A stretch of DNA of 64,000 bases. It comes from Ruminococcus sp. (GTDB lineage Bacteria; Bacillota; Clostridia; Oscillospirales; Ruminococcaceae). The position numbers and the translations under genes are program-made. How positions within the stretch are numbered: position 1 is the stretch's first letter; every line of letters starts with the position of its first letter. Below the pieces are notes generated by a model. That model was given only the letters and a program-made list of their open reading frames with translations. It had not been told where the DNA came from and did not search any database. Below are positions 1 to 64,000 of this stretch, piece by piece. The stretch is from contig JAJBTZ010000045.1 of the NCBI GenBank assembly GCA_020860605.1, positions 1 through 64,000 on the forward strand, given 5' to 3'.

Positions 1-838
1 GGTCTGTAATGCCTTTTTGCTTTACAGGCTTGCTGGTACAAGCAGCGAAGCGGTAGGGCTTGTCGAGGCTCTTGGAGATCTCGATGAGGCTGTCAATCGT
101 CTCGAAGGACTGGGTGTAGACCGATGTTGGGGTTCGCTTTTCGCCGACTGGGAGCGTTACGGAAACGCTGACCTCCACGCTGTCGCTGAGCATCTGGCGA
201 ATCATCGAGAGCTCATCCTGAGAGAAGTTGTTGAAGCGGTCGATATATATGTATTTATTACTGAAGGTTTCCGAGATTTCCGCAGAAACGGCTCCGGCTG
301 AGATGATGGAGCTTTCGTCGCGAAGGCCTCGTTCGGAGAGCTTTTTCTGGTACTCTTCATAGATTACGGCGATGTCGAAAAGCTTGTCGCCAGCGGTGCC
401 TTCGATTCGCTCGGCAACCTGGTAGAGCTGCTCGACTGTCGTCTCGGAGCGGATGAGGGATTCGAGAGTCGTGCCGATTTCGGCGATGAAGGCGGGTTTG
501 TCCAGGAATCTTGATAGGGCTTTCAGGGATTTCTGGCGACGGACTTCCTTCAGAGTGAGATAAATTATCGGGATCTTCTCTTCCGAGCGCATAAGGGAAC
601 CGCCGTTTTGGGGGCTATGGGAAAGGATTTCCTCCGAAAGCCTTAGGAAGCTCTTGACCTCGACGCGGTTGAAGGCCCTGGCGCCAAGCTCCTCGTAGAG
701 CTTCTTGTCGAACTCGAAGGAGAACTGGTCTGGGATGACGCAGAGGACTTCCCTGCCCTCTTCAAGCAGGCTCCTGATTTCTTTTGCATACATTTCGATT
801 TTTTCGTTGGGGTATCCGCCGGTTACAATTCTCAGCAT
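1..838 (-). CDS. addB: AddB, ATP-dependent nuclease subunit B (N-terminal part, cut by window edge)
   Basis: AddB is the partner of AddA in the AddAB helicase-nuclease that resects double-strand breaks (RecBCD counterpart). About 279 codons are visible; the frame is still open at base 1, so the rest, including the C-terminal nuclease and Fe-S cysteines known in the family, lies outside. The start ATG at 838 follows AAAGGAGC. The N-terminus (MLRIVTGGYPNEK) and the segment VIPDQFSFE at residues 35-43 match the AddB N-terminal pattern. It is the last gene seen in the leftward operon from about 6.0 kb; the hairpin cluster at 896-991 separates it from spoIIR. Confidence 0.85.
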   Translation of the reverse strand, partial: MLRIVTGGYPNEKIEMYAKEIRSLLEEGREVLCVIPDQFSFEFDKKLYEELGARAFNRVEVKSFLRLSEEILSHSPQNGGSLMRSEEKIPIIYLTLKEVRRQKSLKALSRFLDKPAFIAEIGTTLESLIRSETTVEQLYQVAERIEGTAGDKLFDIAVIYEEYQKKLSERGLRDESSIISAGAVSAEISETFSNKYIYIDRFNNFSQDELSMIRQMLSDSVEVSVSVTLPVGEKRTPTSVYTQSFETIDSLIEISKSLDKPYRFAACTSKPVKQKGITD

Positions 839-895
839 ATCTCGAGCTCCTTTCGTGATAGTTATATTTTACAGCATGATTTGGGGGTTGTCAAT

Positions 896-991
896 GACTT
901 GGCTGGCGCCAAGTCAGCAAGTTCGGCTTTGCCGAACTTGCACCCCCCACCATCGCCGAAGGCGACGGTCCCCCTCCCCCTTCGGGGGAGG
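896..991. repeat. Cluster of four consecutive short hairpins (dispersed-repeat type)
   Basis: Four perfect inverted repeats lie end to end between addB and spoIIR: 896-903/908-915, 917-927/931-941 (11 bp), 953-957/961-965 and 973-980/984-991 (C-rich/G-rich, 8 bp). This resembles the mobile intergenic palindromes of Oscillospiraceae; related hairpins occur at 13397-13476 and 61371-61440. It might also attenuate spoIIR-addB transcription, but there is no U tract on either side. Confidence 0.6.
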
Positions 992-997
992 CTATTT

Positions 998-1591
998 TCA
1001 TTCTATCAGGGTCCTGCTCTCGGTGAAAAGGCTTCGGAGCTTCTGCCAGAGTTCATAGCAGAAGAACTTATACTGGACTTTTTCAGGGTGTTGGATGATG
1101 ATTAAATCTTCATCGTCAAGGGTGTCATCTATCGAGATTGCTCCCGAAACGCAGAGGGATGGGTAGAGGACGCACCACCAGTTTTGGCCACTCGCCTCGC
1201 CTATCAGAACGCAGAGGGCGTCGTAGTAGCCTTCGGGGAGGGTGAAGTCGTCGTAGATTCGCTCGTCGACTAATACCGTTTCGTAGGTGACGGTCACGGG
1301 TTTGGCGGTTATCGCCTCGGCGACGGTGGTGATGTCGGAGATGTGAGCGGTTATCAGGCTCACGGCTTCGGATTTAGTCTCACAGTCGGCTGTGAGGTCG
1401 CTGACGTAGGCAAGAACGGCGTCTCGGACTTCTAATTTTTCCGTCTGGTCTTCGGTGCTGTCGGAATTTGCTACCACGTGGAGACGGATCAGCTTGTCGG
1501 TGGTGGCTTCGACTTCGACTGCTCCCATTACTCCTCGGGTTATCAGGGACAGAATCAGTGCCAGCGCTATACTCAGGGTGAATTTTTTCAT
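998..1591 (-). CDS. spoIIR: SpoIIR, stage II sporulation protein R
   Basis: SpoIIR is made in the forespore, is exported, and triggers SpoIIGA to process pro-sigma-E in the mother cell. The 197-residue protein has an N-terminal hydrophobic export segment (residues 1-24), the family motif LIRLHVVANSD at about 34-44 and the NWWCVLYPSLC signature at 137-147. I chose the ATG at 1591 (MKKFTLS), which follows AAAGGCGGG and gives a proper signal sequence; an in-frame ATG 14 codons upstream lacks one. It sits between an mreB paralogue and addB. A forespore promoter could not be picked out by eye. Confidence 0.9.
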   Translation of the reverse strand: MKKFTLSIALALILSLITRGVMGAVEVEATTDKLIRLHVVANSDSTEDQTEKLEVRDAVLAYVSDLTADCETKSEAVSLITAHISDITTVAEAITAKPVTVTYETVLVDERIYDDFTLPEGYYDALCVLIGEASGQNWWCVLYPSLCVSGAISIDDTLDDEDLIIIQHPEKVQYKFFCYELWQKLRSLFTESRTLIE

Positions 1592-1669
1592 GGAATCCCG
1601 CCTTTCGGAAGGATTATTGGCAGGAATTGGCATGAATATTCACGAAAAATGACCCGCTTGGGTTGCGGG

Positions 1670-2677
1670 TCAGAATACTGAGACTTTTTCGAAGCCGTTG
1701 CGGAGTTTGTCCTGCATTGAGAATACCCGATAGGTTCCCCTTGCGACACAGCCGAGGGGGTCTTCGGCTACATGGCAGCGGACGCCTGTCTCTCGGGTTA
1801 TGTATAAATCCAGGCCTTTTATGAGGGAGCCTCCGCCTGTCAGGATGATTCCTGACTCCATGATGTCGCCTGCTAATTCTGGCGGAGTCTTCTCAAAAAC
1901 TGACATGATAGCTGTGATTATCGTATCGATGTTTTCCTGAATTGCCATCGTGATGTCCTGCTCGCTCACCTTCACCGAGGCTGGGAGGCCGTTTATCAGG
2001 CTTCGGCCTGTCACGGTCGTGGTCGGTTCATCGGAGGACCAGAAGACGTTGGCGGTGCTGATTTTCAGGTCCTCGGCTGCTTTTTCGCCTATCAGGAGGC
2101 GATGTTTGTCGGCGATGTATTTGGCGATCGACTTATCCAGTACGTTTCCGGCACACTTTACTGAAGCGGAGGCGACTACTCCTCCTAAAGAGGTCACGGC
2201 TATATCGGTTGTTCCTCCTCCGATGTCTACTACCATCTGGCCGTAGGGCTTCAGGATGTCAGCACCGGCGCCTAAGAGGGCCGCGACGGGTTCCTCTATA
2301 AGGTAAACGGTTCTGGCTCCGGCGGAAACGGCGCTTTCGACGACTGCTTTTCGCTCGACTGTTGTGATGCCTGAAGGGACACACATGACGATTCGAGGGT
2401 TGATCAGGCGGTGGCCGATGACCTTTAAGATACAGAGGCGGATGAGCTCCTGAGCCATGTCGTTGTTGGAGATTACGCCGTCCTTCAGGGGCTTGATTAC
2501 GGCGATGTGTGGTGGATTCCGGCCTATCATCTTGTAGGCTTCGGTACCAAAAGCCACGACTTCCTCCGTGTTGCGGTTGAAGGCTATTACAGTCGGCTCG
2601 TTGAGGACCGCCTTGCCGTGGGTCATGATGATTATGTTTGCTGTTCCAAGGTCTATTCCAAGATCAAGCCTCGACAT
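1670..2677 (-). CDS. MreB/Mbl-family actin-like protein
   Basis: Actin-fold cytoskeletal ATPase of 335 residues that would guide cell-wall synthesis. Seen: phosphate-1 motif GIDLGTANI near residue 7, phosphate-2 motif DIGGGTTDIAV near 158 and the adenosine motif ILTGGGSLIKG near 286, all intact. ATG at 2677 follows AAAAAGGAGGTG. It lies between comFC and spoIIR rather than in an mreBCD cluster, so it is probably a paralogue (Mbl or MreBH type); which one cannot be told from sequence alone. Placement beside spoIIR is compatible with a role in sporulation but does not prove it. Confidence 0.88.
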   Translation of the reverse strand: MSRLDLGIDLGTANIIIMTHGKAVLNEPTVIAFNRNTEEVVAFGTEAYKMIGRNPPHIAVIKPLKDGVISNNDMAQELIRLCILKVIGHRLINPRIVMCVPSGITTVERKAVVESAVSAGARTVYLIEEPVAALLGAGADILKPYGQMVVDIGGGTTDIAVTSLGGVVASASVKCAGNVLDKSIAKYIADKHRLLIGEKAAEDLKISTANVFWSSDEPTTTVTGRSLINGLPASVKVSEQDITMAIQENIDTIITAIMSVFEKTPPELAGDIMESGIILTGGGSLIKGLDLYITRETGVRCHVAEDPLGCVARGTYRVFSMQDKLRNGFEKVSVF

Positions 2678-2700
2678 GGGGCACCTCCTTTTTAATCTGT

Positions 2701-3384
2701 TTAATCTGCTAATTGAGCGAGAACGGCACAATAGACCTTCTCGGCTCCCCTGTTCTTGAGGACACGGGCACACTCGGAAAGAGTGCTGCCACTCGTGATG
2801 ATGTCGTCACACAGGAGGATCGTTTTGCCGGTGAGGTCCATGCGGTTACGGCCAGATTTATATACTTTCGATGCAAGGATTTTTCGCTGCTCGAGCGACT
2901 GCTCGTGCTGAGCCTTGCGGGTGTGTTTCTTTTTGATGAGATTTTTGGTGACGGGGAGACCGATTTCTTTCGAGAGAAGATTCGCAATTATCTCCGCCTG
3001 ATTGTAGCCGTATCTGTTCTTTCGAGCCCTTGCCATCGGGACGAAGGTGATCATGTCACACTCAGACACTATTCCTGCCCGGAAGAGGTTGTCACGAAGC
3101 TCAGGGATCAGGTACTTCGCAGCGTTTTCACCGTAGTGGTACTTGAGTCTGAGAACTCCGTCGCGGATGGTTCCGTCGTAGCTGCCGGCTGCTACACAGC
3201 CTGAGAAGTTCACTTCACCAACGCTCAAGTACAGAGGAAACTGCCTCTTCGAGCGCTCGATTTCACGGTCAACTCTCCCTGAGCATCTTGCACAGACGAG
3301 CTTGTCGTGCTGGATGACGGCTCCGCAGAAACCGCAGCGGTTCGGGTAGACGATGCTTAGGAGCCTGCTCGCGACTTTATTCAT
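2701..3384 (-). CDS. comFC: ComF family phosphoribosyltransferase-like protein
   Basis: ComFC-type protein (227 aa) linked to DNA uptake and recombination. An N-terminal zinc ribbon is visible (C17xxC20 and C31xxC34), followed by a phosphoribosyltransferase fold with the PRPP-binding signature ILLCDDIITSGST near residues 195-207. The ATG at 3384 overlaps the last codons of recD2 (stop at 3377), indicating translational coupling, and mreB follows 23 bp downstream. An upstream in-frame ATG at 3438 lies well inside recD2 and is not needed for the fold. Confidence 0.88.
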   Translation of the reverse strand: MNKVASRLLSIVYPNRCGFCGAVIQHDKLVCARCSGRVDREIERSKRQFPLYLSVGEVNFSGCVAAGSYDGTIRDGVLRLKYHYGENAAKYLIPELRDNLFRAGIVSECDMITFVPMARARKNRYGYNQAEIIANLLSKEIGLPVTKNLIKKKHTRKAQHEQSLEQRKILASKVYKSGRNRMDLTGKTILLCDDIITSGSTLSECARVLKNRGAEKVYCAVLAQLAD

Positions 3385-5623
3385 CGTTGGCCTCTTCCTC
3401 CGAGCCCTTAAAGCTGTCCTGGCGGAGCATGTCCTCAAGGCAGGTGTAGCGGTTCATTCGGATGTTGTTCTTTATCATGAATTCAAGGCGCTTGGCGGAA
3501 CCGACTATTACCAGAAGCTTTTTTGCTCTCGTGACTGCTGTATAGAGAAGATTTCGGAAATAGAGACGGTCATAGCCTCCCAAGATTGGGATTATGACTG
3601 CATCGAACTCGCAGCCCTGGCTTTTATGTACGGTGGCTGCATAGGAGAGCTCGAGGTTATCGAGGTTCTTCGTGTCGTACTTGCAAATTCTGCCGTCGAA
3701 ATCGATCTCCATCACACCTAAGATGCCGTTCAGCTTCGTGATGACGCCGATGTCGCCGTTGAAAATGCCGGTGCCATCCTCCTTGTCCTTCTTCCACTCG
3801 AGGTCGTAGTCGTTCTTCACCTGCATGACCTTGTCGCCGAGACGGAAGGTGTATAAGGGCGTTTTTATCTCGGATTTCTCATAAGATGGCGGATTCAATT
3901 CAGCTTGGAGACGCTTGTTGAGCTCCACGGTGCCTAACGGGCCCTTTCTTGTGGGTGTGAGGACTTGGATGTCGTCAATTGGAGAAAAACCGTAGGTTTT
4001 CGGGAGACGGTTGAGGCAGAGGTCGACCGTCAGCTCAGCACAGCTCTCGAAATCGAGGCGCTGCATGAAGAAGAAATCGCTGTTGTTTCGGCTTAAATCA
4101 GGCATTTCGCCCTTGACGATTTTATGAGCGTTTGTGACGATGGCACTCTGGCTTGCCTGGCGGAAAATCTCGGTCAGGGCGATTACGGGGACGGTGCCAC
4201 TCTTGATGATATCGTGAAGGAGATTTCCTGCTCCTACGCTTGGGAGCTGGTCGCTGTCGCCGACCATGATTAGCTTACAGTTTATCTTGGTTGCCCGAAG
4301 GAGTGACTCGAACAGGAGAACGTCGACCATCGACATTTCGTCGACGACAAGGGCGTCACAATCAAGGAGGTTTTCCTCGTCATGTTCAAAACGGAACTGA
4401 TCGTTGACGGAAGGGATTACTCCTAAAAGCCTATGGATCGTCTTCGCTTCCCTGCCAGTGAGCTCCGATGCCCGCTTGGCTGCTCTGCCTGTCGGGGCGC
4501 AGATGTAAACCTGCTGGCCTTGCTGCTCTAAGAGGGAGATTATTGCATTCAGGGTTGTCGTCTTGCCGGTTCCGGGGCCACCTGTCAGAACCATGAAGCC
4601 CTTTGATAGGGCTGTGTTGATGGCGAGGCGCTGCTTTTCTTCATATGTAATATTGAACTCTTCCTCGGCGAGGTCTATTACCTCATCATAGTTGATTCCC
4701 GTGTCGAATGCAAGGGAATTCATGATGGAAAGTCTGCGGGAGATATAGTCCTCGGCGGTGAAGTACTCTTTCAGCATCACGTACTGCTTGCCTTTTTTCA
4801 CGTATATGTAAAGGTATTCGTCCTCCGCTTCGGAGACGATCGTTTTATTAATCAGGTCTTTTTCGCATTTTAAGAAGCTCGAAGCGACGTCAATGAGTTT
4901 GTCTTTGGGGAGACAGGTGTGGCCCGAGAGGGCGTTTTCGTTTAGGATATATTTAATTCCGGCGGAAAGTCTTAAATAATTGTCGGGAGCGATGCCCTTG
5001 TCCTTCGCAATTTCCTCGGCAGTCATGAACGGGAGCTCGACGCCTGCGCCACAGAGGATATAGGGGTTATGCTCGATCATCGAGATGGTCTTGTCGCCGT
5101 ACTTTTTCCAGGCTTTGACGCCATATGTCGTCGGTGTGCCGAGCTTCGAGAAGTAGCCGATGACGTTTCGGAAGCCGATTACCTTCAGGAATTCCTCCGA
5201 GTATTTCTTCGCCTTCGTTTCGGTGATGCCGTTCACTTCGGTGAGGCGTTCGGGGTGCTTTTCTAAGATATCGAGAGTTTCGGCGCCGAATTTCTTGACG
5301 AGAGCCTTTGCAGCGACTGGGCCGATGCCCTTGACAACTCCGCTCGCTAAGTATCTCTGGATCTGAGAGACTTCGACTGGGAGTGAGCGGACACAGCTTG
5401 CAGCCTTGAACTGGTGGCCGAACTTCGGATGCTCGGAGAAGGTGCCGGTTAATTCCAGCTCCTCCCCTTCATCCACGTTTCCGAGGTCTCCGACAACTGT
5501 TAATAGCTCGTCGCCTAAGTCAAGGGTGATGACGGCAAAGCCGGTGTCGTCGTTGCGATAAGTCACGCTGTCGATGCTGCCGGATATCTTCACTTCATTT
5601 GACTTTGCCGATGGCTGTGCCAT
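3377..5623 (-). CDS. recD2: RecD2 (YrrC-type) ATP-dependent DNA helicase
   Basis: Superfamily 1B 5'-3' DNA helicase of 748 residues, full length for RecD2 (the form found without RecBC). N-terminal OB-like region (about 10-85), tandem helix-hairpin-helix with VKGIGPVAAKALV at 97-109, Walker A GGPGTGKTT at 348-356, Walker B LVVDEMSMV, and the C-terminal motif YAATVHKSQGCEF. RecD2 is known to act in DNA repair and replication-fork restart. Start ATG at 5623 follows AGGGAAGTG and lies 12 bp after the upstream small gene; comFC overlaps its 3' end. Confidence 0.95.
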   Translation of the reverse strand: MAQPSAKSNEVKISGSIDSVTYRNDDTGFAVITLDLGDELLTVVGDLGNVDEGEELELTGTFSEHPKFGHQFKAASCVRSLPVEVSQIQRYLASGVVKGIGPVAAKALVKKFGAETLDILEKHPERLTEVNGITETKAKKYSEEFLKVIGFRNVIGYFSKLGTPTTYGVKAWKKYGDKTISMIEHNPYILCGAGVELPFMTAEEIAKDKGIAPDNYLRLSAGIKYILNENALSGHTCLPKDKLIDVASSFLKCEKDLINKTIVSEAEDEYLYIYVKKGKQYVMLKEYFTAEDYISRRLSIMNSLAFDTGINYDEVIDLAEEEFNITYEEKQRLAINTALSKGFMVLTGGPGTGKTTTLNAIISLLEQQGQQVYICAPTGRAAKRASELTGREAKTIHRLLGVIPSVNDQFRFEHDEENLLDCDALVVDEMSMVDVLLFESLLRATKINCKLIMVGDSDQLPSVGAGNLLHDIIKSGTVPVIALTEIFRQASQSAIVTNAHKIVKGEMPDLSRNNSDFFFMQRLDFESCAELTVDLCLNRLPKTYGFSPIDDIQVLTPTRKGPLGTVELNKRLQAELNPPSYEKSEIKTPLYTFRLGDKVMQVKNDYDLEWKKDKEDGTGIFNGDIGVITKLNGILGVMEIDFDGRICKYDTKNLDNLELSYAATVHKSQGCEFDAVIIPILGGYDRLYFRNLLYTAVTRAKKLLVIVGSAKRLEFMIKNNIRMNRYTCLEDMLRQDSFKGSEEEANDE

Positions 5624-5635
5624 GTTGTCACTTCC

Positions 5636-5938
5636 CTACTCAATTTCGAATGCGTTTCCCATCTTTTTCTGAAGGCTTTCGAGCCACTTTTGCGATTCGT
5701 CTGTCCTGACTGAGTCCACGACAATAAGCCTTGCCTTGCAGTCTCTGACTGCCTTCGACTCTTTCAGCTTTTCTACAAGCCATTCGAAGCACTCGCAGTC
5801 CGACTCGAAATATATTCTGATTTCGGCTTGGGGCTTAAGGGTCGTCTCTTTACGGCAGAAATGCTCGTTGATGAGCTCGACTGCCAGAAAAACTACCAGA
5901 ACCAACGCCAAACCTATTGCTAACTTGATAAGTACCAT
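5636..5938 (-). CDS. Small membrane-anchored protein, unknown function
   Basis: A 100-residue protein I do not recognise. Residues 2-22 form one hydrophobic helix, followed by a soluble domain with the short segment ESDCECFEWL and a predicted alpha/beta pattern (ARLIVVDS). ATG at 5938 follows GGAGGAGTC. First gene of the recD2-comFC-mreB-spoIIR operon, just downstream of the promoter at 6003-6031. The two nearby cysteines (CEC) might be redox or metal active; that is speculation. Confidence 0.7.
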   Translation of the reverse strand: MVLIKLAIGLALVLVVFLAVELINEHFCRKETTLKPQAEIRIYFESDCECFEWLVEKLKESKAVRDCKARLIVVDSVRTDESQKWLESLQKKMGNAFEIE

Positions 5939-6002
5939 TCTGACTCCTCCATATACTTTGTTATTCCCAAAGTATGCCGGGTCGTCAGAACGCGTTACTG
6001 AA

Positions 6003-6031
6003 ATTATACTACTTTGTTCTTAGGTTTGCAA
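6003..6031 (-). promoter_or_regulatory. Sigma-A promoter for the 5938-to-addB operon
   Basis: On the minus strand TTGCAA (6031-6026), a 17-bp spacer and TATAAT (6008-6003). Expected start of transcription near 5996, just ahead of the ATG at 5938. The -35 box touches the stop codon of the upstream small gene. Confidence 0.8.
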
Positions 6032-6211
6032 TCATTTTTTGTTGGCGTCAACCTCATCTCTTGCCAGAAGGATGTTTTCCTCTGAGCGATTATAAACCCT
6101 GCCGTTTTCGTCGGTGTAGTTGTCCACTATTGTGTTCTCTTTGAAAACTGGGATCACTTCGCCTTTCGGCTTGTAGATTCGGATATTTTCGCCTTTTTTG
6201 ATTTTCTTCAT
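6032..6211 (-). CDS. Small basic/acidic protein, unknown
   Basis: A 59-residue soluble protein (MKKIKKGENIRIYK...) with no recognised domain; the N-terminus is basic and the rest mostly charged and polar. The ATG at 6211 is chosen over the in-frame ATG at 6226 because GGAGG at that upstream ATG is exactly the Shine-Dalgarno sequence for 6211. Stop at 6032 abuts the operon promoter. No promoter of its own stood out. Confidence 0.6.
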   Translation of the reverse strand: MKKIKKGENIRIYKPKGEVIPVFKENTIVDNYTDENGRVYNRSEENILLARDEVDANKK

Positions 6212-6274
6212 GGTTTTAGCCTCCATTTCTACGACTATTTTGCCCGAATAGGACAGAAAAATTCTATTTGTGCA

Positions 6275-6303
6275 TTGTACTTTTCGGGAAAATGATATAT
6301 AAT
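6275..6303 (+). promoter_or_regulatory. Sigma-A promoter for the 6337 membrane protein
   Basis: TTGTAC (6275-6280), 17-bp spacer, TATAAT (6298-6303). It excludes the in-frame ATG at 6268 as a start, since transcription should begin near 6310, and supports the TTG at 6337. Confidence 0.8.
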
Positions 6304-6336
6304 GGAGGTACTACTTTTCTCAAGGGTGATGATATC

Positions 6337-6903
6337 TTGAATAAACCTAAACTTTTAGCTCAATCGGCTCTATACCTTATTGTTTGTGAGCTTGCCTCAT
6401 TTGTTATTGTCATGTTCTTCCCGATGGCTTATCAGAGTATCGGAGTTGGGATGAGCATTGTTTTCGGCATCTGCTCAACTGGCGCCTGCGTCGCTCTCTA
6501 TGGCGACTTCTGCTCGAAGGCTGGCAGAAAGGCCGGCATCAAGGATTCGAGACTCGAAGGGGTCGACAACTCCTACTTCGGATTCTTTATGGGGCTTGTG
6601 CCGACTGGGATTAACTATATTTTCGTGATTCTCGTCTATCTCTCGAAGTTCGGGGTTGTGTCCTATGACTTCTACCCGTGGTATAAGACTTTGGCGTTCT
6701 ACTTCATGCCCTGGACCTACTTATTTGCTCCGAATACTCTGGTTGACGGCGTCAGCACCACTGTCGCTGCGGTTGATTTGCCTTGGTATGGGATGCTTGT
6801 TATTACGATTTTACCGCTTGTGTTCCTGTTCACATGCTATTTTTCGTTCTATGTCGGTTATAAGAACTACGACATGAAGTCGAAGATTGTTTACGGGAAA
6901 TAA
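6337..6903 (+). CDS. Polytopic membrane protein, unknown function
   Basis: A 188-residue integral membrane protein with about four hydrophobic helices (residues roughly 10-32, 36-56, 85-110 and 150-178). No family recognised. The start is taken as TTG at 6337, seven bases after AAGGGTGA and downstream of the promoter; the ATG at 6268 lies upstream of that promoter. It precedes cwlD by 74 bp and may be cotranscribed with it. A conserved-looking segment PWYKTLAFYFMPWTY lies in the third quarter. Confidence 0.7.
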   Translation: MNKPKLLAQSALYLIVCELASFVIVMFFPMAYQSIGVGMSIVFGICSTGACVALYGDFCSKAGRKAGIKDSRLEGVDNSYFGFFMGLVPTGINYIFVILVYLSKFGVVSYDFYPWYKTLAFYFMPWTYLFAPNTLVDGVSTTVAAVDLPWYGMLVITILPLVFLFTCYFSFYVGYKNYDMKSKIVYGK

Positions 6904-6915
6904 AGAATAAAACAT

Positions 6916-6977
6916 AAGACAACCTCATAAGTCTATACAAAACGAGTTTTGTATAAACAGATTTTGGAGGTTTTCTT
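6916..6977 (+). promoter_or_regulatory. cwlD leader hairpins that mask the ribosome site
   Basis: AAGACAACCTC (6916-6926) can pair with GAGGTTTTCTT (6967-6977), which contains most of the cwlD Shine-Dalgarno GGAGG (10 of 11 pairs). Inside it lies a perfect 10-bp inverted repeat, 6934-6943/6946-6955. This would hold the ribosome site in a stem. Confidence 0.5.
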
Positions 6978-7715
6978 ATGTTGAAAAGGCTTTGGACTAA
7001 TCGGGTTGGTGCGCTTACGCTTATGCTTTGCGCTTTCCTGCTGGTTTTTGGATTTGTGAGTACGGCTGAGGAGCCGATTGCGGTTATTCCTGTCGACGCT
7101 GAGGCGGAAAGCGTCTATCCAACGATTATCTTAGACGCCGGTCACGGCGGAATCGACAGTGGGTGTGTGAGCATTAATGGTGTCGAAGAGAAGGATATAA
7201 ACTTAAGCATCATGCTGAAGCTTCAGGGAATGCTCGAGGCTGCGGGGTTCAAGACGATTGTCACTCGTTCCACCGACACCTCAATCCATGATCCCGGCAT
7301 AACGGGGCTTGGGAACCAGAAGAAGTCCGACATGGAGAACCGTCTGGCGATTGTGAATTCTGTAGACAACGCGATTTTTATCTCGATTCACCAGAACACT
7401 TTTACCGACTCGAAGTACTCGGGAGCGCAGATGTTTTATACTGCTGAGAGCTCCGAGAGCGCCAAGCTGGCGGGGATTCTGCAGGATAGCTTCGTGAAAT
7501 ATTTGCAGCCCGACAACGAACGGGAGACGAAGCCTGTCGGGAGCGAGATATATCTTCTCCACTTTGCTGAGTGCCCTGCTGTGATGGCGGAATGTGGGTT
7601 CCTCTCAAATCAGGAGGAAGCGGATAAACTGGAAACTGACGAATACCAGAGCGAGGTGGCGTTCACCTTATTCTCTGGGATTTTAGAATATGTCTTCTCA
7701 GACTACGGAGTCTGA
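6978..7715 (+). CDS. cwlD: CwlD-type N-acetylmuramoyl-L-alanine amidase
   Basis: Zinc amidase (Amidase_3) of 245 aa, the size of CwlD (B. subtilis about 237), which with PdaA makes muramic-delta-lactam in spore cortex so that germination enzymes can recognise it. N-terminal membrane or signal segment (residues 10-29), catalytic motif ILDAGHGGIDSG at about 51-62, second zinc region SIHQNTF and glutamate motif MAECGFLSN. ATG at 6978 follows TTTGGAGG. radA starts 20 bp downstream. Confidence 0.85.
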   Translation: MLKRLWTNRVGALTLMLCAFLLVFGFVSTAEEPIAVIPVDAEAESVYPTIILDAGHGGIDSGCVSINGVEEKDINLSIMLKLQGMLEAAGFKTIVTRSTDTSIHDPGITGLGNQKKSDMENRLAIVNSVDNAIFISIHQNTFTDSKYSGAQMFYTAESSESAKLAGILQDSFVKYLQPDNERETKPVGSEIYLLHFAECPAVMAECGFLSNQEEADKLETDEYQSEVAFTLFSGILEYVFSDYGV

Positions 7716-7735
7716 GATGGAAAGGAATGTAGAAA

Positions 7736-9115
7736 GTGGCGAAATCAAGTACTGCCTATGTCTGTCGCGAATGTGGTGCGGAAACCCCGAAATGGAACGG
7801 CAAATGCCCGAACTGTGGAGCCTGGAATTCTCTCGAAGAAGTTGTGCTCCAGCCGGCTGTAAAGGTGTCAAGCTTTGCAGGGAAAAGCTCTGGCGGAGTT
7901 GACCTTGCTGACAAGATTGTGAACCTCAGTGACCCCATCGATAAAGAGAACGAGACGAGATACCACACTGGGATTTCGGAGCTCGACAGGGTCTTAGGCG
8001 GAGGGCTTGTCAAAGGGTCGGTTGTCCTTATCGGAGGAGAGCCGGGCATCGGAAAGTCGACTCTGCTGCTGCAAATCTGCGAATATTTGGGGCAAGACAA
8101 AGAGATTTTGTACATTTCTGGCGAGGAATCGGTCCGGCAGATTAAACTGAGGGCTTCCCGCTTGGGGGTTACTACTGAGAATTTGTATCTCTTGGCAGAG
8201 TCGGACGCGAGGTCTATCTGCGAGACGATTTCGAAGAATAAGCCCGACATCGTCATCATCGACTCAATTCAGACAATGTCGATAAGGGATCTGAACTCTT
8301 CGGCAGGGTCGATAACTCAGGTGAGGGAGTGCACTTCCCTATTCATGAGGACGGCGAAGACGGAGGAGATTCCGTTCTTTATCGTCGGGCATGTAAACAA
8401 AGACGGCGCTATCGCTGGGCCGAAGGTCATGGAGCATATCGTCGATGCGGTGCTCTATTTTGAGGGCGAGAGGACACTGTCTTACAGGATTCTGAGGGCT
8501 GCGAAGAACAGATTCGGCTCTACGAACGAGATCGGTATGTTTGACATGCAGAACTCAGGGCTCGTGGAGGTCAAGAACCCTTCGCAGATGCTTCTTGAGG
8601 GGAGACCGACTGGGGTTTCAGGGTGCTGTGTCGCCTGCGTTATGGAGGGCTCGAGGCCGATCCTGGCGGAGGTTCAGGCGCTCGTCACGAAGTCTGGTAT
8701 GCAGGTTCCGAGGCGCTCGGCGACTGGGTTTGACTATAACAGAGTGTGGCTGATTGCTGCGGTTTTGGAGAAAAGAGTCGGGTTCTACTTCGGGAACCTC
8801 GATATCTACGTCAATGTGGTCGGTGGGCTCAAGATCAACGAGCCTGCTGCGGATTTGCCAGTGGCGCTGGCGCTATATTCGTCCTTAAAAGACAAGCCGA
8901 TTGGGGACGACGTTATTGCGTTCGGAGAGATCGGACTTGGAGGAGAATTAAGATCGGTTTCTCACCTTGAGCAGAGAATAAAAGAGGCGGAGAGGCTTGG
9001 GTTTGAGAAGTGTATCGTTCCGAGAAGCGGAATGTCGAGCATTCAAGGTGGACACAAGATTCAGATTGTGCCGGTTTCGAACCTCCGGCAGGCGTTCAGT
9101 GCAGCGTTAGATTAG
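7736..9115 (+). CDS. radA: DNA repair protein RadA
   Basis: RadA (Sms), 459 aa, a RecA-like ATPase that promotes branch migration in recombinational repair. N-terminal C4 zinc finger (CRECGAETPKWNGKCPNC, residues about 10-27), Walker A GGEPGIGKST near 98, the diagnostic RadA motif KNRFG near 250, and a C-terminal Lon-protease-like domain. The start is GTG at 7736 with AAAGGAA upstream. Terminated by the hairpin at 9122-9150, shared with the convergent clpC gene. Confidence 0.96.
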   Translation: MAKSSTAYVCRECGAETPKWNGKCPNCGAWNSLEEVVLQPAVKVSSFAGKSSGGVDLADKIVNLSDPIDKENETRYHTGISELDRVLGGGLVKGSVVLIGGEPGIGKSTLLLQICEYLGQDKEILYISGEESVRQIKLRASRLGVTTENLYLLAESDARSICETISKNKPDIVIIDSIQTMSIRDLNSSAGSITQVRECTSLFMRTAKTEEIPFFIVGHVNKDGAIAGPKVMEHIVDAVLYFEGERTLSYRILRAAKNRFGSTNEIGMFDMQNSGLVEVKNPSQMLLEGRPTGVSGCCVACVMEGSRPILAEVQALVTKSGMQVPRRSATGFDYNRVWLIAAVLEKRVGFYFGNLDIYVNVVGGLKINEPAADLPVALALYSSLKDKPIGDDVIAFGEIGLGGELRSVSHLEQRIKEAERLGFEKCIVPRSGMSSIQGGHKIQIVPVSNLRQAFSAALD

Positions 9116-9121
9116 ATATAA

Positions 9122-9150
9122 AGGCGAGTGACTTTACAGCCACTCGCTTT
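9122..9150. terminator. Bidirectional terminator between radA and clpC
   Basis: GCGAGTG (9124-9130) pairs with CACTCGC (9141-9147), followed by TTTTTT on the plus strand. Only two A residues flank the other side, so it is stronger for radA. Confidence 0.75.
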
Positions 9151-9151
9151 T

Positions 9152-11479
9152 TTATGCCGAAATGGGGAGGCTTCGGCGGAAGAGGATTTTGCCATTTGAG
9201 AGGTCGCAGATGAGCTCTCCCCTTCTGTCGATTGAAAGCTCATAGGCAAGCGGGTTCTCGATTTCGGTCATGATTACACGCTTTATCTCTCGGGCACCGA
9301 ATTCGGAGGTATTGGACTTTGAAAGAATATAGTCCTCGATGCCATTTGAGAAGCCGAGGCGGACTCCTGCTGAGGAGGCACGCTTTGAGAGCTGTAAAAG
9401 CAACCCACTTGTCAGCTCACGGCAGCTTTCGGCTGAGAGGCGATTGAAGGTGCAGACGGCGTCGATACGGTTGAGGAGCTCACTTGAGAACTGCTTAGCA
9501 AGAGCGGAACGGTCGGAAGTCTCGTTTGGAACGAAGCCACAGGAGGCCGATTTCGAGCTCACGATATTCGTCGTCATGATAACTACTGTGTTTCGAAACG
9601 ATACGTGGCGGCCTTGGGAATCGGTCAAATAGCCGTTGTCGCAGATTTGAAGCAGGATTGAGATCACGTCGTGGTCGGCCTTCTCGAGCTCGTCGAAGAG
9701 GACGACGCTGTAGGGAGACTTGCGGACGCGCTCTGTGAGCTCGCCACCGTTTTCGCTGCCGATGTAGCCGGGAGGAGAGCCGATGAGGCGGGAGAGGGAG
9801 TATTTCTCGGAGAATTCAGACATGTCGAGGCGGATGAGCTTGTCGTCACTGCCGAAGAGGGCTTCGGAGACGGCTTTCGCAAGAGAGGTCTTGCCGACGC
9901 CTGTTGGGCCGGAGAAGAGCATGGTGGCGATCGGCCTCGACTTGTCCCGAAGGCCTGAGGCGGAACGGCGGAGGGCGTTTACGACTTCCGAGATGGCTTC
10001 GTCCTGACCAATTACTCTGGTCTTCAGGGTGGTTTCGATGTGAGGGATGTTGTAGAGGAGAGTCTGCTCATCTGGGACGGAGGTCTGTAAAGCGATACAC
10101 CTTGCGATATCCGAGCCGGTGACCGCTGGAGTGATGATTCGGGAGCTGAGATCGCTAAGATAGCGCTCTGTGAGGGCTTCTTGGGTAATTCCGGCTATAC
10201 TCGGCTCGAGCTTCTTCAGGCTCTGACGCTTTGTGAAGGCGGTGAGCTTTACGGAGGAACAGGCTTCGTCTAAGATGTCGATCGCCTTGTCTGGGAGGTA
10301 TCTGTCGGGGATATTGCGGGAGGAGAGCTCAACTGCCTTTCTTATCGCCTCGTCGGTGATGCGAACCTGGTGGTGGGATTCGTATTTTGACTTCAGGCGC
10401 ATCAGCATGGCGATGGCAGATTCTTCGGATGGTTCGTTGATTCGGACAATCGAGAAACGGCGGTCGAGGGCTTTGTCTTTTTCTATCGTCTTGCGATATT
10501 CATCATAGGTTGTGGCGCCGATCACCCGGATTTCGCCTCTGGCGAGCATCGGCTTCAGGATGTTGGCAGCGTCGATGGCGCCTTCGGCTGCTCCGGCGCC
10601 GATGAGCATGTGGATCTCGTCGATGAAGAGGATGATTCCGTCGATCGTCGCTGCTTCGTCGATGCAGTATTTGAGGCGCTCCTCGAAGTCACCACGGTAT
10701 TTGGTGCCAGCTAAAAGCTGGGTAAGGCTGAGGGAATAGATTCGTGTGTTCAAGAGCTGCTCTGGGACGTTGCCTTCTGAGATTCTGCCAGCCAGGGCTT
10801 CGACGACGGCGGTCTTCCCCACTCCCGCCTCGCCTACGAGGCAAGGATTGTTCTTCTGACGCCTTAAAAGAATTCCGATTATTCGCTCGATTTCCTGATC
10901 TCTCATGGCACAGGGATCGAATTCGCCAAGGCTCGCCTTCTTAACCATGTCGAAGCCGAATTTTTCTAAATTCGGAGCCTTTGGAGGAGTTCGATACTGG
11001 GAAAAGCTGCGGTTGTCGCGCTCGATAATCTCGGCACAGGAGGCGAAGATTCGAGAGGAGTTGCCGGTGAGTTCTCCTAAGATGCAACCGGCGGTCGAGT
11101 TCTGCTGGCCTAAGATGGCGTAAAGAATGTGGAGGGTTCCGGCTTTCGGCTCAGAGTGATCGAGGGCAGTCTTACGGGCAAACTTCAGGCAGCGCTTGGC
11201 TGCTGGGGTGAAGGCATCGGCTGTGAGATTCGTCCTCTTTGAGCCTCTGCCGGCAAGTTCACAGATTTTCTTATTCACCGACTGGTAGCTCACGCCGAAA
11301 TTCGTGAGAATCTCACTGGCGGTGTCGGTAGGGCCGTCTTTCAAAAGCGCCAGCATCAGGTGCTCGGTGCCGATGTAGGTGTGGCCTAAGTCCATCGAGA
11401 GCTTCATAGCCGACTTTATCGTGGCTATCGCTTCGTCGGTGTAGTCGGATGAGGGGTATATTCTATCAAAATCAGTCAT
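9152..11479 (-). CDS. clpC: ClpC-type AAA+ unfoldase (Clp protease ATP-binding subunit)
   Basis: HSP100 ATPase of 775 residues. Double Clp_N repeat (residues 1-150), AAA-1 with GEAGVGKTAVVEAL and LFIDEIHMLIGAG, AAA-2 with GPTGVGKTSLAKAV and VVLFDELEKAD. Both Walker A/B pairs are intact. The ClpP-docking tripeptide, IGF/VGF in relatives, appears as CGF after IMTTNIVSSKSAS. The linker between AAA-1 and AAA-2 is short and I do not see a clear UVR/M-domain motif, so the ClpC name is family-level. ATG at 11479 after GAGGTTATA. Monocistronic; no mcsAB neighbours and no CtsR box seen. Confidence 0.85.
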   Translation of the reverse strand: MTDFDRIYPSSDYTDEAIATIKSAMKLSMDLGHTYIGTEHLMLALLKDGPTDTASEILTNFGVSYQSVNKKICELAGRGSKRTNLTADAFTPAAKRCLKFARKTALDHSEPKAGTLHILYAILGQQNSTAGCILGELTGNSSRIFASCAEIIERDNRSFSQYRTPPKAPNLEKFGFDMVKKASLGEFDPCAMRDQEIERIIGILLRRQKNNPCLVGEAGVGKTAVVEALAGRISEGNVPEQLLNTRIYSLSLTQLLAGTKYRGDFEERLKYCIDEAATIDGIILFIDEIHMLIGAGAAEGAIDAANILKPMLARGEIRVIGATTYDEYRKTIEKDKALDRRFSIVRINEPSEESAIAMLMRLKSKYESHHQVRITDEAIRKAVELSSRNIPDRYLPDKAIDILDEACSSVKLTAFTKRQSLKKLEPSIAGITQEALTERYLSDLSSRIITPAVTGSDIARCIALQTSVPDEQTLLYNIPHIETTLKTRVIGQDEAISEVVNALRRSASGLRDKSRPIATMLFSGPTGVGKTSLAKAVSEALFGSDDKLIRLDMSEFSEKYSLSRLIGSPPGYIGSENGGELTERVRKSPYSVVLFDELEKADHDVISILLQICDNGYLTDSQGRHVSFRNTVVIMTTNIVSSKSASCGFVPNETSDRSALAKQFSSELLNRIDAVCTFNRLSAESCRELTSGLLLQLSKRASSAGVRLGFSNGIEDYILSKSNTSEFGAREIKRVIMTEIENPLAYELSIDRRGELICDLSNGKILFRRSLPISA

Positions 11480-11705
11480 TATAACCTCGCTATCGCTTAT
11501 TCTATTCTAATCCTTGACAGTTTTTGAGAAGTTATTCACGCTTGATGTCGGCGATTCACGGCGCTACTCAGTCACACCGCGAATACTCAACCGACAATTA
11601 AAGATTATGCCCCTGGGACAATAAACAGTAACACTTTTCTGGCTCATGAATAAACTGAACCATAAGCAAGTCGATTGCTTTAATACTTCTTAAAGGAGAC
11701 TTATC

Positions 11706-11840
11706 ATGAATTGCTCATCTTGCTTCAGTGGCTACTGGTGGATCATCATCCTCATCCTTATCATCCTCTTCGCCGTGGGCGGCAACTGCGGATGCTCGAG
11801 CTGCGACAGCTGCAATAGCTGCAACGGCTGTGGATGCTGA
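11706..11840 (+). CDS. 44-residue cysteine-rich single-span membrane peptide
   Basis: ATG at 11706 behind AAAGGAGACTTATC, TGA at 11838. The peptide starts MNCSSCFSGYWW, has one very hydrophobic helix of about 14 residues (IIILILIILFAVGG) and ends in a tail in which nearly every second or third residue is cysteine (CGCSSCDSCNSCNGCGC). Ten cysteines in 44 residues. The helix recalls the short YjcZ-type sporulation peptides, but the Cys tail does not. Own terminator at 11857. Metal or thiol chemistry at the membrane is a guess. Confidence 0.75.
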   Translation: MNCSSCFSGYWWIIILILIILFAVGGNCGCSSCDSCNSCNGCGC

Positions 11841-11856
11841 TTTAGTCAGAAATCGA

Positions 11857-11889
11857 AAAAACGCCTCGTTTTCCAAGCGGGGCGTTTTT
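11857..11889 (+). terminator. Intrinsic terminator of the Cys-rich peptide gene
   Basis: AAAACGCCTCG pairs with CGGGGCGTTTT around an 8-9 nt loop and ends in TTTTT (one G-T pair). Confidence 0.8.
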
Positions 11890-11904
11890 GCTATAGAAAT
11901 TCTC

Positions 11905-11933
11905 TTGACAAAAGGAGCAAAATAGGCGATAAT
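11905..11933 (+). promoter_or_regulatory. Sigma-A promoter for the 11978 gene
   Basis: TTGACA (11905-11910), 17-bp spacer, GATAAT (11928-11933). Confidence 0.8.
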
Positions 11934-11977
11934 ATAAGAAGCAAAAACTTCGGCTCTCATTTTTTGGAGGATGTTTT

Positions 11978-12511
11978 ATGGAGAGAGATTCCCTTAAGGA
12001 TTTATTATATTCGCTCTCGCGGTTCGGACTGTTCTGGGCGATAACCATTTTCGGAGTGATTATGGGAAGGACAGCGGTCTTAGGAGTTGTCGGGACGCTG
12101 ATTCCGAGGCTTCAGCTGTATGACAATGAACCGCTTCTGAGCCTTTTGTCCTGCATTATTCCGGCTATCATGCTCATCATGCTTTTTGCGGATGACGCGA
12201 AGAGGCACACTGCTTACAGAGCCTACAGGCCTCTGTTTGTCTCAATCGTGATGATTGTCACCGGGATTATCTACTATATTCCGGCAATTGTAGCAGGATA
12301 TCTGAAGGAAGAACTGGCGATCGAGGCGATCACTCAGCTCTACTTCACAAGCTACTGGCTGTCGTTCGTGAGCGAGCAGCTTGAAGTATATGCTCTTCTG
12401 GGAGCTATTTTCTGGGTTGCGCTCTGTATTCTCACCTATGTCATTGCGAGGAGGATTTATCTTCACAAGTTCGAGAATGGCGAGTATGCTTATGAAGTTG
12501 ACGCCTATTAA
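11978..12511 (+). CDS. Polytopic membrane protein, unknown function
   Basis: A 177-residue protein with about four membrane helices (approximately 15-35, 50-70, 85-108 and 135-160) and charged ends. No family recognised. ATG at 11978 follows TTTGGAGGATG, and a consensus promoter lies 45 bp upstream, so it is a single-gene unit ended by the terminator at 12524-12552. The opposite-strand neighbour is folT, but there is no evidence of shared function. Confidence 0.75.
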   Translation: MERDSLKDLLYSLSRFGLFWAITIFGVIMGRTAVLGVVGTLIPRLQLYDNEPLLSLLSCIIPAIMLIMLFADDAKRHTAYRAYRPLFVSIVMIVTGIIYYIPAIVAGYLKEELAIEAITQLYFTSYWLSFVSEQLEVYALLGAIFWVALCILTYVIARRIYLHKFENGEYAYEVDAY

Positions 12512-12523
12512 GTGCAAAAAAAT

Positions 12524-12552
12524 ATCGTCGGGCTAATCACCCGACGATTTTT
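12524..12552. terminator. Bidirectional terminator between 11978 gene and folT
   Basis: ATCGTCGGG (12524-12532) pairs with CCCGACGAT (12540-12548); A-rich to the left and seven T to the right, so it serves both convergent genes. Confidence 0.85.
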
Positions 12553-13332
12553 TTATTCAGCCGAAACCGGCTTTTCTATTTCCAGGATATCGTAAAGGTA
12601 ATCGATTTCCTCCTGCTGGGCTTCGACGGTGTCTTCGAGGTCGTCGTTCTTGTTCTTTAAGTACTGAGCAGCAATGCCTGTGCAACCGATTAAGAGGAGC
12701 AGCAGAACCATGACATAGGTCATGCCATGCATGAAGGTCACGTCGCTGAAGATGCCTTTGTCGACGACTCTGGCGCCTTTGAAGACGCTTGTGTAGGCCT
12801 TGAGGACCAAAGGCAGGAAGATGGATAAGAGAATCACGTCAACTGGGAACTGAGCTAAGTTCTTGATGATTCTGGCGGGCAGAATCGCCATGAAGCCACT
12901 GCCGTAGAGGGCTGAGATTGCCCAGTTCGTCAGGAGTAGGTTGCAGATGACGATTACCGTCGCCTTGGCGGAGACGATTCGGACGATGAGCCACTTGTCG
13001 TTGCGGGCATTATAGAGGAACAGGCCATAGAGGAGGCCACCGAGGGCTTCGATGAGGGTGAAGCGGATGTCGAAGGCGCCATCAGGCTTGATGATGTAGC
13101 CCAAGATATCGGTTATCATTCCGGCGGTGAAGCCTACCGTCGGGCCATAGAGCATACCTATCGCTGCCATCGCGATGAAGGCGAACGAGATGGTCATGTA
13201 GTTAGAAATCTTGATGCTGACGGTGAGCTTCAGGACAAGGTCCAAGGCTATCAGCATGGCGATAACGCAGAGATTTCGGACGCTTTTGAGCTCTTTCGCA
13301 GAGCGGACGAACAGATTAATAAAACCTTTCAT
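12553..13332 (-). CDS. folT: FolT, folate ECF-transporter substrate-binding (S) component
   Basis: Membrane S component (259 aa) that captures folate and works with the shared EcfAA'T module, which is not in this window. Six helices are apparent; the pattern AMLIALDLVLKLTVSI, ISFAFIAMAAIGMLYGP and ITDILGYIIKPDGAFD fits the FolT family. An unusual acidic, coiled-coil-like C-terminal tail (about 225-259) follows the last helix. ATG at 13332; its GGAGG lies inside the hairpin 13338-13377. The THF riboswitch upstream independently supports the folate assignment. Confidence 0.88.
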   Translation of the reverse strand: MKGFINLFVRSAKELKSVRNLCVIAMLIALDLVLKLTVSIKISNYMTISFAFIAMAAIGMLYGPTVGFTAGMITDILGYIIKPDGAFDIRFTLIEALGGLLYGLFLYNARNDKWLIVRIVSAKATVIVICNLLLTNWAISALYGSGFMAILPARIIKNLAQFPVDVILLSIFLPLVLKAYTSVFKGARVVDKGIFSDVTFMHGMTYVMVLLLLLIGCTGIAAQYLKNKNDDLEDTVEAQQEEIDYLYDILEIEKPVSAE

Positions 13333-13337
13333 AATAA

Positions 13338-13377
13338 AATCCTCCTACACTTATTGACTTAAAAGTGCAGAAGGATT
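13338..13377 (-). promoter_or_regulatory. Stem sequestering the folT ribosome site
   Basis: A 15-bp inverted repeat (13338-13352 with 13363-13377, 10-nt loop, two G-U pairs in RNA) encloses the folT AGGAGG. It is the obvious translational expression platform for the upstream riboswitch. Confidence 0.7.
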
Positions 13378-13396
13378 ATTTGTATTCGCCAGTCCT

Positions 13397-13476
13397 CAGA
13401 TTCGTTTGTGAATCTGTCAGCTCTGTTTACTAAACCGTCAAGTTCGCTTGCAAACTTGTCGGTTCGTTTACGAACT
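13397..13476. repeat. Array of four small related hairpins in the folT leader
   Basis: Stems 13397-13403/13410-13416, 13425-13428/13432-13435, 13439-13444/13453-13458 and 13462-13466/13471-13475. Several share the core AAGTTC...GAACTT. They sit between the riboswitch aptamer and the SD-masking stem. Confidence 0.6.
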
Positions 13477-13489
13477 GTTTGCACAAATA

Positions 13490-13588
13490 AGCGGGATGCG
13501 AAAACCGAACCGCAGGGCTAAACCATTTCGTCCGCAGGACAACTCCCCGTTCCTGTGGCACTATAACGCTCGATTTCCTACTCTTTTG
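13490..13588 (-). promoter_or_regulatory. Tetrahydrofolate (THF) riboswitch upstream of folT
   Basis: Read on the minus strand, the conserved THF-aptamer blocks occur in order: GAGTAG, GCGTTA, an ACGGGG...CCTG-type internal region, GACGAA, CTGCGGTTC and GCATCCCGCT. Their order and spacing match the known folT-associated THF class, which binds reduced folates. No promoter is evident between the pfkA stop at 13608 and the aptamer. Confidence 0.85.
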
Positions 13589-13607
13589 GGGTTGATGATG
13601 AATGCAA

Positions 13608-14570
13608 TCAGAGAGAAAGGTCGCTGAGAAGCATATGTAGATGCTCGTCATAGCTCTTTCTCATGCCGAGAGCCTCGACTATATCGTAATCTACGAGGTG
13701 ACCGTTCTTGAGGGCAACGACTCTGTTAGTGAGGCCGTTTGCAAGGAGGTCTACAGCGTAGCAGCCCATTCTTGCAGCCATGACTCTGTCAGTGCAGGTC
13801 GGTGCTCCGCCTCTCTGGACGTGACCTAAAACTGTGACTCTTGTCTCGATGCCTGTATGCTCCTGGATGTAGGCGCCGATATCCTCAGAATGGCCAACAC
13901 CTTCAGCGACAACTATCTCGAAGTGGCGCTTGCCAGTCTTCTTCTGCTCGAGCATCTTAGCGCAAGTCTCAGCAAGGTTGAATTCCTTCTCGACTGTGAT
14001 AACTTCGGTAGCGCCAGTTGCAACGCCGACATTGACGGCGATGTGTCCAGCTCTACGGCCCATGACCTCTACTACTGAGCAACGGCTGTGGGACATTTCG
14101 GTGTCCTTGATCTTGTCGATCATGCCGAGTGCGGTGTTGAGAGCGGTGTCGAAGCCGATTGTATAATCGGTGCAGGCGATGTCGTTATCGATTGTGCCGG
14201 GGATTCCGATGCACTTGACACCCTTCTTCGAGATGTCGAGAGCGCCACGGAAGGTTCCGCCACCGCCGATGCAGACGAGGCTGTCGATTCCGAACTTATC
14301 GCAGTTCGCCTTGGCTATATCAAGACCTTCCTCGGTCATGAACTTCTTGCTTCTTGCTGTGAAGAGGATGGTACCACCTCTCTGGACGATATCCGAAACG
14401 TCTCTTACGTTCATTTCGTACATATCGCCTTCGATAAGACCCTGATATCCCCTTCTGATGCCGACGGCCTTGAAGCCCTTGGCTATTGAAGCTCTTACTA
14501 CCGCTCTGATTGCGGCGTTCATTCCGGGAGCGTCTCCTCCGCTTGTAAGTATTCCGATTGTTCTTGACAT
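13608..14570 (-). CDS. pfkA: ATP-dependent 6-phosphofructokinase
   Basis: Glycolytic kinase converting fructose-6-phosphate to fructose-1,6-bisphosphate; 320 residues, standard for bacterial PfkA. GILTSGGDAPGMNAA at 5-19 binds ATP, IGIPGTIDNDIACTDYTIGFDTA holds the catalytic Asp region, and EVMGRRAGHIA follows. Glycine rather than lysine after GGGG fits the ATP- rather than PPi-dependent form. The ATG at 14570 follows GGAGGTACTTGT; an in-frame ATG 8 codons upstream overlaps this site and is rejected. The folT riboswitch begins 20 bp after the stop. Confidence 0.95.
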   Translation of the reverse strand: MSRTIGILTSGGDAPGMNAAIRAVVRASIAKGFKAVGIRRGYQGLIEGDMYEMNVRDVSDIVQRGGTILFTARSKKFMTEEGLDIAKANCDKFGIDSLVCIGGGGTFRGALDISKKGVKCIGIPGTIDNDIACTDYTIGFDTALNTALGMIDKIKDTEMSHSRCSVVEVMGRRAGHIAVNVGVATGATEVITVEKEFNLAETCAKMLEQKKTGKRHFEIVVAEGVGHSEDIGAYIQEHTGIETRVTVLGHVQRGGAPTCTDRVMAARMGCYAVDLLANGLTNRVVALKNGHLVDYDIVEALGMRKSYDEHLHMLLSDLSL

Positions 14571-14605
14571 ACAAGTACCTCCAAAACAATTCAAAACAAA
14601 TTTAT

Positions 14606-14694
14606 ATTGGGCAACTCAGATTCTGCCTCGCTAGAATTTGCGAAAATATTCATATCACCACAAGATTTTCGGTTGATAACATCTTGCATTGCCC
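14606..14694 (-). promoter_or_regulatory. Structured pfkA leader (three-way junction candidate)
   Basis: The ~165-nt pfkA 5' UTR contains a closing stem GGGCAA/TTGCCC (14609-14614 with 14689-14694) around two hairpins, 14620-14624/14633-14637 and 14641-14647/14665-14671. It does not match a riboswitch class I know. Confidence 0.45.
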
Positions 14695-14741
14695 GTGACA
14701 AAGCAGAGAGACTATGCCCCACTGCAATTGTCCTTCCTTAT

Positions 14742-14770
14742 AGAATAACATTTTACGAGCGAGATGTCAA
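14742..14770 (-). promoter_or_regulatory. Sigma-A promoter for pfkA
   Basis: Minus strand TTGACA (14770-14765), 17-bp spacer, TATTCT (14747-14742); start of transcription near 14735. Confidence 0.75.
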
Positions 14771-14784
14771 TCTTTTTGCGCCAA

Positions 14785-14811
14785 AATACGCACCAAAAAA
14801 AGGTGCGTATT
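14785..14811 (-). terminator. Probable terminator of the pseudokinase gene
   Basis: Ten-bp perfect stem AATACGCACC/GGTGCGTATT with a seven-T loop; followed by only four T on the minus strand, so it may be weak. A second palindrome lies at 14830-14852. Confidence 0.5.
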
Positions 14812-14905
14812 AAGCCGATATTCTGTACAAAATCACATTTCATGCGATTTTATACGGCTTTTTTTCATGGCTTTTTGGGGACTGATTTCCAGCAGGATTC
14901 AACCA

Positions 14906-16684
14906 CTATCCGAACACATCAACCGAAGGTGAAAATACCGATATGTCGACATAGAGAGTGTTGCCGTCCTTGACATTTATCTCTCCGCCTACGCCTTCGC
15001 CGGTCTGGGCACAGTAGACTTCCATGACATAGCCAGAAAGGGTGTCTGGAGTCTCGACATCTCTGCACTCATACTTGATGTTGAGCTCGTCTAAGAGCGC
15101 CACATACTCTTCCTTGGTCATTCTTGTGCCGTCTTCATTCATATAATCGGGGATTTCGACTACCGCGAGACCCTGGCTGACATAGAGCTTGACAGTTGTG
15201 ACGGGATAGAGATCGGTGCCTTCGGGGATGTCCTGATCATAGATATATCCACGCTCGTATTCGTCGGAATAATCATAGATTACCTCGAACTCGAGCCTGC
15301 CCTTCCATGTGTCGCTGTCGGCGACAGAGGTGTATTTCTTTCCGACCAGATTCGGCATTACAAACATTGTGCCACTGGTTGCGGTTGTGGTTTCGGTTTC
15401 GTCTGAAGAGACGGTTGTGACGTCTTCAGTGGCTTCTGTGGTCGCTTCGGTTGTCGCAGCGGTTGTTACCGGGGCTGCTGTCGTAGTGGAAGCAGTTGTC
15501 GTCTCGGTGTCGTCGGAGCTTTCAGGGAGAAGCATCGAAATGAGCGCCAGGAAGGCTGCAACCACTATTCCGACAAGGAGAATAGCGCCGATTATCATTG
15601 CGATATTTCCGCCATTACCCTTCTTCTTTTTCTTCTTTTTCGAGCTTTGGGAAGGTCTACGATCCTTATTATCCTGAATCGGGATTGTCTGTGTGGCGCC
15701 CATTGGGAGCTGAGTCATGTAGCTCGGCTGATCGAAGAGCTTTGTGACGAAGTCGGTTATCGTCTGGATTCTCTGCTCGCAGGAAAGGCGCATCGCCTGA
15801 GTTATGACCTTCGATACGTTGGCGGGAACGTGAGGGTTGATCTTATTCGGCTCCATGAGGGAGTCGTTGCCGATACGGGACATCGGCTCAGGAGGCATAC
15901 AGCCGGTTAAGAGCCTGTACATGACTGCTGCGACGGCATAGACGTCTGTCCAGGTGCCCTCCCACTCGCTTGCAGAGTACTGCTCGGGAGCGGAGAAACC
16001 GTCGTAGAGCTCTGGGGCGAGGTCGGTGTTGACGGTGCGGATCTCCGGGATTGCGAAGCCTGTGAGCATGAGCTCGTTTTTATCTGTGACTATGATGTTG
16101 TCGAGGCAGATTCCTCTATGGAGAATTCCGGCGTTATGTATACACGCCAGAGTGGTTAAAAGCGGAGGGAAAAGCTTCTTGACCTGATCCCAGGTGAGCT
16201 CTCCTGCATTGTCCTGCAAGTATTGCCTAAGGGTTATCCCCTCAATATGAGGGAAAACGGCATAGACGGTGTTGTTAGCAGTGAACATATCCGTAGGGGC
16301 TACGATATGGGACATGGTTCTGAGCCTTGCCAAAGACTTATTAAGCTCGACGAACTCGGACATGTAGTTCTTATACTGGACGACATAGTTCTGGTCGACG
16401 ATGAGCTCACTGGAACCCTTTGCACGCTGACAGATGACATCGGGCATATATTCTTTTATTATAACTTTTACTGACTCGGTGTTGTCGTAACCGATATAGG
16501 AGGCGGATTCGCCGTTGCTCTTGATGAGCTTTCCTACAATATATCTCGAATCCAAAACTGTTTTAGGCTGAAGATATGAGGGCAGATTTCCGGCAGTTAC
16601 ACTAAGTCCGCAATTCGGACAGACATCCTGGCCCTCCATCAAAGGCTCCATACAGCCCATACACAGCATCTTATACTCACTCAT
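14906..16684 (-). CDS. PASTA-domain serine/threonine pseudokinase with zinc ribbon
   Basis: A 592-residue protein: N-terminal zinc ribbon (CMGCMEPL...CPNCG), kinase-like domain (about 40-300), basic stretch KKKKKKK, one membrane helix (about 362-385), Thr/Glu-rich linker and two extracellular PASTA-like repeats. The VAIK-type lysine survives (VIIKEYMPD), but the catalytic loop reads HRGICLDN instead of HRD...N and the DFG motif reads TGFA, so both essential aspartates are gone and the Gly-rich loop is degenerate. It is probably a ligand-sensing pseudokinase binding muropeptides outside. ATG at 16684 after AAAGGAA. Confidence 0.88.
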   Translation of the reverse strand: MSEYKMLCMGCMEPLMEGQDVCPNCGLSVTAGNLPSYLQPKTVLDSRYIVGKLIKSNGESASYIGYDNTESVKVIIKEYMPDVICQRAKGSSELIVDQNYVVQYKNYMSEFVELNKSLARLRTMSHIVAPTDMFTANNTVYAVFPHIEGITLRQYLQDNAGELTWDQVKKLFPPLLTTLACIHNAGILHRGICLDNIIVTDKNELMLTGFAIPEIRTVNTDLAPELYDGFSAPEQYSASEWEGTWTDVYAVAAVMYRLLTGCMPPEPMSRIGNDSLMEPNKINPHVPANVSKVITQAMRLSCEQRIQTITDFVTKLFDQPSYMTQLPMGATQTIPIQDNKDRRPSQSSKKKKKKKGNGGNIAMIIGAILLVGIVVAAFLALISMLLPESSDDTETTTASTTTAAPVTTAATTEATTEATEDVTTVSSDETETTTATSGTMFVMPNLVGKKYTSVADSDTWKGRLEFEVIYDYSDEYERGYIYDQDIPEGTDLYPVTTVKLYVSQGLAVVEIPDYMNEDGTRMTKEEYVALLDELNIKYECRDVETPDTLSGYVMEVYCAQTGEGVGGEINVKDGNTLYVDISVFSPSVDVFG

Positions 16685-16850
16685 TAACTGATTCGTTCCT
16701 TTCAGACTCATACGAGTCCACAATGATACATGATATTATTTTACCAACAGAATTCCAAGTTGTCAATGAGGTTTTTAAAACTGTCGCCCAGTTGTAACCG
16801 AGTTGTAACTATTTAAACACAGCTGCCCAAGATTGTCCCACCGACAGGGG

Positions 16851-16879
16851 TTGAAATTAATAATATTTTGGTGTATAAT
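16851..16879 (+). promoter_or_regulatory. Sigma-A promoter for cls
   Basis: TTGAAA (16851-16856), 17-bp spacer, TATAAT (16874-16879). It overlaps the upstream in-frame TTG/GTG codons, so translation must begin at 16913. Confidence 0.85.
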
Positions 16880-16912
16880 GGTGAGAAGTATTTTTACAAA
16901 GGGGTGAACTCA

Positions 16913-18439
16913 TTGCGGAAGATCGCAAAACTATTTCAATCGAAGATATTCGTTGCAGGGTTCCTGGTTCTCTTGCAGCTGGCGGTTATCCTCTTCTTCG
17001 TAAACTACCTTGCGAATAAGTTCTTCTGGTACTACGCGCTGTCTATCGTACTTGCGGTTATTGTGGCTCTCGACATCACGAACGCGAACATGAACACGTC
17101 GTTTAAGTTGGCTTGGATGATAACGGTGCTCATCTTCCCTATCTTCGGGACGCCGCTCTATCTCATATTCTCAAAATCGAGAAACAACCGTCGTATCGGA
17201 AAACGGTTCAAGAACTACCGGGAGATGATGCGGCACACGATGCCCTCGGATGAGGACAACATCGCAGAAATTGCGAAAGAGGACCCGGAGATTGCAAGAA
17301 ATCTTAAATATATAGAGCAGACAGCGTTTGCACCTGTCTATAAGAACACCTCCACCAAGTATTTTTCCGTCGGTGAGGAGTATTATGCCCAGCTACTCCG
17401 AGAGCTCAACAGGGCCGAGAGATTCATTTTTATAGAATATTTCATCATCGAGCCCGGAAAGATGCTCGATTCGGTTATCAATATTCTCAAGGAAAAGGTT
17501 TCTGAGGGGGTCGAGGTCAGGTTCATGTTTGATGACCTTGGTTCAGCCTCGAAGATTCCGAAGGATTACGAGAAGTATCTCCAGTCGCTCGGGTTCAGCG
17601 TTTCGGTCTTCAATAGAATCAGACCATCGCCGGACACGTTCCTTAACTATCGTGACCACAGAAAAATTGTCGTTATCGACGGGAACACAGCATTTACAGG
17701 TGGCATAAACCTTGCGGATGAGTATATAAACGAGGTTCAGCGATTTGGCCACTGGAAGGACACTGGCATCATGATCAAGGGCGACGCCGTCACCAAGATG
17801 ACAGAGACGTTTTTGCAGCTCTGGCACTACTCGAGAGGCGAATCTTGTGTCGACTATGCCGACTATCAGAGCACCGAGAAATGCGAATCGGACGGCTATG
17901 TCCAGCCGTTTGCGGACGGGCCCTCTTCCGACGACCTGACGGTCGAGCTCTGCTACATGGGGCTTATAAACACTGCGACGAAGAATCTCTATGTCATGAC
18001 GCCTTACCTCATCCTTGATGGCGAGATGACGACTGCGCTCTGCCATGCTGCCAAGAGCGGAGTCGACGTGAGGATCATAACACCAAAGATTCCCGACAAG
18101 AAGCTCGTCTTCGCCGTCACCCGTTCGAACTACCGCACCCTCCTCGATTCCGGCGTGAGGATCTACGAGTACACCCCCGGCTTCATCCATGCGAAAACCG
18201 TCTGTGCTGACGGCAAGATGTGTGTCGTAGGCACCGCCAACTTCGACTTCCGAAGCTTCTATCTCCACTTCGAAAACTGCGTCCTGACCTACAAATCAAG
18301 CTGTGTCAAGGACGCCGAGGCGGACTTTATCGAGACGATGAACAAGAGCGAAGAGGTCACCGTTGAGTGGCTTAATAAGCGTGGAGCGCCGTATAAGCTG
18401 TTGCAGGCGGTGCTGAAGGTGTTTTCGCCATTAATGTAA
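16913..18439 (+). CDS. cls: Cardiolipin synthase (PLD superfamily)
   Basis: Makes cardiolipin from two phosphatidylglycerols at the membrane; 508 residues. Two N-terminal membrane helices (about 12-50), then two HKD motifs: HRKIVVIDGNTAFTGGIN and HAKTVCADGKMCVVGTAN, both with intact His/Lys/Asp. The start is TTG at 16913, six bases after AAAGGGGTG. It is divergent from the pseudokinase, with about 230 bp between them, and ends at a strong terminator. The pairing of an envelope sensor with a lipid enzyme may be coincidental. Confidence 0.93.
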   Translation: MRKIAKLFQSKIFVAGFLVLLQLAVILFFVNYLANKFFWYYALSIVLAVIVALDITNANMNTSFKLAWMITVLIFPIFGTPLYLIFSKSRNNRRIGKRFKNYREMMRHTMPSDEDNIAEIAKEDPEIARNLKYIEQTAFAPVYKNTSTKYFSVGEEYYAQLLRELNRAERFIFIEYFIIEPGKMLDSVINILKEKVSEGVEVRFMFDDLGSASKIPKDYEKYLQSLGFSVSVFNRIRPSPDTFLNYRDHRKIVVIDGNTAFTGGINLADEYINEVQRFGHWKDTGIMIKGDAVTKMTETFLQLWHYSRGESCVDYADYQSTEKCESDGYVQPFADGPSSDDLTVELCYMGLINTATKNLYVMTPYLILDGEMTTALCHAAKSGVDVRIITPKIPDKKLVFAVTRSNYRTLLDSGVRIYEYTPGFIHAKTVCADGKMCVVGTANFDFRSFYLHFENCVLTYKSSCVKDAEADFIETMNKSEEVTVEWLNKRGAPYKLLQAVLKVFSPLM

Positions 18440-18445
18440 AAAATC

Positions 18446-18472
18446 AGAGCGACCGGGTGAGGGTCGCTCTTT
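18446..18472 (+). terminator. cls terminator
   Basis: AGAGCGACC (18446-18454) pairs with GGTCGCTCT (18462-18470), then TTTC. Nearly identical hairpins end other units at 20324, 20895 and 53865. Confidence 0.8.
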
Positions 18473-18521
18473 CATTCTGAAAAATTTTTTTGTGTCGTCC
18501 ATACTGCTGTCGCGGAGGGGT

Positions 18522-18530
18522 GATATAATA
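18522..18530 (+). promoter_or_regulatory. Extended -10 promoter of the 18548 operon
   Basis: TGATATAAT, a TGN-extended -10 (TATAAT at 18525-18530); the -35 region is weak. Confidence 0.55.
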
Positions 18531-18547
18531 TTAGTCGGAGGTCGGTT

Positions 18548-19327
18548 ATGATGGAAAGAGAAATTGATGCAAGGCTGAAAAAAGTTTACTCACAATGGTT
18601 GGATGAAATCAAAGATGTCGCCCCAGAGTTTTTGAGCGAAGACAGATATTCGAACCCCTATTTCACCTGTGTGCCGAAGGGCTGGTGCGACTCAGTTGTC
18701 AGAATTCTCATTGTAGGCGAAGAGGGCTATGGAGTCGGTGGACATGGGAAGGCTGATAGAGTTAAGCCTTATGAAATTCAGAAGATTCAGGAATTATGCT
18801 GGTGTAGCCTCGTCAGCCATCTCGGCTATGATTCACATTATGATCTGTACCCTATTCAGGGCAGGTACAAAAGATCTAGCAGTAAATTCTGGGATCGTAT
18901 GAGAAGGCTGAGTGAATATGGCGTTTGCGCCTGGACGAACCAGGATACTATTCATCTGAGGAAGGAAAGAAGATGCGCGCTTAAGCCAGAGGAAAGAACC
19001 AAGCTACATTCTACCAAGACAAAATTGCTTGCAGAGGAAATCAATGCGCTTGGGCCTACTCATGTCGTTGTGACGGGCTGGTATCACACCTCGATAAGAG
19101 AAGAACTGCCGAAAGTGTACTATGAGTTATATCCCCAGAATGGCGATGCATGGTACGTCAACAGCGAGCACAATATTGCCTACAGAAATGTGGATGGGAT
19201 TCATTATTTGTTTACCTACCATCCCGGCTGGCCGAAAAAGCCGAAGGGGTATGAGGAGGAGGTTATGAAGGGGTTTCTTGAGACATTGAAAGAACCGAAC
19301 GGAGGTGGAGAGATTGACACACACTGA
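18548..19327 (+). CDS. Uncharacterised protein with uracil-DNA-glycosylase-like features
   Basis: A 259-residue soluble protein. The strand-loop ILIVGEEGYG near residue 53, the hydrophobic strand HVVVTGWYHTS around 182 and the late YHPGWPKKPKG motif near 233 are placed like motifs 1 to 3 of the UDG superfamily, but they are not canonical and a sequence search is needed. Start ATG at 18548 (a second ATG follows at 18551) after CGGAGG. The next gene overlaps its stop codon, so the three genes to 20319 form one unit. Confidence 0.55.
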   Translation: MMEREIDARLKKVYSQWLDEIKDVAPEFLSEDRYSNPYFTCVPKGWCDSVVRILIVGEEGYGVGGHGKADRVKPYEIQKIQELCWCSLVSHLGYDSHYDLYPIQGRYKRSSSKFWDRMRRLSEYGVCAWTNQDTIHLRKERRCALKPEERTKLHSTKTKLLAEEINALGPTHVVVTGWYHTSIREELPKVYYELYPQNGDAWYVNSEHNIAYRNVDGIHYLFTYHPGWPKKPKGYEEEVMKGFLETLKEPNGGGEIDTH

Positions 19328-19901
19328 TGCGATTATGATGTATGGGTTTTCGGAAGACGAGGTGAAGCGTGCAGAAACCGTTTTGCCAAACAAAAAGGCG
19401 GAGATTGTCAATATCGACTGCTTTACAGATATACTGACGACCCGTTCCTATGCCATAATCCTGATCGTTTCGAATACCACAAAGAGCGATCTTGAGACAT
19501 TCTTCGAATTTTACACGGAGGTTGGATACTTTTCTGAAATACTGATTATTGTGGGAGATACGGATATTCCGAAGAATCTGAAAAAGAGCATACATCTATA
19601 TGATACTTTTGATTCTCTGATGGGTGATCTTAAATATCTGCTCCTGAAAGCCTACCAGCGGAATAAAAAGAACGAGAGCTTCAGCACTACCCTTTCCAAC
19701 GCCATTGTGATACTGAGTGAAATCCGCAAGCATCCGGGTGTGACTTCAGCCCAACTTGCCGACAAGCTGGAGATATCCCTCAGATCGGTACAAAGATATA
19801 TAGAAACCCTGAGAGTTGCTGGCGAGTGGATAGAATACGATAGCTCTATCAAGGGCTGGAAGCTGACAGAAGGAAAATCGGTGCTATGGGGCGATTGGTG
19901 A
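19314..19901 (+). CDS. HTH-domain protein of the 18548 operon
   Basis: A 195-residue protein with an alpha/beta N-terminal domain (about 1-110, containing AIILIVSNTTKSD and ILIIVGDTDIP, Rossmann-like in character) and a C-terminal winged-helix (HTH_11-like: TSAQLADKLEISLRSVQRYI). It looks like a transcription factor with a sensor domain. The start is taken as TTG at 19314, seven bases after GGAGGT; the upstream GTG at 19305 is within that Shine-Dalgarno sequence. It overlaps the end of the UDG-like gene. Confidence 0.6.
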   Translation: MTHTDAIMMYGFSEDEVKRAETVLPNKKAEIVNIDCFTDILTTRSYAIILIVSNTTKSDLETFFEFYTEVGYFSEILIIVGDTDIPKNLKKSIHLYDTFDSLMGDLKYLLLKAYQRNKKNESFSTTLSNAIVILSEIRKHPGVTSAQLADKLEISLRSVQRYIETLRVAGEWIEYDSSIKGWKLTEGKSVLWGDW

Positions 19902-19920
19902 TAAAAAGGAGGACTATGGG

Positions 19921-20319
19921 ATGACAAATCCAGAAGAAGAGTATATTCGGGCTGAAAAGCGCATGAAGCTAGCGCTGCAGGGAGCAGAAGATGTGATTCG
20001 ATACTACAGACGCTCAGAAAATCCTGAAGAATATGCAGCAATTATCAACAGGGGCTGTAGGATTTACGAAGCGGTGAATATGGTTATGGACAAGATGCCC
20101 GAGCAGGAGCTTCAGAACCGTATGCTCTACTTCCATGAGATAGAGGGAATATTTAACGCCTTGTGCCTTGCCCAAGGGCTGATAACCGAAGAGGATTTGC
20201 CAGAGGAGGAAAGCCGATACTATCAGAACCACGACTGGATTGTCTCTCTGGCCCGACTGTTTGAGGACCACTGGGATATGAAAAAGAGGTATCTGGAAAT
20301 GGATTTTGAGGCGGGATGA
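19921..20319 (+). CDS. Small helical protein of the 18548 operon
   Basis: 132 residues, almost certainly all-helical and acidic, unrecognised. ATG at 19921 follows AAGGAGGACTATGGG. Third gene of the unit, 19 bp after the HTH gene, with a terminator immediately after. Repeated amphipathic stretches (for example EEYIRAEKRMKLALQGAEDV) suggest a partner protein rather than an enzyme. Confidence 0.6.
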   Translation: MTNPEEEYIRAEKRMKLALQGAEDVIRYYRRSENPEEYAAIINRGCRIYEAVNMVMDKMPEQELQNRMLYFHEIEGIFNALCLAQGLITEEDLPEEESRYYQNHDWIVSLARLFEDHWDMKKRYLEMDFEAG

Positions 20320-20323
20320 AATG

Positions 20324-20350
20324 AGAGCGACCGGTTGAGGGCCGCTCTAT
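20324..20350 (+). terminator. Terminator of the 18548-20319 operon
   Basis: AGAGCG...CC with GG...CGCTCT (one A-C mismatch) around GGTTGA; same family as 18446. Confidence 0.7.
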
Positions 20351-20364
20351 TTGTGGCTGGGTGC

Positions 20365-20393
20365 TTGCTTTTCTTGTTCTGATATGATATACT
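20365..20393 (+). promoter_or_regulatory. Sigma-A promoter for the 20421 GNAT gene
   Basis: TTGCTT (20365-20370), 17-bp spacer, TATACT (20388-20393). Confidence 0.75.
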
Positions 20394-20420
20394 GTCTCTT
20401 GGAAGGGGTGAAGAGTTGCA

Positions 20421-20876
20421 ATGGCTGAAATAAGACAGGCAAAGAAAAAAGATGTATCAAGAATTGCAGAAATCCTTGTTTATTCCAAAAGATTGAATTT
20501 CCGCCCAATTTTTCAGGATGACAGCTACTCGTTTGGCGAATTGCAAGTGTTATCTGTTGCAAATGAATATCTTGCAAATAAAAATCCTCTTGAAGAAACG
20601 TGGGTGTATGAGGATGACTTTGTTAAAGGGCTTATCCAAATCTGCGATCAAGAGGTTAAAAAACTATATGTAGACAGTTTCTTCACAAATGATGGAATAG
20701 GCGGAAAGCTTTTAGACTTTGCAATAGAAAAATTTGATGTCCGATATTTGTGGGTCTTGGAGAAAAATATGCGAGCGATTGCTTTCTACAGTCGTCACGG
20801 CTTTGAACTTACAGACATCTGGCAGTTCGAGGAAGGAACAACGGAGCGGCTACTGAGAATGGAACGCCGAGCTTAA
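20421..20876 (+). CDS. GNAT-family N-acetyltransferase
   Basis: 151-residue acetyltransferase fold using acetyl-CoA; substrate unknown. The beta4-alpha3 region KLYVDSFFTNDGIGGKLLDF holds the pyrophosphate-binding loop (reduced to NDGIGGKL, lacking the usual R/QxxGxG arginine), and NMRAIAFYSRHGF matches the C-terminal Asn...Tyr motif. ATG at 20421 lies near GGAAGGGGTG; a TTG four bases before it is out of the preferred spacing. Single gene with its own promoter and terminator. Confidence 0.8.
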   Translation: MAEIRQAKKKDVSRIAEILVYSKRLNFRPIFQDDSYSFGELQVLSVANEYLANKNPLEETWVYEDDFVKGLIQICDQEVKKLYVDSFFTNDGIGGKLLDFAIEKFDVRYLWVLEKNMRAIAFYSRHGFELTDIWQFEEGTTERLLRMERRA

Positions 20877-20894
20877 CGTAGTAATAATATCAGG

Positions 20895-20922
20895 GAGCGA
20901 CCGGGTGAGGGTCGCTCTTTTT
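20895..20922. terminator. Terminator after the GNAT gene
   Basis: GAGCGACC/GGTCGCTC (20895-20902 with 20910-20917) followed by six T; matches 18446 in sequence. Confidence 0.8.
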
Positions 20923-20927
20923 TGTAT

Positions 20928-22103
20928 TTATCTTGAGAATATAACCTTCTCGCTGTTGAACATTCTGGCGAGGATGAACACACAAAGAATAGTTAAGACT
21001 CCGTTCGTTGCAACGGTGACCGCTACGCCAGAGGGGAATGTTTCGAATGAGAAGATGCCAAGCATACATTGAACGCTGTTATAAAGCGGTATCAGGTAGG
21101 CTGTCAGATTCTGCGAAGCTGTGCTCTCTAACATTCCTGAAAGCCCCAAGACCATTACTATCATCATAACAGGCGTTGAGTAAGATTGAGCCTCTTTAGT
21201 GGTTTTTGCAAAAGCAGAAATCAGAGAAACTATTCCAACCAAAAGCAAAACTGTTGACACCATTACCACTGCAAGCATAAGATAGTCCTGAACGCTGTAT
21301 ATGTTCATGTTCATATCGTCGTATACCTCGCCCATCATTTTAGGAAGAGACAAGATTGTTCCAAGAGTGCTTGATGCTGCTGAAATCATCGCAATTATTG
21401 CCAACGCGAGAAGTTTTCCTATGGCTATATCCCTGCGTTTGATAGGAGTTACCAGCATTGTAGCAAAAGTTCCTCGCTCTTTTTCGCCTGCTATCGACTC
21501 AGGAACAACTGCCGAGCATCCTGAATAAAGCATAGTCATCAACATAAGAGGCAGTATCATCGCCAGAACCATGGCGATTGAGTCAGTTTCGGTAGCCATG
21601 TCATAGGTGTTCTCTGAGTTATTGATATCGAAAACGTTTGCAATCTGAGACTCATAGGCATCTAAAAGCGCAGTTACGGTCATATATGCAGACTGTGATT
21701 CGGTGGAAGCCGAATTATAGTAAATCTCTATATTCGGAGCTGTGAATTCAGCCTCGGTGAAATAAGCCATGAATGATTCATCGAAGTTCTCTGGGAAGAC
21801 TATCAGCAAGTCAAGATTCTTTTCAGTAATCTCGCTTTTGGCTGTTTCGATTTCATCCGATTCGATGTTTTCTATCTCTAACTCCGTTGATTCAAAAATC
21901 GAGCCTATTGATTCTGACAGGTTGACCACCTGAATTGTCGGTACATAATCCTCATCCACGCCAGCAAGGTCACTTAATGCAGTTCCGGCGAAGCTATACA
22001 TTATGTAAATAACAATTCCGGGAATGAGAATTCCGACCATTAGCCTTCTGTCGCTCAGAAAGCGTATGAGTTCTTTCTTAAAAATTGTCAAAACACCTTT
22101 CAT
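20928..22103 (-). CDS. ABC-2 type exporter permease (NatB-like)
   Basis: 391-residue membrane subunit of an ABC exporter. One N-terminal helix (about 22-42), a large extracytoplasmic domain (about 45-175) and five C-terminal helices from about 178, the NatB/ABC2_membrane_3 layout. The cytoplasmic loop PESIAGEKERGTFATMLVTP, which contacts the ATPase, is intact. ATG overlaps the ATPase stop (ATGA at 22100-22103), so the two are coupled. Substrate unknown: Na+, antibiotics or peptides are all known for relatives. Confidence 0.88.
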   Translation of the reverse strand: MKGVLTIFKKELIRFLSDRRLMVGILIPGIVIYIMYSFAGTALSDLAGVDEDYVPTIQVVNLSESIGSIFESTELEIENIESDEIETAKSEITEKNLDLLIVFPENFDESFMAYFTEAEFTAPNIEIYYNSASTESQSAYMTVTALLDAYESQIANVFDINNSENTYDMATETDSIAMVLAMILPLMLMTMLYSGCSAVVPESIAGEKERGTFATMLVTPIKRRDIAIGKLLALAIIAMISAASSTLGTILSLPKMMGEVYDDMNMNIYSVQDYLMLAVVMVSTVLLLVGIVSLISAFAKTTKEAQSYSTPVMMIVMVLGLSGMLESTASQNLTAYLIPLYNSVQCMLGIFSFETFPSGVAVTVATNGVLTILCVFILARMFNSEKVIFSR

Positions 22104-22876
22104 TTCTCATCGCCCTGCCCTTCTTCATAAATTTCAAAGAATCTATCTTCGAGGCTTTTGCCATCCATGACTTTTTCGAGAGTATCACACATCATCATCT
22201 TGCCATCGACTATAATCCCCACTCTATCGCATATTTTCTCGATCAAGCTGAAAATATGAGACGAAACAATAATACTTTTCCCTTGCTCCTTGAGTTCCAA
22301 AATGAAGTCTGTGACGACTTTTGCAGTCAAAACATCAAGGCCATTAGTCGGCTCATCGAAGATGATTATATCAGGGTCATGAACTATTGAAATGGCGAGA
22401 GAAATCTTCTGCTTCATACCAGTAGAAAGATTCGCCACCTTGACCTCAGCGAACTTGTCAATACCGAATTTTTCAAACAGATACTTTTTTCGTTCCTCTC
22501 TCACATCCTGAGGAACCTGATGCAAGTCTGAGAAGAAGTTGAAAAGATAATTAGGCGTGAAGAACTCTTCAAGCTTGAGCTCGCTTGTCAGGAAGCCTAT
22601 CTCTTTACGAGCCAATTCTGGGTCTTTCAACACGCTCGTACCGTTGATATTCACATCGCCACTGTCTGGCTTGATGAGGGTTGCAAGTATGCGAAGTGTA
22701 GTAGTTTTTCCGGCACCATTCGGACCAAGAAGTCCGAAAATCTCACCCTTATACGCAGTGAAGCTGAGATTATCGACGGCAACTCTGACTCTGGTATCAG
22801 TATGCTCAAGCTTTCGTTGCTTTGCTGAGAGTTTGAATGTTTTTGAAATGTTGTCTGCTATTAGTATTTCGGTCAT
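22100..22876 (-). CDS. ABC transporter ATP-binding protein (NatA-like)
   Basis: ATPase partner of the permease, 258 residues. Walker A GLLGPNGAGKTTTLR, Q-loop region after IGFLTSELKLEEFFTP, signature LSTGMKQK (the NatA variant of LSGGQ), Walker B DIIIFDEPTNGLD and H-loop IVSSHI. ATG at 22876 follows GGGAGAAATAAAC; an in-frame ATG 24 codons upstream falls in the inverted repeat at 22903-22931 and lacks a ribosome site. It is preceded by a leader with a small ORF and a terminator-like hairpin. Confidence 0.9.
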   Translation of the reverse strand: MTEILIADNISKTFKLSAKQRKLEHTDTRVRVAVDNLSFTAYKGEIFGLLGPNGAGKTTTLRILATLIKPDSGDVNINGTSVLKDPELARKEIGFLTSELKLEEFFTPNYLFNFFSDLHQVPQDVREERKKYLFEKFGIDKFAEVKVANLSTGMKQKISLAISIVHDPDIIIFDEPTNGLDVLTAKVVTDFILELKEQGKSIIVSSHIFSLIEKICDRVGIIVDGKMMMCDTLEKVMDGKSLEDRFFEIYEEGQGDEK

Positions 22877-22902
22877 GTTTATTTCTCCCGTTGTTAATGA
22901 TG

Positions 22903-22931
22903 CGTGAGGGAAGCCGAAAACCTCCCTCACG
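22903..22931. repeat. Inverted repeat just upstream of the ABC ATPase gene
   Basis: CGTGAGGGA (22903-22911) with TCCCTCACG (22923-22931), 11-nt loop. It lies in the 5' UTR between the 23-codon ORF and the ATPase start. It could be an operator or an RNA stem. Confidence 0.5.
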
Positions 22932-22972
22932 TTTTCACATAGTGCCACTGCGCTCCAGTGCTCATTTCCTAA

Positions 22973-23044
22973 TTAGAAACAAAACTTGTAGGTTAAGTAG
23001 AGCGTTAAAGATGACCAGCAAATTGACCAAGCCAAGAACCACAT
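22973..23044 (-). CDS. 23-residue Trp-rich hydrophobic leader or membrane peptide
   Basis: ATG at 23044 behind an excellent Shine-Dalgarno sequence (AAAGGAGATTATATT), stop TAA at 22973. The peptide MWFLAWSICWSSLTLYL... is entirely hydrophobic/aromatic (three Trp, three Tyr/Phe near the end) and would span a membrane once. It sits between the attenuator-like hairpin and the ABC exporter genes. It may be a leader peptide or a small membrane subunit. A longer in-frame version from 23179 has no ribosome site and reads through the terminator hairpin. Confidence 0.5.
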   Translation of the reverse strand: MWFLAWSICWSSLTLYLTYKFCF

Positions 23045-23123
23045 AATATAATCTCCTTTCTTTTGATTTACTATATAATCTTGCAAGACATAATATAGGC
23101 ATAAAGATGAACTATTTGGCAAT

Positions 23124-23150
23124 AAAAAATGCGCCCCAATGAGAGACGCA
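23124..23150 (-). terminator. Leader terminator upstream of the ABC exporter genes
   Basis: Minus strand TGCGTCTC pairs with GGGGCGCA (23150-23143 with 23137-23130; three G-U pairs), 5-nt loop, then TTTTTT. The upstream CCCTCATT block (plus strand 23164-23171) can pair with 23138-23145 and would break this stem. Confidence 0.6.
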
Positions 23151-23189
23151 CGAAAAAGTGGTTCCCTCATTGTTGCCATACAATCTCAA

Positions 23190-23259
23190 ATCACTATAGA
23201 GGAAAAGAGTAAAGAGAGAAAACACCTTTTACCAGAAAAAGTTTTTCCTCAATAGTGAT
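23190..23259. repeat. Long imperfect inverted repeat in the exporter leader
   Basis: ATCACTATAGAGGAAAA (23190-23206) against TTTTCCTCAATAGTGAT (23243-23259): 16 of 17 positions pair, 36-nt loop. Could be an RNA stem in the leader or the remnant of a small mobile element. Confidence 0.6.
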
Positions 23260-23284
23260 AAATATTAGATTATGTGGCACCATC

Positions 23285-23313
23285 GTCATACCACAAATTG
23301 TCGACTTTGTAAA
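23285..23313 (-). promoter_or_regulatory. Candidate promoter of the exporter leader
   Basis: Minus strand TTTACA (23313-23308), 17-bp spacer, TATGAC (23290-23285). Confidence 0.45.
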
Positions 23314-23345
23314 GAGGTTTGTGGAAAAATTTTTAGTATAAAAAT

Positions 23346-23375
23346 AGAGCGGCCTTTTGCGGGTTGCTCTTTTTC
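23346..23375. terminator. Bidirectional terminator-like hairpin
   Basis: AGAGCGGCC pairs with GGTTGCTCT (two G-U pairs in the plus RNA), followed by TTTTTC; A/T-rich on the other side as well. Confidence 0.6.
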
Positions 23376-23484
23376 TTCCCTCCCCTACTTTCATCCTTGA
23401 AGTTTCACCCTCTCCGCTTTAGTCAAATCATCTAAAAGATTCCTCAAAAATCGGGGCTGTGATGATTTATTTTGAAATTTCTGA

Positions 23485-24915
<1,431 letters not shown>

Positions 24916-24939
24916 GCCAGGCTGAAATAGTATAATTAA

Positions 24940-24972
24940 AAGGCGGTTTCTGAGACAGAACCGCCTTTTCTT
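24940..24972 (+). terminator. gdhA terminator
   Basis: AAGGCGGTTTCTG/CAGAACCGCCTT with one bulged T, then TTCTTTT. Confidence 0.8.
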
Positions 24973-24976
24973 TTAC

Positions 24977-25006
24977 TTGACTTCATGAGGCCATGCATGT
25001 TATAAT
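24977..25006 (+). promoter_or_regulatory. Sigma-A promoter for the SDR gene
   Basis: TTGACT (24977-24982), 18-bp spacer, TATAAT (25001-25006). Confidence 0.8.
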
Positions 25007-25019
25007 GATTTGGGTTAGA

Positions 25020-25033
25020 TTTGGCTAGCCAAA
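25020..25033. promoter_or_regulatory. Perfect 14-bp palindrome, candidate operator
   Basis: TTTGGCTAGCCAAA lies 14 bp after the -10 box, over the expected early transcript of the SDR gene. No regulator gene is adjacent. Confidence 0.4.
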
Positions 25034-25057
25034 AGAATTTCGAAAGAGGTGCTTCTT

Positions 25058-25900
25058 ATGGGCAATGTATATGTAATCACCGGCGGTGGCAGCGGAATGG
25101 GTCTCGAAGCTGCAAAAATTGTCGGCAAAAATGGAAAGGTAATTCTCGTTGGACGTACTGTCTCAAAGCTCGAGAATGCGATTCAGGAGCTTAAGGCGCT
25201 TGGAATCGATGCTGAGGCATATCCGGCTGATGCTGGAAACCGCGAATCAGTAAAGGCACTGGCTCAGTACGCTAAAACCTTAGGAACAATCAAGGCTGTC
25301 ATTCACTCTGCCGGAGTTTCTCCTCACATGGCAGACGGAAAGAAGATTTTTGAAATCAACGCTTGCGGAACCATCAATGTCGATGAGGAAATGGCTGAGG
25401 TCATGGAGGCAGGCAGCTGCATTCTGAATGTATCGTCAATGTCTGGATATATGCTTCCTGCAGCTCAGACTCCTTATCAGCTCTACCAGCTCAGTCTTTC
25501 CAATCAGGACGCCTTCAAGGCTGCTGCAAATCAGATGATTGATTCTATCCCCGAACAGCAGCAAACTGGAATGGGCTATACCGTTTCGAAGAATTTCGTT
25601 CAGTGGTACACAAAGAAGATGGCTCTCCGCTATGGAAAGAAAGGAATCCGTGTTGTTTCCATCTCTCCCGGAACCTTCAACACCCCAATGGGAGAGGTTG
25701 AAGGAGAAGAAGCTGCTTCGTTTGCCCTGGCTGGCGCAATGGGCAGACTCGGCGAGCCGGAGGAAATCGCAAAGATGATGGCCTTCATGGTAAGCGACGA
25801 GTGCAGCTATCTTGATGGTGTGGACATCCTCTACGATGGAGGAGCAGTCTGTGCTGTCGAAGAAATGATGGCACAGCGTGCTGCAGCAGCTGGGAAATAA
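25058..25900 (+). CDS. Short-chain dehydrogenase/reductase (SDR)
   Basis: Classical SDR oxidoreductase of 280 residues. N-terminal cofactor motif TGGGSGMG (8-15), NVSSMSG with the catalytic serine region, active-site YTVSK (Tyr and Lys in YxxxK) and SPGTFNTPMGE. The arginine in LVGRTVSK after beta2 suggests NADP(H) preference. A ~25-residue insertion (QLYQLSLSNQDAFKAAANQM) lies between Ser and Tyr, like hydroxysteroid or polyol dehydrogenases; substrate not assignable. ATG at 25058 after AAAGAGGTG. Confidence 0.88.
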   Translation: MGNVYVITGGGSGMGLEAAKIVGKNGKVILVGRTVSKLENAIQELKALGIDAEAYPADAGNRESVKALAQYAKTLGTIKAVIHSAGVSPHMADGKKIFEINACGTINVDEEMAEVMEAGSCILNVSSMSGYMLPAAQTPYQLYQLSLSNQDAFKAAANQMIDSIPEQQQTGMGYTVSKNFVQWYTKKMALRYGKKGIRVVSISPGTFNTPMGEVEGEEAASFALAGAMGRLGEPEEIAKMMAFMVSDECSYLDGVDILYDGGAVCAVEEMMAQRAAAAGK

Positions 25901-25946
25901 GGAATGGCAGAAGAGATATTGAGGAATTTTATAGGGTATAAGAAAG

Positions 25947-25973
25947 AGGCAGCCTTGAGGGGCTGCCTTTTTT
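25947..25973. terminator. Terminator between SDR and AbiEii genes
   Basis: AGGCAGCC/GGCTGCCT with a 6-nt loop then TTTTT; serves the SDR gene and, through flanking A residues, partly the convergent toxin gene. Confidence 0.8.
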
Positions 25974-25976
25974 GTA

Positions 25977-26888
25977 TTAGTCTCGAAATATAATACCATC
26001 CACGATCTCCTGTATTCCTGAAATCGCCTTGTCATACGAAACCGGCTCATACAGCAGTTTTTCTGTGATTTCTTCATAGTCGTTTCGATACGCTTCCGTG
26101 CGGATTACCTCAGTAAGAACATCCTGAACATTGACGCCATCTTGAACGCTGATGCAGTGGCTGTCGGGTCTTCTTTCGTCAGCTACCGAGATTGCAAGGA
26201 CTTTCAGATTATCATCGATCGTGACAACCGACAGAAGCTTATAAATATCGTAGATGTGCCTCGAATGCTCCGCAAGAGTTCCCGCCAAATAGTAATCGGC
26301 GAGAGCATAGAGCTTATCGACAAGAGTTCTCTCTGCTGCCTGAACTTTCAGCGTTACCGGCTGAAGTTCATACTGCTCGACAAAATCTCCAAAGCCATTC
26401 TGAGAAAGATAGTCATAAATAAGTGAAGTAGCTTCCATCAGCTTAGTCGGATATGACTTCTGATAAACCGCAGTCTCGATAAGAATTTTGTCTTTCAGAT
26501 AAGGCGAATCGCTACTGTTTGGAATGTTCACTATATAACGATTGTAGGTATGTCTGCTTTTGACGCTGTCTGCATTATCAAGCTCCAAGCCAGCTTTCTC
26601 TATAGCTTTCAACATGACATCTTTTATCCGCTTGCGACCGCTTTCTGTGATGCTTGCACCGGCTTCAATTCCGAGATCAATGTCCTCAGAAAATCTCTTT
26701 ATAAGGTGATAGCACTTCGAGAGCGATGTGCCACCTTTGAAAACTATCTCAGGCATGAGTGAATATATCTCTTTCAGGAGCAGTGTCACATAGTAGTCCT
26801 TTTCGACTATTTCAGGACGGATATTCAGGCTTTCAGATGTTCTGAGAACAACCTGCGAGAACAGTTCTTTGTCATCATGCAACATCAT
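25977..26888 (-). CDS. AbiEii/AbiGii-type nucleotidyltransferase toxin
   Basis: 303-residue nucleotidyltransferase of the type IV toxin-antitoxin/abortive-infection family. Seen: EKDYYVTLLLKEI, the donor-site motif FKGGTSLSKCY and the metal motif FSEDIDLGI, then the basic helix VDKLYALADYYLAG. Relatives block growth on phage infection by adding nucleotides to tRNA or other targets. Starts at one of two adjacent ATGs (26888 or 26885), overlapping the antitoxin stop. All catalytic residues look intact. Confidence 0.88.
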   Translation of the reverse strand: MMLHDDKELFSQVVLRTSESLNIRPEIVEKDYYVTLLLKEIYSLMPEIVFKGGTSLSKCYHLIKRFSEDIDLGIEAGASITESGRKRIKDVMLKAIEKAGLELDNADSVKSRHTYNRYIVNIPNSSDSPYLKDKILIETAVYQKSYPTKLMEATSLIYDYLSQNGFGDFVEQYELQPVTLKVQAAERTLVDKLYALADYYLAGTLAEHSRHIYDIYKLLSVVTIDDNLKVLAISVADERRPDSHCISVQDGVNVQDVLTEVIRTEAYRNDYEEITEKLLYEPVSYDKAISGIQEIVDGIIFRD

Positions 26889-27492
26889 AGATAACACCAC
26901 TTTCTACAAGATTTCTCAGAGCTTTATCCGGGAAAATCCGAGCATACTGGGATATACTTTTGCCGGTTATCTCTTTATCTTTCAGCCACTTGGACATAGT
27001 TTCCCGTTTGTCGTCATCAAAGAACCCTGTCGGAGCTTGGTTCATGAGTTCAAGAAAGCTGAGAATATCCGCATTCTCGTTTGTTATCTCTGTACGGGAA
27101 CGCCTGAGAATCACGTCGACATTGCCAACCTTGACATTTCTGAGCTTGGTTGTTTCGTTATTTGTGCAAATCTCAGTGACGTTCGGAACCTGTGTTGAGA
27201 GACCAAAGAGGTTCATTGCAGTTAAACCTGAATAGAAGCCGAATCTCTCACCATTTTCGGAGATATATTTCCGCTCGATGACCTTTTGAGGGCTGAGGAT
27301 GCTTCTACCAAACGGCGTTTCTGTCGGAACATAGTATACTCCCCTGTCGAATCTTGCAAGCTGTCCTGATTCACAGAGCTTGGCAAGTTCCTTTGCAATC
27401 CACGGCTTTGAGTAGCTATTGAACTGTATATCTGAGATAAATATTGGCTCATTTACACCGAATGTTGACTTTAAATACTCGAAAAAATCCAT
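26875..27492 (-). CDS. AbiEi-like antitoxin / transcriptional autoregulator
   Basis: 205-residue partner of the toxin. N-terminal winged helix-turn-helix (about 15-60; KPWIAKELAKLCESGQLARF then a wing RGVYYVP), followed by an antitoxin domain. In known AbiE systems the antitoxin represses the promoter and counters the toxin without direct binding. ATG at 27492 follows GAGGAGGACTTG, with a consensus promoter 25 bp upstream. Overlaps the toxin gene by a few codons. Confidence 0.8.
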   Translation of the reverse strand: MDFFEYLKSTFGVNEPIFISDIQFNSYSKPWIAKELAKLCESGQLARFDRGVYYVPTETPFGRSILSPQKVIERKYISENGERFGFYSGLTAMNLFGLSTQVPNVTEICTNNETTKLRNVKVGNVDVILRRSRTEITNENADILSFLELMNQAPTGFFDDDKRETMSKWLKDKEITGKSISQYARIFPDKALRNLVESGVIYDVA

Positions 27493-27514
27493 TTCAAGTC
27501 CTCCTCTCAGTGAT

Positions 27515-27543
27515 ATTATAGCATTTTCTACTCAGTAAGTCAA
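27515..27543 (-). promoter_or_regulatory. Sigma-A promoter of the AbiE-type operon
   Basis: Minus strand TTGACT (27543-27538), 17-bp spacer, TATAAT (27520-27515). Divergent from the dtd promoter 22 bp away. Confidence 0.8.
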
Positions 27544-27564
27544 GATAAATATAATACTTCTTTC

Positions 27565-27594
27565 TTGACTTCCCCGCCCCATCCATGCTATAAT
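27565..27594 (+). promoter_or_regulatory. Sigma-A promoter of dtd
   Basis: TTGACT (27565-27570), 18-bp spacer, TATAAT (27589-27594). Confidence 0.8.
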
Positions 27595-27622
27595 CATCCT
27601 AGTAATTTTTTGGAGGCGGAAG

Positions 27623-28054
27623 ATGAAGGTGGTTATTCAGAGAGTTAATCGGGCGTCGGTGACGGTTGAGGGTGAGGTTGTTGGGAGCATTGGGAAAGGA
27701 TTTCTCGTGCTTTTTGGGGCGGAGCCCTTGGATACGGACGAGGGGTGCACGAAGCTGGCGGAGAAGATTTCGAAGCTTCGGATTTTTGATGATGAAAATG
27801 GGAAGATTAATCTTTCCATAAAAGATGTTGGTGGGGATATTCTCTCGGTGTCGCAGTTTACCCTTTTGGCGGACTGCTCGCATGGGAACAGGCCCAGCTT
27901 CATTGGGGCAGCGAAGCCAGATGAGGCGAATAGGCTTTATGAGAAGTTCAATGACGAGCTGAGGGCTCGTGGGCTCAAAGTCGAGACGGGTGTCTTTGGG
28001 GCTCACATGATTGTTGATCTCGAAAATGACGGGCCGTTCACGATTGTTCTGTAG
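27623..28054 (+). CDS. dtd: D-aminoacyl-tRNA deacylase
   Basis: Hydrolyses D-aminoacyl-tRNAs (and Gly-tRNA-Ala) for translation quality control; 143 residues, as usual. Both active-site motifs are present: SQFTL at 77-81 and NDGPFT near the C-terminus, where the Gly-Pro pair gives chiral selectivity. ATG at 27623 follows TTTTGGAGGCGGAAG. The ArsC-like gene follows 9 bp downstream in the same transcript. Confidence 0.95.
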
Positions 28055-28063
28055 GAGGATGGC

Positions 28064-28405
28064 ATGAATATTCAGATTTTCTATAAGTCCAAGTGTTTTG
28101 ATTCGAAAAAAGCCGAAAGATGGTTCAAGGAACGCGGGATCAAGGCACAGATGATTGACCTCAACCAGAAGGGCATGAGCAGAGGTGAGCTCACGAATGT
28201 CCTGAAGGCTGTCGGGTCGGTTGAAAAGCTTATCGACGACAAGAGCAAGTCGCAGGATGCAATCTTACTCAAATATCTTGCCAGAGATGAAGACAAGATC
28301 GAGAAGCTGCTTGAGAATCCGTCGCTCATAAAAAGTCCCGTTGTAAGGAACGGGAAGGCTGCGACTGTTGGGTATTGCCCGGATGTTTGGGCAACGTGGG
28401 AATAA
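28064..28405 (+). CDS. ArsC/Spx-family thioredoxin-fold protein
   Basis: 113-residue ArsC-like fold. The N-terminal loop KSKCFDSKKAERW has a single Cys (position 10) rather than the CxxC of Spx or thioredoxin, resembling the glutathione/mycothiol-independent ArsC-like (YffB) group. Lacks the three-arginine site of true arsenate reductase as far as I can see, so function is open. A closing motif LIKSPVVRNGKAATVGY matches the family. ATG at 28064 follows TAGGAGGATGGC. Confidence 0.8.
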   Translation: MNIQIFYKSKCFDSKKAERWFKERGIKAQMIDLNQKGMSRGELTNVLKAVGSVEKLIDDKSKSQDAILLKYLARDEDKIEKLLENPSLIKSPVVRNGKAATVGYCPDVWATWE

Positions 28406-28432
28406 AAAATGTCGGCTTACGCCGACATTTTT
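28404..28432. terminator. Bidirectional terminator
   Basis: AAAAAATGTCGGC ttac GCCGACATTTTTT, a perfect stem with A and T tails, between the dtd unit and the convergent DUF2752 gene. Confidence 0.9.
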
Positions 28433-28857
28433 TATGCTATCCAAATCCCATTATATATCAGGATATTCTTGACTACGAAGTTTCCGAGAATCAGTGCGAT
28501 TGAGATGTAAAAGTAGATGGGACGGAGTTTGAAGTAGCTGATTTTGCCCTTTGAAATCAGGGAGATAGTGTAGGTTACGATGAAAATCAGAGCGATTATA
28601 GCGACATAGGGGACGAAGGGGTGATAGATGAAGCTCTGGAGGAGGTTCAGGTGGAGAAGGCTGATTATGGCTCTTGTTCCGCCACAGCCGGGGCAATAGT
28701 AGCCGGTGAGCTGGTTGAAGAGGCAGGGGCGGGTGTAGTCAAGCGGGTTTACTCCTGAAAAATAGCACACTAAACAGACTGTCGCGGACAGCAAAACCGC
28801 TGCCAGCGACAGGATGTAGAAAATTTTCTGATACTTACTTGCGAACGGAGTCATCAA
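28432..28857 (-). CDS. DUF2752 membrane protein
   Basis: 141 residues, three or four membrane helices (about 10-33, 77-98 and 112-132). The diagnostic DUF2752 segment LTGYYCPGCGGTRA lies near residue 50, with the two conserved cysteine pairs and Arg, followed by LLHLNLLQSF. Function of the family is unknown. Its ATG overlaps the stop of the preceding zinc-ribbon membrane protein (28854-28857), a very common pairing in Clostridia. Confidence 0.85.
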   Translation of the reverse strand: MMTPFASKYQKIFYILSLAAVLLSATVCLVCYFSGVNPLDYTRPCLFNQLTGYYCPGCGGTRAIISLLHLNLLQSFIYHPFVPYVAIIALIFIVTYTISLISKGKISYFKLRPIYFYISIALILGNFVVKNILIYNGIWIA

Positions 28858-29276
28858 TAATACCAGCCGTATTCAAAGAACGAGAGGAGGCCATAAAGCA
28901 CTGAAATTACAACTGTGGCGAGGATTGCCACTGCAGAGCAAGCGATTCCGGCGATTGCCATTCCACGGCTGCCCTTGTGTCTGACTATTACATAGATGCC
29001 GAGAGCACAGCTGACCAGCGCTAAAATGAACGACAGCGTTGTTGCACAGCAGGAGAGCACCAGCGAGCAGATGCCGGTTACCATCGAGGCGATGGCGAGG
29101 CCGTTGCCAGTACCAAACATATCATCCATCGGAGGATTCTGGCGATAACCGCCGTTATTATTCTGATTATTCTGCTCTTCATCCTGAACTACATATTCAT
29201 TATGAGCCTTGGCTCCACAAGAAGAGCAATAGGCAGCACCTTCGGGGATTTCATTTCCGCAATTTGTACATTTCAT
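28854..29276 (-). CDS. Zinc-ribbon DUF4190-type membrane protein
   Basis: 140-residue protein: N-terminal zinc ribbon (C3xxC6...C17xxC20, CTNCGNEIPEGAAYCSSCG), an Asn/Gln-rich linker and two membrane helices typical of DUF4190 (GLAIASMVTGICSLVLSC and GMAIAGIACSAVAIL). Probably a membrane-associated regulator or assembly factor; no function is established. ATG at 29276 follows AAAGGAGATTGAGATAA. Confidence 0.8.
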   Translation of the reverse strand: MKCTNCGNEIPEGAAYCSSCGAKAHNEYVVQDEEQNNQNNNGGYRQNPPMDDMFGTGNGLAIASMVTGICSLVLSCCATTLSFILALVSCALGIYVIVRHKGSRGMAIAGIACSAVAILATVVISVLYGLLSFFEYGWYY

Positions 29277-29389
29277 TTATCTCAATCTCCTTTATGATGA
29301 AATTCAAATGCCAATGTCGATTCTTAGATTTATTATAACCTTATTTCGTAATTCTGTCAATACTCATAATCAGAGTTTTGAGAGATAGT

Positions 29390-29428
29390 TTGCCCTCCGG
29401 CAGTGGAAGTACTTTTGCCGGAGGGCAA
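29390..29428. terminator. Strong hairpin after the FN3-like gene
   Basis: A 13-bp perfect inverted repeat, 29390-29402 with 29416-29428. It follows the 29467 gene but has no U tract on the minus strand, so it may stabilise the RNA 3' end instead of terminating. Confidence 0.55.
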
Positions 29429-29466
29429 GTGGTGTATAGATATTTTCTCCTTCTGTCTTGCTGTTG

Positions 29467-30186
29467 TTACCTGGCGGTAGCGGTCACGGTTTCCGAATCC
29501 TCGCCTGAGATTTCGACCTTGAAGTCGTAGCTGATGCCGTTCTTGAGGCCGTGGATGTTGACTTTGTGCTTCGAGGTGGTGCCGGCTACCAGCCACTCAC
29601 TCGAGCCCGAGCGCTTGTAGTAGACGGTGTAGGTCTCGTCGGAGGTATCTTTCCAGGAAAGAGTTACCTTGCCGTCGGAGACGGAGCAATCGAGCTCAGC
29701 CTGCTTGGCCAGGAAATCATTCCAGGCGGGAATGTACTCGCCATAGTCAACGCAGCCATAGGGTATGAGAGACGAAATCTCGCCGAAGGTGTCGACATGG
29801 TCGATTACGTAAACCCTTGTTGTCCCGAGAAGCTGTCCAGGATATAAATCGAGAGCTTCGCCACTGTAGGTGAGAGCTACTATGTCTCCCTGCTTGAGGT
29901 CATCGATTGTTATTACTTCACCGTCGGCATTCAGAATTTCAACATCCTCGCTGAATGAAGCAGTGTACAATCCACGATGATTGATGTCGTTGACATTAAA
30001 GCCGCAGATATTGACGAAGCCCTTGCCATTCTTTGAGGTTCCCGTGCTGATGATAAGAGCATAGAATGTGACGCCTTCGTCCGATTCGTATTCGGAAATG
30101 TCGGGAAGATCAACTCCGAAGGCTGAAACCGACATCGCCGTCACGAGCATGAGTGCGGAAAGAAGTATTGCTAACAGTTTTTTCAT
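29467..30186 (-). CDS. Secreted protein with C-terminal fibronectin-III-like domain
   Basis: 239 residues with a clear Sec signal peptide (MKKLLAILLSALMLVTAMSVSAFG, cleavage likely after residue 22-24). The middle part (about 30-150) is unrecognised beta-rich sequence, and residues about 155-239 fit an FN3 fold (VSDGKVTLSWKDTSDETYTV... then ISYDFKVE). No sortase or S-layer anchor, so likely released. ATG at 30186 follows GGAGGAATC. Own unit with a 3' hairpin. Confidence 0.75.
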   Translation of the reverse strand: MKKLLAILLSALMLVTAMSVSAFGVDLPDISEYESDEGVTFYALIISTGTSKNGKGFVNICGFNVNDINHRGLYTASFSEDVEILNADGEVITIDDLKQGDIVALTYSGEALDLYPGQLLGTTRVYVIDHVDTFGEISSLIPYGCVDYGEYIPAWNDFLAKQAELDCSVSDGKVTLSWKDTSDETYTVYYKRSGSSEWLVAGTTSKHKVNIHGLKNGISYDFKVEISGEDSETVTATAR

Positions 30187-30372
30187 TAAGATTCCTCCTT
30201 GAAAAGCGTTTTCTACATATAAAACACATTAAGCAAGCGGATTATTGCACTTCTTATGAAAAATTTTCGGGAAATTTCCGTCTTGGCATGAAACGGGAAC
30301 AAGCTGAATATGATATAGCAAACGTACAAGGTACGTACTTTCAATTTGTGGGGACGCCACCAGGAGGAGATT

Positions 30373-31905
30373 ATGGATTATAAAGTAATAAAAGAGAACT
30401 TCACCGTTCCTGAGAGCTTAGGCGGAGGGATAACGCAGCAGTCGGTGGAGCTCGACTACATACTGCCAGACTACTATCCCGAGATTTTCAGGGTCCTGAA
30501 CGTCAGGATTCTTCCGAGCATTTCGGCGAGGACGCTTAACGGTACGAAGCTTGAATACGAGCTGACGGCGAAGATAAGGCTCACCTACGTTTCCGAGTCG
30601 GGAGAGATGTGTGCTGCGGAACAAACTCTCACCTACAACCGCTCGACTGAGCTTTCTCAGTCGGCGAAATCGCCGAAGATAAGCATTTTGCCATACACCG
30701 AAAGTGCAAGCTGCCGGGTTTCTGGAAAGAGAAGAGCAGACATCAGAGGGATTATTTCCGTTTCGGTGACGGCGACTGCCGATGAGGCGAAGCAGGCGGT
30801 TTCGGAAGCCTCAGGAGACGGATTGCAGCTGAAAAAGTCGCTCGTCACATATCCGTCAAAGCGAATCGCAGTTACCAAGAGAATCACAGTCGTGGACGAT
30901 GTTGATTTGGGGCAGTCGAAGCCTGCTGTGAAGACGGTTATCCGGGCTGACGCTGCGGTTATTACGGCTGACAAGAAGATTCTTTCAGGGAAGCTTTTGA
31001 CGAAGGGAGAGGCTGAAGTATCGCTTCTCTACGTTCCAGATGGTGGCTCTAGCAAAGCGGAAAATATTCGATTTGCGGTTCCATTTTCGCAGATTTCGGA
31101 CGTTGAGGGGCTTGACGAAAGATATGACGTGATGATTTCAGCGAGCGTTTCCGACTGCGAGATCAAGCCTTCGGCGAAAAGCGGGAGCAATTCTGTTAGC
31201 TGCGAGCTCAACATCGAGATAAGCTGCCTTGCGATGAGGTTTGAAAGCGTCCTTATCGCGACAGACGCCTATTCGACGATGTTTGAGTCGAGCTGCGAGA
31301 TGAGTGACACTGACATTGAGTGTGTGCCGACTGAGATTTCCGAGAGCTGCCGTACAAAGGCTTCCTTAACCTACTATGATGGCGAGATCGCCTCGGTTAT
31401 GTGTGCTGGAGCTGAGATCGGGAAGCTTGATGCGGTGAATGGCGCTGACGGGAGCGTCTCGGTGAGAGGCAGGATCACCTATTTCGCCTATGCTGAGAAC
31501 GAGTCGGGAAAGCCCATCTATCTTGAGGGGACGGACGAATTCGAGAAGAAGCTGCCGGAGGTGGCAGCAAGCTGCTCTATCGATGCTCACGCAACGGTTG
31601 CTCAGGCTGCATATAAGCTGACTTCATCGAATGCTATGGAGATTTCGGCGGATATAAGGCTACGTGGGTATCTCTTCGGGTGCAAGTCCCATAGGTTCAT
31701 TAGCGGGATCACCGTCGACGAGGCGAGCCCACTTGAGAAGGACTGCGACATTGCGATGAAGCTTTATTATGCCGAAAAGGGTGAGGAGCCATGGGACATC
31801 GCAAAGAGGACCCACACTTCCCTATCGGCGATTACTGACGAAAACGACCTGGGAGAAGAGGCTCTTTCGGAGCCCAAGATGATACTCATACCGATTGTAG
31901 ATTAG
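30373..31905 (+). CDS. SPOCS (DUF3794) domain protein with LysM-like C-terminus
   Basis: 510-residue protein built from SPOCS/DUF3794 beta-domains. The N-terminus has the typical QSVELDYILPDYYPEIFRVL motif, further repeats around 170-290 and 300-430, and the C-terminus contains a LysM-like segment (GEEPWDIAKRTHTSLSAI). SPOCS proteins of Clostridia are spore coat/cortex morphogenesis factors, and its neighbour spoIVA agrees with that. ATG at 30373 follows CCAGGAGGAG; spoIVA begins 6 bp after its stop. It lacks a signal peptide, so it acts in the mother-cell cytoplasm. Confidence 0.85.
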   Translation: MDYKVIKENFTVPESLGGGITQQSVELDYILPDYYPEIFRVLNVRILPSISARTLNGTKLEYELTAKIRLTYVSESGEMCAAEQTLTYNRSTELSQSAKSPKISILPYTESASCRVSGKRRADIRGIISVSVTATADEAKQAVSEASGDGLQLKKSLVTYPSKRIAVTKRITVVDDVDLGQSKPAVKTVIRADAAVITADKKILSGKLLTKGEAEVSLLYVPDGGSSKAENIRFAVPFSQISDVEGLDERYDVMISASVSDCEIKPSAKSGSNSVSCELNIEISCLAMRFESVLIATDAYSTMFESSCEMSDTDIECVPTEISESCRTKASLTYYDGEIASVMCAGAEIGKLDAVNGADGSVSVRGRITYFAYAENESGKPIYLEGTDEFEKKLPEVAASCSIDAHATVAQAAYKLTSSNAMEISADIRLRGYLFGCKSHRFISGITVDEASPLEKDCDIAMKLYYAEKGEEPWDIAKRTHTSLSAITDENDLGEEALSEPKMILIPIVD

Positions 31906-31911
31906 GAGAAT

Positions 31912-33393
31912 ATGATGACTACCGATAAACTTTATCAAAGCATGGCAGAGAGAACGAACGGCGACATCTACATCGGTGTCGTCGGGCCCGTGAGAAGCGG
32001 GAAATCCACTTTTATAAGACGATTTATGGAGAATCTCGTTATTCCGAACATCAAGGAGGGCTACCTGAAGGACAGGACTATCGACGAGCTCCCGCAGGCG
32101 TCTCAAGGGAAGATGATTATGACTACCGAGCCGAAATTCATCCCGGAGGAGGCGGTGCAGGTGACGTTAGGCGACGTCGCTTCAGTTAGCCTTCGGATGA
32201 TTGACTGTGTCGGGTATGTGATTCCGAGCGCTGTCGGGTATATCGAGAACGATTCACCAAGGATGGTCCGTACACCTTGGTTTGAATCGGAGATTCCTTT
32301 CAACATGGCAGCAGAAATCGGGACGGAGAAGGTCATTTCGGAGCACTCGACTGTCGGGATTGTGATTACGTCTGACGGAAGCGTTACGGAGCTTCCGAGG
32401 GACGAATATGAGGAGTGTGAGGAGAGGGTTATTGGCGAGCTGAGTGGCCTTGGGAAGCCGTTTGTGGTGCTCATGAACACTCAGAATGAACAAAGCGTTG
32501 AGGCGGTTTCTCTTTGCTCGGAGATGAGTGAAAAGTATGGCGTGCCGGTGATGCCTATTAATGTCCTCACGATGACAAAGGAGGACATTGAGAGCATTCT
32601 GACGGAGCTTCTATATGCCTTCCCTGTCAAGGAGATCAACGTTGTGATGCCGAAGTGGGTCAGCTCTCTTAAAAAGGGGCACTGGCTCAAAGCGGAGCTT
32701 TATGACTCGATAAGAAAGGCAGCGCCTGAGCTTCGGTACATCAGGGATGTGAAGCATCTTTCACAAGCTGTCGGGTGCTGTGAAGATGTGTTGACATCGG
32801 AGATAACTAAAGTTGACCTTGGGAACGGGACTGCTCGGCTTGGGGTGACGCTTGACAATCGGCTGTTTTATAGGATTTTAAGCGAAGAGACGGGGTTGGA
32901 ACTCAGTTCCGAAGACGAGCTGATGCCGAAAATCCTGGAGCTTGTTGAGTTCAAGCGGAGGCTTGAGAAGTTCTCGGAGGCTCTTAATGAAGTCGAGCAG
33001 ACGGGTTACGGGATCGTGATGCCGACTGAGAGCGAGCTGACGGCCTTCGAGCCGGAGATAATCAGGCAAGGCGGAAAGTATGGCGTTCGGTTCACGGCGA
33101 GTGCACCGTCGATTCACCTCATCAAGGCGGATATTGCTGCAGAGGTGGCGCCTATTGTCGGAACTGAGAAGCAGTCGGAGGAGCTGATAAGCTATCTCAT
33201 GAGCGACTACGAGACGGACCCACTTAAGATTTGGGAAACGAATATCTTCGGGAAGTCGGTTTCGGAGCTCGTCGAGGAAGGGCTCGAGCAGAAGCTCTCG
33301 AGGCTGCCTGATGATGCCAGGGAGAAGCTAAGGGAGGCGGTTGAAAGAATCGTCAACGAGGGCTGCTCAGGACTGATTTGCCTGCTCGTCTGA
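31912..33393 (+). CDS. spoIVA: SpoIVA, stage IV sporulation protein A
   Basis: ATPase that polymerises on the forespore surface as the basement layer of the spore coat; 493 residues, full length. Walker A GPVRSGKSTFIRR near residue 25, followed by the switch-like MIDCVGYVIPSAVGY and the family-specific C-terminal region ending GCSGLICLLV, which anchors to SpoVM. Starts at 31912 (ATGATG doublet) after AGGAGAAT. Forms an operon with the SPOCS gene and ends at a strong terminator. A mother-cell (sigma-E) promoter is expected upstream of 30373. Confidence 0.95.
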   Translation: MMTTDKLYQSMAERTNGDIYIGVVGPVRSGKSTFIRRFMENLVIPNIKEGYLKDRTIDELPQASQGKMIMTTEPKFIPEEAVQVTLGDVASVSLRMIDCVGYVIPSAVGYIENDSPRMVRTPWFESEIPFNMAAEIGTEKVISEHSTVGIVITSDGSVTELPRDEYEECEERVIGELSGLGKPFVVLMNTQNEQSVEAVSLCSEMSEKYGVPVMPINVLTMTKEDIESILTELLYAFPVKEINVVMPKWVSSLKKGHWLKAELYDSIRKAAPELRYIRDVKHLSQAVGCCEDVLTSEITKVDLGNGTARLGVTLDNRLFYRILSEETGLELSSEDELMPKILELVEFKRRLEKFSEALNEVEQTGYGIVMPTESELTAFEPEIIRQGGKYGVRFTASAPSIHLIKADIAAEVAPIVGTEKQSEELISYLMSDYETDPLKIWETNIFGKSVSELVEEGLEQKLSRLPDDAREKLREAVERIVNEGCSGLICLLV

Positions 33394-33400
33394 GCATAAA

Positions 33401-33433
33401 AATACCCATCGACCTGATCGATGGGTATTATTT
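33401..33433. terminator. Bidirectional terminator after spoIVA
   Basis: AATACCCATCGA (33401-33412) pairs with TCGATGGGTATT (33418-33429) around CCTGA, with ATTTTA after it. Confidence 0.85.
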
Positions 33434-34665
33434 TATTCTTCTATCATTGCGGTTTCGTAGCCCATGAGATCGATAGCTGAGAGGAGATCGTCGGTTACCT
33501 CACAGCCGGTTATCTTCGGGATTATGGTTACTCCTGTCCCCTCCAAAGACTCTTCAACGAGGTTGAAAACGGTCCTGAAGAGGTAGGCGGTGCTAAGGCC
33601 TTCGAAGGAGACTTCGGTGCCATCGGCTCTCGATATTCTTGTGCCGATGTTATCGGGGTTGAAATTCACGTAGATAACGCTGGTGCAGAGGGATTCTGTG
33701 TCGGTGAGAATCTCGCAGCTGCCGGAGATGATGTCTTCGGCGTTGACTTCAATTGAGAATTCCTTGGCGCTGCCGAAGCTGTTATAAACCGTCTCGGCGA
33801 AGGAGATGAGGGTTTCATAACGGCTGTCGGAGGCGACATCGGTGCCGGAGAAGTAGTTTCGGAGGTCGGAATTTCTGAACGGTGGGAACTCGATTTCGCC
33901 CGCTATCAGTCCGACGAAGCCGGCATCGGAGATTTCGGAAACGAGGCTCTGGATATACTCAGTTGCGCTCGAGCTGTAGGGAGAAATCCACGGTTTACCG
34001 CCATTGGCGGTGTTGTCGTCGTACCAGCGGGTGTCGGTGCCGGTGATCATGTAGGCAAGGGTTTTGTCGTAGGTCGAGGCGATGTTGTCGCTAAGTGTTG
34101 AGATTCTCGCATAGGCTGTGAGGCCATAGCTCTCGATGGTTGAGACCAAATCGCTTAAATCTGAGATGCCAGTGGCGATGACTGCTCCTGACTCTGTCGC
34201 AGTAGTGTTGGAGGAGGCATAGGTGACGGTTCCACCTTCGGCGATGAGCTCAACACAGACGCCTCCATAGCCGTTTTCATAGGCGTAGTCGACCATTGAA
34301 TAGACATAGCTTTCGTAATCGGTGGTGTCGCTCGAATAGGAAATATAGCAGATATTCGAGCCGGTGGCGACTACTGGCTCAGGCTCTGCGGTTGTGGCTT
34401 CAGTGGTTTCGGATGTGGCGGCGGTGGTTGTGTTCTCAGTGGTTTCTGAGGGCTCAGTTGAGGCTTCGGTTGTGGCTGTCGGGGAGTTTCTTTCTCCTGA
34501 GAAGAATTCAACAATTGGCTTGCCGACGCTGTAGCCGACGAAGACGAGTGCTGCCAAAAGTATTATCATGAAGATAATGCCTAAGACTGAATTGCCTTTT
34601 TTGCGCTTCTGCTTGAACATCGGCTTTTGCTTGCGTTTTACTTTATATTTTCTGGAGTTTGCCAT
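33433..34665 (-). CDS. Membrane-anchored glycoside-hydrolase-like (DUF4015-type) protein
   Basis: 410 residues: basic cytoplasmic N-terminus (RKYKVKRKQKPMFKQKRKK), one membrane helix (about 27-47), a Thr/Glu-rich linker (about 60-97) and an extracellular TIM-barrel-like domain (VDYAYENGYGGVCVEL, SDLVSTIESYGLTAYARIS, KPWISPYSSSATEYIQSLVSEI and EFPPF) similar in layout to DUF4015 putative glycoside hydrolases. Active-site acids not pinned down. ATG at 34665 follows AAGGAGAAACTC and lies 10 bp after rnfA, so it is probably cotranscribed with it. Confidence 0.65.
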   Translation of the reverse strand: MANSRKYKVKRKQKPMFKQKRKKGNSVLGIIFMIILLAALVFVGYSVGKPIVEFFSGERNSPTATTEASTEPSETTENTTTAATSETTEATTAEPEPVVATGSNICYISYSSDTTDYESYVYSMVDYAYENGYGGVCVELIAEGGTVTYASSNTTATESGAVIATGISDLSDLVSTIESYGLTAYARISTLSDNIASTYDKTLAYMITGTDTRWYDDNTANGGKPWISPYSSSATEYIQSLVSEISDAGFVGLIAGEIEFPPFRNSDLRNYFSGTDVASDSRYETLISFAETVYNSFGSAKEFSIEVNAEDIISGSCEILTDTESLCTSVIYVNFNPDNIGTRISRADGTEVSFEGLSTAYLFRTVFNLVEESLEGTGVTIIPKITGCEVTDDLLSAIDLMGYETAMIEE

Positions 34666-34675
34666 GAGTTTCTCC

Positions 34676-35254
34676 TTATCTTCCTAGTGCATAAACCACC
34701 ATGGAGACGACACCTATATATAGAACGTATATCGGAAAGCCCGAGAAGGAGGCAGGGACCTCATCCGAATTGAGCTTTTCGTAGTTGACAGAAAGAATGT
34801 ATGCAGCGAGAGTGAATCCGAGACCCACTTCGAGTCCGAAAAGAACTCTCTCGCCGAGAGTGCCGGCATTAAGAGTGTTATTGAAGAGCACGCTTAAAAC
34901 CGTGCAGTTGAACGCTGAAAGGTGAATGTATCTTTTGCAACGCTTGAAGGTCGGTTTCGAAACAGACCAGATGATAACAAGCGTCAGGATATAAACGAGT
35001 CCTAATGATAGTATATACAAAGTCGGCATGAATCTTGCCGAAACTTCGTTTTTAAGAAGCAGACCTTCGAAAGCGTATGCTATCATGCTCGAAAGAACCG
35101 AGAATTCGGTTATGAAGAGGCCACAGAAGAATATCTGGCCATCACGCTTGGAAAGGCTTATAAGAGTGCTCGTTCCGAACGCTGTTGTGAATATTACGTT
35201 TTCGAGGATAATGGCGAGCATTGCGGCTCCAATTGTCTCGAAGAAGACAGCCAT
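34676..35254 (-). CDS. rnfA: RnfA-like membrane subunit (cysteine-degenerate)
   Basis: 192-residue, six-helix subunit of the Rnf/Nqr family. Aligned by eye, the membrane 2Fe-2S site motif LGLCPFMGVS of typical RnfA reads FGTSTLISLS here, so the first Cys is replaced by Ser, while the second Cys (FNCTVLSVLFNN for TNCAVLGVALLN) remains. DVPAPFKG is kept as EVPASFSG. Helix pattern and length are otherwise normal. Last of rpe-rnfD-rnfE-rnfA; rnfB, rnfC and rnfG are absent from this locus. Confidence 0.8.
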   Translation of the reverse strand: MAVFFETIGAAMLAIILENVIFTTAFGTSTLISLSKRDGQIFFCGLFITEFSVLSSMIAYAFEGLLLKNEVSARFMPTLYILSLGLVYILTLVIIWSVSKPTFKRCKRYIHLSAFNCTVLSVLFNNTLNAGTLGERVLFGLEVGLGFTLAAYILSVNYEKLNSDEVPASFSGFPIYVLYIGVVSMVVYALGR

Positions 35255-35286
35255 TTTCAGAACACCCTTTCCTTGAAATTAATTCT

Positions 35287-35979
35287 TTACTCCTGTGAAT
35301 CGCTTTGTCGCTTTCTTGTTGTGAAGCTTAAAAGCCACCTGAATGTCGCTGCTGTCAGTGCAAGCAGGATGAATCCGCCATAAACCGTCCCGACTGATGG
35401 GATTGAGAGCGGGAGGAACTGGACTCCGAAAAGTCCGCCGTTTGTGAGAAGCTCTCTCATGAAGCCGAAGAAGAGGAGCGCAAGGTCGTAGCCAAGGATA
35501 TAGAAGCCACAGAGCTCCGCCATGAAGCCACGCTTTAAGCGGTAGAACTTCGATTCGGTTTTCATAGTGATGAACGAGTTGGTGATTAAGAGTGGCGCGT
35601 AGATGCCGAGAGCTGAGAACTGGGCCGGCATGATGTTCTCCATCAGGATTGCGACTGGAACATACACTAGCGATGCCACGAAGGTGTAAACTATAATTCT
35701 GACGGTGTAGACGAGCTTTCTCGGGACGAAAGAACAGATTAAAACTGTTATGAACGTAACGATGCTGAAGACTATGCAGAGCGCCAGAGCGCTCTGGAAG
35801 CTGGTCGCGACGACAACTGCGGGAGCGATTATCGAACCGCTTGAGAGGAGGGCATTTGATGTAAGAACCGCTTCCCTGCCGGCGGTGCTTGCCTGCGATG
35901 GGACGAGGCCCTGAAGCTCGCTTATGTCGGAGACTGAGGCATGTTTTCTCTCAGGGAATTTGAAGCCTTTAAGATTCAT
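35287..35979 (-). CDS. rnfE: RnfE-like membrane subunit (both Fe-S cysteines missing)
   Basis: 230-residue RnfE/NqrD-like protein with six helices plus an extra soluble N-terminal ~35 residues. Compared by eye with typical RnfE, GLCPLLAV is SIIAPAVVV here (Cys to Ala, Pro kept), and TNCIIIGRAEA is TNSFITMKTES (Cys to Ser). So neither Fe-S ligand survives, though LGIYAPLLITN and MRELLTNGGLFG show it is this family. ATG at 35979 after GGGGAGGAG, overlapping the rnfD end. Confidence 0.8.
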   Translation of the reverse strand: MNLKGFKFPERKHASVSDISELQGLVPSQASTAGREAVLTSNALLSSGSIIAPAVVVATSFQSALALCIVFSIVTFITVLICSFVPRKLVYTVRIIVYTFVASLVYVPVAILMENIMPAQFSALGIYAPLLITNSFITMKTESKFYRLKRGFMAELCGFYILGYDLALLFFGFMRELLTNGGLFGVQFLPLSIPSVGTVYGGFILLALTAATFRWLLSFTTRKRQSDSQE

Positions 35980-37099
35980 CCTGCTCACTCTCCTCCCCTG
36001 AATTTTCTTCCGTTTCGGGAAGCTCTGGCTCCTCATCAGGCGAAGGCTCTTCAGCTATGGAAGGCTCCTCGCTGTCGGGGAGATTTTCGTACTTTTTGAA
36101 TCTATGATAAATCTGGCGCTCGCGAATCCTGGTCTCGACAAAGTTTCTGAATCTGTCAAGATTGTCTATAACAAAGATTGCGAAGCGATCGAATTCGGTT
36201 GCGAAGATGGAAATTACCATGAGGGCAAGGACTGAGCTGTCCTCATAGCCTGAGAATTTGCGGAGAAGGAATGCCACGAGGCCATAGGCGAAGCCATAGA
36301 GAGTCTGGCCGAAGGCGTTCGACGGCGCGAAATAGGGGTCACAGACCATGAAGGTCAGGACATACATGTAGGAGCCAGTGACTATAGAATAGAGCGCTGC
36401 CTGCCAGCCGGTTGCGGAAATTGGGAAGCAGATGAAGAGGAGAACTTCAGTCGCGACTGCCGAGAAGAGAACCGGCGCTGGGATGTCACGGAAGCAGTAG
36501 AGCGCGATTGTCACGATGAGTATGAGGATAACGCAGCTTGTGCCCATTGGGCCGGCAAGTCTGCCCCAGACGATGTCGAGCCAGCTCGAGGAGCTTAAGG
36601 AGACGTCGACGTAATGGGTGAACGAGCGATCGAGAGCGTCAGTCAGAGTAGATGAAAGCGAGAGATTTCCAAAAACGGTTGGTGTAGGGTATCTTAAGAC
36701 GCTTGACGGCCAGCAGAGGGCTGCGAAGAGATATGCTGTCGCGACAGGATGGAATATCCGATTATGGTGGCCTCCGAAGGCGTATTTCATGACCGACGAC
36801 ATGAAGGCGCTTGAGAAAATCATAACGCCATAGGGAACCGATGCGGGCATTAAGAGTGCTAACATGATTCCGTTAGCTATCGGCGACGGGTCGCGCCAGT
36901 CGTATTTCCGACGCATCAGAGAAGTGCAGATATACTCTGAAAGGACGCTTGTCACGACCGAAATGGCAACAACAATCAAAGCCCTCAGGCCATAGAAGTA
37001 ATATGGCAGGACACAAAGTGTTAAAAGGAAGCAGCAGAGACGACCGTATCTGTGCCGTTCAGTTTTTCCGATTGATGTTGAAACTACTTCTGAAATGAT
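35969..37099 (-). CDS. rnfD: RnfD-like membrane subunit with non-canonical start
   Basis: RnfD/NqrB-like protein, about 376 residues with the proposed start. Homology to RnfD extends through the N-terminal region (GKTERHRYGR, YYFYGLRAL) upstream of the first standard codon (TTG 36979), with no ATG/GTG/TTG available in frame. ATC at 37099 (or ATT at 37096) lies 9 (12) bases after AAGGA. The flavin-acceptor region reads LSSTLTDA where relatives have MATPLDA, so the Thr may be kept. HPVATAYLF and the helices are normal. An acidic tail of about 35 residues (EEPSPDEEPELPETEE) is unusual. Confidence 0.75.
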   Translation of the reverse strand: MISEVVSTSIGKTERHRYGRLCCFLLTLCVLPYYFYGLRALIVVAISVVTSVLSEYICTSLMRRKYDWRDPSPIANGIMLALLMPASVPYGVMIFSSAFMSSVMKYAFGGHHNRIFHPVATAYLFAALCWPSSVLRYPTPTVFGNLSLSSTLTDALDRSFTHYVDVSLSSSSWLDIVWGRLAGPMGTSCVILILIVTIALYCFRDIPAPVLFSAVATEVLLFICFPISATGWQAALYSIVTGSYMYVLTFMVCDPYFAPSNAFGQTLYGFAYGLVAFLLRKFSGYEDSSVLALMVISIFATEFDRFAIFVIDNLDRFRNFVETRIRERQIYHRFKKYENLPDSEEPSIAEEPSPDEEPELPETEENSGEESEQDES

Positions 37100-37111
37100 G
37101 GTGTACCGTCC

Positions 37112-37750
37112 TTAATTATTTTTTAGAAGCTTGCAGTTTGAGGCCATGTCGGTGGCTCGGAAGAGGTATGAGCCTGAGACCAGGATATTCGCTCCGGCAT
37201 CACGGACCAGGTGAGCCGTTTTGTCGGAGATTCCGCCATCGACCTCGATATCAATGTCGCTTGAATACTCGCGGAGAGCCTTGATTTTATCAAGAGTTTC
37301 CGGGATGAAGCCTTGACCGCCGAAACCGGGCTCAACTGTCATTATTAGAGCCATGTCCATGAGGCCAACCAGGGGATAAAGAAGGCTTACGTCGGTTTTT
37401 GGCTTGATGGAGACTCCGGCACGAAGGCCAAGAGAATGGATCTTGTCGATTATCACGACTGGATTCGCTGTGGCTTCGAGGTGGAAGGTGATCCCGTCGG
37501 CACCAGCTTTGGCGAAGGGCTCTAAGTACGCTCCAGGATCGCTTATCATGAGATGGACGTCAAACGGGAGACCCGAATATTTTCTTATTGACTTCAGAAC
37601 CGGGACACCATAGCTGATGTTCGGGACGAAGTGGCCGTCCATGACGTCGAAATGTATCATATCGCAGCCGGAGGCCTCGGCACGAGAGAGCTCGTCCGAA
37701 AGGTGACCGAAATCTGCTGAAAGAATTGATGCTGAAACTAAGGTTTTCAT
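37112..37750 (-). CDS. rpe: Ribulose-phosphate 3-epimerase
   Basis: Interconverts ribulose-5-phosphate and xylulose-5-phosphate in the pentose phosphate pathway; 212 residues, TIM barrel. SASILSADFG at 6-15, HFDVMDGHFVPN with metal ligands, MTVEPGFGGQGF and EVDGGIS near 175 are all typical. ATG at 37750 follows TTTGGAGGAAAG; the longer frame upstream overlaps the promoter. Its TAA directly precedes, and partly overlaps, the ribosome site of rnfD, so the two are translationally linked despite unrelated functions. Confidence 0.95.
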   Translation of the reverse strand: MKTLVSASILSADFGHLSDELSRAEASGCDMIHFDVMDGHFVPNISYGVPVLKSIRKYSGLPFDVHLMISDPGAYLEPFAKAGADGITFHLEATANPVVIIDKIHSLGLRAGVSIKPKTDVSLLYPLVGLMDMALIMTVEPGFGGQGFIPETLDKIKALREYSSDIDIEVDGGISDKTAHLVRDAGANILVSGSYLFRATDMASNCKLLKNN

Positions 37751-37786
37751 TTCTTTCCTCCAAATTATACCCATCTTTCCACCATC

Positions 37787-37816
37787 ATTATACCGCAAGT
37801 GCCGGGCTGTTGTCAA
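37787..37816 (-). promoter_or_regulatory. Sigma-A promoter for rpe-rnfDEA
   Basis: Minus strand TTGACA (37816-37811), 18-bp spacer, TATAAT (37792-37787). Confidence 0.85.
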
Positions 37817-37908
37817 ACAATCTTTGGTTACAAAATGGTAACTAAAAATCAGAATTTTACCGACCAATTCTCCTGCTTCTCGGTGAAATTGACGATAAAA
37901 TTTTAGCC

Positions 37909-37932
37909 AAAAAGCCGCCTTTTCTGGCGGCT
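37909..37932 (-). terminator. Intrinsic terminator (minus strand) upstream of rpe
   Basis: AGCCGCC/GGCGGCT (37932-37926 with 37919-37913), 6-nt loop, then TTTTT on the minus strand. It would end a leftward RNA containing the 37943-38002 hairpin. Confidence 0.75.
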
Positions 37933-37942
37933 GCTATATAAA

Positions 37943-38002
37943 AACGGCATGGATGCTCGGTTCTCTCCCCTTTTTTGATTCCTTATGAACCGTCCTGCCG
38001 TT
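37943..38002. ncRNA. Candidate small hairpin RNA
   Basis: A rod-like inverted repeat: AACGGCA/TGCCGTT (37943-37949 with 37996-38002), GGA/TCC (37951-37953 with 37993-37995) and CGGTTC/GAACCG (37958-37963 with 37987-37992), total 16 bp, with a 23-nt loop. Leftward transcription would end at the 37909 terminator giving about 100 nt. Only a weak -10 (TAATAT-like near 38010) is seen. It has no ORF and matches no class I recognise. Confidence 0.4.
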
Positions 38003-38052
38003 AGTTTATATTATTCGGAAGTCGTCCTGATTGACACTGATTTTTCAGGCAC

Positions 38053-38846
38053 CAAAAAGGGAGCGGAGAAACCGCTCCCTCATTATATCAATTTATCACC
38101 ATATGCTGTAAATCTTTCGATTCTCTGTCGCTTGGTATCAGGTTTTAACTTAGCTTACTTCATCACGGTCTGGTCTTAAAATAAACCTTACGTATGAACT
38201 ATGTTATCGTCAAAGCTTGGTATCATTTCAGATACTATGTATCACTGATGCGACTACAGCTCAATTTAAAGTCTTTGTTGGACTCACCCTCTCACTGCTA
38301 GATTTTGATTTCGACCTTGTAAGACAGTTTCATGGTGCATCAAATCCTTTCGGGCTTTAAACCTTTTTGTTTGGATTTTCTTGATTTATGTTGGGCAAGA
38401 TATTCTGACTTTCGTCTTTCTTGCTTTCAGCTTGTATTTCTACTTGCTGCTTCTATCTTATTTCAGATAGGTTACAGAATCAATTTCGTGCTTTTTTTCT
38501 TCGATCTTGAGAAATTGGTTTCGTACCTAAGAGAACATCTCGTAATGTGTCAAGTCTAAGATAAGCTTACTTTTGAATCTGTGAGTCGAGAAGATTATGC
38601 ATAGATTGCTGGACTCACCTCTTTCAGTTTATTTTACTCGCAAGTTCCGTTTCTTGCTTTTGCTAGTACTTTCATAACAATCGCTCCTTTACATTTCGAT
38701 GCAGACGAATGTTATTTGGCCTATGTTTGGTTTGCTCCTGATAACTTCGAATATTTTATTGAAGTTATCTGAGGTTTTCTTACCTCTTCATCGGAACCCT
38801 CTCCCTTTTAGTTTTCAGTGACTTTTTTTATTTATCTCTCTGTTGT
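38053..38846 (-). ncRNA. Large structured noncoding RNA (~790 nt), class unassigned
   Basis: Leftward transcription unit with a consensus promoter (38853-38881), an intrinsic terminator (AGGGAGCGG/CCGCTCCCT, 38058-38066 with 38072-38080, then TTTTT) and no plausible gene. Many local stems are visible (plus coordinates): 38111-38114/38119-38122, 38231-38235/38239-38243, 38395-38400/38419-38424 enclosing 38407-38409/38414-38416, 38428-38431/38446-38449 enclosing 38434-38436/38441-38443, 38453-38458/38465-38470, 38481-38487/38511-38517, 38581-38587/38612-38618, 38740-38748/38761-38769 and 38771-38775/38782-38786. Three are closed by GAAA tetraloops in the RNA. Size and ornateness recall ROOL, GOLLD or OLE RNAs, but I cannot match the sequence to any of them. 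Confidence 0.75.
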
Positions 38847-38852
38847 GATTAT

Positions 38853-38881
38853 AGTATAACACACCTTTTTCGAAATGTCAA
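38853..38881 (-). promoter_or_regulatory. Consensus sigma-A promoter of the large ncRNA
   Basis: Minus strand TTGACA (38881-38876), 17-bp spacer, TATACT (38858-38853), with a second overlapping TATAAT. Confidence 0.85.
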
Positions 38882-38984
38882 TAGGTTTTTCAAACTTTTT
38901 TCAATTTTTTTTGTGGAATTTTTCAGAAAGACTCGTGTAAACTTTTTGAATATAAATTTGAGCGGTTTCTACACAAAAGTACCA

Positions 38985-39013
38985 TTGACAAACCGCAAGT
39001 TTTTCACTATAAT
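38985..39013 (+). promoter_or_regulatory. Consensus sigma-A promoter of the DUF1292 gene
   Basis: TTGACA (38985-38990), 17-bp spacer, TATAAT (39008-39013). A dyad GCGGTTT/AAACCGC (38962-38968 with 38990-38996) overlaps the -35 box and could be an operator. Confidence 0.85.
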
Positions 39014-39047
39014 AGTATCATACCTATTGTAAAAGGAGATTACCATT

Positions 39048-39404
39048 ATGGATGAAAACGAATATATGCCTGAAATCTATACCCTCGAGGATGAAGAGGG
39101 CAATGTCGGCGAATATGAGCTTATAGACATTTATGACGAAGGCGACAACACCTACTACGCCCTCGCTCCCTACTACGAGAACCCTGAGGATCTCGTCAAC
39201 GACAACGGTGAGTTCATCATCTTGAAAGTTGAGGACACTGGTGACGAAATCACTCTTGTTTCCATCGAGAGTGAAGAGGAATACGACAGACTCGGCCAGA
39301 TCTTCATCGACAGATTCGACAACTGGGATGACGAGTGCGAATGCGAGGATGATGACTGCGACTGCGATGACGAAGATTGCTGCTGCCATCATCATGAGGA
39401 ATAA
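39048..39404 (+). CDS. DUF1292 protein with acidic Cys/His metal-binding-like tail
   Basis: 118-residue very acidic protein. Residues about 5-90 fit DUF1292/YrzB (FELIDIY-like ELIDIYDEGDNTYYAL, then GEFIILKVEDTGDE and SEEEYDRLGQIF). Family function is unknown. The C-terminal 25 residues are Asp/Glu/Cys-rich and end in DCCCHHHEE, with eight cysteines and three histidines in all, which is unusual for the family and suggests metal binding. ATG at 39048 follows AAAGGAGATTACC. Its promoter lies back to back with the ncRNA promoter. Confidence 0.85.
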   Translation: MDENEYMPEIYTLEDEEGNVGEYELIDIYDEGDNTYYALAPYYENPEDLVNDNGEFIILKVEDTGDEITLVSIESEEEYDRLGQIFIDRFDNWDDECECEDDDCDCDDEDCCCHHHEE

Positions 39405-39454
39405 TATAGCTCATCTGAGTTATACTACTCTCTGAAATCAAAATCCATTCTGCC

Positions 39455-39483
39455 TTGCTCGATTAAGCATGGTTTTTATAATC
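39455..39483 (+). promoter_or_regulatory. Sigma-A promoter of the 6S-like RNA
   Basis: TTGCTC (39455-39460), 17-bp spacer, TATAAT (39478-39483). Confidence 0.8.
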
Positions 39484-39489
39484 CAACAC

Positions 39490-39676
39490 ATATAATTAGG
39501 GAATCTCGCTCCGGGCGCGGGGATGCAGACCTCCCGAAGTACGCACGGTTGCTGCCTCGGCAGCTTCCCTGTTCAAGTACAGAGGACGAAGGGAGCACGA
39601 AACGTTTGGGCAGGTACCCACCTGCTTCGTGCGGGTTTTATACGTCATGTGGCGACAAGGCGGAAGCCCCCAAAAA
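39490..39676 (+). ncRNA. ssrS: Probable 6S RNA (ssrS)
   Basis: A GC-rich, ORF-free RNA of about 187 nt between its own promoter and terminator, the size of 6S RNA, which mimics an open promoter and binds RNA polymerase. Ends can pair (AATT...GGG with CCC...AATT; then GCTCCG with CGGAAGC). Internal stems include GCTTCCCT/AGGGAGC (39559-39598 region), a GCTGC-CTCG-GCAGC hairpin and CACGAA/TTCGTG enclosing GCAGGT-ACCC-ACCTGC. The segment ACCCACCTGC...GCGGGTT resembles the conserved 6S CACCU...GGGUU block. The Firmicutes SRP RNA loop motif (GGAAGGAAGCAGC) is absent, which argues against SRP RNA. Confidence 0.65.
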
Positions 39677-39678
39677 TT

Positions 39679-39713
39679 AACGGCTGATACTCAAAAGGTG
39701 TCAGCCGTTTTGT
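39679..39713. terminator. Terminator of the 6S-like RNA
   Basis: AACGGCTGATAC/GTGTCAGCCGTT (39679-39690 with 39698-39709), then TTTTG; it can also serve the convergent regulator gene. Confidence 0.85.
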
Positions 39714-39723
39714 TATGCTTATT

Positions 39724-40302
39724 TTAAACAGATGCGAATATCGCCGCTATGAAGCATCCAAGGGCTATAATAGCGCTGATTGTGATGATGATTGCCGCCA
39801 TCTTCTTCGAAAGCTTGCCGCTTTGCTTCACTTTTGAAAGAATATCGATTGTGTAAAGGAACGACACCAGCAGTGCACTGAATGCCAAGCCAAGTGTAGA
39901 ACCCATAATGAAGTCTACGACTGGAAGATGGTCGGAATGGTCGGTCACCATAACTATGAAGCATATTACAACCGCAATAATGCCCACTACGCTCGTTGTT
40001 CTGACTCGTTTTAACAGTGTCGCCTTGTCTTCTTCGGCATATTCGGCGACCGCCTTGAGGGTTTTCTTTTCTTCTTCGTTCATGTTCTCGCTTTTCCTTT
40101 CTCCGTTAATGATTTCACGGATGTCGCAGTTATAAAAGTCCGCAAGCTCGACAAGGGTGCTTATGTCCGGCAGGTTGCTATCGGTCTCCCAACGGGAAAC
40201 CGTCCTGTTTGAGACATAAAACTTCTCAGCAAGCTGTTCTTGAGTGAGCTCCTTTTCCTTGCGGAGCTCTTTTAAAAATTCGCCTATTTTCTTCTGATTC
40301 AT
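39724..40302 (-). CDS. Xre-family regulator with C-terminal membrane domain
   Basis: 192-residue protein: N-terminal helix-turn-helix (residues about 5-60; GEFLKELRKEKELTQEQLAEKF and VSNRTVSRWETDSNLPDI), then three membrane helices (about 97-117, 125-145 and 165-190). This HTH plus membrane-anchor design is common in Clostridia and may sense envelope stress; target unknown. ATG at 40302 follows GAAAGGAGGAAAAA; the in-frame ATG at 40335 overlaps the terminator of the upstream unit. Confidence 0.85.
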   Translation of the reverse strand: MNQKKIGEFLKELRKEKELTQEQLAEKFYVSNRTVSRWETDSNLPDISTLVELADFYNCDIREIINGERKSENMNEEEKKTLKAVAEYAEEDKATLLKRVRTTSVVGIIAVVICFIVMVTDHSDHLPVVDFIMGSTLGLAFSALLVSFLYTIDILSKVKQSGKLSKKMAAIIITISAIIALGCFIAAIFASV

Positions 40303-40342
40303 GTTTTTCCTCCTTTCTGCCCCTAAGAATAGCATATTAGGC

Positions 40343-40383
40343 AGAAAAATAACACGACATAAAGCGAGAAATGCCGTGTTATT
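40343..40383 (-). terminator. Terminator of the pepF-to-ECF operon
   Basis: AATAACACG...CGTGTTATT (40348-40356 with 40375-40383), extended stem with one mismatch; followed by TTTTT on the minus strand. Confidence 0.75.
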
Positions 40384-40403
40384 CGTAACTTTTTCAGTGT
40401 CTA

Positions 40404-40976
40404 TCAGTCCGCCGGCTGAGTCTTATTTGCCTTCTTTGTGAACTTGACAAGTTTTGCCTTGTCCAGAGCGACCATGATGGCGGGGATCAGGATCAGCTGG
40501 ATTATTATGCCTGGAATTGCCTCGAGAACTGCACCTGAAATAAAGGCACTCCATGTGAATCTGTTGCCCCTGATGCCAAGAAGAATTACTTCGGCGACGC
40601 CCCATACCAGTCTTCCGGCAATCATGGCAGCGATCAGGCTGCGATACAGCGAAACTATGCACTTCCATTTGGAGATGGCATAGAGGATGCCGATTACTGC
40701 GCCGTAAGTGGCGAGCTCAAACGCCATTGCAATAGCTGAAGGATAGAGCACAGGTCTGCCGAAAAGCAGACTTCGAAGAAGCGGAGTTATGAAGCCGACG
40801 GCAAGCCCGTGCTTCCAGTCACAGATGAGTCCACAGAGAAGAACTGGAATATGCATTGGGAGAAGCATGTTGCCGATTTCAGGGATCTGCCCCGTCAGGA
40901 ACGGGAGGATAAGTCCGATTGCCAAAAACATTGCGGATAAAGTAAGATTGATGAGGCTTTTGTGGGATTTTGTCAC
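40404..40976 (-). CDS. ECF transporter S component (substrate unassigned, PanT-like)
   Basis: 190-residue, six-helix vitamin-uptake S component for an ECF transporter; the energising module is elsewhere. The segment GNMLLPMHIPVLLCGLICDW, then GFITPLLRSLLFGRP and AMAFELATYG are typical of the pantothenate-type group, but the substrate cannot be settled by reading. GTG start at 40976 follows AGGAGTAATC, which overlaps the stop of the upstream DUF362 gene. Last gene of the long leftward operon from pepF. Confidence 0.8.
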   Translation of the reverse strand: MTKSHKSLINLTLSAMFLAIGLILPFLTGQIPEIGNMLLPMHIPVLLCGLICDWKHGLAVGFITPLLRSLLFGRPVLYPSAIAMAFELATYGAVIGILYAISKWKCIVSLYRSLIAAMIAGRLVWGVAEVILLGIRGNRFTWSAFISGAVLEAIPGIIIQLILIPAIMVALDKAKLVKFTKKANKTQPAD

Positions 40977-40987
40977 GATGATTACTC

Positions 40988-42457
40988 CTATTTACTGATA
41001 TTTACAAGCTGATATTTTCTCACGCCGAGGCCGATAGCCTCGGCGTTTTCGAGGGTCTTGATGCCCTGTCTTTGGTTGACGCGGTCAACGAAGGTCTTGT
41101 TGCCTTCGGAAACCCAGACGAGATCCAAGCAAGCCTGATCGAGGGCTACGGGATCGTGGGAAGCGAGGATTCCGACATCACCGATTTCCGGCTCGGCAGG
41201 ATGACCATCGCAGTCGCAGTCGATCGAGAGGCGATTCATGACGTTGATATAAACGATTCTCTCACCGTGGCCGAGATAGTCGGAAACGGACTTTGCAGCG
41301 TCACCCATAGACTCTAAGAAGGCGATCTGCTCGCCACCTTGCATGGTGGTGTGGCTGAGTCCTCCTGTGTGGAGGAGACATTTGCCTTCGCTCGAGGCGA
41401 GGCCTATTGAGATGTTCTTCACCGCTCCACCGAAGCCAGCCATCACGTGGCCCTTGAAGTGGGAGAGGATGAGATAGGAATCGTAGTCAGGGAAGGCCTT
41501 GCCGACATAGTTCTCATGAAGACGGGTTCCGCCTTCGATGGGGATGATGAGGGAGCCCTCCTCGTCCTGAATCTGGAAGGGAGCGATTTCGGTGAAACCG
41601 TGGTCCTTGGCGACTTGATAATGCTCCTCAGTCGCAACACGTGAACCGCCATAGGCGGTGTTGCACTCGACGATGGTGCCATTGACAAGCTGGACGACGT
41701 CCTTGATGAGGCTGGGGCTGAGGTAGTTACTTGCCGGAGGCTCGCCTGTTGAAAGCTTCACGGCGACTTTGCCGGTGGGAGTCCAGTCGAGCTTCTTATA
41801 GATTTCGACCATCGCCTCTGGCGAGATTTCTCGGGTGAAATAGACGACGGGAGCGTCCGAATCGGCTATATGCTCAAGGCTTGAAAGGTTTATCACAGCG
41901 CCTTGGTTGGTGGTTAAAGTTTTTTCCATGGTGTTTCCTCCTGTCTTAAAATAGTAATCGCATCTTTGCGGGATATTGTATGTTCTGAAATAAAGCTCTT
42001 CAAGCGGGATCCATTTTTCCTTGAAAACCGGCACCGCCTGCTCGCCGTTTCTTTGGGCAATCCTTCTGAGCTGCTCGTCCTCGTCGATATCTAAGAACAC
42101 GCGGAGGTCGTAGTAATCCCAGAGTGCCGGATGGCAGCTGTAGGAGCCCTCGATGATGGCGACCTCGTGAGGCTCAACCAGCACTGGCTCAGTGAGCGAT
42201 TGCAGCTTGCAGCTGTAAGGGCGATAGGAAAACGGCCTGCCAGCCTTCAGGGGTTCCATGACTTCGGTTAAGAATCGTTCATAGTCAACGTTTCCGCCAG
42301 GCTCGAGATAACGCTCAGGCGTCCTCTGCTCTGGGCGGAGGAAGAAGTCGTCCATATGGATGACTGGGCAGTGAAGCTTCTCACGGAGCTTTTCGGCGAG
42401 AGTTGTCTTGCCGGAAGAGCAGCGGCCGTCGATGGCTATCAGTATAGGGTTGTTCAA
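40988..42457 (-). CDS. Uridine-kinase-like / DUF362 fusion protein
   Basis: 489 residues in one open frame. Residues 1-172 are a P-loop nucleoside kinase (GRCSSGKTTL at 11-20, HMDDFF, RNGEQ lid and RCDYYFKT closing strand). Residues 177-489 are a DUF362 domain (GEPPASNYLSPS, GHVMAGFGGAVKNIS, DCDCDGH; Cys-rich relatives bind Fe-S). TTG start at 42457 follows AAGGAGTAG. Codon 177 is an ATG (41929) preceded by AGGAGGAAACACC, so a free DUF362 protein may also be translated from inside the frame. Confidence 0.8.
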   Translation of the reverse strand: MNNPILIAIDGRCSSGKTTLAEKLREKLHCPVIHMDDFFLRPEQRTPERYLEPGGNVDYERFLTEVMEPLKAGRPFSYRPYSCKLQSLTEPVLVEPHEVAIIEGSYSCHPALWDYYDLRVFLDIDEDEQLRRIAQRNGEQAVPVFKEKWIPLEELYFRTYNIPQRCDYYFKTGGNTMEKTLTTNQGAVINLSSLEHIADSDAPVVYFTREISPEAMVEIYKKLDWTPTGKVAVKLSTGEPPASNYLSPSLIKDVVQLVNGTIVECNTAYGGSRVATEEHYQVAKDHGFTEIAPFQIQDEEGSLIIPIEGGTRLHENYVGKAFPDYDSYLILSHFKGHVMAGFGGAVKNISIGLASSEGKCLLHTGGLSHTTMQGGEQIAFLESMGDAAKSVSDYLGHGERIVYINVMNRLSIDCDCDGHPAEPEIGDVGILASHDPVALDQACLDLVWVSEGNKTFVDRVNQRQGIKTLENAEAIGLGVRKYQLVNISK

Positions 42458-42460
42458 GGG

Positions 42461-43234
42461 CTACTCCTTATTCATGCTATCTACAATTTCTGCCGGCTTT
42501 GCGGTCACTTCGACCCATGACGGGGCGAAGCCACTTCGGATTGCGTTCCTTGCGGATGGGATATTTGACCATGCACAGCAGTAAAATGGGACTTTGCCTC
42601 TTTGCAGAATTTCGACCGCAAGCATCGAAGTCAGAGCTGAAGCAATGCCCTGACGGCGATATTCAGGGATAACGTCAATGCCTATCTGCCACATGCTGTC
42701 GCAGTCGGCGGAACAGCCTGCCAGAGCGATTAGCTCGCCTTTATCATAGGCTCCGACTCCCAGAACATCGAGCTCCCGCCTCTTCTCACAGAGGGCATTA
42801 TGCCACTTATCGGTGTAAAGGCTCTGGAAATCCTCAGAAGTGAGAATTCTTGTCTCAAACTTGCAAGGCAAGGCTTTGAGCCTCTGAACATCAGGGAGAA
42901 AATACTCCGCCATGAAGCAGATTTTGGCGTCAAGAGATTTCAGGCTGTCGCTCAGAATATGCATATTCGGCGTTTCAAAGCAACTGTGGAAATTGCCTCG
43001 GCTACTGACATAATTGCTGACGATTTCCCGGCTTTCCGGCTTGACCATGGCGACAACGTTGTTGCCATAGGAAACGAGGTTACAGACGATGGGTTCACTG
43101 TAATATTTCCTTGCCTGCTCGCCTATTGTGGATTCAACTATCACCGGCTCGGCTTTGAGAAAGTCGTCCAGATTGCAGCCGATGTCCAGAGCTGATTGCT
43201 GCATGGCGATATTCAGGATTTCCTGGTTGGTCAA
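42461..43234 (-). CDS. GNAT-family N-acetyltransferase
   Basis: 257-residue acetyltransferase; the GNAT core lies in the C-terminal half (IGIDVIPEYRRQGIASALTSMLAVEIL, with the RRQGIA pyrophosphate loop intact; then NIPSARNAIRSGF). The N-terminal ~120 residues are an extra domain I do not recognise. The TTG start at 43234 lies 3 bp after the ruvX stop, with AAAGGG upstream; an internal ATG is possible. Substrate unknown. Confidence 0.8.
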   Translation of the reverse strand: MTNQEILNIAMQQSALDIGCNLDDFLKAEPVIVESTIGEQARKYYSEPIVCNLVSYGNNVVAMVKPESREIVSNYVSSRGNFHSCFETPNMHILSDSLKSLDAKICFMAEYFLPDVQRLKALPCKFETRILTSEDFQSLYTDKWHNALCEKRRELDVLGVGAYDKGELIALAGCSADCDSMWQIGIDVIPEYRRQGIASALTSMLAVEILQRGKVPFYCCAWSNIPSARNAIRSGFAPSWVEVTAKPAEIVDSMNKE

Positions 43235-43237
43235 GAT

Positions 43238-43663
43238 TCAGATCAGCCCTTTCTTCTTCCTGTACTCAAGATAATTCTCAAGGATAAGCGTTGCAGCGAC
43301 GGTGTCGATGACGGCTTTGCGCTTTTTGCCTCGGACGTTGGTTTCGTTTAAGATGCCGATGGCTTCGACGGTCGTGATGCGCTCGTCCCACATGGTGGTT
43401 TCGATCCCCGAAAGCTCCGAAAGCTCACGGGCGAACTCGCGGCACTTGTCTGCACGCTCGCCTTCGGAGCCGTCCATGTTTTTGGGGAGGCCTACGACGA
43501 TGAGCTCGGTGCCGAGCTCTCGCGCCTTGTCAGCTATTTTCTGAAGCAAGCGCTCGCGGTTCCACTCGCTTATAGTCCCGACGGGAGAGGCGATCGATTC
43601 GCTTTTGTCGCAGGAGGCGAGGCCGGTCCGGGCGTCTCCGTAGTCAACGGCGAGAATTTTCAT
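43238..43663 (-). CDS. ruvX: RuvX (YqgF), RNase-H-fold resolvase / pre-16S rRNA nuclease
   Basis: 141-residue YqgF-family nuclease needed for 16S rRNA 5' maturation and proposed Holliday-junction resolvase. RNase-H-fold motifs: LAVDYGDARTGLA at 4-16, ELIVVGLPKNMDGSEG, WDERITTVEA and a final acidic/helix segment KAVIDTVAATLILENYL. All acidic residues are present. ATG at 43663 immediately follows glcK (stop at 43670), with AGGA between. Part of the pepF operon. Confidence 0.93.
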   Translation of the reverse strand: MKILAVDYGDARTGLASCDKSESIASPVGTISEWNRERLLQKIADKARELGTELIVVGLPKNMDGSEGERADKCREFARELSELSGIETTMWDERITTVEAIGILNETNVRGKKRKAVIDTVAATLILENYLEYRKKKGLI

Positions 43664-43669
43664 ACTATC

Positions 43670-44620
43670 CTACTTTCTGCTTCTGCCAAGAAATGCTGCT
43701 CCGATGATACCGGCGTCGTTGCCTAAAGAGGCTCTGACGATTTCGGTATTGCGGGAGCCACGCTTGGTGTAGACTTCATTGGCTACTTGCTCCTTAAGAG
43801 GAATTAAGAGGGCATCGCCCTCGTTGCAGACGCCTCCGCCGATGCAGAGGACTTCGGGCTGGAAGATATTTATAACGTTTGCTATTCCAGTGGCGAGGTA
43901 CTTTATATACTTGTCGACGACTTCCTTGGCAGCTTCGTCGCCTGCTCTCATAGCGTTGAAAGCGAGACGGCCTGAGACGTGGTCACCCATCATCTCGTGC
44001 ATCTTCGACTCAGGATGCTCAGCCATCGCCTCTTTCGTCATACGGATAAGGCCGGTAGCAGACGAATAGACCTCGAAGCAGCCGTGACGGCCACAGGTGC
44101 ACAAGGGGCCATCGACCTCGATGACGGTATGGCCGAGTTCGGCACCGGCATAGTTGAAGCCGGAGTAGATTTTGCCATCGATGACGACTCCTCCGCCTAC
44201 TCCTGTTCCGAGAGTAATGCAGACGGCGCTGTTGGCGTTCTTGGCACTTCCTGCGACATATTCGCCATAGGCCGCAGCGTTGGCGTCGTTTTCGGCATAG
44301 ATGGGCTTTCCGAGCTCGTTATAGAGGAGCTCGCCGACGGGGATATCGTAGAAGTCGAGGTTGTTTGAATACTCGATCACTCCCCTGTCGCTGTCGATGG
44401 TTCCGGGAGAGCCGAGGCCTACGGACTCGATGCCGTCCCAAGTGAGGCCAGCGTTTTCAACCGCTTCACGGGAGACCTTTGCCATGTCCTTGATGATTTC
44501 CTCAGCAGGACGAGGGCAGTTGGTGCGGGTTGTAGCACGGGCTACAATTTCGTAGTTTTCGTTGACGACTCCGGCGACGATGTTGGTGCCACCGAGGTCG
44601 ATTCCAATATAGTATTTCAT
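43670..44620 (-). CDS. glcK: ROK-family glucokinase
   Basis: Phosphorylates glucose at the entry to glycolysis; 316 residues. DLGGTNIVAGVV phosphate loop at 6-17, catalytic AENDANAAAYGE, ITLGTGVGGGVV and the ROK zinc motif GHTVIEVDGPLCTCGRHGC (one His and three Cys) are all intact. ATG at 44620 follows ACAGGAGCAATC. Lies between pepF and ruvX. Substrate preference within the ROK family is inferred from the glucokinase-like E and GHxxI motifs. Confidence 0.92.
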   Translation of the reverse strand: MKYYIGIDLGGTNIVAGVVNENYEIVARATTRTNCPRPAEEIIKDMAKVSREAVENAGLTWDGIESVGLGSPGTIDSDRGVIEYSNNLDFYDIPVGELLYNELGKPIYAENDANAAAYGEYVAGSAKNANSAVCITLGTGVGGGVVIDGKIYSGFNYAGAELGHTVIEVDGPLCTCGRHGCFEVYSSATGLIRMTKEAMAEHPESKMHEMMGDHVSGRLAFNAMRAGDEAAKEVVDKYIKYLATGIANVINIFQPEVLCIGGGVCNEGDALLIPLKEQVANEVYTKRGSRNTEIVRASLGNDAGIIGAAFLGRSRK

Positions 44621-44644
44621 TCTTGATTGCTCCTGTTAAAATAG

Positions 44645-46447
44645 TTATCCTAAAAGCTCGTCGAGCTCATCAATCAGGTCGCCAAACATCTTTAGAGCTT
44701 CGTTGATAGGCTCAGGAGAGTTCATGTCGACCCCTGCGATCTTGAGAAGGCTGATCGGGTCGGTTATAGAACCGCTCGAGAGGAACTTGAGGTAGTTCTT
44801 GACGGCGGGCTCGCCTTCCTTGATAATTTTCTGAGAAAGCGCTATTGCAGCTGAGAAGCCGGTGGCGTACTGATAGACGTAATAATTATAGTAGAAGTGA
44901 GGGATCCGCTCCCACTCGAAGGCGATTTCAGGGTCGACGGTGATGTCGTCGCCATAGTACTGCTTGTTGAGCTTGTAGTAGAGGTCGCAGAGGTAGTCGG
45001 CGTTGAGGGTCTCTCCCCTCTCGGCAGCCTCTTTAGTCAGAAGCTCGAACTCGGCAAACATCGTCTGGCGGTAGAGGGTCGTTCTGAACTGCTCGAGGAA
45101 GTAGTTTATGAGGTATGCCCGCTCCTTCTTATCCGTAGTCTTCGAGAGGAGGTACTGCATCAGAAGAGCTTCATTGCAGGTCGAGGCGACCTCGGCTACG
45201 AAGATGACGTAGCCACTGTAGCAAACGGGCTGGTTCTTCTGGGAAAGATATGAATGGAGTGAGTGACCCATCTCGTGGACGAGGGTGAATTCGCTGTCGA
45301 GGTTTTCCTTGTGGTTCATGAGAACATAAGGGTGAGGTCTTGCTCCAGCGGAATAGGCTCCTGAGCGCTTGCCTTCGTTCTCATAGACGTCAACCCAACG
45401 GTTGTCGAAGCCTTCCTTGAGCATCGAGACGTAGTCGTCGCCTAAAATCTGCATTGCGTCCAAAATATCTCTCTTTGAATCCTCATAGGTGACTTTTGCG
45501 TCGGCATCGGGAACGAGAGTTGTATAGAGATCGTACATGTGGAGCTCGTCGACACCCATCAGCTTCTTGCGGAGGCTCATGTACTTATGCATGTAGCCCA
45601 TGTTGGAGTGGACGGCGTCGATGAGATTATGATATACGGAGGTCGGAACCTCGTTGCCGGAAAGAGCCATCTCAAGGGTGGAATTATACTTCTTCGCTCT
45701 TGCCATAAACATCGACTGCTTGACTTCGCCGAAGTAAAGGGATGCAAACGTGTTCTTGAACTGCTCATAGGTGCCGTAGAGCTTCTGGAAGGCGTCTTTG
45801 CGGAGTTCTCTGTCTGGATTCTCAACCAAAGCTACATAGGAGCCGTTTGTGAGGGGATGCTCGTTGCCTTCGCTATCGACGGCTGAAGGGAATTTCAGGT
45901 CGGTGCTCTCGAGAGTACCATAGACGTCGTCTGGGACTCCCCTTACCTGCTGGCTCATCGCAAGAATAGCTTCTTCGGCAGCGGAGAGGACATGGTCCTT
46001 CTCAATTCTGATTCTGTTGATCGAGATTCTGTAGAGCTCGAGGTCTGGAGCTGCCTTGTAGAAGCCTTCGAGGGTTTCATCAGGGATTGAAATAATCTCA
46101 GGAACTGCATAGGCGCAGGAAGCTCCGATGTCCTGATAGAGCATCATTATCTTCGAGTAGAAGTCCTGATATTTCGGCTCAGCGGTGTCCTGGTCGTACT
46201 TTCTCATCGCGTAGTTGGCGAGTTGGTTTAATTCGAGAGTTATCTCGTCGTCGAGCTTGAAGTACTCCAAAAGAGTTTCAGCGCTCGTGGCGAGCTTGCC
46301 CTCGTATGAGGCGAGTTTCTCTGGGATGGACTTTGCCTTCTCCAGAGCTTCGAGCCACTTGTCGTCGGTTTCGTATAAATCACAGAGATTCCAGGTATAT
46401 TCCTCTGGAACTTCGCTTCTTTTCGGCACGGTTCTTACTTCTGCCAT
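44645..46447 (-). CDS. pepF: Oligoendopeptidase F (M3 family)
   Basis: Cytoplasmic zinc peptidase of 600 residues that cleaves oligopeptides. The M3 signature HEMGHSLHSY (HExxH) and downstream metal glutamate in ASTCNEALL are present, with the PepF-type N-terminal helical domain starting WNLCDLYETDDKW. Full length. First gene of the operon pepF-glcK-ruvX-GNAT-kinase/DUF362-ECF S component; ATG at 46447 follows CAGGAGGAAAA. Confidence 0.95.
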   Translation of the reverse strand: MAEVRTVPKRSEVPEEYTWNLCDLYETDDKWLEALEKAKSIPEKLASYEGKLATSAETLLEYFKLDDEITLELNQLANYAMRKYDQDTAEPKYQDFYSKIMMLYQDIGASCAYAVPEIISIPDETLEGFYKAAPDLELYRISINRIRIEKDHVLSAAEEAILAMSQQVRGVPDDVYGTLESTDLKFPSAVDSEGNEHPLTNGSYVALVENPDRELRKDAFQKLYGTYEQFKNTFASLYFGEVKQSMFMARAKKYNSTLEMALSGNEVPTSVYHNLIDAVHSNMGYMHKYMSLRKKLMGVDELHMYDLYTTLVPDADAKVTYEDSKRDILDAMQILGDDYVSMLKEGFDNRWVDVYENEGKRSGAYSAGARPHPYVLMNHKENLDSEFTLVHEMGHSLHSYLSQKNQPVCYSGYVIFVAEVASTCNEALLMQYLLSKTTDKKERAYLINYFLEQFRTTLYRQTMFAEFELLTKEAAERGETLNADYLCDLYYKLNKQYYGDDITVDPEIAFEWERIPHFYYNYYVYQYATGFSAAIALSQKIIKEGEPAVKNYLKFLSSGSITDPISLLKIAGVDMNSPEPINEALKMFGDLIDELDELLG

Positions 46448-46505
46448 GGTGTTTTCCTCCTGAAAATATTTATTTTCGCCTGGTGGCGTTTATTATCCGT
46501 CGACT

Positions 46506-46534
46506 ATTTTACCACAAGTGGGAGGAAAAATCAA
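46506..46534 (-). promoter_or_regulatory. Sigma-A promoter of the pepF operon
   Basis: Minus strand TTGATT (46534-46529), 17-bp spacer, TAAAAT (46511-46506). Confidence 0.75.
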
Positions 46535-46621
46535 CTATTTATAAAAGGAGAGGCGCCCTCCTGTGACGGAGAACGCCAAAAATAAATGAAAGACGAATTC
46601 TGACAATCGCTATTTTTCGGA

Positions 46622-47284
46622 TTATCTCTTCTTCGAGATAACTACAGCAGCCATTGCAGCTGCCATCGGGAGAACTGCAAGGACTATTCCTGTGTCGGGA
46701 GAAGAAGCAGTCTCCTCTGTTGAAGAAGTGGTGGTTTCAGCTTCTTCCGGCTCTTCAGGCTCAGCCTCTGCAGGTTCAGTGGCAGCAACAGAAGCGGATT
46801 CAGAGGTGACCTTGATGCCATAGATGGTAGCAGCTCCACTGTTGAAGTCAACGCCGAAATTGAGGACATCATCCATAGAAAGTCCGGCATCGGTGTAGGC
46901 AGCGATAACGGTTGCAGCATCGAAGACTACAACGTAGTTGCCATCAGCATCGGTGCTTGAGCTTACCTTATCGGTGGTGGCAGCACTGGTATAAGCGCCA
47001 TCAGCATAAGCCTGAAGCAGAACGCCAGAGCATTCAACATCTGCTGTTATCTCAATCTGGGCTCCATCGGTCTCGATAGCTTCGAGGAAGTCTGCCATGA
47101 CATCAGGGAACATGTATTCGGTGATGACAGAGGTGTACCAGTCGGATACCTCAACTCCGTCAGCGAAGCTTCCCGCTGCCGTACCGCTTGCCTCCTCGAG
47201 GACGTAGAGATCCTCCGCAAATACGCTTAGTGTGAGTGCGCAGAGCATGAGGACTGCTACCAAAAGTGATAAAAGTTTCTTCAT
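46622..47284 (-). CDS. Secreted protein with SPDTG sortase-type anchor
   Basis: 220 residues: signal peptide (MKKLLSLLVAVLMLCALTLS..., cleavage likely after AFA at about 23), an unrecognised beta-rich domain, a Glu/Thr linker, and a C-terminal signal of SPDTG, a hydrophobic stretch and KKR. That is the LPXTG-type layout with an (S/N)PxTG motif as used by some Clostridia. No sortase gene is in the window. ATG at 47284 follows TGGAGGAAACAC. Confidence 0.75.
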   Translation of the reverse strand: MKKLLSLLVAVLMLCALTLSVFAEDLYVLEEASGTAAGSFADGVEVSDWYTSVITEYMFPDVMADFLEAIETDGAQIEITADVECSGVLLQAYADGAYTSAATTDKVSSSTDADGNYVVVFDAATVIAAYTDAGLSMDDVLNFGVDFNSGAATIYGIKVTSESASVAATEPAEAEPEEPEEAETTTSSTEETASSPDTGIVLAVLPMAAAMAAVVISKKR

Positions 47285-47449
47285 TGTGTTTCCTCCATAA
47301 TATAATGTATTCCAAGATTCCCTTCGGGAAAATCAGTACTTCCATTATAAAACAACAATTTTCTCCTTGCAAGAGAATCGGGCGAACCCGTTATAATAGG
47401 TCAGTTATCCTGTGAAAAATATCAATATCGGGAGGGCAGCTGAAAATTG

Positions 47450-47515
47450 AAATGAAAATCGAGAATCGAAGAAAAATCAAAAGAAATCAAGAGAAATCGA
47501 AAGAAAACGGGATAT
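47450..47515 (+). promoter_or_regulatory. Purine-rich phased repeats upstream of the rplM promoter
   Basis: Six degenerate repeats of the form AAATCGA/AAATCAA spaced about 10-11 bp lie 30-90 bp before the -35 box. Helical phasing of A-runs suggests an UP element or bent DNA. Confidence 0.35.
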
Positions 47516-47540
47516 ATTTAAAAAAAGTTTTCAAAAGGGC

Positions 47541-47569
47541 TTGACAACTGAATTTTTGCGTATTATAAT
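47541..47569 (+). promoter_or_regulatory. Consensus sigma-A promoter of rplM-rpsI
   Basis: TTGACA (47541-47546), 17-bp spacer, TATAAT (47564-47569). Confidence 0.9.
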
Positions 47570-47594
47570 ATCGAACGTCGCTTGAAAAGCAAAG

Positions 47595-47622
47595 CTTTGT
47601 GCCTTGATTTCAAGGCGCAAAG
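47595..47622 (+). promoter_or_regulatory. Leader hairpin of the L13-S9 operon
   Basis: CTTTGTGCCTTG pairs with CAAGGCGCAAAG (one G-U), 4-nt loop, just upstream of the ribosome site. Position agrees with the known L13 leader motif of Firmicutes, which is proposed to bind L13 for autoregulation. Confidence 0.5.
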
Positions 47623-47649
47623 TTTATTAATCCTATAGGAGGAAATCAA

Positions 47650-48078
47650 ATGTCAACATTTATGGAAAAGCCGCAGAATGTTGAGCGCAAGTGGTATGTT
47701 ATCGATGCCGCTGGCAAGCCTCTCGGAAGAGTCGCTGCAGCAGCTGCTACCATTCTTAATGGTAAGAACAAGCCCACCTACACTCCCCACGTTGACTGCG
47801 GAGACCACGTTATCATCATCAACTGCGCTCAGGCAGTTCTCACTGGAAACAAGATCAACAAGAAGGTTCTTAGATGGCACACCGGCTGGATCGGACATCT
47901 GAAGGAATACAAGTATTCCGACATGATGGAGAAGGAGCCTGAGAGAGCTATGAAAATAGCTGTCGAGGGTATGCTCCCCCACAACACCATCGGCGCCAAC
48001 TCCGCTAAGAGACTTCGCGTTTACAAGGGTTCGGAGCATCCTCATGCAGCTCAGCAGCCCGAAACCATCGAGCTTTAA
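47650..48078 (+). CDS. rplM: 50S ribosomal protein L13
   Basis: 142 residues, normal length. WYVIDAAGKPLGRVAAAAATIL at the N-terminus, then DCGDHVIIINCAQAVLTGNK, RWHTGWIGHLKE and the C-terminal GMLPHNTIGA...LRVYKGSEHPHAAQ are typical of L13. ATG at 47650 follows TAGGAGGAAATC. Followed 15 bp later by rpsI, the universal pairing. Confidence 0.98.
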   Translation: MSTFMEKPQNVERKWYVIDAAGKPLGRVAAAAATILNGKNKPTYTPHVDCGDHVIIINCAQAVLTGNKINKKVLRWHTGWIGHLKEYKYSDMMEKEPERAMKIAVEGMLPHNTIGANSAKRLRVYKGSEHPHAAQQPETIEL

Positions 48079-48093
48079 GAAGGAGGATGAATC

Positions 48094-48495
48094 ATGTACG
48101 AATCTAAATCAGCTTATTTCTACGGAACCGGCAGAAGAAAGAGCTCTGTCGCAAGAGTAAGACTTTATCAGGGAACCGGCAAGGTTACCATCAACGGTAG
48201 AGACATCGACGATTACTTCGGTCTCGAAACACTCAAGCTCATCGTCCGTCAGCCCCTCAAGCTCGTCGGTGTTGACGGCACCTTCGACGTAGTCTGCACC
48301 GTTGCAGGCGGTGGAGTCACCGGCCAGGCAGGCGCTATTAGACACGGCATCTCAAGAGCTTTGCTCCAGTACAACCCCGAACTTCGTCCCCAGCTCAAGG
48401 CTGCAGGCTTCCTCACGAGAGACCCTCGTATGAAGGAAAGAAAGAAGTACGGCTTGAAGGCTGCAAGAAGAGCTCCGCAGTTCTCGAAGCGTTAA
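48094..48495 (+). CDS. rpsI: 30S ribosomal protein S9
   Basis: 133 residues. [20 protein letters not shown], the [20 protein letters not shown] core and the basic C-terminus ending APQFSKR (the tail that touches P-site tRNA; usually SKR) are intact. ATG at 48094 follows AAGGAGGATGAATC. Ends at the terminator at 48528. Confidence 0.98.
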
Positions 48496-48527
48496 GCTTT
48501 CCTACGGAATATTTTATGGATATTCAA

Positions 48528-48560
48528 AATCCCGCAACCAGGTTTGGATGCGGGATTTTT
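48528..48560 (+). terminator. rplM-rpsI terminator
   Basis: AAATCCCGCA pairs with TGCGGGATTT across a 13-nt loop, then TTTT. Confidence 0.8.
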
Positions 48561-48576
48561 TATCGAAAGTTGGCTA

Positions 48577-48605
48577 TTGCACTCTGGTGGGAAAAGTGCT
48601 ATTAT
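48577..48605 (+). promoter_or_regulatory. Sigma-A promoter of the HAD gene
   Basis: TTGCAC (48577-48582), 17-bp spacer, TATTAT (48600-48605). Confidence 0.7.
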
Positions 48606-48640
48606 AAGATATACAAAATTGAGATTCAGGAGATATTAAG

Positions 48641-49549
48641 ATGGCTAATATTATTGCGGTTATTTGGGATTTTGACAAGACGCTTGTGAGCGAGTATATG
48701 CAGACGCCGATTTTTGAGGACAATGGGGTTGATGGGAGCGAGTTCTGGAAAGAGGTTGACTCCTTTGCAGAGGAGATCAAGAAGACTGGAGTTCGGGTTA
48801 ATGCGGACACGTGTTACCTCAACTTTCTTATAAAGTATGCCCAGAGCGGGAAGTTCAAGGATTTATCGAATGCGAAGCTTCGCGAGTATGGGCAGAGGCT
48901 TCGGTTCTACAACGGCGTGCCGGAGATTTTTGACAGCATCAAGAACGTCGTGGCGAACGAGCCTAAGTATCAGGAATATGGGATCAAGGTCGAGCACTAC
49001 ATTGTCAGCACTGGGACCGCCGAGACCATCCGTGGCTCGGTTGTCAACGACTATGTCGAGGATATCTGGGGCTGCGAGCTCCTTGAAGCTCCGAATGCTG
49101 AGGGGAAGCCGGTTATAAGCGAGGTTATCTGTGCCCTCGACAATACTTCGAAGACGAGGGCACTCTTTGAAATCAACAAGGGCGTTGGGAAGCAGGACGG
49201 AGTTGACGTCAACAGCACGCTTGCTGAGGAGTACCGCAGGGTCAAGTTCAAGAATATGATTTATATTGCCGACGGTCCGAGCGACATTCCTGCGTTCTCG
49301 GTCGTCAACAAAAACGGCGGTTCGACATTTGCGATCTACCCGAAGGGAAACATCACCGCCTTCAACCAGGTCGAAAAGATGAGACATGACGGCAGGATCA
49401 ACATGTATGCCGAGGCTGACTATTCTGAAGGAACAACCGCTTACATGTGGATTTGCAACAAGGTCAGGGAATATGCCGACAGGATATACCTTGAAGAGAA
49501 GGAGCATATCGGCAAGCAGGTTTCGGCTGCACCGAAGCATCTGGATTAA
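48641..49549 (+). CDS. HAD-superfamily hydrolase
   Basis: 302-residue haloacid-dehalogenase-like phosphatase. Motif I WDFDKTL (nucleophile Asp at 10), motif II VSTGTAETI, motif III lysine region NTSKTRALF and motif IV IADGPSDIPAF are all present. The helical cap lies between motifs I and II. Substrate unknown; length and the long C-terminal extension place it with uncharacterised cytoplasmic HADs of Clostridia. ATG at 48641 follows AGGAGATATTAAG. Confidence 0.85.
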   Translation: MANIIAVIWDFDKTLVSEYMQTPIFEDNGVDGSEFWKEVDSFAEEIKKTGVRVNADTCYLNFLIKYAQSGKFKDLSNAKLREYGQRLRFYNGVPEIFDSIKNVVANEPKYQEYGIKVEHYIVSTGTAETIRGSVVNDYVEDIWGCELLEAPNAEGKPVISEVICALDNTSKTRALFEINKGVGKQDGVDVNSTLAEEYRRVKFKNMIYIADGPSDIPAFSVVNKNGGSTFAIYPKGNITAFNQVEKMRHDGRINMYAEADYSEGTTAYMWICNKVREYADRIYLEEKEHIGKQVSAAPKHLD

Positions 49550-49552
49550 AAA

Positions 49553-49582
49553 ATTTCCCGTAGAGAGGTCTACGGGATTTTT
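49553..49582. terminator. Bidirectional terminator between HAD and NUDIX genes
   Basis: CCCGTAGA/TCTACGGG (49557-49564 with 49569-49576) with A run to the left and TTTTTT to the right. Confidence 0.85.
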
Positions 49583-50166
49583 TATGCCTGAAGTTTTCTT
49601 ATTGCATCGACAATTATTGCGACGTGGTCGAAGGCAAGGCCTTGAGATTCTGTGATTTCGGTTGGCATACCGTCTTGCGAGAACTTCGCCGAGCCTGAGA
49701 GCTTGTCTTCGCCGTTTGTGAGGGTGAAATGGCAGGTGTCGGAGTCGAGCTGATACTCTAAGGTGAAGAGCTTCGCATCGGAAGCGTCGTCACCAGCGGT
49801 TGGATTCACGCCATTCTCAAGATAGGCATAGAAGGCGGTGGAGACTACCCATGTTCTTGGGTCTCTTCCGGGCTTGCTGTAGACGCCTACAAGCGACATC
49901 TTCGTCTCGGTGAGGCCGGTTTCTTCGTTTAATTCGCGCCTTGCTGCCTGCTCGACGGTTTCGTTTGGATTCACAAATCCTCCGGGAAGAGCATAGCAGC
50001 CTAAGAACGGGTGTCCTCCCCTCTTTATAAGAAGAAGGCTGAGATTGTCTTTTGAGCCGGTGAAGATGACTGCATCGGCAGTCAGGGAGGGGCGAGGATA
50101 GTTTTTAGGGCTGTAGCTGGCCAGGAATTCGGCCTCTGTCAGGCCGTTTTTATCTCTGAGTTCCAT
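49582..50166 (-). CDS. NUDIX hydrolase
   Basis: 194 residues. N-terminal region YPRPSLTADAVIF and the full Nudix box GGFVNPNETVEQAARRELNE (then ETGL) at about 64-87 show a pyrophosphohydrolase, most like ADP-ribose pyrophosphatases; the substrate is not certain. The C-terminal ~70 residues form an extra, unrecognised domain. ATG at 50166 follows TTGGAGATATTT. Downstream of the iron alcohol dehydrogenase, possibly cotranscribed with it. Confidence 0.88.
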   Translation of the reverse strand: MELRDKNGLTEAEFLASYSPKNYPRPSLTADAVIFTGSKDNLSLLLIKRGGHPFLGCYALPGGFVNPNETVEQAARRELNEETGLTETKMSLVGVYSKPGRDPRTWVVSTAFYAYLENGVNPTAGDDASDAKLFTLEYQLDSDTCHFTLTNGEDKLSGSAKFSQDGMPTEITESQGLAFDHVAIIVDAIRKLQA

Positions 50167-50235
50167 AAAATATCTCCAATAAAGGGCTCAGCACAAGCCG
50201 GAGCTCGTGCTGAGCGAAATGTAGGTCTAAATTGA

Positions 50236-51453
50236 TTAGAAGTCGACTTCGGTGTCATAGTAGCAGCACTTGAGGAGCTTCTCCATCTCTTCCTGAGTAG
50301 GAATACGAGGATTGGAGCCGGTGCAAGCGTCGCCGATAGCGTTCTTGGCGATCTCAGGGAGTCTCTCAAGGAATACTTCCTCAGGAACGAAGCCCTGCTC
50401 GCAAGGATAGCTGTCAGCACCGTAGTTCTTGATGCAGTGAGGAATGTTGAGCTGGTCATTCATATCGCGGAGGTAGTCGATGAGGAGCTTAACCTTCTCG
50501 TCGTCATTAGAGCCACCGAGACCCATGTAGTCAACGATTACGCCATAACGCTTCTTAGCGGTAGGATCCTTAGCGTTGTAAGCGATGACCTTGGGGAGGT
50601 ACATAGCGTTAGCAGCACCATGGATGATGTGAGCGCCATAGTCAGCGAAAGCAGCACCAGTCTTGTGAGCCATTGAATGTACGATGCCGAGGAGTGCATT
50701 GGAGAATGCCATACCAGCGAGGCCCTGAGCATTGTGCATCTTAGCACGAGCGTCCATGTCGCCATTGTAGGAAGGAATGAGTTCCTTCATGATCATTTCG
50801 ATTGCATGGATTGCAAGCGGATCGGTGTAGTCGCAGTTAGCGGTGGAAACGTAAGCCTCGATAGCGTGAGTCATAGCGTCCATACCAGTGTGAGCAACGA
50901 GCTTCTTGGGCATGGTCTCAGCAAGGTCAGGGTCTACGATTGCGACATCAGGAGTGATCTCGAAGTCAGCGATAGGATACTTGATACCCTTGTCATAGTC
51001 GGTGATGATGGAGAAAGCGGTGACTTCAGTAGCGGTTCCAGAGGTGGAAGGAATAGCGCAGAAGTGAGCCTTCTTTCTGAGCTCAGGAATACCGAAGACC
51101 TTGCACATATCCTCGAAGGTGCACTCGGGATACTCATACTTGATCCACATAGCCTTTGCAGCATCGATAGGTGAACCGCCACCCATTGCTACGATCCAGT
51201 CAGGCTCGAAGTCGAGCATAACCTGAGCGCCGTTCATAACGGTTGTGACGGAAGGATCGGGCTCAACGCCTTCGAGAACCTTGACTTCCATTCCAGCTTC
51301 CTTGAGGTAATCCTCAGCTCTCTGAAGGAATCCGTTTCTCTTCATTGCGCCGCCACCGACAACAATGATTGCTTTCTTGCCCTTAAGGGTCTTAAGGGTC
51401 TCGAGCGAGCCTTTTCCGTGATATATATCACGGGGTAAAGTAAATCTTGCCAT
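50236..51453 (-). CDS. Iron-containing alcohol dehydrogenase
   Basis: 405-residue NAD(P)-dependent group III dehydrogenase reducing aldehydes in fermentation. Cofactor motif GGGSPIDAAKAM, Fe-ligand regions HTGMDAMTHAIEAY and GIVHSMAHKTGAAFADYGAH and a second-helix Asp are all present. Strong, C-ending codon use suggests high expression. ATG at 51453 after TGGAGGTC. Substrate (ethanol, butanol or other) not decided by sequence. Confidence 0.93.
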   Translation of the reverse strand: MARFTLPRDIYHGKGSLETLKTLKGKKAIIVVGGGAMKRNGFLQRAEDYLKEAGMEVKVLEGVEPDPSVTTVMNGAQVMLDFEPDWIVAMGGGSPIDAAKAMWIKYEYPECTFEDMCKVFGIPELRKKAHFCAIPSTSGTATEVTAFSIITDYDKGIKYPIADFEITPDVAIVDPDLAETMPKKLVAHTGMDAMTHAIEAYVSTANCDYTDPLAIHAIEMIMKELIPSYNGDMDARAKMHNAQGLAGMAFSNALLGIVHSMAHKTGAAFADYGAHIIHGAANAMYLPKVIAYNAKDPTAKKRYGVIVDYMGLGGSNDDEKVKLLIDYLRDMNDQLNIPHCIKNYGADSYPCEQGFVPEEVFLERLPEIAKNAIGDACTGSNPRIPTQEEMEKLLKCCYYDTEVDF

Positions 51454-51610
51454 TATATTTGACCTCCATGTAATATTGTAATTAAGTTCTCAGGCTCGCG
51501 AGGTGTGAGCCTTTTGAACCGTACTTATTTTAGCATAAATCTGCCCGACTTGTAAATAGAAATAACCTGCATTTTAAGCCATTTTCACTCAAATTTCAGA
51601 TAAGAAAACA

Positions 51611-51645
51611 ACAAAGCCCTCCGTTTTTGAGAAGGCTTTGTGCTA
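51611..51645 (-). terminator. Terminator after dpaB
   Basis: ACAAAGCC/GGCTTTGT (51611-51618 with 51634-51641), loop of 15 nt containing CTC/GAG pairing, then TGTTTTC on the minus strand. Confidence 0.7.
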
Positions 51646-52233
51646 CTTGTCAATAGGGTTTTCAACCATCGGCTGGGCTTGGATTTCGGAAAGTGCAAGC
51701 TCGATCGTCCTGCCCGTTTTCTGGAAGTCTGCGACCATTGAAAATGGCTTTAAGATATAGTCATCCTGACGGTATGGGACGAAGTAGTAGTGCTTCATCG
51801 ACTCTAACACTCCGATATTCTTGGCAGCGTTTGCGAGAGCGTCGTTAGTCGAGACGGCGACCACAACAGGTCGCTGGTTGCGGAGGTGGCTTTTGACAGC
51901 CATCGTGACTGGGGTGTCGTTGATGCCGTTTGCGAGCTTGGCGATTGTGTTCGAGGTGCAGGGGCAGACGACGATCAGGTCGAAGAGCCTTTTTGGGCCG
52001 ATCGGCTCGGCAGACTCGATCGTGTGGATGATTTCGTGGCCGGTGATGGCTTCGATTTTCGAGCGATTCTCTTCAGGTGCCCCAAATCTCGTCGAGAGAT
52101 TATAGGCGTTGAAGGACATTATCGGCGTGAGGTCATAGCCTGCCTGAACGAGGGCTTCTGCTGTCTCAAACGCAGCTTTGAAGGTGCAGAACGAGCCAGT
52201 CATAGCGAAGCCGATTCTTGGGTTGTCGGTCAT
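51643..52233 (-). CDS. dpaB: Dipicolinate synthase subunit B
   Basis: Flavoprotein-like subunit (196 aa) of dipicolinate synthase, which oxidises 4-hydroxy-tetrahydrodipicolinate to dipicolinic acid, the Ca-chelating core solute of spores. N-terminal GFAMTGSFCTFKAAFE, TRFGAPEENR and VVCPCTSNTIAKLANGINDTPV match SpoVFB. Its ATG overlaps the dpaA stop by four bases. Sits directly upstream of a terminator. Confidence 0.93.
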   Translation of the reverse strand: MTDNPRIGFAMTGSFCTFKAAFETAEALVQAGYDLTPIMSFNAYNLSTRFGAPEENRSKIEAITGHEIIHTIESAEPIGPKRLFDLIVVCPCTSNTIAKLANGINDTPVTMAVKSHLRNQRPVVVAVSTNDALANAAKNIGVLESMKHYYFVPYRQDDYILKPFSMVADFQKTGRTIELALSEIQAQPMVENPIDK

Positions 52234-53039
52234 GAGGCGTCGCCTTCTTTCAGATTGCGGAGAACCGACTCGGCAAGGGCTCTTCCGGCCTCTTCAGGAG
52301 TGTACTTTCCTGGAACACCTGAGGCTAAAATCGCTGGGATTCCGAGCTCTCGGGCTTTGTCGAAGTCGATTCCGTAGGGCTTGGAGGCGAGCTCTAAGAT
52401 GAAGGCTCCCCTCTTCACGCGACTGAGCTCCTTCTCTCCGAAAACTCTTGCAGGGATGGTGTTAACGATGACATCGGCTTCGGATATCTTCTCTGGGTCG
52501 ATGAAATCAGTCGGGTGTTCCTGACTTCTGGCAGCAAGAGAGACTTCGGCTCCCGTTCTGCCGAAAAGCTCAGAGCAAGCTCTTGCAACTCTCCCCTTCC
52601 CTAAAATCAGGATTTTCGAACCGCTGACTCCTCTGGGAGCGTTCTTTGTGATAATCTGAGAGGCTCCCTCGGCGGTGAGCTTGGCGTTGGCGAGAGTCAG
52701 AGTTTCGTCGGAAAACCAGTTGTGGACGGCGATATTTCTCAATTTGAGAGAATCTACAGTCTCGGCGTCAAGCTCTCCTGCGAAAACCGCTCCGCCGTCT
52801 TTGACGAGCCTCATGGCGTCTGAGAGGGAGACCTCCTCGCCGTTCTCTCCCACAGAGCCGACAATAGTCTCTCCCTGAATCGGTTTATAAGGCAGGAGGA
52901 GAAGGTCGCAAGGGGCGGTTTCTCCCGAAAAATCCTCAGTCCCGAGAGCAAAACGGCGGACGGTGAACCCAGGTTCAAGAGCAAGACGGCCAGCACAATA
53001 TATCTGGCGGGCATCCCCGCCTATAAGCAAAATATTCAT
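52230..53039 (-). CDS. dpaA: Dipicolinate synthase subunit A
   Basis: NAD(P)-binding subunit (269 aa; about 300 in relatives). N-terminal IGGDARQIYCAGRLA, Rossmann motif ILILGKGRVARACSELFG at about 143-160 and ELASKPYGID are characteristic of SpoVFA. First gene of the dpaAB operon, made in the mother cell under sigma-K in Bacillus; a CATATACT -10-like site lies 40 bp upstream. ATG at 53039 after AAAGGACTG. Confidence 0.93.
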   Translation of the reverse strand: MNILLIGGDARQIYCAGRLALEPGFTVRRFALGTEDFSGETAPCDLLLLPYKPIQGETIVGSVGENGEEVSLSDAMRLVKDGGAVFAGELDAETVDSLKLRNIAVHNWFSDETLTLANAKLTAEGASQIITKNAPRGVSGSKILILGKGRVARACSELFGRTGAEVSLAARSQEHPTDFIDPEKISEADVIVNTIPARVFGEKELSRVKRGAFILELASKPYGIDFDKARELGIPAILASGVPGKYTPEEAGRALAESVLRNLKEGDAS

Positions 53040-53078
53040 TATAGAACAGTCCTTTCGTACTTGATTGGTACCTGTTGC

Positions 53079-53105
53079 AGTATATGAAGATTTCGGGACT
53101 TAGGT
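53079..53105 (-). promoter_or_regulatory. Candidate sigma-K promoter of dpaAB
   Basis: Minus strand -35-like ACC (53105-53103), 16-bp spacer, CATATACT (53086-53079), close to the sigma-K CATANNNTA. The regulator is expected from knowledge of spoVF in Bacillus. Confidence 0.5.
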
Positions 53106-53122
53106 GAATTTCGGAAATAGGG

Positions 53123-53151
53123 TTGTAAATTGAGGCGAAATATTGTATAAT
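53123..53151 (+). promoter_or_regulatory. Sigma-A promoter of the YjbR-like gene
   Basis: TTGTAA (53123-53128), 17-bp spacer, TATAAT (53146-53151); rules out the TTG start at 53151. Confidence 0.8.
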
Positions 53152-53183
53152 TGATGCAGAATAGATTAAGGTGGTATTCACGC

Positions 53184-53846
53184 ATGTTCGAAGAAATATT
53201 CAGACGCAGAAAATTAGTTTCTGAAAGACTTCTGAAATACGGATTTGAAGAGACCGGCGGCAAATATTGTTTCCACACTGACATTATGGGCGGCGAGTTT
53301 TCTTTACTTGTAACTGTTGACGAAAACGAGCATGTGGAGACCGATTTGACTGAGACAGACAGTGGCGAAGAGTTTACTCTCTACAAAACCAACGCGGCGA
53401 GCACATATATCGGAGATGTCAGGAACGCCATTTCGGATGTACTTGCGGATATCTCCGCGAAATGCTATCAGCCATCTGTTTTCAAAAATCCTCAGACTCT
53501 CCGACTCATTGAGCATGTCTCGGAAACATACGGCGATGAGCTTGAGTTTCTTTGGGAAAAGTTTCCCGATAACGCCGTCTGGCGGAGGAAGGACACTGGG
53601 AAATGGTACGGGGCTGTTCTTACGGTCGCCAAAAACAAGCTCGTTGGTTCCTCGAGCTATGTAGCAGAGATAGTAGACCTCCGGGTCCAGCCGGAAAAGC
53701 TGAGCGAGCTTCTCTGCAAGGAGCACTACTACCCCGGCTGGCACATGAACAAGAAAAGCTGGTACACCATCATCCTTGAGGACGAAATCCCCGACGAAGA
53801 GCTTTTTCAGCACGTCAGGGAGAGCTTTGAGCTGGCGGTGAAGTAA
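53184..53846 (+). CDS. YjbR/MmcQ-family protein
   Basis: 220 residues: an N-terminal domain (about 1-100) like that of other long YjbR proteins, and a C-terminal CyaY-like YjbR domain (WEKFPDNAVWRRKDTGKWYG, VDLRVQPEKLSELLC, YYPGWHMNKKSWYTI). DNA binding is proposed for the family but not proven. ATG at 53184 follows TTAAGGTGGTATT. Ends at a GAGCGAC-type terminator. Confidence 0.85.
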   Translation: MFEEIFRRRKLVSERLLKYGFEETGGKYCFHTDIMGGEFSLLVTVDENEHVETDLTETDSGEEFTLYKTNAASTYIGDVRNAISDVLADISAKCYQPSVFKNPQTLRLIEHVSETYGDELEFLWEKFPDNAVWRRKDTGKWYGAVLTVAKNKLVGSSSYVAEIVDLRVQPEKLSELLCKEHYYPGWHMNKKSWYTIILEDEIPDEELFQHVRESFELAVK

Positions 53847-53864
53847 AATGAAGCATTTTAAGAA

Positions 53865-53889
53865 GAGCGACTTGCGGGTCGCTCTTTAT
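53865..53889. terminator. Terminator after the YjbR-like gene
   Basis: AGAGCGAC/GTCGCTCT (53865-53872 with 53879-53886), TTT tail; same family as 18446, 20324 and 20895. Confidence 0.75.
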
Positions 53890-54658
53890 GCGTTGATGTA
53901 ATCTTTACTGTCGTGTTTTATAGCTTTAGATGATTTCTCCTCTAGTAATTTTATAGAATCGAGATAATCACGTTCTACTGGACTAAGCGTTCTCGCCTTA
54001 TATTTTTTGTACTCAATAGTTGCTTTATCTACCGCTTGTTTATGCGTTACGCTACCATTGCCTGAAAGAAGCTGTTCTCCGCTCATAGTTAGAATTCTGT
54101 CAATTTGTTCTGAACCTTTTTAAAAAAAATCTGTGAAATCTCCGCTTTGGGGTCATAGTCGATACTTGTAGCATATATTTCTAAAATCTGACGGTAAAAG
54201 ACTTTTTCAGAAGCACGGATATCACGAATCCGCTCCAATAACTCCTTGAAGTATCCGCCACCGCCTAATTGTTTCAAGCGGTCGTCATCAAGAACAAAGC
54301 CTTTTTTCATGTATTCTTTCAGTAATTCTGTTGCCCAGATTCTAAATTGGGTTCCACGTCTGGACTTTACACGATAACCAACGGAAATTATGACGTCAAG
54401 ATTATAGTATTCTATATTGCGTTCAACCTGCCTGTCTCCCTCAAGTCGAACCGTTGCAAAATTTGCAACAGTTCCCTCTCGTTTGAGCTCGCCTTCGGCG
54501 TACACGTTTTTTATGTGTCTGGATATCGTGGATTTGTCCCTCTGAAACAGCTCTGCCATTTGCTCAATCGAGAGCCAGACTGTATCATTGTCAAATGTAG
54601 TCTCTATCTTAGTGAGTCCGTCTTCTGTAGTATAAATCAGAATCTGGGAATCGTTCAT
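53886..54658 (-). pseudogene. rhuM-family gene broken by an internal deletion
   Basis: RhuM proteins are about 330-340 residues. Here residues 1-189 (ATG at 54658, TTEDGLTKIETTFDNDTVWL through PKAEISQIFFKKVQNKL) stop at 54089, and the C-terminal part (MSGEQLLSGNGSVTHKQAVDKA..., 66 residues, frame from 54086 to 53886) resumes at once. The normal ~85-residue middle is missing and the frames no longer join. The N-terminal HTH-like part (AELFQRDKSTISRHI) might still be made. Function of the intact family is unsettled. Confidence 0.7.
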
Positions 54659-54742
54659 TTTATGCATCTCCATCTGTATCATAACTTTAAAATAAGTATA
54701 ACATATTCCTTTGAAATTAGCAAGAAGTAACCTGAATATAAC

Positions 54743-54771
54743 TTGCTTTTGTTCTGGGAGTATGGTATACT
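54743..54771 (+). promoter_or_regulatory. Sigma-A promoter of the 54800 GNAT operon
   Basis: TTGCTT (54743-54748), 17-bp spacer, TATACT (54766-54771). Confidence 0.75.
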
Positions 54772-54799
54772 GAGTCAAAACAAGTTTGGATGTGATTGG

Positions 54800-55261
54800 A
54801 TGGAACTTGTAAAGCCTGAAACCAAAGATTTGTGGTTCAGAAAAGGGCTCTTGGCGGATGAGGAGACCATGTCGTTCAACTTAAGATGGGGCGGAGCTAT
54901 TGAGTTCGGCGAGGACAGGTGGAAGGACTGGTATACCAGATGGATTGGCAATGCCGATAGCAATTTTTTATACCGTTATGTCAGAAACGATGAGGGACAA
55001 TTCGTCGGAGAATGTGGTTATCACTACGATTCGGACGAGGATAAGTACCTCGTGGATGTGATAATCATGGACAAATTCAGAGGCAATGGCTACGGCAGGT
55101 ATGCCTTGGACGAACTGTGCAAAGAAGCTAAACTGAACGGAATTACGAAAGTCTATGACAACATCGCTATCGGTAATCCCGCTGTAAGGCTGTTTGAAAA
55201 ATGCGGGTTTAAGGAAGAATACAGGACGGATGAGTTTGTTATGGTGGGGAAAGAATTATAA
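54800..55261 (+). CDS. GNAT-family N-acetyltransferase
   Basis: 153-residue acetyltransferase; VDVIIMDKFRGNGYGRYALDEL carries the pyrophosphate-binding R-G-N-G-Y-G loop, and GNPAVRLFEKCGFKEE is the usual C-terminal motif. N-terminal WGGAIEFGEDRW resembles RimJ/RimL-like members, but the substrate is unknown. ATG at 54800 lies downstream of the promoter; the longer upstream frame overlaps the -35 box. The next gene starts 10 bp downstream. Confidence 0.8.
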   Translation: MELVKPETKDLWFRKGLLADEETMSFNLRWGGAIEFGEDRWKDWYTRWIGNADSNFLYRYVRNDEGQFVGECGYHYDSDEDKYLVDVIIMDKFRGNGYGRYALDELCKEAKLNGITKVYDNIAIGNPAVRLFEKCGFKEEYRTDEFVMVGKEL

Positions 55262-55271
55262 GGGGCGATAA

Positions 55272-56084
55272 TTGGTGATAAAACAAGTTTTCGATTTTGA
55301 TGAGTATCTCGGGTTTTGCGAATCTTTCAAAAACGATTTGGAGTACTCCGACCCACATTTTATCTATTCGCCGGATACTTTGTACACTGCTCTCAATCGA
55401 AGCGACCGCAGTGTTTACGCTGTTTTCGATGAAGACAGTATTATTGGGCTGTTTGTTTTGCTCATTCTCCCCGAAGACAGCTATGCCGAAATGCTGATTG
55501 GGTTCTCGAAAAAGGAAAAAGCTTACTGTGAATTGATCGGTATGATGAAGGATAAGTATGCCGGGTTTACGATGGATTTTGTTTTCAATCCGGCAAATCA
55601 GGCAATCAAAGAGGTTCTCATAAAGAATAACGCCTTGCTCTATCCCGAGCAGGTCAGAATGGTGGCAAAAGCTCCGTCGCCCTATCAGCCAAGGCACAGA
55701 GTGGAATTGCTCTCGGACGAGTACGAAGAACAATACCGCAGGATGCATACAAAAGATACATACTGGACAGCAGAAAGAGTGTTGTCCGCTAAGGATAGAT
55801 TCAAAGTATTTGTTGCGATTTCAGGCGATGAGATTGTCGGGTATCTCGATGTGACCTATTGCTTCCCGGAAAATGAGCCATATGATTTCAAAGTGAAGGA
55901 GTCCCACGAAAACGAGATGATTGAGGCGGATTTGTTGTCCTATGCCCTCAGGCAGAATCTTCCGAACAGGATGATGTACCTCGTGGATGTCGACAATGAA
56001 ACGGAAATTGCGATTCTGGAAGCTGTGGGATTTAAACGGGTTGAGAAGCAGAATAGCATGACGGGGACGATTGGGAGGTTGTGA
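55272..56084 (+). CDS. GNAT-like N-acetyltransferase, two-domain
   Basis: 270 residues with two GNAT-like halves: an N-terminal one (about 1-130) without a clear acetyl-CoA loop and a C-terminal one (about 140-265; VGYLDVTYCFPE, NEMIEADLLSYALRQ, DNETEIAILEAVGF). The substrate is unknown. The start is TTG at 55272 or GTG at 55275, just after AGGGGCG. Second gene of the 54800 unit. Confidence 0.7.
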   Translation: MVIKQVFDFDEYLGFCESFKNDLEYSDPHFIYSPDTLYTALNRSDRSVYAVFDEDSIIGLFVLLILPEDSYAEMLIGFSKKEKAYCELIGMMKDKYAGFTMDFVFNPANQAIKEVLIKNNALLYPEQVRMVAKAPSPYQPRHRVELLSDEYEEQYRRMHTKDTYWTAERVLSAKDRFKVFVAISGDEIVGYLDVTYCFPENEPYDFKVKESHENEMIEADLLSYALRQNLPNRMMYLVDVDNETEIAILEAVGFKRVEKQNSMTGTIGRL

Positions 56085-56143
56085 AGTCACCTCAAATCTC
56101 TTCCCAAAAAATAGCAAAAAGCTGAAAAGGATTCGTAAAAACA

Positions 56144-56809
56144 ATGATTAACATTTTACTTGAAGGCTACGACATTGCCGTGCCGTGGCTGTTTGATGAA
56201 TTGAAAGCATATATCAAGCCGAACCACAAGGTTACGGTTATCGCTCTTGCCTATCGGGATAACCATGTGAAAAACCTTGAGAACTGGAACGCTCTTTACG
56301 GCAAGTACAACGGTAAATATTACGACGGTATCGTTGGCGGCTTGACTGCATATGGTATTTCCGAGAATAACATCGATTTCTTAAACTATTTTGCTGACAG
56401 TAAAGAAACTGCAAAACAAAAAATTAAAAATGCCGATATTCTGTACTTCCTCGGTGGCTTGCCGGACAGAATGTTTGAGCGAATCAAGGAACTTGATTTA
56501 TATGATACGATTGTGAACCATAAAGGCATCATTATGGGATATAGTGCCGGAGCTCTGATTCAGCTTTCGGAGTATCACCTTTCTCCCGATGATGATTACC
56601 CCGAGTTTTCCTACTATGAGGGTCTTGGCTATCTCGATGACTTTTATCTGGAAGTCCACTATGAAGGCACAGATATACAGGATGCTTCTATCCGTAGAGT
56701 AATAAAAGAGCGTGGCAAGACAGTTTATGCTACACATCTAGGTAAGGGAGCGATTGTAGTTGATAGTGGGAATATAAAAGTGCTTGGTAAGGTTGAGATA
56801 TACAATTAA
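56144..56809 (+). CDS. Peptidase S51 (peptidase E-like) family protein
   Basis: 221 residues, the size of the S51 family (class I glutamine-amidotransferase-like fold), known for aspartyl dipeptidases and cyanophycinase. Nucleophile elbow IIMGYSAGALI near residue 132 (catalytic Ser), preceding strand LYFLGGLPDRMF, and a histidine region (LEVHYEGTDIQ) agree. ATG at 56144 follows AAAGGATTCG. Third gene of the 54800 cluster, 60 bp after it. Substrate unknown. Confidence 0.8.
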   Translation: MINILLEGYDIAVPWLFDELKAYIKPNHKVTVIALAYRDNHVKNLENWNALYGKYNGKYYDGIVGGLTAYGISENNIDFLNYFADSKETAKQKIKNADILYFLGGLPDRMFERIKELDLYDTIVNHKGIIMGYSAGALIQLSEYHLSPDDDYPEFSYYEGLGYLDDFYLEVHYEGTDIQDASIRRVIKERGKTVYATHLGKGAIVVDSGNIKVLGKVEIYN

Positions 56810-56882
56810 AATCCCATTTGCAACCGACGGTTGCGAAATTGCTTATCAGGATGTATAGAGTTCTACCCGCTTTGGTGGTATA

Positions 56883-57449
56883 TCAGTCTTTCACAAACGG
56901 GAACTTGGCTTCGAGGAAGTGGCGGTAGTCGGGACTATCGGCGGATTCCTCGTACTGCTCTCGCATGGTTTTCTCGATCCAGGCGAGCTTGACTTCGGAA
57001 AGATTTTCGTAGCGACTGAGGACGAGAAGGCCTTTCCTCTCAGCTTCCAGAATCGCCTCGTAGGCGTCAGGAACGAACTCGCAGCTGGTGACGGGTGTCG
57101 GCTCATCAGACGTCGCAGCATCGGGAATCTTTAGCTCGAAGCCGGAGTCAGAGATATTCTCGACGGAATAGATATAGCCCGAAACGCCTTTGTAGGTGTC
57201 TACGAGTGCAGAGGGGTAGTACTCCTCAATCCTCTGAATTCCGTCCTTCGTGAAGCCGTATGGGCCCCACTTCGTCCACTTCCCGGAATATTCGAAGCCA
57301 GTTTCCTTGCAGTATTTCTCGACGGCGTTGCTGAGGTAAACCAGAACGTTCTCCCGCTTTTTTGAGAAGTAAATTAACGGCACGCCGTGGTTGGAGATTC
57401 GAGGTTCCAAAACCTCGATGCCTTTCGTCTGGGATGCGTGGTAGTACAT
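56883..57449 (-). CDS. Uncharacterised protein (ART-like N-terminus possible)
   Basis: 188-residue soluble protein I cannot place. The opening YYHASQTKGIEVLEPR with ISNHGVPLIYFSKK recalls an ADP-ribosyltransferase-type first strand (YHAS/GT) seen in several unstudied Firmicutes proteins, but no full catalytic triad is obvious, so this is a weak guess. A C-terminal charged helical part follows. ATG at 57449 after TTGGAGGTC. Cotranscribed or nearly so with the 57481 gene. Confidence 0.6.
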   Translation of the reverse strand: MYYHASQTKGIEVLEPRISNHGVPLIYFSKKRENVLVYLSNAVEKYCKETGFEYSGKWTKWGPYGFTKDGIQRIEEYYPSALVDTYKGVSGYIYSVENISDSGFELKIPDAATSDEPTPVTSCEFVPDAYEAILEAERKGLLVLSRYENLSEVKLAWIEKTMREQYEESADSPDYRHFLEAKFPFVKD

Positions 57450-57480
57450 GGGGGACCTCCAAAATTGATTATTTCAGGAT

Positions 57481-58311
57481 TTATCTTCCTGCTGCCTTGT
57501 TTGCAAATCCATCACAGCCTGAATCCATTGCTTCTTTTAGTGCCATATCCCCATCTTGGAGCCAGAGATTTGCGAGATACAGCATCCCGCACATGCAGGC
57601 GTATTTCTCATAATAATTGCCACAAAGGGCCTCGTATAAAAGGCGATCCTGCTTGTCGGGATCTTTCTCGGCGATGGCGTCTCCCAGCTTTTTTCTGCAC
57701 TGCTCGTACACATTCATAAGCTTTTCGCTTCGCCAATCTACGCTGTCTATTTCCGTGGTGTCATATGACAGCAAATGAGCAAAGCCCTCGTCGAAAGTTA
57801 TTGCATCCAAGTGGGTTAGATAATCAGTATCATCGGTTATCTCCGTCAGTTCGGGACGATAATGATGCAGCAAAACATGGGTGAACTCATGTGACAGCAG
57901 GTTTCGGGCAGTCGCTTCTATGTCGCATTTTCCGACATACTTTGTCCAGCAGATCAAGTCAAAAATGACGTGGCAATCTCCCTGCTCGTCGAGCTCCACT
58001 GTCGCGTCGTACGGTTCGGGAAATCCCACAATCAGGTCGACGCCAGTATTCTTAAGTAAACTTTGCCAGTCAGGGAAAAGCAAGTCCCAAAGGCGCCTAT
58101 TTACAGGATTAAAGTTGTACGCCACGGAGCTGATTGCGTCATACACTGTCTGAGCTTTTTCCAGCTGCCCTGCATCTGCACGAGGCAAAGTGAAAAACTC
58201 GCCCTCATTAAACCTCGATGTTTCGGTCTTTGTAAAGTACCATTCATCACGATAAACGCCAATATCCCGGCCGTTCAGATAATCCGTTGCAATTTTATCG
58301 TATATTATCAC
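57481..58311 (-). CDS. Putative zinc metalloprotease-like protein (HExxH)
   Basis: 276 residues. The motif LLSHEFTHVLLHHY contains HExxH, with LTHLDAITFDEGFAHLL (Glu/Asp and His) about 30 residues later as a possible third ligand; no known family recognised. The start is GTG at 58311 after AGGGGGCTC. The longer frame upstream (to 58473) overlaps the promoter at 58349-58377 and the tRNA promoter, so it is excluded. No signal peptide, so cytoplasmic. Confidence 0.65.
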   Translation of the reverse strand: MIIYDKIATDYLNGRDIGVYRDEWYFTKTETSRFNEGEFFTLPRADAGQLEKAQTVYDAISSVAYNFNPVNRRLWDLLFPDWQSLLKNTGVDLIVGFPEPYDATVELDEQGDCHVIFDLICWTKYVGKCDIEATARNLLSHEFTHVLLHHYRPELTEITDDTDYLTHLDAITFDEGFAHLLSYDTTEIDSVDWRSEKLMNVYEQCRKKLGDAIAEKDPDKQDRLLYEALCGNYYEKYACMCGMLYLANLWLQDGDMALKEAMDSGCDGFANKAAGR

Positions 58312-58348
58312 GTAAGAGCCCCCTGTCAGATAAAATTCAATGATATAC

Positions 58349-58377
58349 AGTATAACATAACTTCTGGCCTTTGGCAA
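58349..58377 (-). promoter_or_regulatory. Sigma-A promoter of the 58311 gene
   Basis: Minus strand TTGCCA (58377-58372), 17-bp spacer, TATACT (58354-58349). Confidence 0.75.
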
Positions 58378-58439
58378 GATAAACCAGCCTCCCCGCAAAA
58401 ATTCGTCCCCAAAAATTCGCAAAAAACTGAAAATAGGGC

Positions 58440-58468
58440 TTGCTTTTTTCGGCAGGGTGTGATATAAT
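58440..58468 (+). promoter_or_regulatory. Sigma-A promoter of tRNA-Pro
   Basis: TTGCTT (58440-58445), 17-bp spacer, TATAAT (58463-58468). Confidence 0.85.
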
Positions 58469-58484
58469 ATCAAACGTTGTGAAT

Positions 58485-58561
58485 CTGGGTGTAGCTCAGC
58501 TTGGTAGAGCGCTACCTTGGGGTGGTAGAGGCCGTGGGTTCAAGTCCCGTCACTCAGACCA
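58485..58561 (+). tRNA. tRNA-Pro (anticodon GGG)
   Basis: Cloverleaf seen by hand: acceptor CTGGGTG/CACTCAG, D-arm GCTC...GAGC, anticodon stem CTACC/GGTAG around TTGGGGT (anticodon GGG, reading CCC/CCT), T-arm GTGGGTTCAAGTCCCGT, encoded CCA at 58559-58561. 77 nt. Own promoter and terminator; a lone tRNA gene. Confidence 0.96.
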
Positions 58562-58572
58562 AATGAAAAAGG

Positions 58573-58602
58573 CCTCGCAAATCACATGTTTGCGAGGTTT
58601 TT
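58573..58602 (+). terminator. tRNA-Pro terminator
   Basis: CCTCGCAAA/TTTGCGAGG, 7-nt loop, then TTTTTC. Confidence 0.85.
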
Positions 58603-58690
58603 CTTGTATCTGATTTGTTTTGAATATTGTTTATTTGCAACTGGATTTGTGGGCTCTACCACAGTGATGCGATAGGAGGACAGCAAATAA

Positions 58691-59182
58691 TTGGAAGATT
58701 ATAAGATTGAAATTAAAACTGTAGCACATGATGACGCTGAGTTCTTATACATCCTCATGAACGATGGCGAGATTCTTGGGAGGCTTAACGATGTTTCGAC
58801 GACTCTTGAAGATTGGGAGGATGCGGTTAAGGTTTGGGGAAATGATTCTGATGAGGAAAACTTTCTGGTTTGGCTGAATGGCGATAGAATCGGATGGTTT
58901 TCGTTTAATAATCTTCAATCTGCTGACAGAATTGCATATCTGAAGATGGCGGTGCTCCTGCCTGAATATCAGCATCGTGGAATTGGGACTGCCGTGCTGC
59001 GAAGGCTTCTTGAGGATTTAAAGGGCAGAGGGTACGAGGTTGTGATGCTTTACACCAACGCCGACAATGTGAATGCTCAGAAGTGCTACCAGAAGTGTGG
59101 CTTTGTGGTTGTTGAAGAGTTTCAGGATGTGATGGCGGATGGGAGTTGTGTGGAGAGGTATAAGATGCAATGCGATTTGTGA
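58691..59182 (+). CDS. GNAT-family N-acetyltransferase
   Basis: 163-residue acetyltransferase with a complete GNAT core: AVLLPEYQHRGIGTAVLRRLL (pyrophosphate loop QHRGIG) and LYTNADNVNAQKCYQKCGF at the C-terminus. Substrate unknown. The start is TTG at 58691, after AGGAGGACAGC. Single gene downstream of the tRNA-Pro unit; it shares the terminator at 59208-59229 with the convergent helicase gene. Confidence 0.85.
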   Translation: MEDYKIEIKTVAHDDAEFLYILMNDGEILGRLNDVSTTLEDWEDAVKVWGNDSDEENFLVWLNGDRIGWFSFNNLQSADRIAYLKMAVLLPEYQHRGIGTAVLRRLLEDLKGRGYEVVMLYTNADNVNAQKCYQKCGFVVVEEFQDVMADGSCVERYKMQCDL

Positions 59183-59207
59183 CGACTTCGCGATCGATAG
59201 TATAAGA

Positions 59208-59232
59208 AAAAGGCTCGTGGGAGCCTTTTATT
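59208..59232. terminator. Bidirectional terminator between GNAT and helicase genes
   Basis: AAAAGGCTC/GAGCCTTTT with a 4-5 nt loop; A and T tails on both sides. It overlaps the helicase stop codon. Confidence 0.8.
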
Positions 59233-61300
59233 TTTTGGAGTTCTTCTCAATATTGTACTTCAGCCTCTCCTCAATCTTCCTGCGGTTTTCCTCCTGGATT
59301 TTGGCGCGGATCATTTGCTCGTAGGAGCTGGGAGACGCTTTCTTGGGGGCAATTGGGGCAGTGGGGTTTATGGGTATTTTCTTGGACTTTGATTTTTGAG
59401 GCTTGGGTGAGGGGTACTGATGCTTTGGAGGCTGGGTTTGCGACGACTGGGTTCTCTTGCGCTCGACCAAGATTTCTGGGAAGAGCTCCTCGATGTACTG
59501 GCTTGGGGAGTTTTTGATGGTGAAGAGGGTCAGGCGATTCTTTGCACGGGTCATGGCGACGTAGAAGAGACGACGCTCTTCCATCGCGTTTGAGGAGCTG
59601 TTCCAGCTCGTCTGGGTTGACGGGAAGCGACCGTCATAGACGTCGATGATGTAGACGCTGTCGTACTCGAGGCCTTTGCTCGAGTGGATTGTCGACAGGG
59701 TGATCGGAGCGCCCTTGGTGCCGGGGAATTCCTGCGTCATTTCAGACTCGAGGAGGTCGAGACGGCTGAGGAAGCTCCTGATATCTGGCTCCTGCTTGGC
59801 GAGCATTTTCAGAACCTCTACCCTGCTTCTGCCGGCACCGATTTCGTTCAGGTATTTATTGTAACCGTTCGACATCAGGGTGTTGATGGCTTCGAATGAA
59901 GTCTCATGGGAGACCTTTTCCATAAGGCTTTTGAAGGACGATGCCCTGTCTCTCTGGCTGCCTCTGACGTACTTCATCTCGGCCTCGACAGCTTCAAACA
60001 GCGGCATCCCCCTTCTGCAATAGTTCAGGACATACTGCTTCTGCTCTTTTTTCATGTAGATGATGCCGTGGTTGCAGATTCTGCCGAAGGCTTCGGCTGA
60101 TTTTCGGGAATTCGGGTCAGAGGCGATCGTCAGGTAGTCCTTCAGGTCACGGACCACTCGGCTGCTGAAGACGTTTTGCTCAGGTCTCTTGAGGCTGAAC
60201 CTGATTCCGTGGCGGAGGAAGAGGTCAACGAGAACGACTGCGCTCTCGTTGTCGCGATATAAAACCGCGGTTTCAGTGGTCACGTTCTTCGCGATATTCA
60301 GGATTTTGTGGTACTGGTCCTCGACAGTGTTGACCCGAATCAGGTGGACGTCCTCGCCTTTTTCGCGGGCTGAGGTCATATGCTTTTCGTAGCGACCACT
60401 GTTTTTTGAGATGAACGACTGAGCCATCGCGACAATCTGCTCGGTGGAACGATAGTTGGTCTCCATCCGAAGGACATGGGCGTTCTCATAGTCCTTGCAG
60501 AAGTCTAAGAAAGCTGTCGGATAGGCGCCACGGAAGCCATAGATGCTCTGGTCCTCGTCCCCTACCATGAAAATATTCTTTCCACCTGATAAGAGATGGA
60601 TTATTTCGTGCTGAATCTTTGAGGTGTCCTGAGCCTCGTCGACGCTGATGTACTGATAACGATTGCGCCAGTAATCGAGCTGCTCAGGATGCTTACGGAG
60701 GACTCCGAGCGCCGAAACCATCTGGTCATCGATATCCATCTTTCCGAGTCGTTTGAGCTCCTTCTTGTAGTAATAATAGATAGTGCTGAAATTCGGAATC
60801 TGGTCGTCGATTTTCCTGATCTCGTTGACCGAAAGCATCATGTTTTTCGCGTAGCCGATGGCACCCGTCAGCTCCTGAATTTCTGCCTCTGTCGGGTATT
60901 CGTCGTTTAACTGCTGGTAGAACTGAATTGAGAGCCTTTTCGGCAGTTCGCTGTCGAAAACGTCTTCGCTATTCCAGCCTCGCCATCTAACGTATATTTC
61001 TCTCGATAAACTGTTGATAGTGCGGAAGCTTATTTTCTCGCCGATAGCGCTTCCGAACTTCTGACAGAAGCGCTGCTTCATCTCTTCGGCAGCCTTGCGG
61101 GTGAAGGTGATGGCTAAGATTTTCTCAGGGTCGATGCCTTTTACCAGCGTCATATAGCCGAGGCGAGCGACCAGGACGGTGGTTTTTCCTGAACCAGGAA
61201 CAGCGATAAGCTGGTTCGTGCCCTCAACCGCGAGCAAAGCCTGCTCCTGCTGGGAGTTCAGCTGGATGCCGTACTTTTCTTTGAATTCAGGGTAAGTCAT
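59228..61300 (-). CDS. UvrD/PcrA-type DNA helicase
   Basis: Superfamily 1A 3'-5' helicase of 690 residues. Q motif NSQQEQALLA, Walker A AVPGSGKTTVL near 38, ILAITFTRKAAEEM, Walker B VDEAQDTS, EDQSIYGFRGA, TLSTIHSSKGLEYDSV and LFYVAMTRAK are all intact. The ~65-residue Lys/Pro/Gln-rich C-terminus replaces the PcrA/UvrD tail, so it is a paralogue rather than the housekeeping PcrA. ATG at 61300 follows GGTGGACGA. Likely DNA repair or plasmid/phage-related unwinding. Confidence 0.92.
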   Translation of the reverse strand: MTYPEFKEKYGIQLNSQQEQALLAVEGTNQLIAVPGSGKTTVLVARLGYMTLVKGIDPEKILAITFTRKAAEEMKQRFCQKFGSAIGEKISFRTINSLSREIYVRWRGWNSEDVFDSELPKRLSIQFYQQLNDEYPTEAEIQELTGAIGYAKNMMLSVNEIRKIDDQIPNFSTIYYYYKKELKRLGKMDIDDQMVSALGVLRKHPEQLDYWRNRYQYISVDEAQDTSKIQHEIIHLLSGGKNIFMVGDEDQSIYGFRGAYPTAFLDFCKDYENAHVLRMETNYRSTEQIVAMAQSFISKNSGRYEKHMTSAREKGEDVHLIRVNTVEDQYHKILNIAKNVTTETAVLYRDNESAVVLVDLFLRHGIRFSLKRPEQNVFSSRVVRDLKDYLTIASDPNSRKSAEAFGRICNHGIIYMKKEQKQYVLNYCRRGMPLFEAVEAEMKYVRGSQRDRASSFKSLMEKVSHETSFEAINTLMSNGYNKYLNEIGAGRSRVEVLKMLAKQEPDIRSFLSRLDLLESEMTQEFPGTKGAPITLSTIHSSKGLEYDSVYIIDVYDGRFPSTQTSWNSSSNAMEERRLFYVAMTRAKNRLTLFTIKNSPSQYIEELFPEILVERKRTQSSQTQPPKHQYPSPKPQKSKSKKIPINPTAPIAPKKASPSSYEQMIRAKIQEENRRKIEERLKYNIEKNSKK

Positions 61301-61370
61301 TCGTCCACCGCCATTTCTTTGAAACTTAAGTTCTATGATAACATGTTCCTGGCGGTTTGTCAACAAAAAA

Positions 61371-61440
61371 GGCTCCCCCTGTGAAGGGGAGCTGGTGAGA
61401 AGTTCACAAGCGAACTTCCGAAGCGAGACTGAGGGGTCTC
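61371..61440. repeat. Oscillospiraceae-type palindromic repeat
   Basis: GGCTCCCCCT/AGGGGAGC (61371-61392), then GAAGTTC/GAACTTC (61399-61417) and GAGACTGAGGGGTCTC (61425-61440). The order of a GGCTCCCC palindrome and a closing GACTGAGGGG block matches widespread intergenic repeats of this family. It touches the 3' end of the anti-sigma gene. Confidence 0.65.
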
Positions 61441-62182
61441 ACCTTATGCTGGCGATTAAGGCTTCTGCTGCTTCTGGATCGGCGAGTGATTTGTCGAGAG
61501 GGAGCTCGAAGAGGGTTGCTACCACTTCACCGCCTTCAACTATCGAAATGGTGCCGTCATCGTTCAGAGAGTAAACGTCTGAAGCGGGGGCAAGATACCC
61601 GCTATAGGCAGCGATGTAGACCGTGTGGTCGGCGAAGATGGTGACGTTGGTCGTCTCCACGAGGAAGTACTCGACGCCATCCTGAATGAACTTGTGCCTT
61701 GAGCCGTTGCCGAGGGTGAAGATATTCACGAGCCAAGGCTCATAACCAGAGATAACTGGGCTTACCATGATATCGGTGTAATCGGTGATGGCTTCGCCAT
61801 CTGCTCTCTCAATCGAGCCGACGATGTAAGTCGCATCGATACCAATTTCATCGTCATAGGTGCTCAGATCGTCGCCAGAGGCGATTCCTAAGATTGTGAT
61901 TGTGTAACCACCGCTGGTCTGGGACTCGATGCTCCATGCTTCCCCTCCGCCGTTTTCAAAATATTCCGCAAGGGTCGTCTCGCCTGCTCTGTTCGCAATA
62001 TCAGAGGCGGTGAGGAGTCCTCCTGCAGCAAACGCTGTCACGGTGAGGATTACCGCTGTCACTACCGCTGCAATGACCCTCGTATGCCGTGCCTTGTGTG
62101 CTACTGGCTTGTAGTTGGAGGCCTGCTCCACATAGGCGAGGTTTATGTCGGCGATTGCGTCCGAAATCAGATTTTTCTTCAT
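61439..62182 (-). CDS. Putative anti-sigma factor (single-span membrane protein)
   Basis: 247 residues: cytoplasmic N-terminus (about 1-33), one membrane helix (about 35-55; VIAAVVTAVILTVTAFAAGG) and an extracellular domain of unknown fold. Its position directly after the ECF sigma gene with a 4-bp overlap (62179-62182) is the usual sign of a sigma/anti-sigma pair that senses the envelope. No zinc anti-sigma motif (HxxxCxxC) is present. The stop lies inside a palindromic repeat. Confidence 0.7.
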   Translation of the reverse strand: MKKNLISDAIADINLAYVEQASNYKPVAHKARHTRVIAAVVTAVILTVTAFAAGGLLTASDIANRAGETTLAEYFENGGGEAWSIESQTSGGYTITILGIASGDDLSTYDDEIGIDATYIVGSIERADGEAITDYTDIMVSPVISGYEPWLVNIFTLGNGSRHKFIQDGVEYFLVETTNVTIFADHTVYIAAYSGYLAPASDVYSLNDDGTISIVEGGEVVATLFELPLDKSLADPEAAEALIASIR

Positions 62183-62736
62183 ACTATATATCCTTCTTTC
62201 TGCAAGAACTTGCGGAGTTTGGTCCGCAGGCGTGAAAGGCGGACTGACAGGTTGTTGGGGTTCGTCCCGAAGCGCTCTGCTAAATCCTTGACGCTGTCGG
62301 AGTACCAGTAGCGCCGAACAAAGAGCATCCTCGAGTCCTCGTCAAGAGTCGCTAAGAATCTGTCAATCAGGCTCGATAACTCACGTGCTGTTATCTCCTG
62401 CTCGACCGACCCCGTTCCTGCAAGGCAATCCTCCAACTCATCGAGTGCCACGTCATAGAAGCTGTTCCGCTTCCCGGCGGTGTTTGAGTGGTACTTCGTG
62501 ATCGAGATATTTCTGACGATTCGGAAGAGATAAGCCCTGAGTGGCTCCGGCCTCTCCGGCGGAATATTATTCCACATGGCTAAAAACGCATCGCTCACAC
62601 ACTCCTCAGCATCAAGGTTGTTCCCCAAGATATTCCGGGAGATTGCAAGACAAGCCGGGCCATACTTCTCCCTGGTCTCCGAAATTGCCTGCTCCGAGCG
62701 GGAAAAGAATAGCTCAATAATCTCAAGGTCCTCCAT
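62179..62736 (-). CDS. ECF-type RNA polymerase sigma factor
   Basis: 185-residue sigma-70 family regulator. Region 2 (AISRNILGNNLDAEECVSDAFLAMWNN, with the LDAEECVSDAFL -10-binding core) and region 4 HTH (RRYWYSDSVKDLAERFGTNPNNLSVRLSRLR) are complete, with the linker between. ATG at 62736 follows AAAGGAGCTG. Overlaps its putative anti-sigma partner. Its target promoters cannot be read from the window. Confidence 0.9.
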   Translation of the reverse strand: MEDLEIIELFFSRSEQAISETREKYGPACLAISRNILGNNLDAEECVSDAFLAMWNNIPPERPEPLRAYLFRIVRNISITKYHSNTAGKRNSFYDVALDELEDCLAGTGSVEQEITARELSSLIDRFLATLDEDSRMLFVRRYWYSDSVKDLAERFGTNPNNLSVRLSRLRTKLRKFLQKEGYIV

Positions 62737-62800
62737 GACGCGTCAGCTCCTTTCATATATGTACTATGGATCCACAGGGGAATCTTACGGAGGGGATTGA

Positions 62801-62830
62801 AAAAAAGCAGTCCTGACGGGCAAGACTGCT
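62801..62830 (-). terminator. Terminator of the 62851 lipoprotein gene
   Basis: AGCAGTC/GACTGCT (62806-62812 with 62824-62830), then TTTTTTT on the minus strand. Confidence 0.8.
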
Positions 62831-62850
62831 CTGATTTTGCGATTTTGGGC

Positions 62851-63243
62851 TTAATCCAAGCCATAGTAGATTTCGCCATCGTGCCTGATAGCGGCGTAAT
62901 AGATGCCATCAATCTCCACGATATAGACATTCTCCGTCTCCTGTGGGGCGTAGTTATACACAGGGATGTCGGTTTCTGATTCAACAACTTCATAAGCATT
63001 GTTGCCGGCGGATTCGAGGAAGCCGATGAAGTCGCCGCAGAGGTCGGCGGTCAGCTCTGAAGGCAAGCCACAGGCTTCGAGGACACTCCCCTCGCCCGTA
63101 TCTCCCGCTCCGCAAATCCAGTACTCGTTGCCGTTATAGTAGACCTTATGGACAACGGCGCCGGTGGTGCAGGCGGTGAAGCAAAGGGTTGCTGTGAATA
63201 CAGCTAAAGTTAGTGCTAAAAACAAAGATAATATTTTTCTCAT
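62851..63243 (-). CDS. Small putative lipoprotein
   Basis: 130 residues with a lipoprotein-type signal (MRKILSLFLALTLAVFTATL then FTAC, Cys at about 25), followed by a beta-rich domain of unknown fold (VYYNGNEYWICGAGDTGEG, EIDGIYYAAIRHDGEIYYG). ATG at 63243 follows GGAGGTATCACT. Ahead of the ECF sigma operon but separated from it by a terminator. Confidence 0.7.
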   Translation of the reverse strand: MRKILSLFLALTLAVFTATLCFTACTTGAVVHKVYYNGNEYWICGAGDTGEGSVLEACGLPSELTADLCGDFIGFLESAGNNAYEVVESETDIPVYNYAPQETENVYIVEIDGIYYAAIRHDGEIYYGLD

Positions 63244-63285
63244 AGTGATACCTCCATATCGTTTTTCACATATTCTTGACCGCAA

Positions 63286-63343
63286 CCACATTCTGTCCGA
63301 ATACGCTGATAGTCGTTTTCTGCTTGCATTTGTGGCAGAACAG
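63286..63343 (-). repeat. Copy 1 of a duplicated Cys-motif remnant
   Basis: About 57 bp with ~45 identical positions to 63710-63767. In one minus frame it reads KCKQKTTISVFGQNVV, similar to the C-terminal KCKQET motif of cysteine-rich KTR proteins of conjugative elements. It follows the stop of the 63350 gene. Confidence 0.5.
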
Positions 63344-63349
63344 CGGCTA

Positions 63350-63679
63350 TCAAAGTCCATAGTGAATGACATACTTGTTTTTTGTGATTGCCTGTTGCAG
63401 CAATGCCTTTAATGGCAAAAGGGATTGATTATCACCAATCAGGCAAATAAATTGTGCTGCCGCTTGCGGTGGTATCAGCGTTATGCCGCAATACTCCAAG
63501 CCTTTTATTTGAATATCAAGTGTATGTGAAAAACAGTCCATGCAGCACAATTTTGGGGCAATTGCCTCTATCTGTTCATCATCAACAGAAATACAATGAT
63601 ACTTTTCCGGCTCGTATTTATCGTATCGTTTACCGATAATAGGCTCTTTCTCCATAATACCAAACTCATGCTTTGCCAT
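63350..63679 (-). CDS. Small protein, unknown
   Basis: 109 residues, unrecognised. Contains a CCMDCF cysteine cluster (about residue 46) and a hydrophobic C-terminal half (YCGITLIPPQAAAQFICLIG). ATG at 63679 follows AAAAGGAAGTTG. It ends TGA-TAG, immediately before Cys-motif remnant copy 1, and copy 2 lies just upstream of its start. Confidence 0.55.
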   Translation of the reverse strand: MAKHEFGIMEKEPIIGKRYDKYEPEKYHCISVDDEQIEAIAPKLCCMDCFSHTLDIQIKGLEYCGITLIPPQAAAQFICLIGDNQSLLPLKALLQQAITKNKYVIHYGL

Positions 63680-63709
63680 ATACAACTTCCTTTTCTGAAT
63701 AAATCGAAA

Positions 63710-63767
63710 CCACATTCTGCCCGGTTACGCTGACAATCGTCTCACGCTTGCATTTGGGGTAAACGGT
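63710..63767 (-). repeat. Copy 2 of the duplicated Cys-motif remnant
   Basis: Pairs with copy 1 at 63286-63343; reads KCKRETIVSVTGQNVV in one minus frame. It follows the stop of the partial 63776 gene, so each small gene is trailed by one copy. Confidence 0.5.
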
Positions 63768-63775
63768 AGGCTCTG

Positions 63776-64000
63776 TCAGTCCGTTTTGACGTAAAAGGCA
63801 CCATCATATCCCCACAATCTGTATATGTATTGCCCCTCAGTGTCGCCCTTAACGGAATATACTCGAAACTTATCTTTACCGTTCGTAACAACACCGAGAA
63901 AGCGACCTTTATCGGCTTGTGTAAACTCCAATGAACTATCATACTGATACACAGTATCGCCAATTATAACGGTTTCCAATTCAGCCCCTTGTATTGAGCC
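63776..64000 (-). CDS. Small protein, unknown (5' end outside window)
   Basis: The frame is open to the right edge, so the N-terminus is missing; the visible 74 residues include IIGDTVYQYDSSLEFTQADK and a late beta-rich QYIYRLWGYDGAFYVKTD, and end at 63776. Not recognised. A TTG at 63979 could be a start but lacks a clear ribosome site. Followed by Cys-motif remnant copy 2. Confidence 0.5.
   Translation of the reverse strand, partial: GSIQGAELETVIIGDTVYQYDSSLEFTQADKGRFLGVVTNGKDKFRVYSVKGDTEGQYIYRLWGYDGAFYVKTD

Follow-up and report, generated by a model that had tools for sequence, protein, structure and literature searches.

The minus strand of positions 38053-38881 in the 64,000-nucleotide stretch of Ruminococcus sp. 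DNA that we analysed (hereafter the window) is, as judged from its sequence, a self-standing transcription unit, and the RNA it would specify can be read as a chain of Shine-Dalgarno (SD) sites of three kinds, with micro-ORFs of 1-15 codons (counting the start codon). What we call an A unit consists of an extended SD, a start codon, 0-3 further codons and a stop; a B unit, of an SD and then a peptide of ~8-15 codons with conserved last residues before the stop; and a C site, of an extended SD without a start codon, very often lying a few nucleotides past the stop of a B unit. The view that the array RNA locus is transcribed and translated is well supported by sequence comparisons, and among bacterial RNAs the array RNA seems to represent a new type.

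The transcription unit and its surroundings

An original prediction, made from the letters of this DNA, had placed here a separate RNA gene on the minus strand, lying back to back with a DUF1292 gene, and on both points it proved right: a strong promoter (11 of 12 consensus matches) and a terminator hairpin, with predicted pairing preserved in 11 of 11 relatives, enclose ~790 nt, and the divergent gene belongs to PF06949 (table 1). In the ten closest relatives of the window RNA, the alignment shows an unchanged -35 element and a -10 element reading TATAAT, and promoters with at least 10 of 12 matches are found at the corresponding place in other genera; transcription would start near 38846 (-). 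The terminator hairpin is absent from the listing of the scan that gave the promoter, its conservation notwithstanding. According to a Pfam scan of four neighbouring genes, a gene for ribulose-phosphate 3-epimerase lies on the left side of the RNA and the DUF1292 gene on its right. At the end of the DUF1292 protein, in the window as in most close relatives, stands an acidic tail rich in Cys and His that looks metal-binding; several other orthologues have a shorter tail or none. Elsewhere in the window, Rfam places a THF riboswitch at 13487-13587 (-) with 80.6 bits.

Table 1. Features of the array RNA locus and its neighbours in the window (an asterisk after a peptide marks the stop codon).
Feature	Position	Strand	Basis
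Sigma-A type promoter TTGACA-17-TATACT, TG-extended	38853..38881	(-)	11/12 consensus matches
Extended SD GGGAGAGGGTTCC and micro-ORF 1, ATG AAG AGG TAA (MKR*), at 38791..38780	38780..38806	(-)	Identical in 11/11 close sequences
SD AAAGGAG and micro-ORF 2, 13 codons, MKVLAKARNGTCE*, at 38675..38634	38634..38691	(-)	Frame kept in 11/11
Start-less (C-type) extended SD GAAAGAGGTGAGTCC at 38625..38611	38595..38625	(-)	Motif and alignment
GACUCAC, fully complementary to GUGAGUC at 38618..38612; might form an SD-masking hairpin	38581..38587	(-)	Invariant in 11/11
Block of ~50 nt, nearly invariant in close relatives	38506..38555	(-)	Alignment
Nested GAAA hairpins of the original prediction	38388..38449	(-)	Not conserved as such
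SD GAAAGGATTTGATGCACC and micro-ORF 5, MKLSYKVEIKI*, at 38333..38298	38298..38351	(-)	Start and frame in 11/11
Second start-less extended SD GAGAGGGTGAGTCC at 38293..38280	38261..38293	(-)	Core invariant in 11/11
Structured 3' domain closed by GCUGUAGUCGCAUCAG / CUGAU..GCGAC..ACAGC	38105..38261	(-)	Covariation
Intrinsic terminator hairpin GGGAGCGG/CCGCTCCC, then TTTTT	38079..38054	(-)	Read from sequence
DUF1292 gene (PF06949), divergent syntenic neighbour	39048..39404	(+)	Pfam and synteny
6S RNA (RF00013), beyond DUF1292	39444..39670	(+)	40.5 bits, below the Rfam gathering score of 46.4

Searching the whole window with 4227 Rfam models returned nothing in the RNA at gathering scores, and at E<=5 the region 37850-39720 gave no match to ROOL, GOLLD or OLE; the matches on or near the RNA at this threshold were weak and far below the cut-offs, the only meaningful one being that to 6S RNA. 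The same three families were without match in 50 related loci (10 searched at E<=0.5, 20 and another 20 at gathering score), and no match named raiA occurred among the Rfam matches, from a set of models that may or may not include raiA. The RNA had been proposed to belong either to a known class of large RNAs such as these or to a new one; no Rfam family covers it, and membership of ROOL, GOLLD or OLE is not supported. We also considered and rejected a mobile or phage element, as blastn found no match in phage or plasmid collections and the synteny with DUF1292 is chromosomal; a related pattern has one match in each of seven viral contigs, without an array in any of them.

Compared with dinucleotide shuffles, the RNA strand has the stronger fold (z -3.8; 0 of 20 shuffles reach so low a value). 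Covariation among homologues is scarce overall, only 8 of the 153 pairs predicted by RNAalifold from 11 close sequences having a compensatory change, but it is present in the 3' domain, where five helices chosen by us from that prediction were tested: both-sided changes occur in 4 of 29 pairs (0 of 500 shuffles as high) and 100% of the pairs can form, while further pair types, one of the five measures, are unexceptional (99 of 500 shuffles). The nested, GAAA-capped stems emphasized originally do exist in the window, but 5 of 11 close sequences lack their block and all the others have a different one, which makes the named stems particular to this genome; some close relatives have, as judged by eye, hairpins of other sequence at this place. 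An untranslated, ornate RNA of the ROOL/GOLLD/OLE kind would be compatible with the size of the RNA, with its own promoter and terminator, with the folding strength and with the covarying 3' domain, but it finds no Rfam match to such families, few covarying pairs and no conserved GAAA hairpins, and it is confronted with the strong SD and ORF signal described below, so that we hold this explanation to be most improbable.

Micro-ORFs and start-less sites within the genus

What relatives conserve in this RNA are SD sites, micro-ORFs and start-less SD sites, which goes against the original noncoding reading. In the 11 closest sequences, micro-ORF starts and frames are kept and stops shift in frame, and the shortest SD-led ORF listed in the window RNA is MKR*. 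The 13-codon ORF with a good ribosome site that had been noticed before is present, though it starts at 38675 and not at 38672; it belongs to the series of micro-ORFs kept by relatives, and the earlier statement that the span holds no credible gene does not stand. Its stop is TAA or TGA among the 11 close sequences, and its tail varies at every codon position (4, 6 and 3 sites at positions 1, 2 and 3), so the peptide itself is loosely held in the closest group of the window. The stop of micro-ORF 5, a unit type that recurs in other genera, is TAG in five of these sequences and TGA two codons further in six. Two candidate GUG-initiated frames are associated with the C sites: VSPAIYA* at 38618..38595 (-), within the region of the first site, and VSPTKTLN* at 38287..38261 (-), within that of the second. 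The complement GACUCAC, being invariant in 11 of 11 sequences, provides no covariation for its pairing with GUGAGUC. The ~50-nt block contains GAGATGTTCTCTTAG and is nearly constant in sequences that differ elsewhere. A hidden longer protein was rejected, since two plus-strand ORFs of the RNA span (75 and 64 aa) have no match to a Pfam family.

A DNA-query search of 60 genomes with the window RNA (E<=0.01) matched 37 of them, namely all 31 of the genus and six of the 29 outside it, the latter with short and weak matches; within the genus, the matches comprise the window's own, ten others of full length at 76-81% identity, and otherwise short pieces, some of the promoter only. A sequence-only model of the region from micro-ORF 2 to the C site (R1) matches 30 of the 31 genomes, including 27 of 27 of good quality. 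The DUF1292 gene stands on the opposite strand just upstream in 25 of the 27 genus loci with the RNA placed, the exceptions being one locus that begins at a contig end (G023) and one with no DUF1292 found (G020), and ribulose-phosphate epimerase lies near the RNA in 15 of the 27. The genus is represented by MAGs that carry the label Oscillospiraceae or Ruminococcus sp.

The array plan is easily read in distant relatives within the genus, where the RNA is ~400 nt long: promoter; SD-MKR*; SD-MKLARSWI*; GAAAGAGGTGAGTCC without AUG; SD-MNVNKHKIL*; SD-MNRCxTA*; terminator. One such RNA (L041, G014) has three tandem, near-identical modules of an MKR unit and an MKLARSWI unit and another (L046, G028) has two; these are duplications inside the RNA. 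MKLARSWI*, the sister-species counterpart of micro-ORF 2 of the window, is encoded in 16 copies from 13 species, 13 of them (ten species) selected with a pattern in which the first codons are set and the rest from three more species (G009, G016 and G018), and it has undergone only synonymous and stop changes. In the 13 copies these are Leu CTC/CTG/CTT, Arg AGA/AGG, Ser TCC/TCT/TCA/TCG, Ile ATT/ATC, and swaps of TGA and TAA. Micro-ORF 1 reads MKR*, or MKR plus four codons, in the 13 copies from ten sister species, with all three stop codons in use. A coding signal, which the original prediction had named as evidence against its noncoding reading, is thus seen in one B unit of sister species and is missing from the closest relatives of the window.

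Arrays in other genera and their statistics

Of 297 genomes of the family, 56 had R1 matches at E<=0.05. Beyond the genus, a single genome matched strongly (G302, 1.1e-8), with five matches ~100 nt apart, and weaker tandem matches occurred in two more genomes of the same genus as G302. Inspection of DUF1292 loci uncovered further arrays. One of them belongs to the Massilioclostridium coli type strain (L071), and among its micro-ORFs are MC*, MY*, MK* and an AUG-UAA with nothing in between. A second model (R2), describing a B unit and the following C site and derived in part from these loci, whose own matches are therefore built in, detected matches in 96 of the 297 genomes at E<=0.02, representing 50 of 126 genera, often several per locus and some of the single matches weak. 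In a phylum-wide sample, R2 matched 21 of 249 genomes, but besides the window's own only one match fell below 0.004 (G715, 1.7e-4, a single motif); the remaining ones look like chance. The pattern GGAGTGAGWCCRCC was found in only seven of 295 genomes of the order; three of the seven belong to the family and have two sites apiece, and outside the family it was no commoner than a reversed control.

Forty loci from 40 genomes were fetched on the basis of R2 matches, and in 36 of them DUF1292 lies head-to-head with the array (opposite strand, upstream); of the other four, three stop at a contig end and one (G338) shows no DUF1292. By eye, DUF1292 genes also occur without an array (L075, L078). A terminator-like hairpin follows within 2.6 kb in 35 of 40 regions (these 36 loci plus L071, L074, L076 and L079, the promoter being chosen by us as having at least 10 of 12 matches near DUF1292). 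Of 40 related loci, 24 contain a 6S RNA that reaches the gathering score (10/20 and 14/20), and in the 21 loci whose positions were compared this RNA lies 55-318 nt past the matched end of DUF1292; array RNA, DUF1292 and 6S RNA stand together in many genera. Arrays of other genera (L074, L113, L132, L222 and more) begin with a longer ORF of about 17-24 codons; its early residues are often acidic, a stretch resembling CGSF or SGSF is often present, and it represents a further peptide family.

For statistics we used 58 RNAs (57.1 kb), 25 from inside the genus, with ends set by hand, and 33 from outside, the latter being those of the 35 terminator-bearing regions that are shorter than 1.75 kb; the set includes close relatives, and the counts are therefore not independent. 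The motif GUGAGWCC has 162 sites in these RNAs, none antisense, and seven in 709.8 kb of the flanking strand, an enrichment that is in part by construction, because the out-of-genus loci were found with models containing the motif; TGAnWCC stands before the best start in only two of 184 long ORFs. The consensus around the motif, GAAAGG(A/G)GUGAGWCC, is a near-copy, almost end to end, of AGAAAGGAGGTGATCCAGCC, the complement of the 16S rRNA 3' tail (GGCTGGATCACCTCCTTTCT, read in M. coli). Against this tail, 109 distinct sites give a mean of -13.4 kcal/mol and shuffled ones -6.8. The SDs of ordinary long ORFs are no weaker (median -10.1 kcal/mol, with 73% reaching at least -8), and SD strength is thus not the unusual feature of the array. 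The number of SDs at -9 kcal/mol exceeds that in shuffled sequences only as 699 to 405, since purine-rich shuffles pair too.

Counting AUGs preceded by an SD duplex of -8 kcal/mol or better yields 443 in the 58 RNAs versus 107.6 per shuffle set. The ORFs so led number 133 versus 21.0 shuffled at up to four codons, 38 versus 19.2 at 5-7 codons, 208 versus 24.2 at 8-15 codons and 64 versus 43.2 above 15 codons, and they include 14 of one codon and 59 of two codons, as in bar-like minigenes. At 135 distinct GUGAGWCC sites, an AUG follows directly in 33 and not in 102; in the latter, a stop occurs within seven codons in the GUG frame of the motif at 80 sites, compared with 50 and 32 in the other frames. 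The sequence after start-less sites thus is also frame-aware, and mini-ORFs initiated at the GUG, which lies inside the SD, are possible there. Many strong SDs followed by a few codons or by no start at all suggest that ribosomes may be caught or paused. The same motif counts bear on the idea that GUGAGWCC arrays are a sponge that would titrate a protein or another RNA regulator. The repetition of one short motif in many copies fits this idea, as does the W position (U or A), which misfits perfect pairing with 16S rRNA, but the motif, taken with the GAAAGG(A/G) before it, agrees over almost its whole length with the complement of the 16S tail, it stands directly before the AUG of A units at 33 of 135 distinct sites, and the micro-ORFs would be left unexplained; on this analysis we regard a sponge as decidedly unlikely.

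Some structural regularities did not withstand counting. A complement near GUGAGWCC exists at only 14 of 162 sites (three with shuffled surroundings), and the GUGAGUC/GACUCAC masking hairpin was consequently rejected as a general rule, being lineage-specific at most. By eye, a hairpin seemed to stand precisely where the ribosome would enter behind C sites; it was likewise rejected, as the mean energy at 107 C sites is -10.6 compared with -10.5 in random windows of the same RNAs.

Peptide endings, spacing and possible roles of the array

We examined 177 distinct SD-led ORFs that are 7-15 codons long, and for 113 of them an SD motif follows within 42 nt of the stop. The terminal codon of these 113 specifies Ile in 43% of cases versus 6% in shuffled sequences (ATT 25, ATC 23, ATA 1; followed by TGA 25, TAA 17, TAG 7), and the next SD motif starts 6-7 nt after the stop in 51 of the 113. 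Endings that we named from the ORF list recur across genera, such as ...R/K-L-N/K-I* and ...(F/Y)HDLN(I/F/L)*, the latter mostly with 12 nt to the next SD; others are ...EYEF* (0 nt to the next SD, in two genera) and ...KTF-KKF* (7 nt). Given its usual footprint, a ribosome at the stop of a B unit would cover the next SD. The layout of B units is that of leader-peptide control, repeated, without a gene to control: short ORFs with a conserved start, stop and SD are there, but no constant main ORF lies downstream in the transcript, as 35 of 40 regions have the terminator-like hairpin and the downstream gene varies.

Leader and arrest peptides resemble B units in being short ORFs with conserved residues before the stop, where pausing acts just downstream. 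Erm leaders are arrest-type leader peptides, and TnaC is reportedly a leader or arrest peptide too. The extended SDs of Staphylococcus aureus upstream ORFs (uORFs) are described, in passages of PMC13009471, as pairing with the 3' region of 16S rRNA with one mRNA base unpaired. TnaC, Erm leaders and S. aureus uORFs precede a regulated gene, whereas the array consists of chained units with no main ORF and with start-less SDs. These precedents bear on the possibility of a translation-controlled attenuator, in which arrest in a B unit would alter folding and thereby control termination, processing or stability of the array RNA or of the next gene. The spacing from B stop to C site would suit it, and so would the GUGAGUC/GACUCAC complement in the group of the window, but the next gene is not constant (the epimerase in 15 of 27 genus loci, other genes differing by eye) and a terminator-like hairpin usually follows the array; we consider an attenuator quite unlikely, and we rejected a cis-regulator of the next gene because that gene varies.

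The peptides themselves might be the products that matter. The locus would then be a micropeptide operon whose peptides of 2-15 residues act in trans as signals or regulators, as the leader peptide peTrpL reportedly does. Peptide families recurring across genera, the exclusively synonymous changes in MKLARSWI* and the tandem repetition of modules (three copies in G014, two in G028) are in keeping with this, but many units encode only M*, MA*, MY* or MK*, C sites encode nothing with a normal start, and conservation concerns the residues before the stop, often with a fixed distance to the next SD, which points to an action on the ribosome. We thus find such an operon unlikely.

The interpretation that we consider to have somewhat less than an even chance, based on sequence comparisons, is that the array RNA is a separate RNA gene that engages ribosomes and serves in trans as a trap, a buffer or a sensor of the state of translation. 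Ribosomes that load on B units would, in the manner of leader arrest peptides, pause or arrest at the stop codon on account of the nascent peptide, and in that position they would sit over the C site that closely follows. At A and C sites, 30S subunits or ribosomes would be kept in complexes that are futile or lack a start, and the whole RNA would act in trans. Sequence comparison establishes the anatomy of the array, its conservation, the coding signal in one B unit of sister species and the agreement of the SDs with the 16S tail, whereas expression, ribosome binding, stalling and a trapping role are what we infer from the sequence. For a pure start-less trap, the early stops in the GUG frame after C sites would not be needed; a hairpin at the ribosome entry, which would fit trapping, is absent by count; and part of the RNA structure, namely the covariation of the 3' domain, would be left unexplained by an engagement of ribosomes.

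Bacteria have RNA decoys for RNA polymerase and for regulators; we know of no RNA decoy for the ribosome. The 6S RNA is a stand-alone regulatory RNA, a decoy that binds RNA polymerase, and it resembles the array RNA in standing alone and is its neighbour; its target is RNA polymerase, the likeness of the array RNA as a putative ribosome decoy is our proposal, and the two were compared in sequence through Rfam alone. CsrB/RsmZ, which titrate CsrA, likewise carry one short motif in many copies per RNA, but the array motif, unlike theirs, agrees with the complement of the 16S tail and goes together with start and stop codons. Lambda bar is a minigene, and minigenes similarly engage ribosomes with two-codon ORFs that have an SD; they are single elements in an operon leader, whereas the array sits in an RNA of its own in many genera. 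A two-codon mini-ORF acting in cis is described for axe-txe in passages of PMC8708949. ROOL, GOLLD and OLE are large RNAs of similar length; according to passages of PMC12286853, ROOL can equal 16S rRNA in abundance in one strain, and ROOL and GOLLD are linked to phages or prophages, unlike the array RNA, which has neither an Rfam match nor a blastn match in phages or plasmids. Among the results listed by searches of open-licence PubMed Central papers, we found precedents for parts only and none for the whole array, no description of such an RNA and no paper treating DUF1292 and 6S RNA together; DUF1292 is not named in the main text of a survey of ncRNAs in 50 genomes (PMC11109978).

More specifically, and more tentatively, the array RNA may be a dedicated ribosome-trapping or translation-sensing RNA, a translational counterpart of the neighbouring 6S RNA, in which arrest-peptide minigenes, start-stop ORFs and start-less super-SDs are chained together in many genera of one Clostridia family. 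If this is true, an RNA with about ten ribosome sites in some species and almost nothing translated would represent a new form of translation control or sensing, the arrays would provide a natural library of candidate arrest peptides, some of only 8-11 residues, and a seemingly noncoding RNA would be conserved through codons too few for gene finders.
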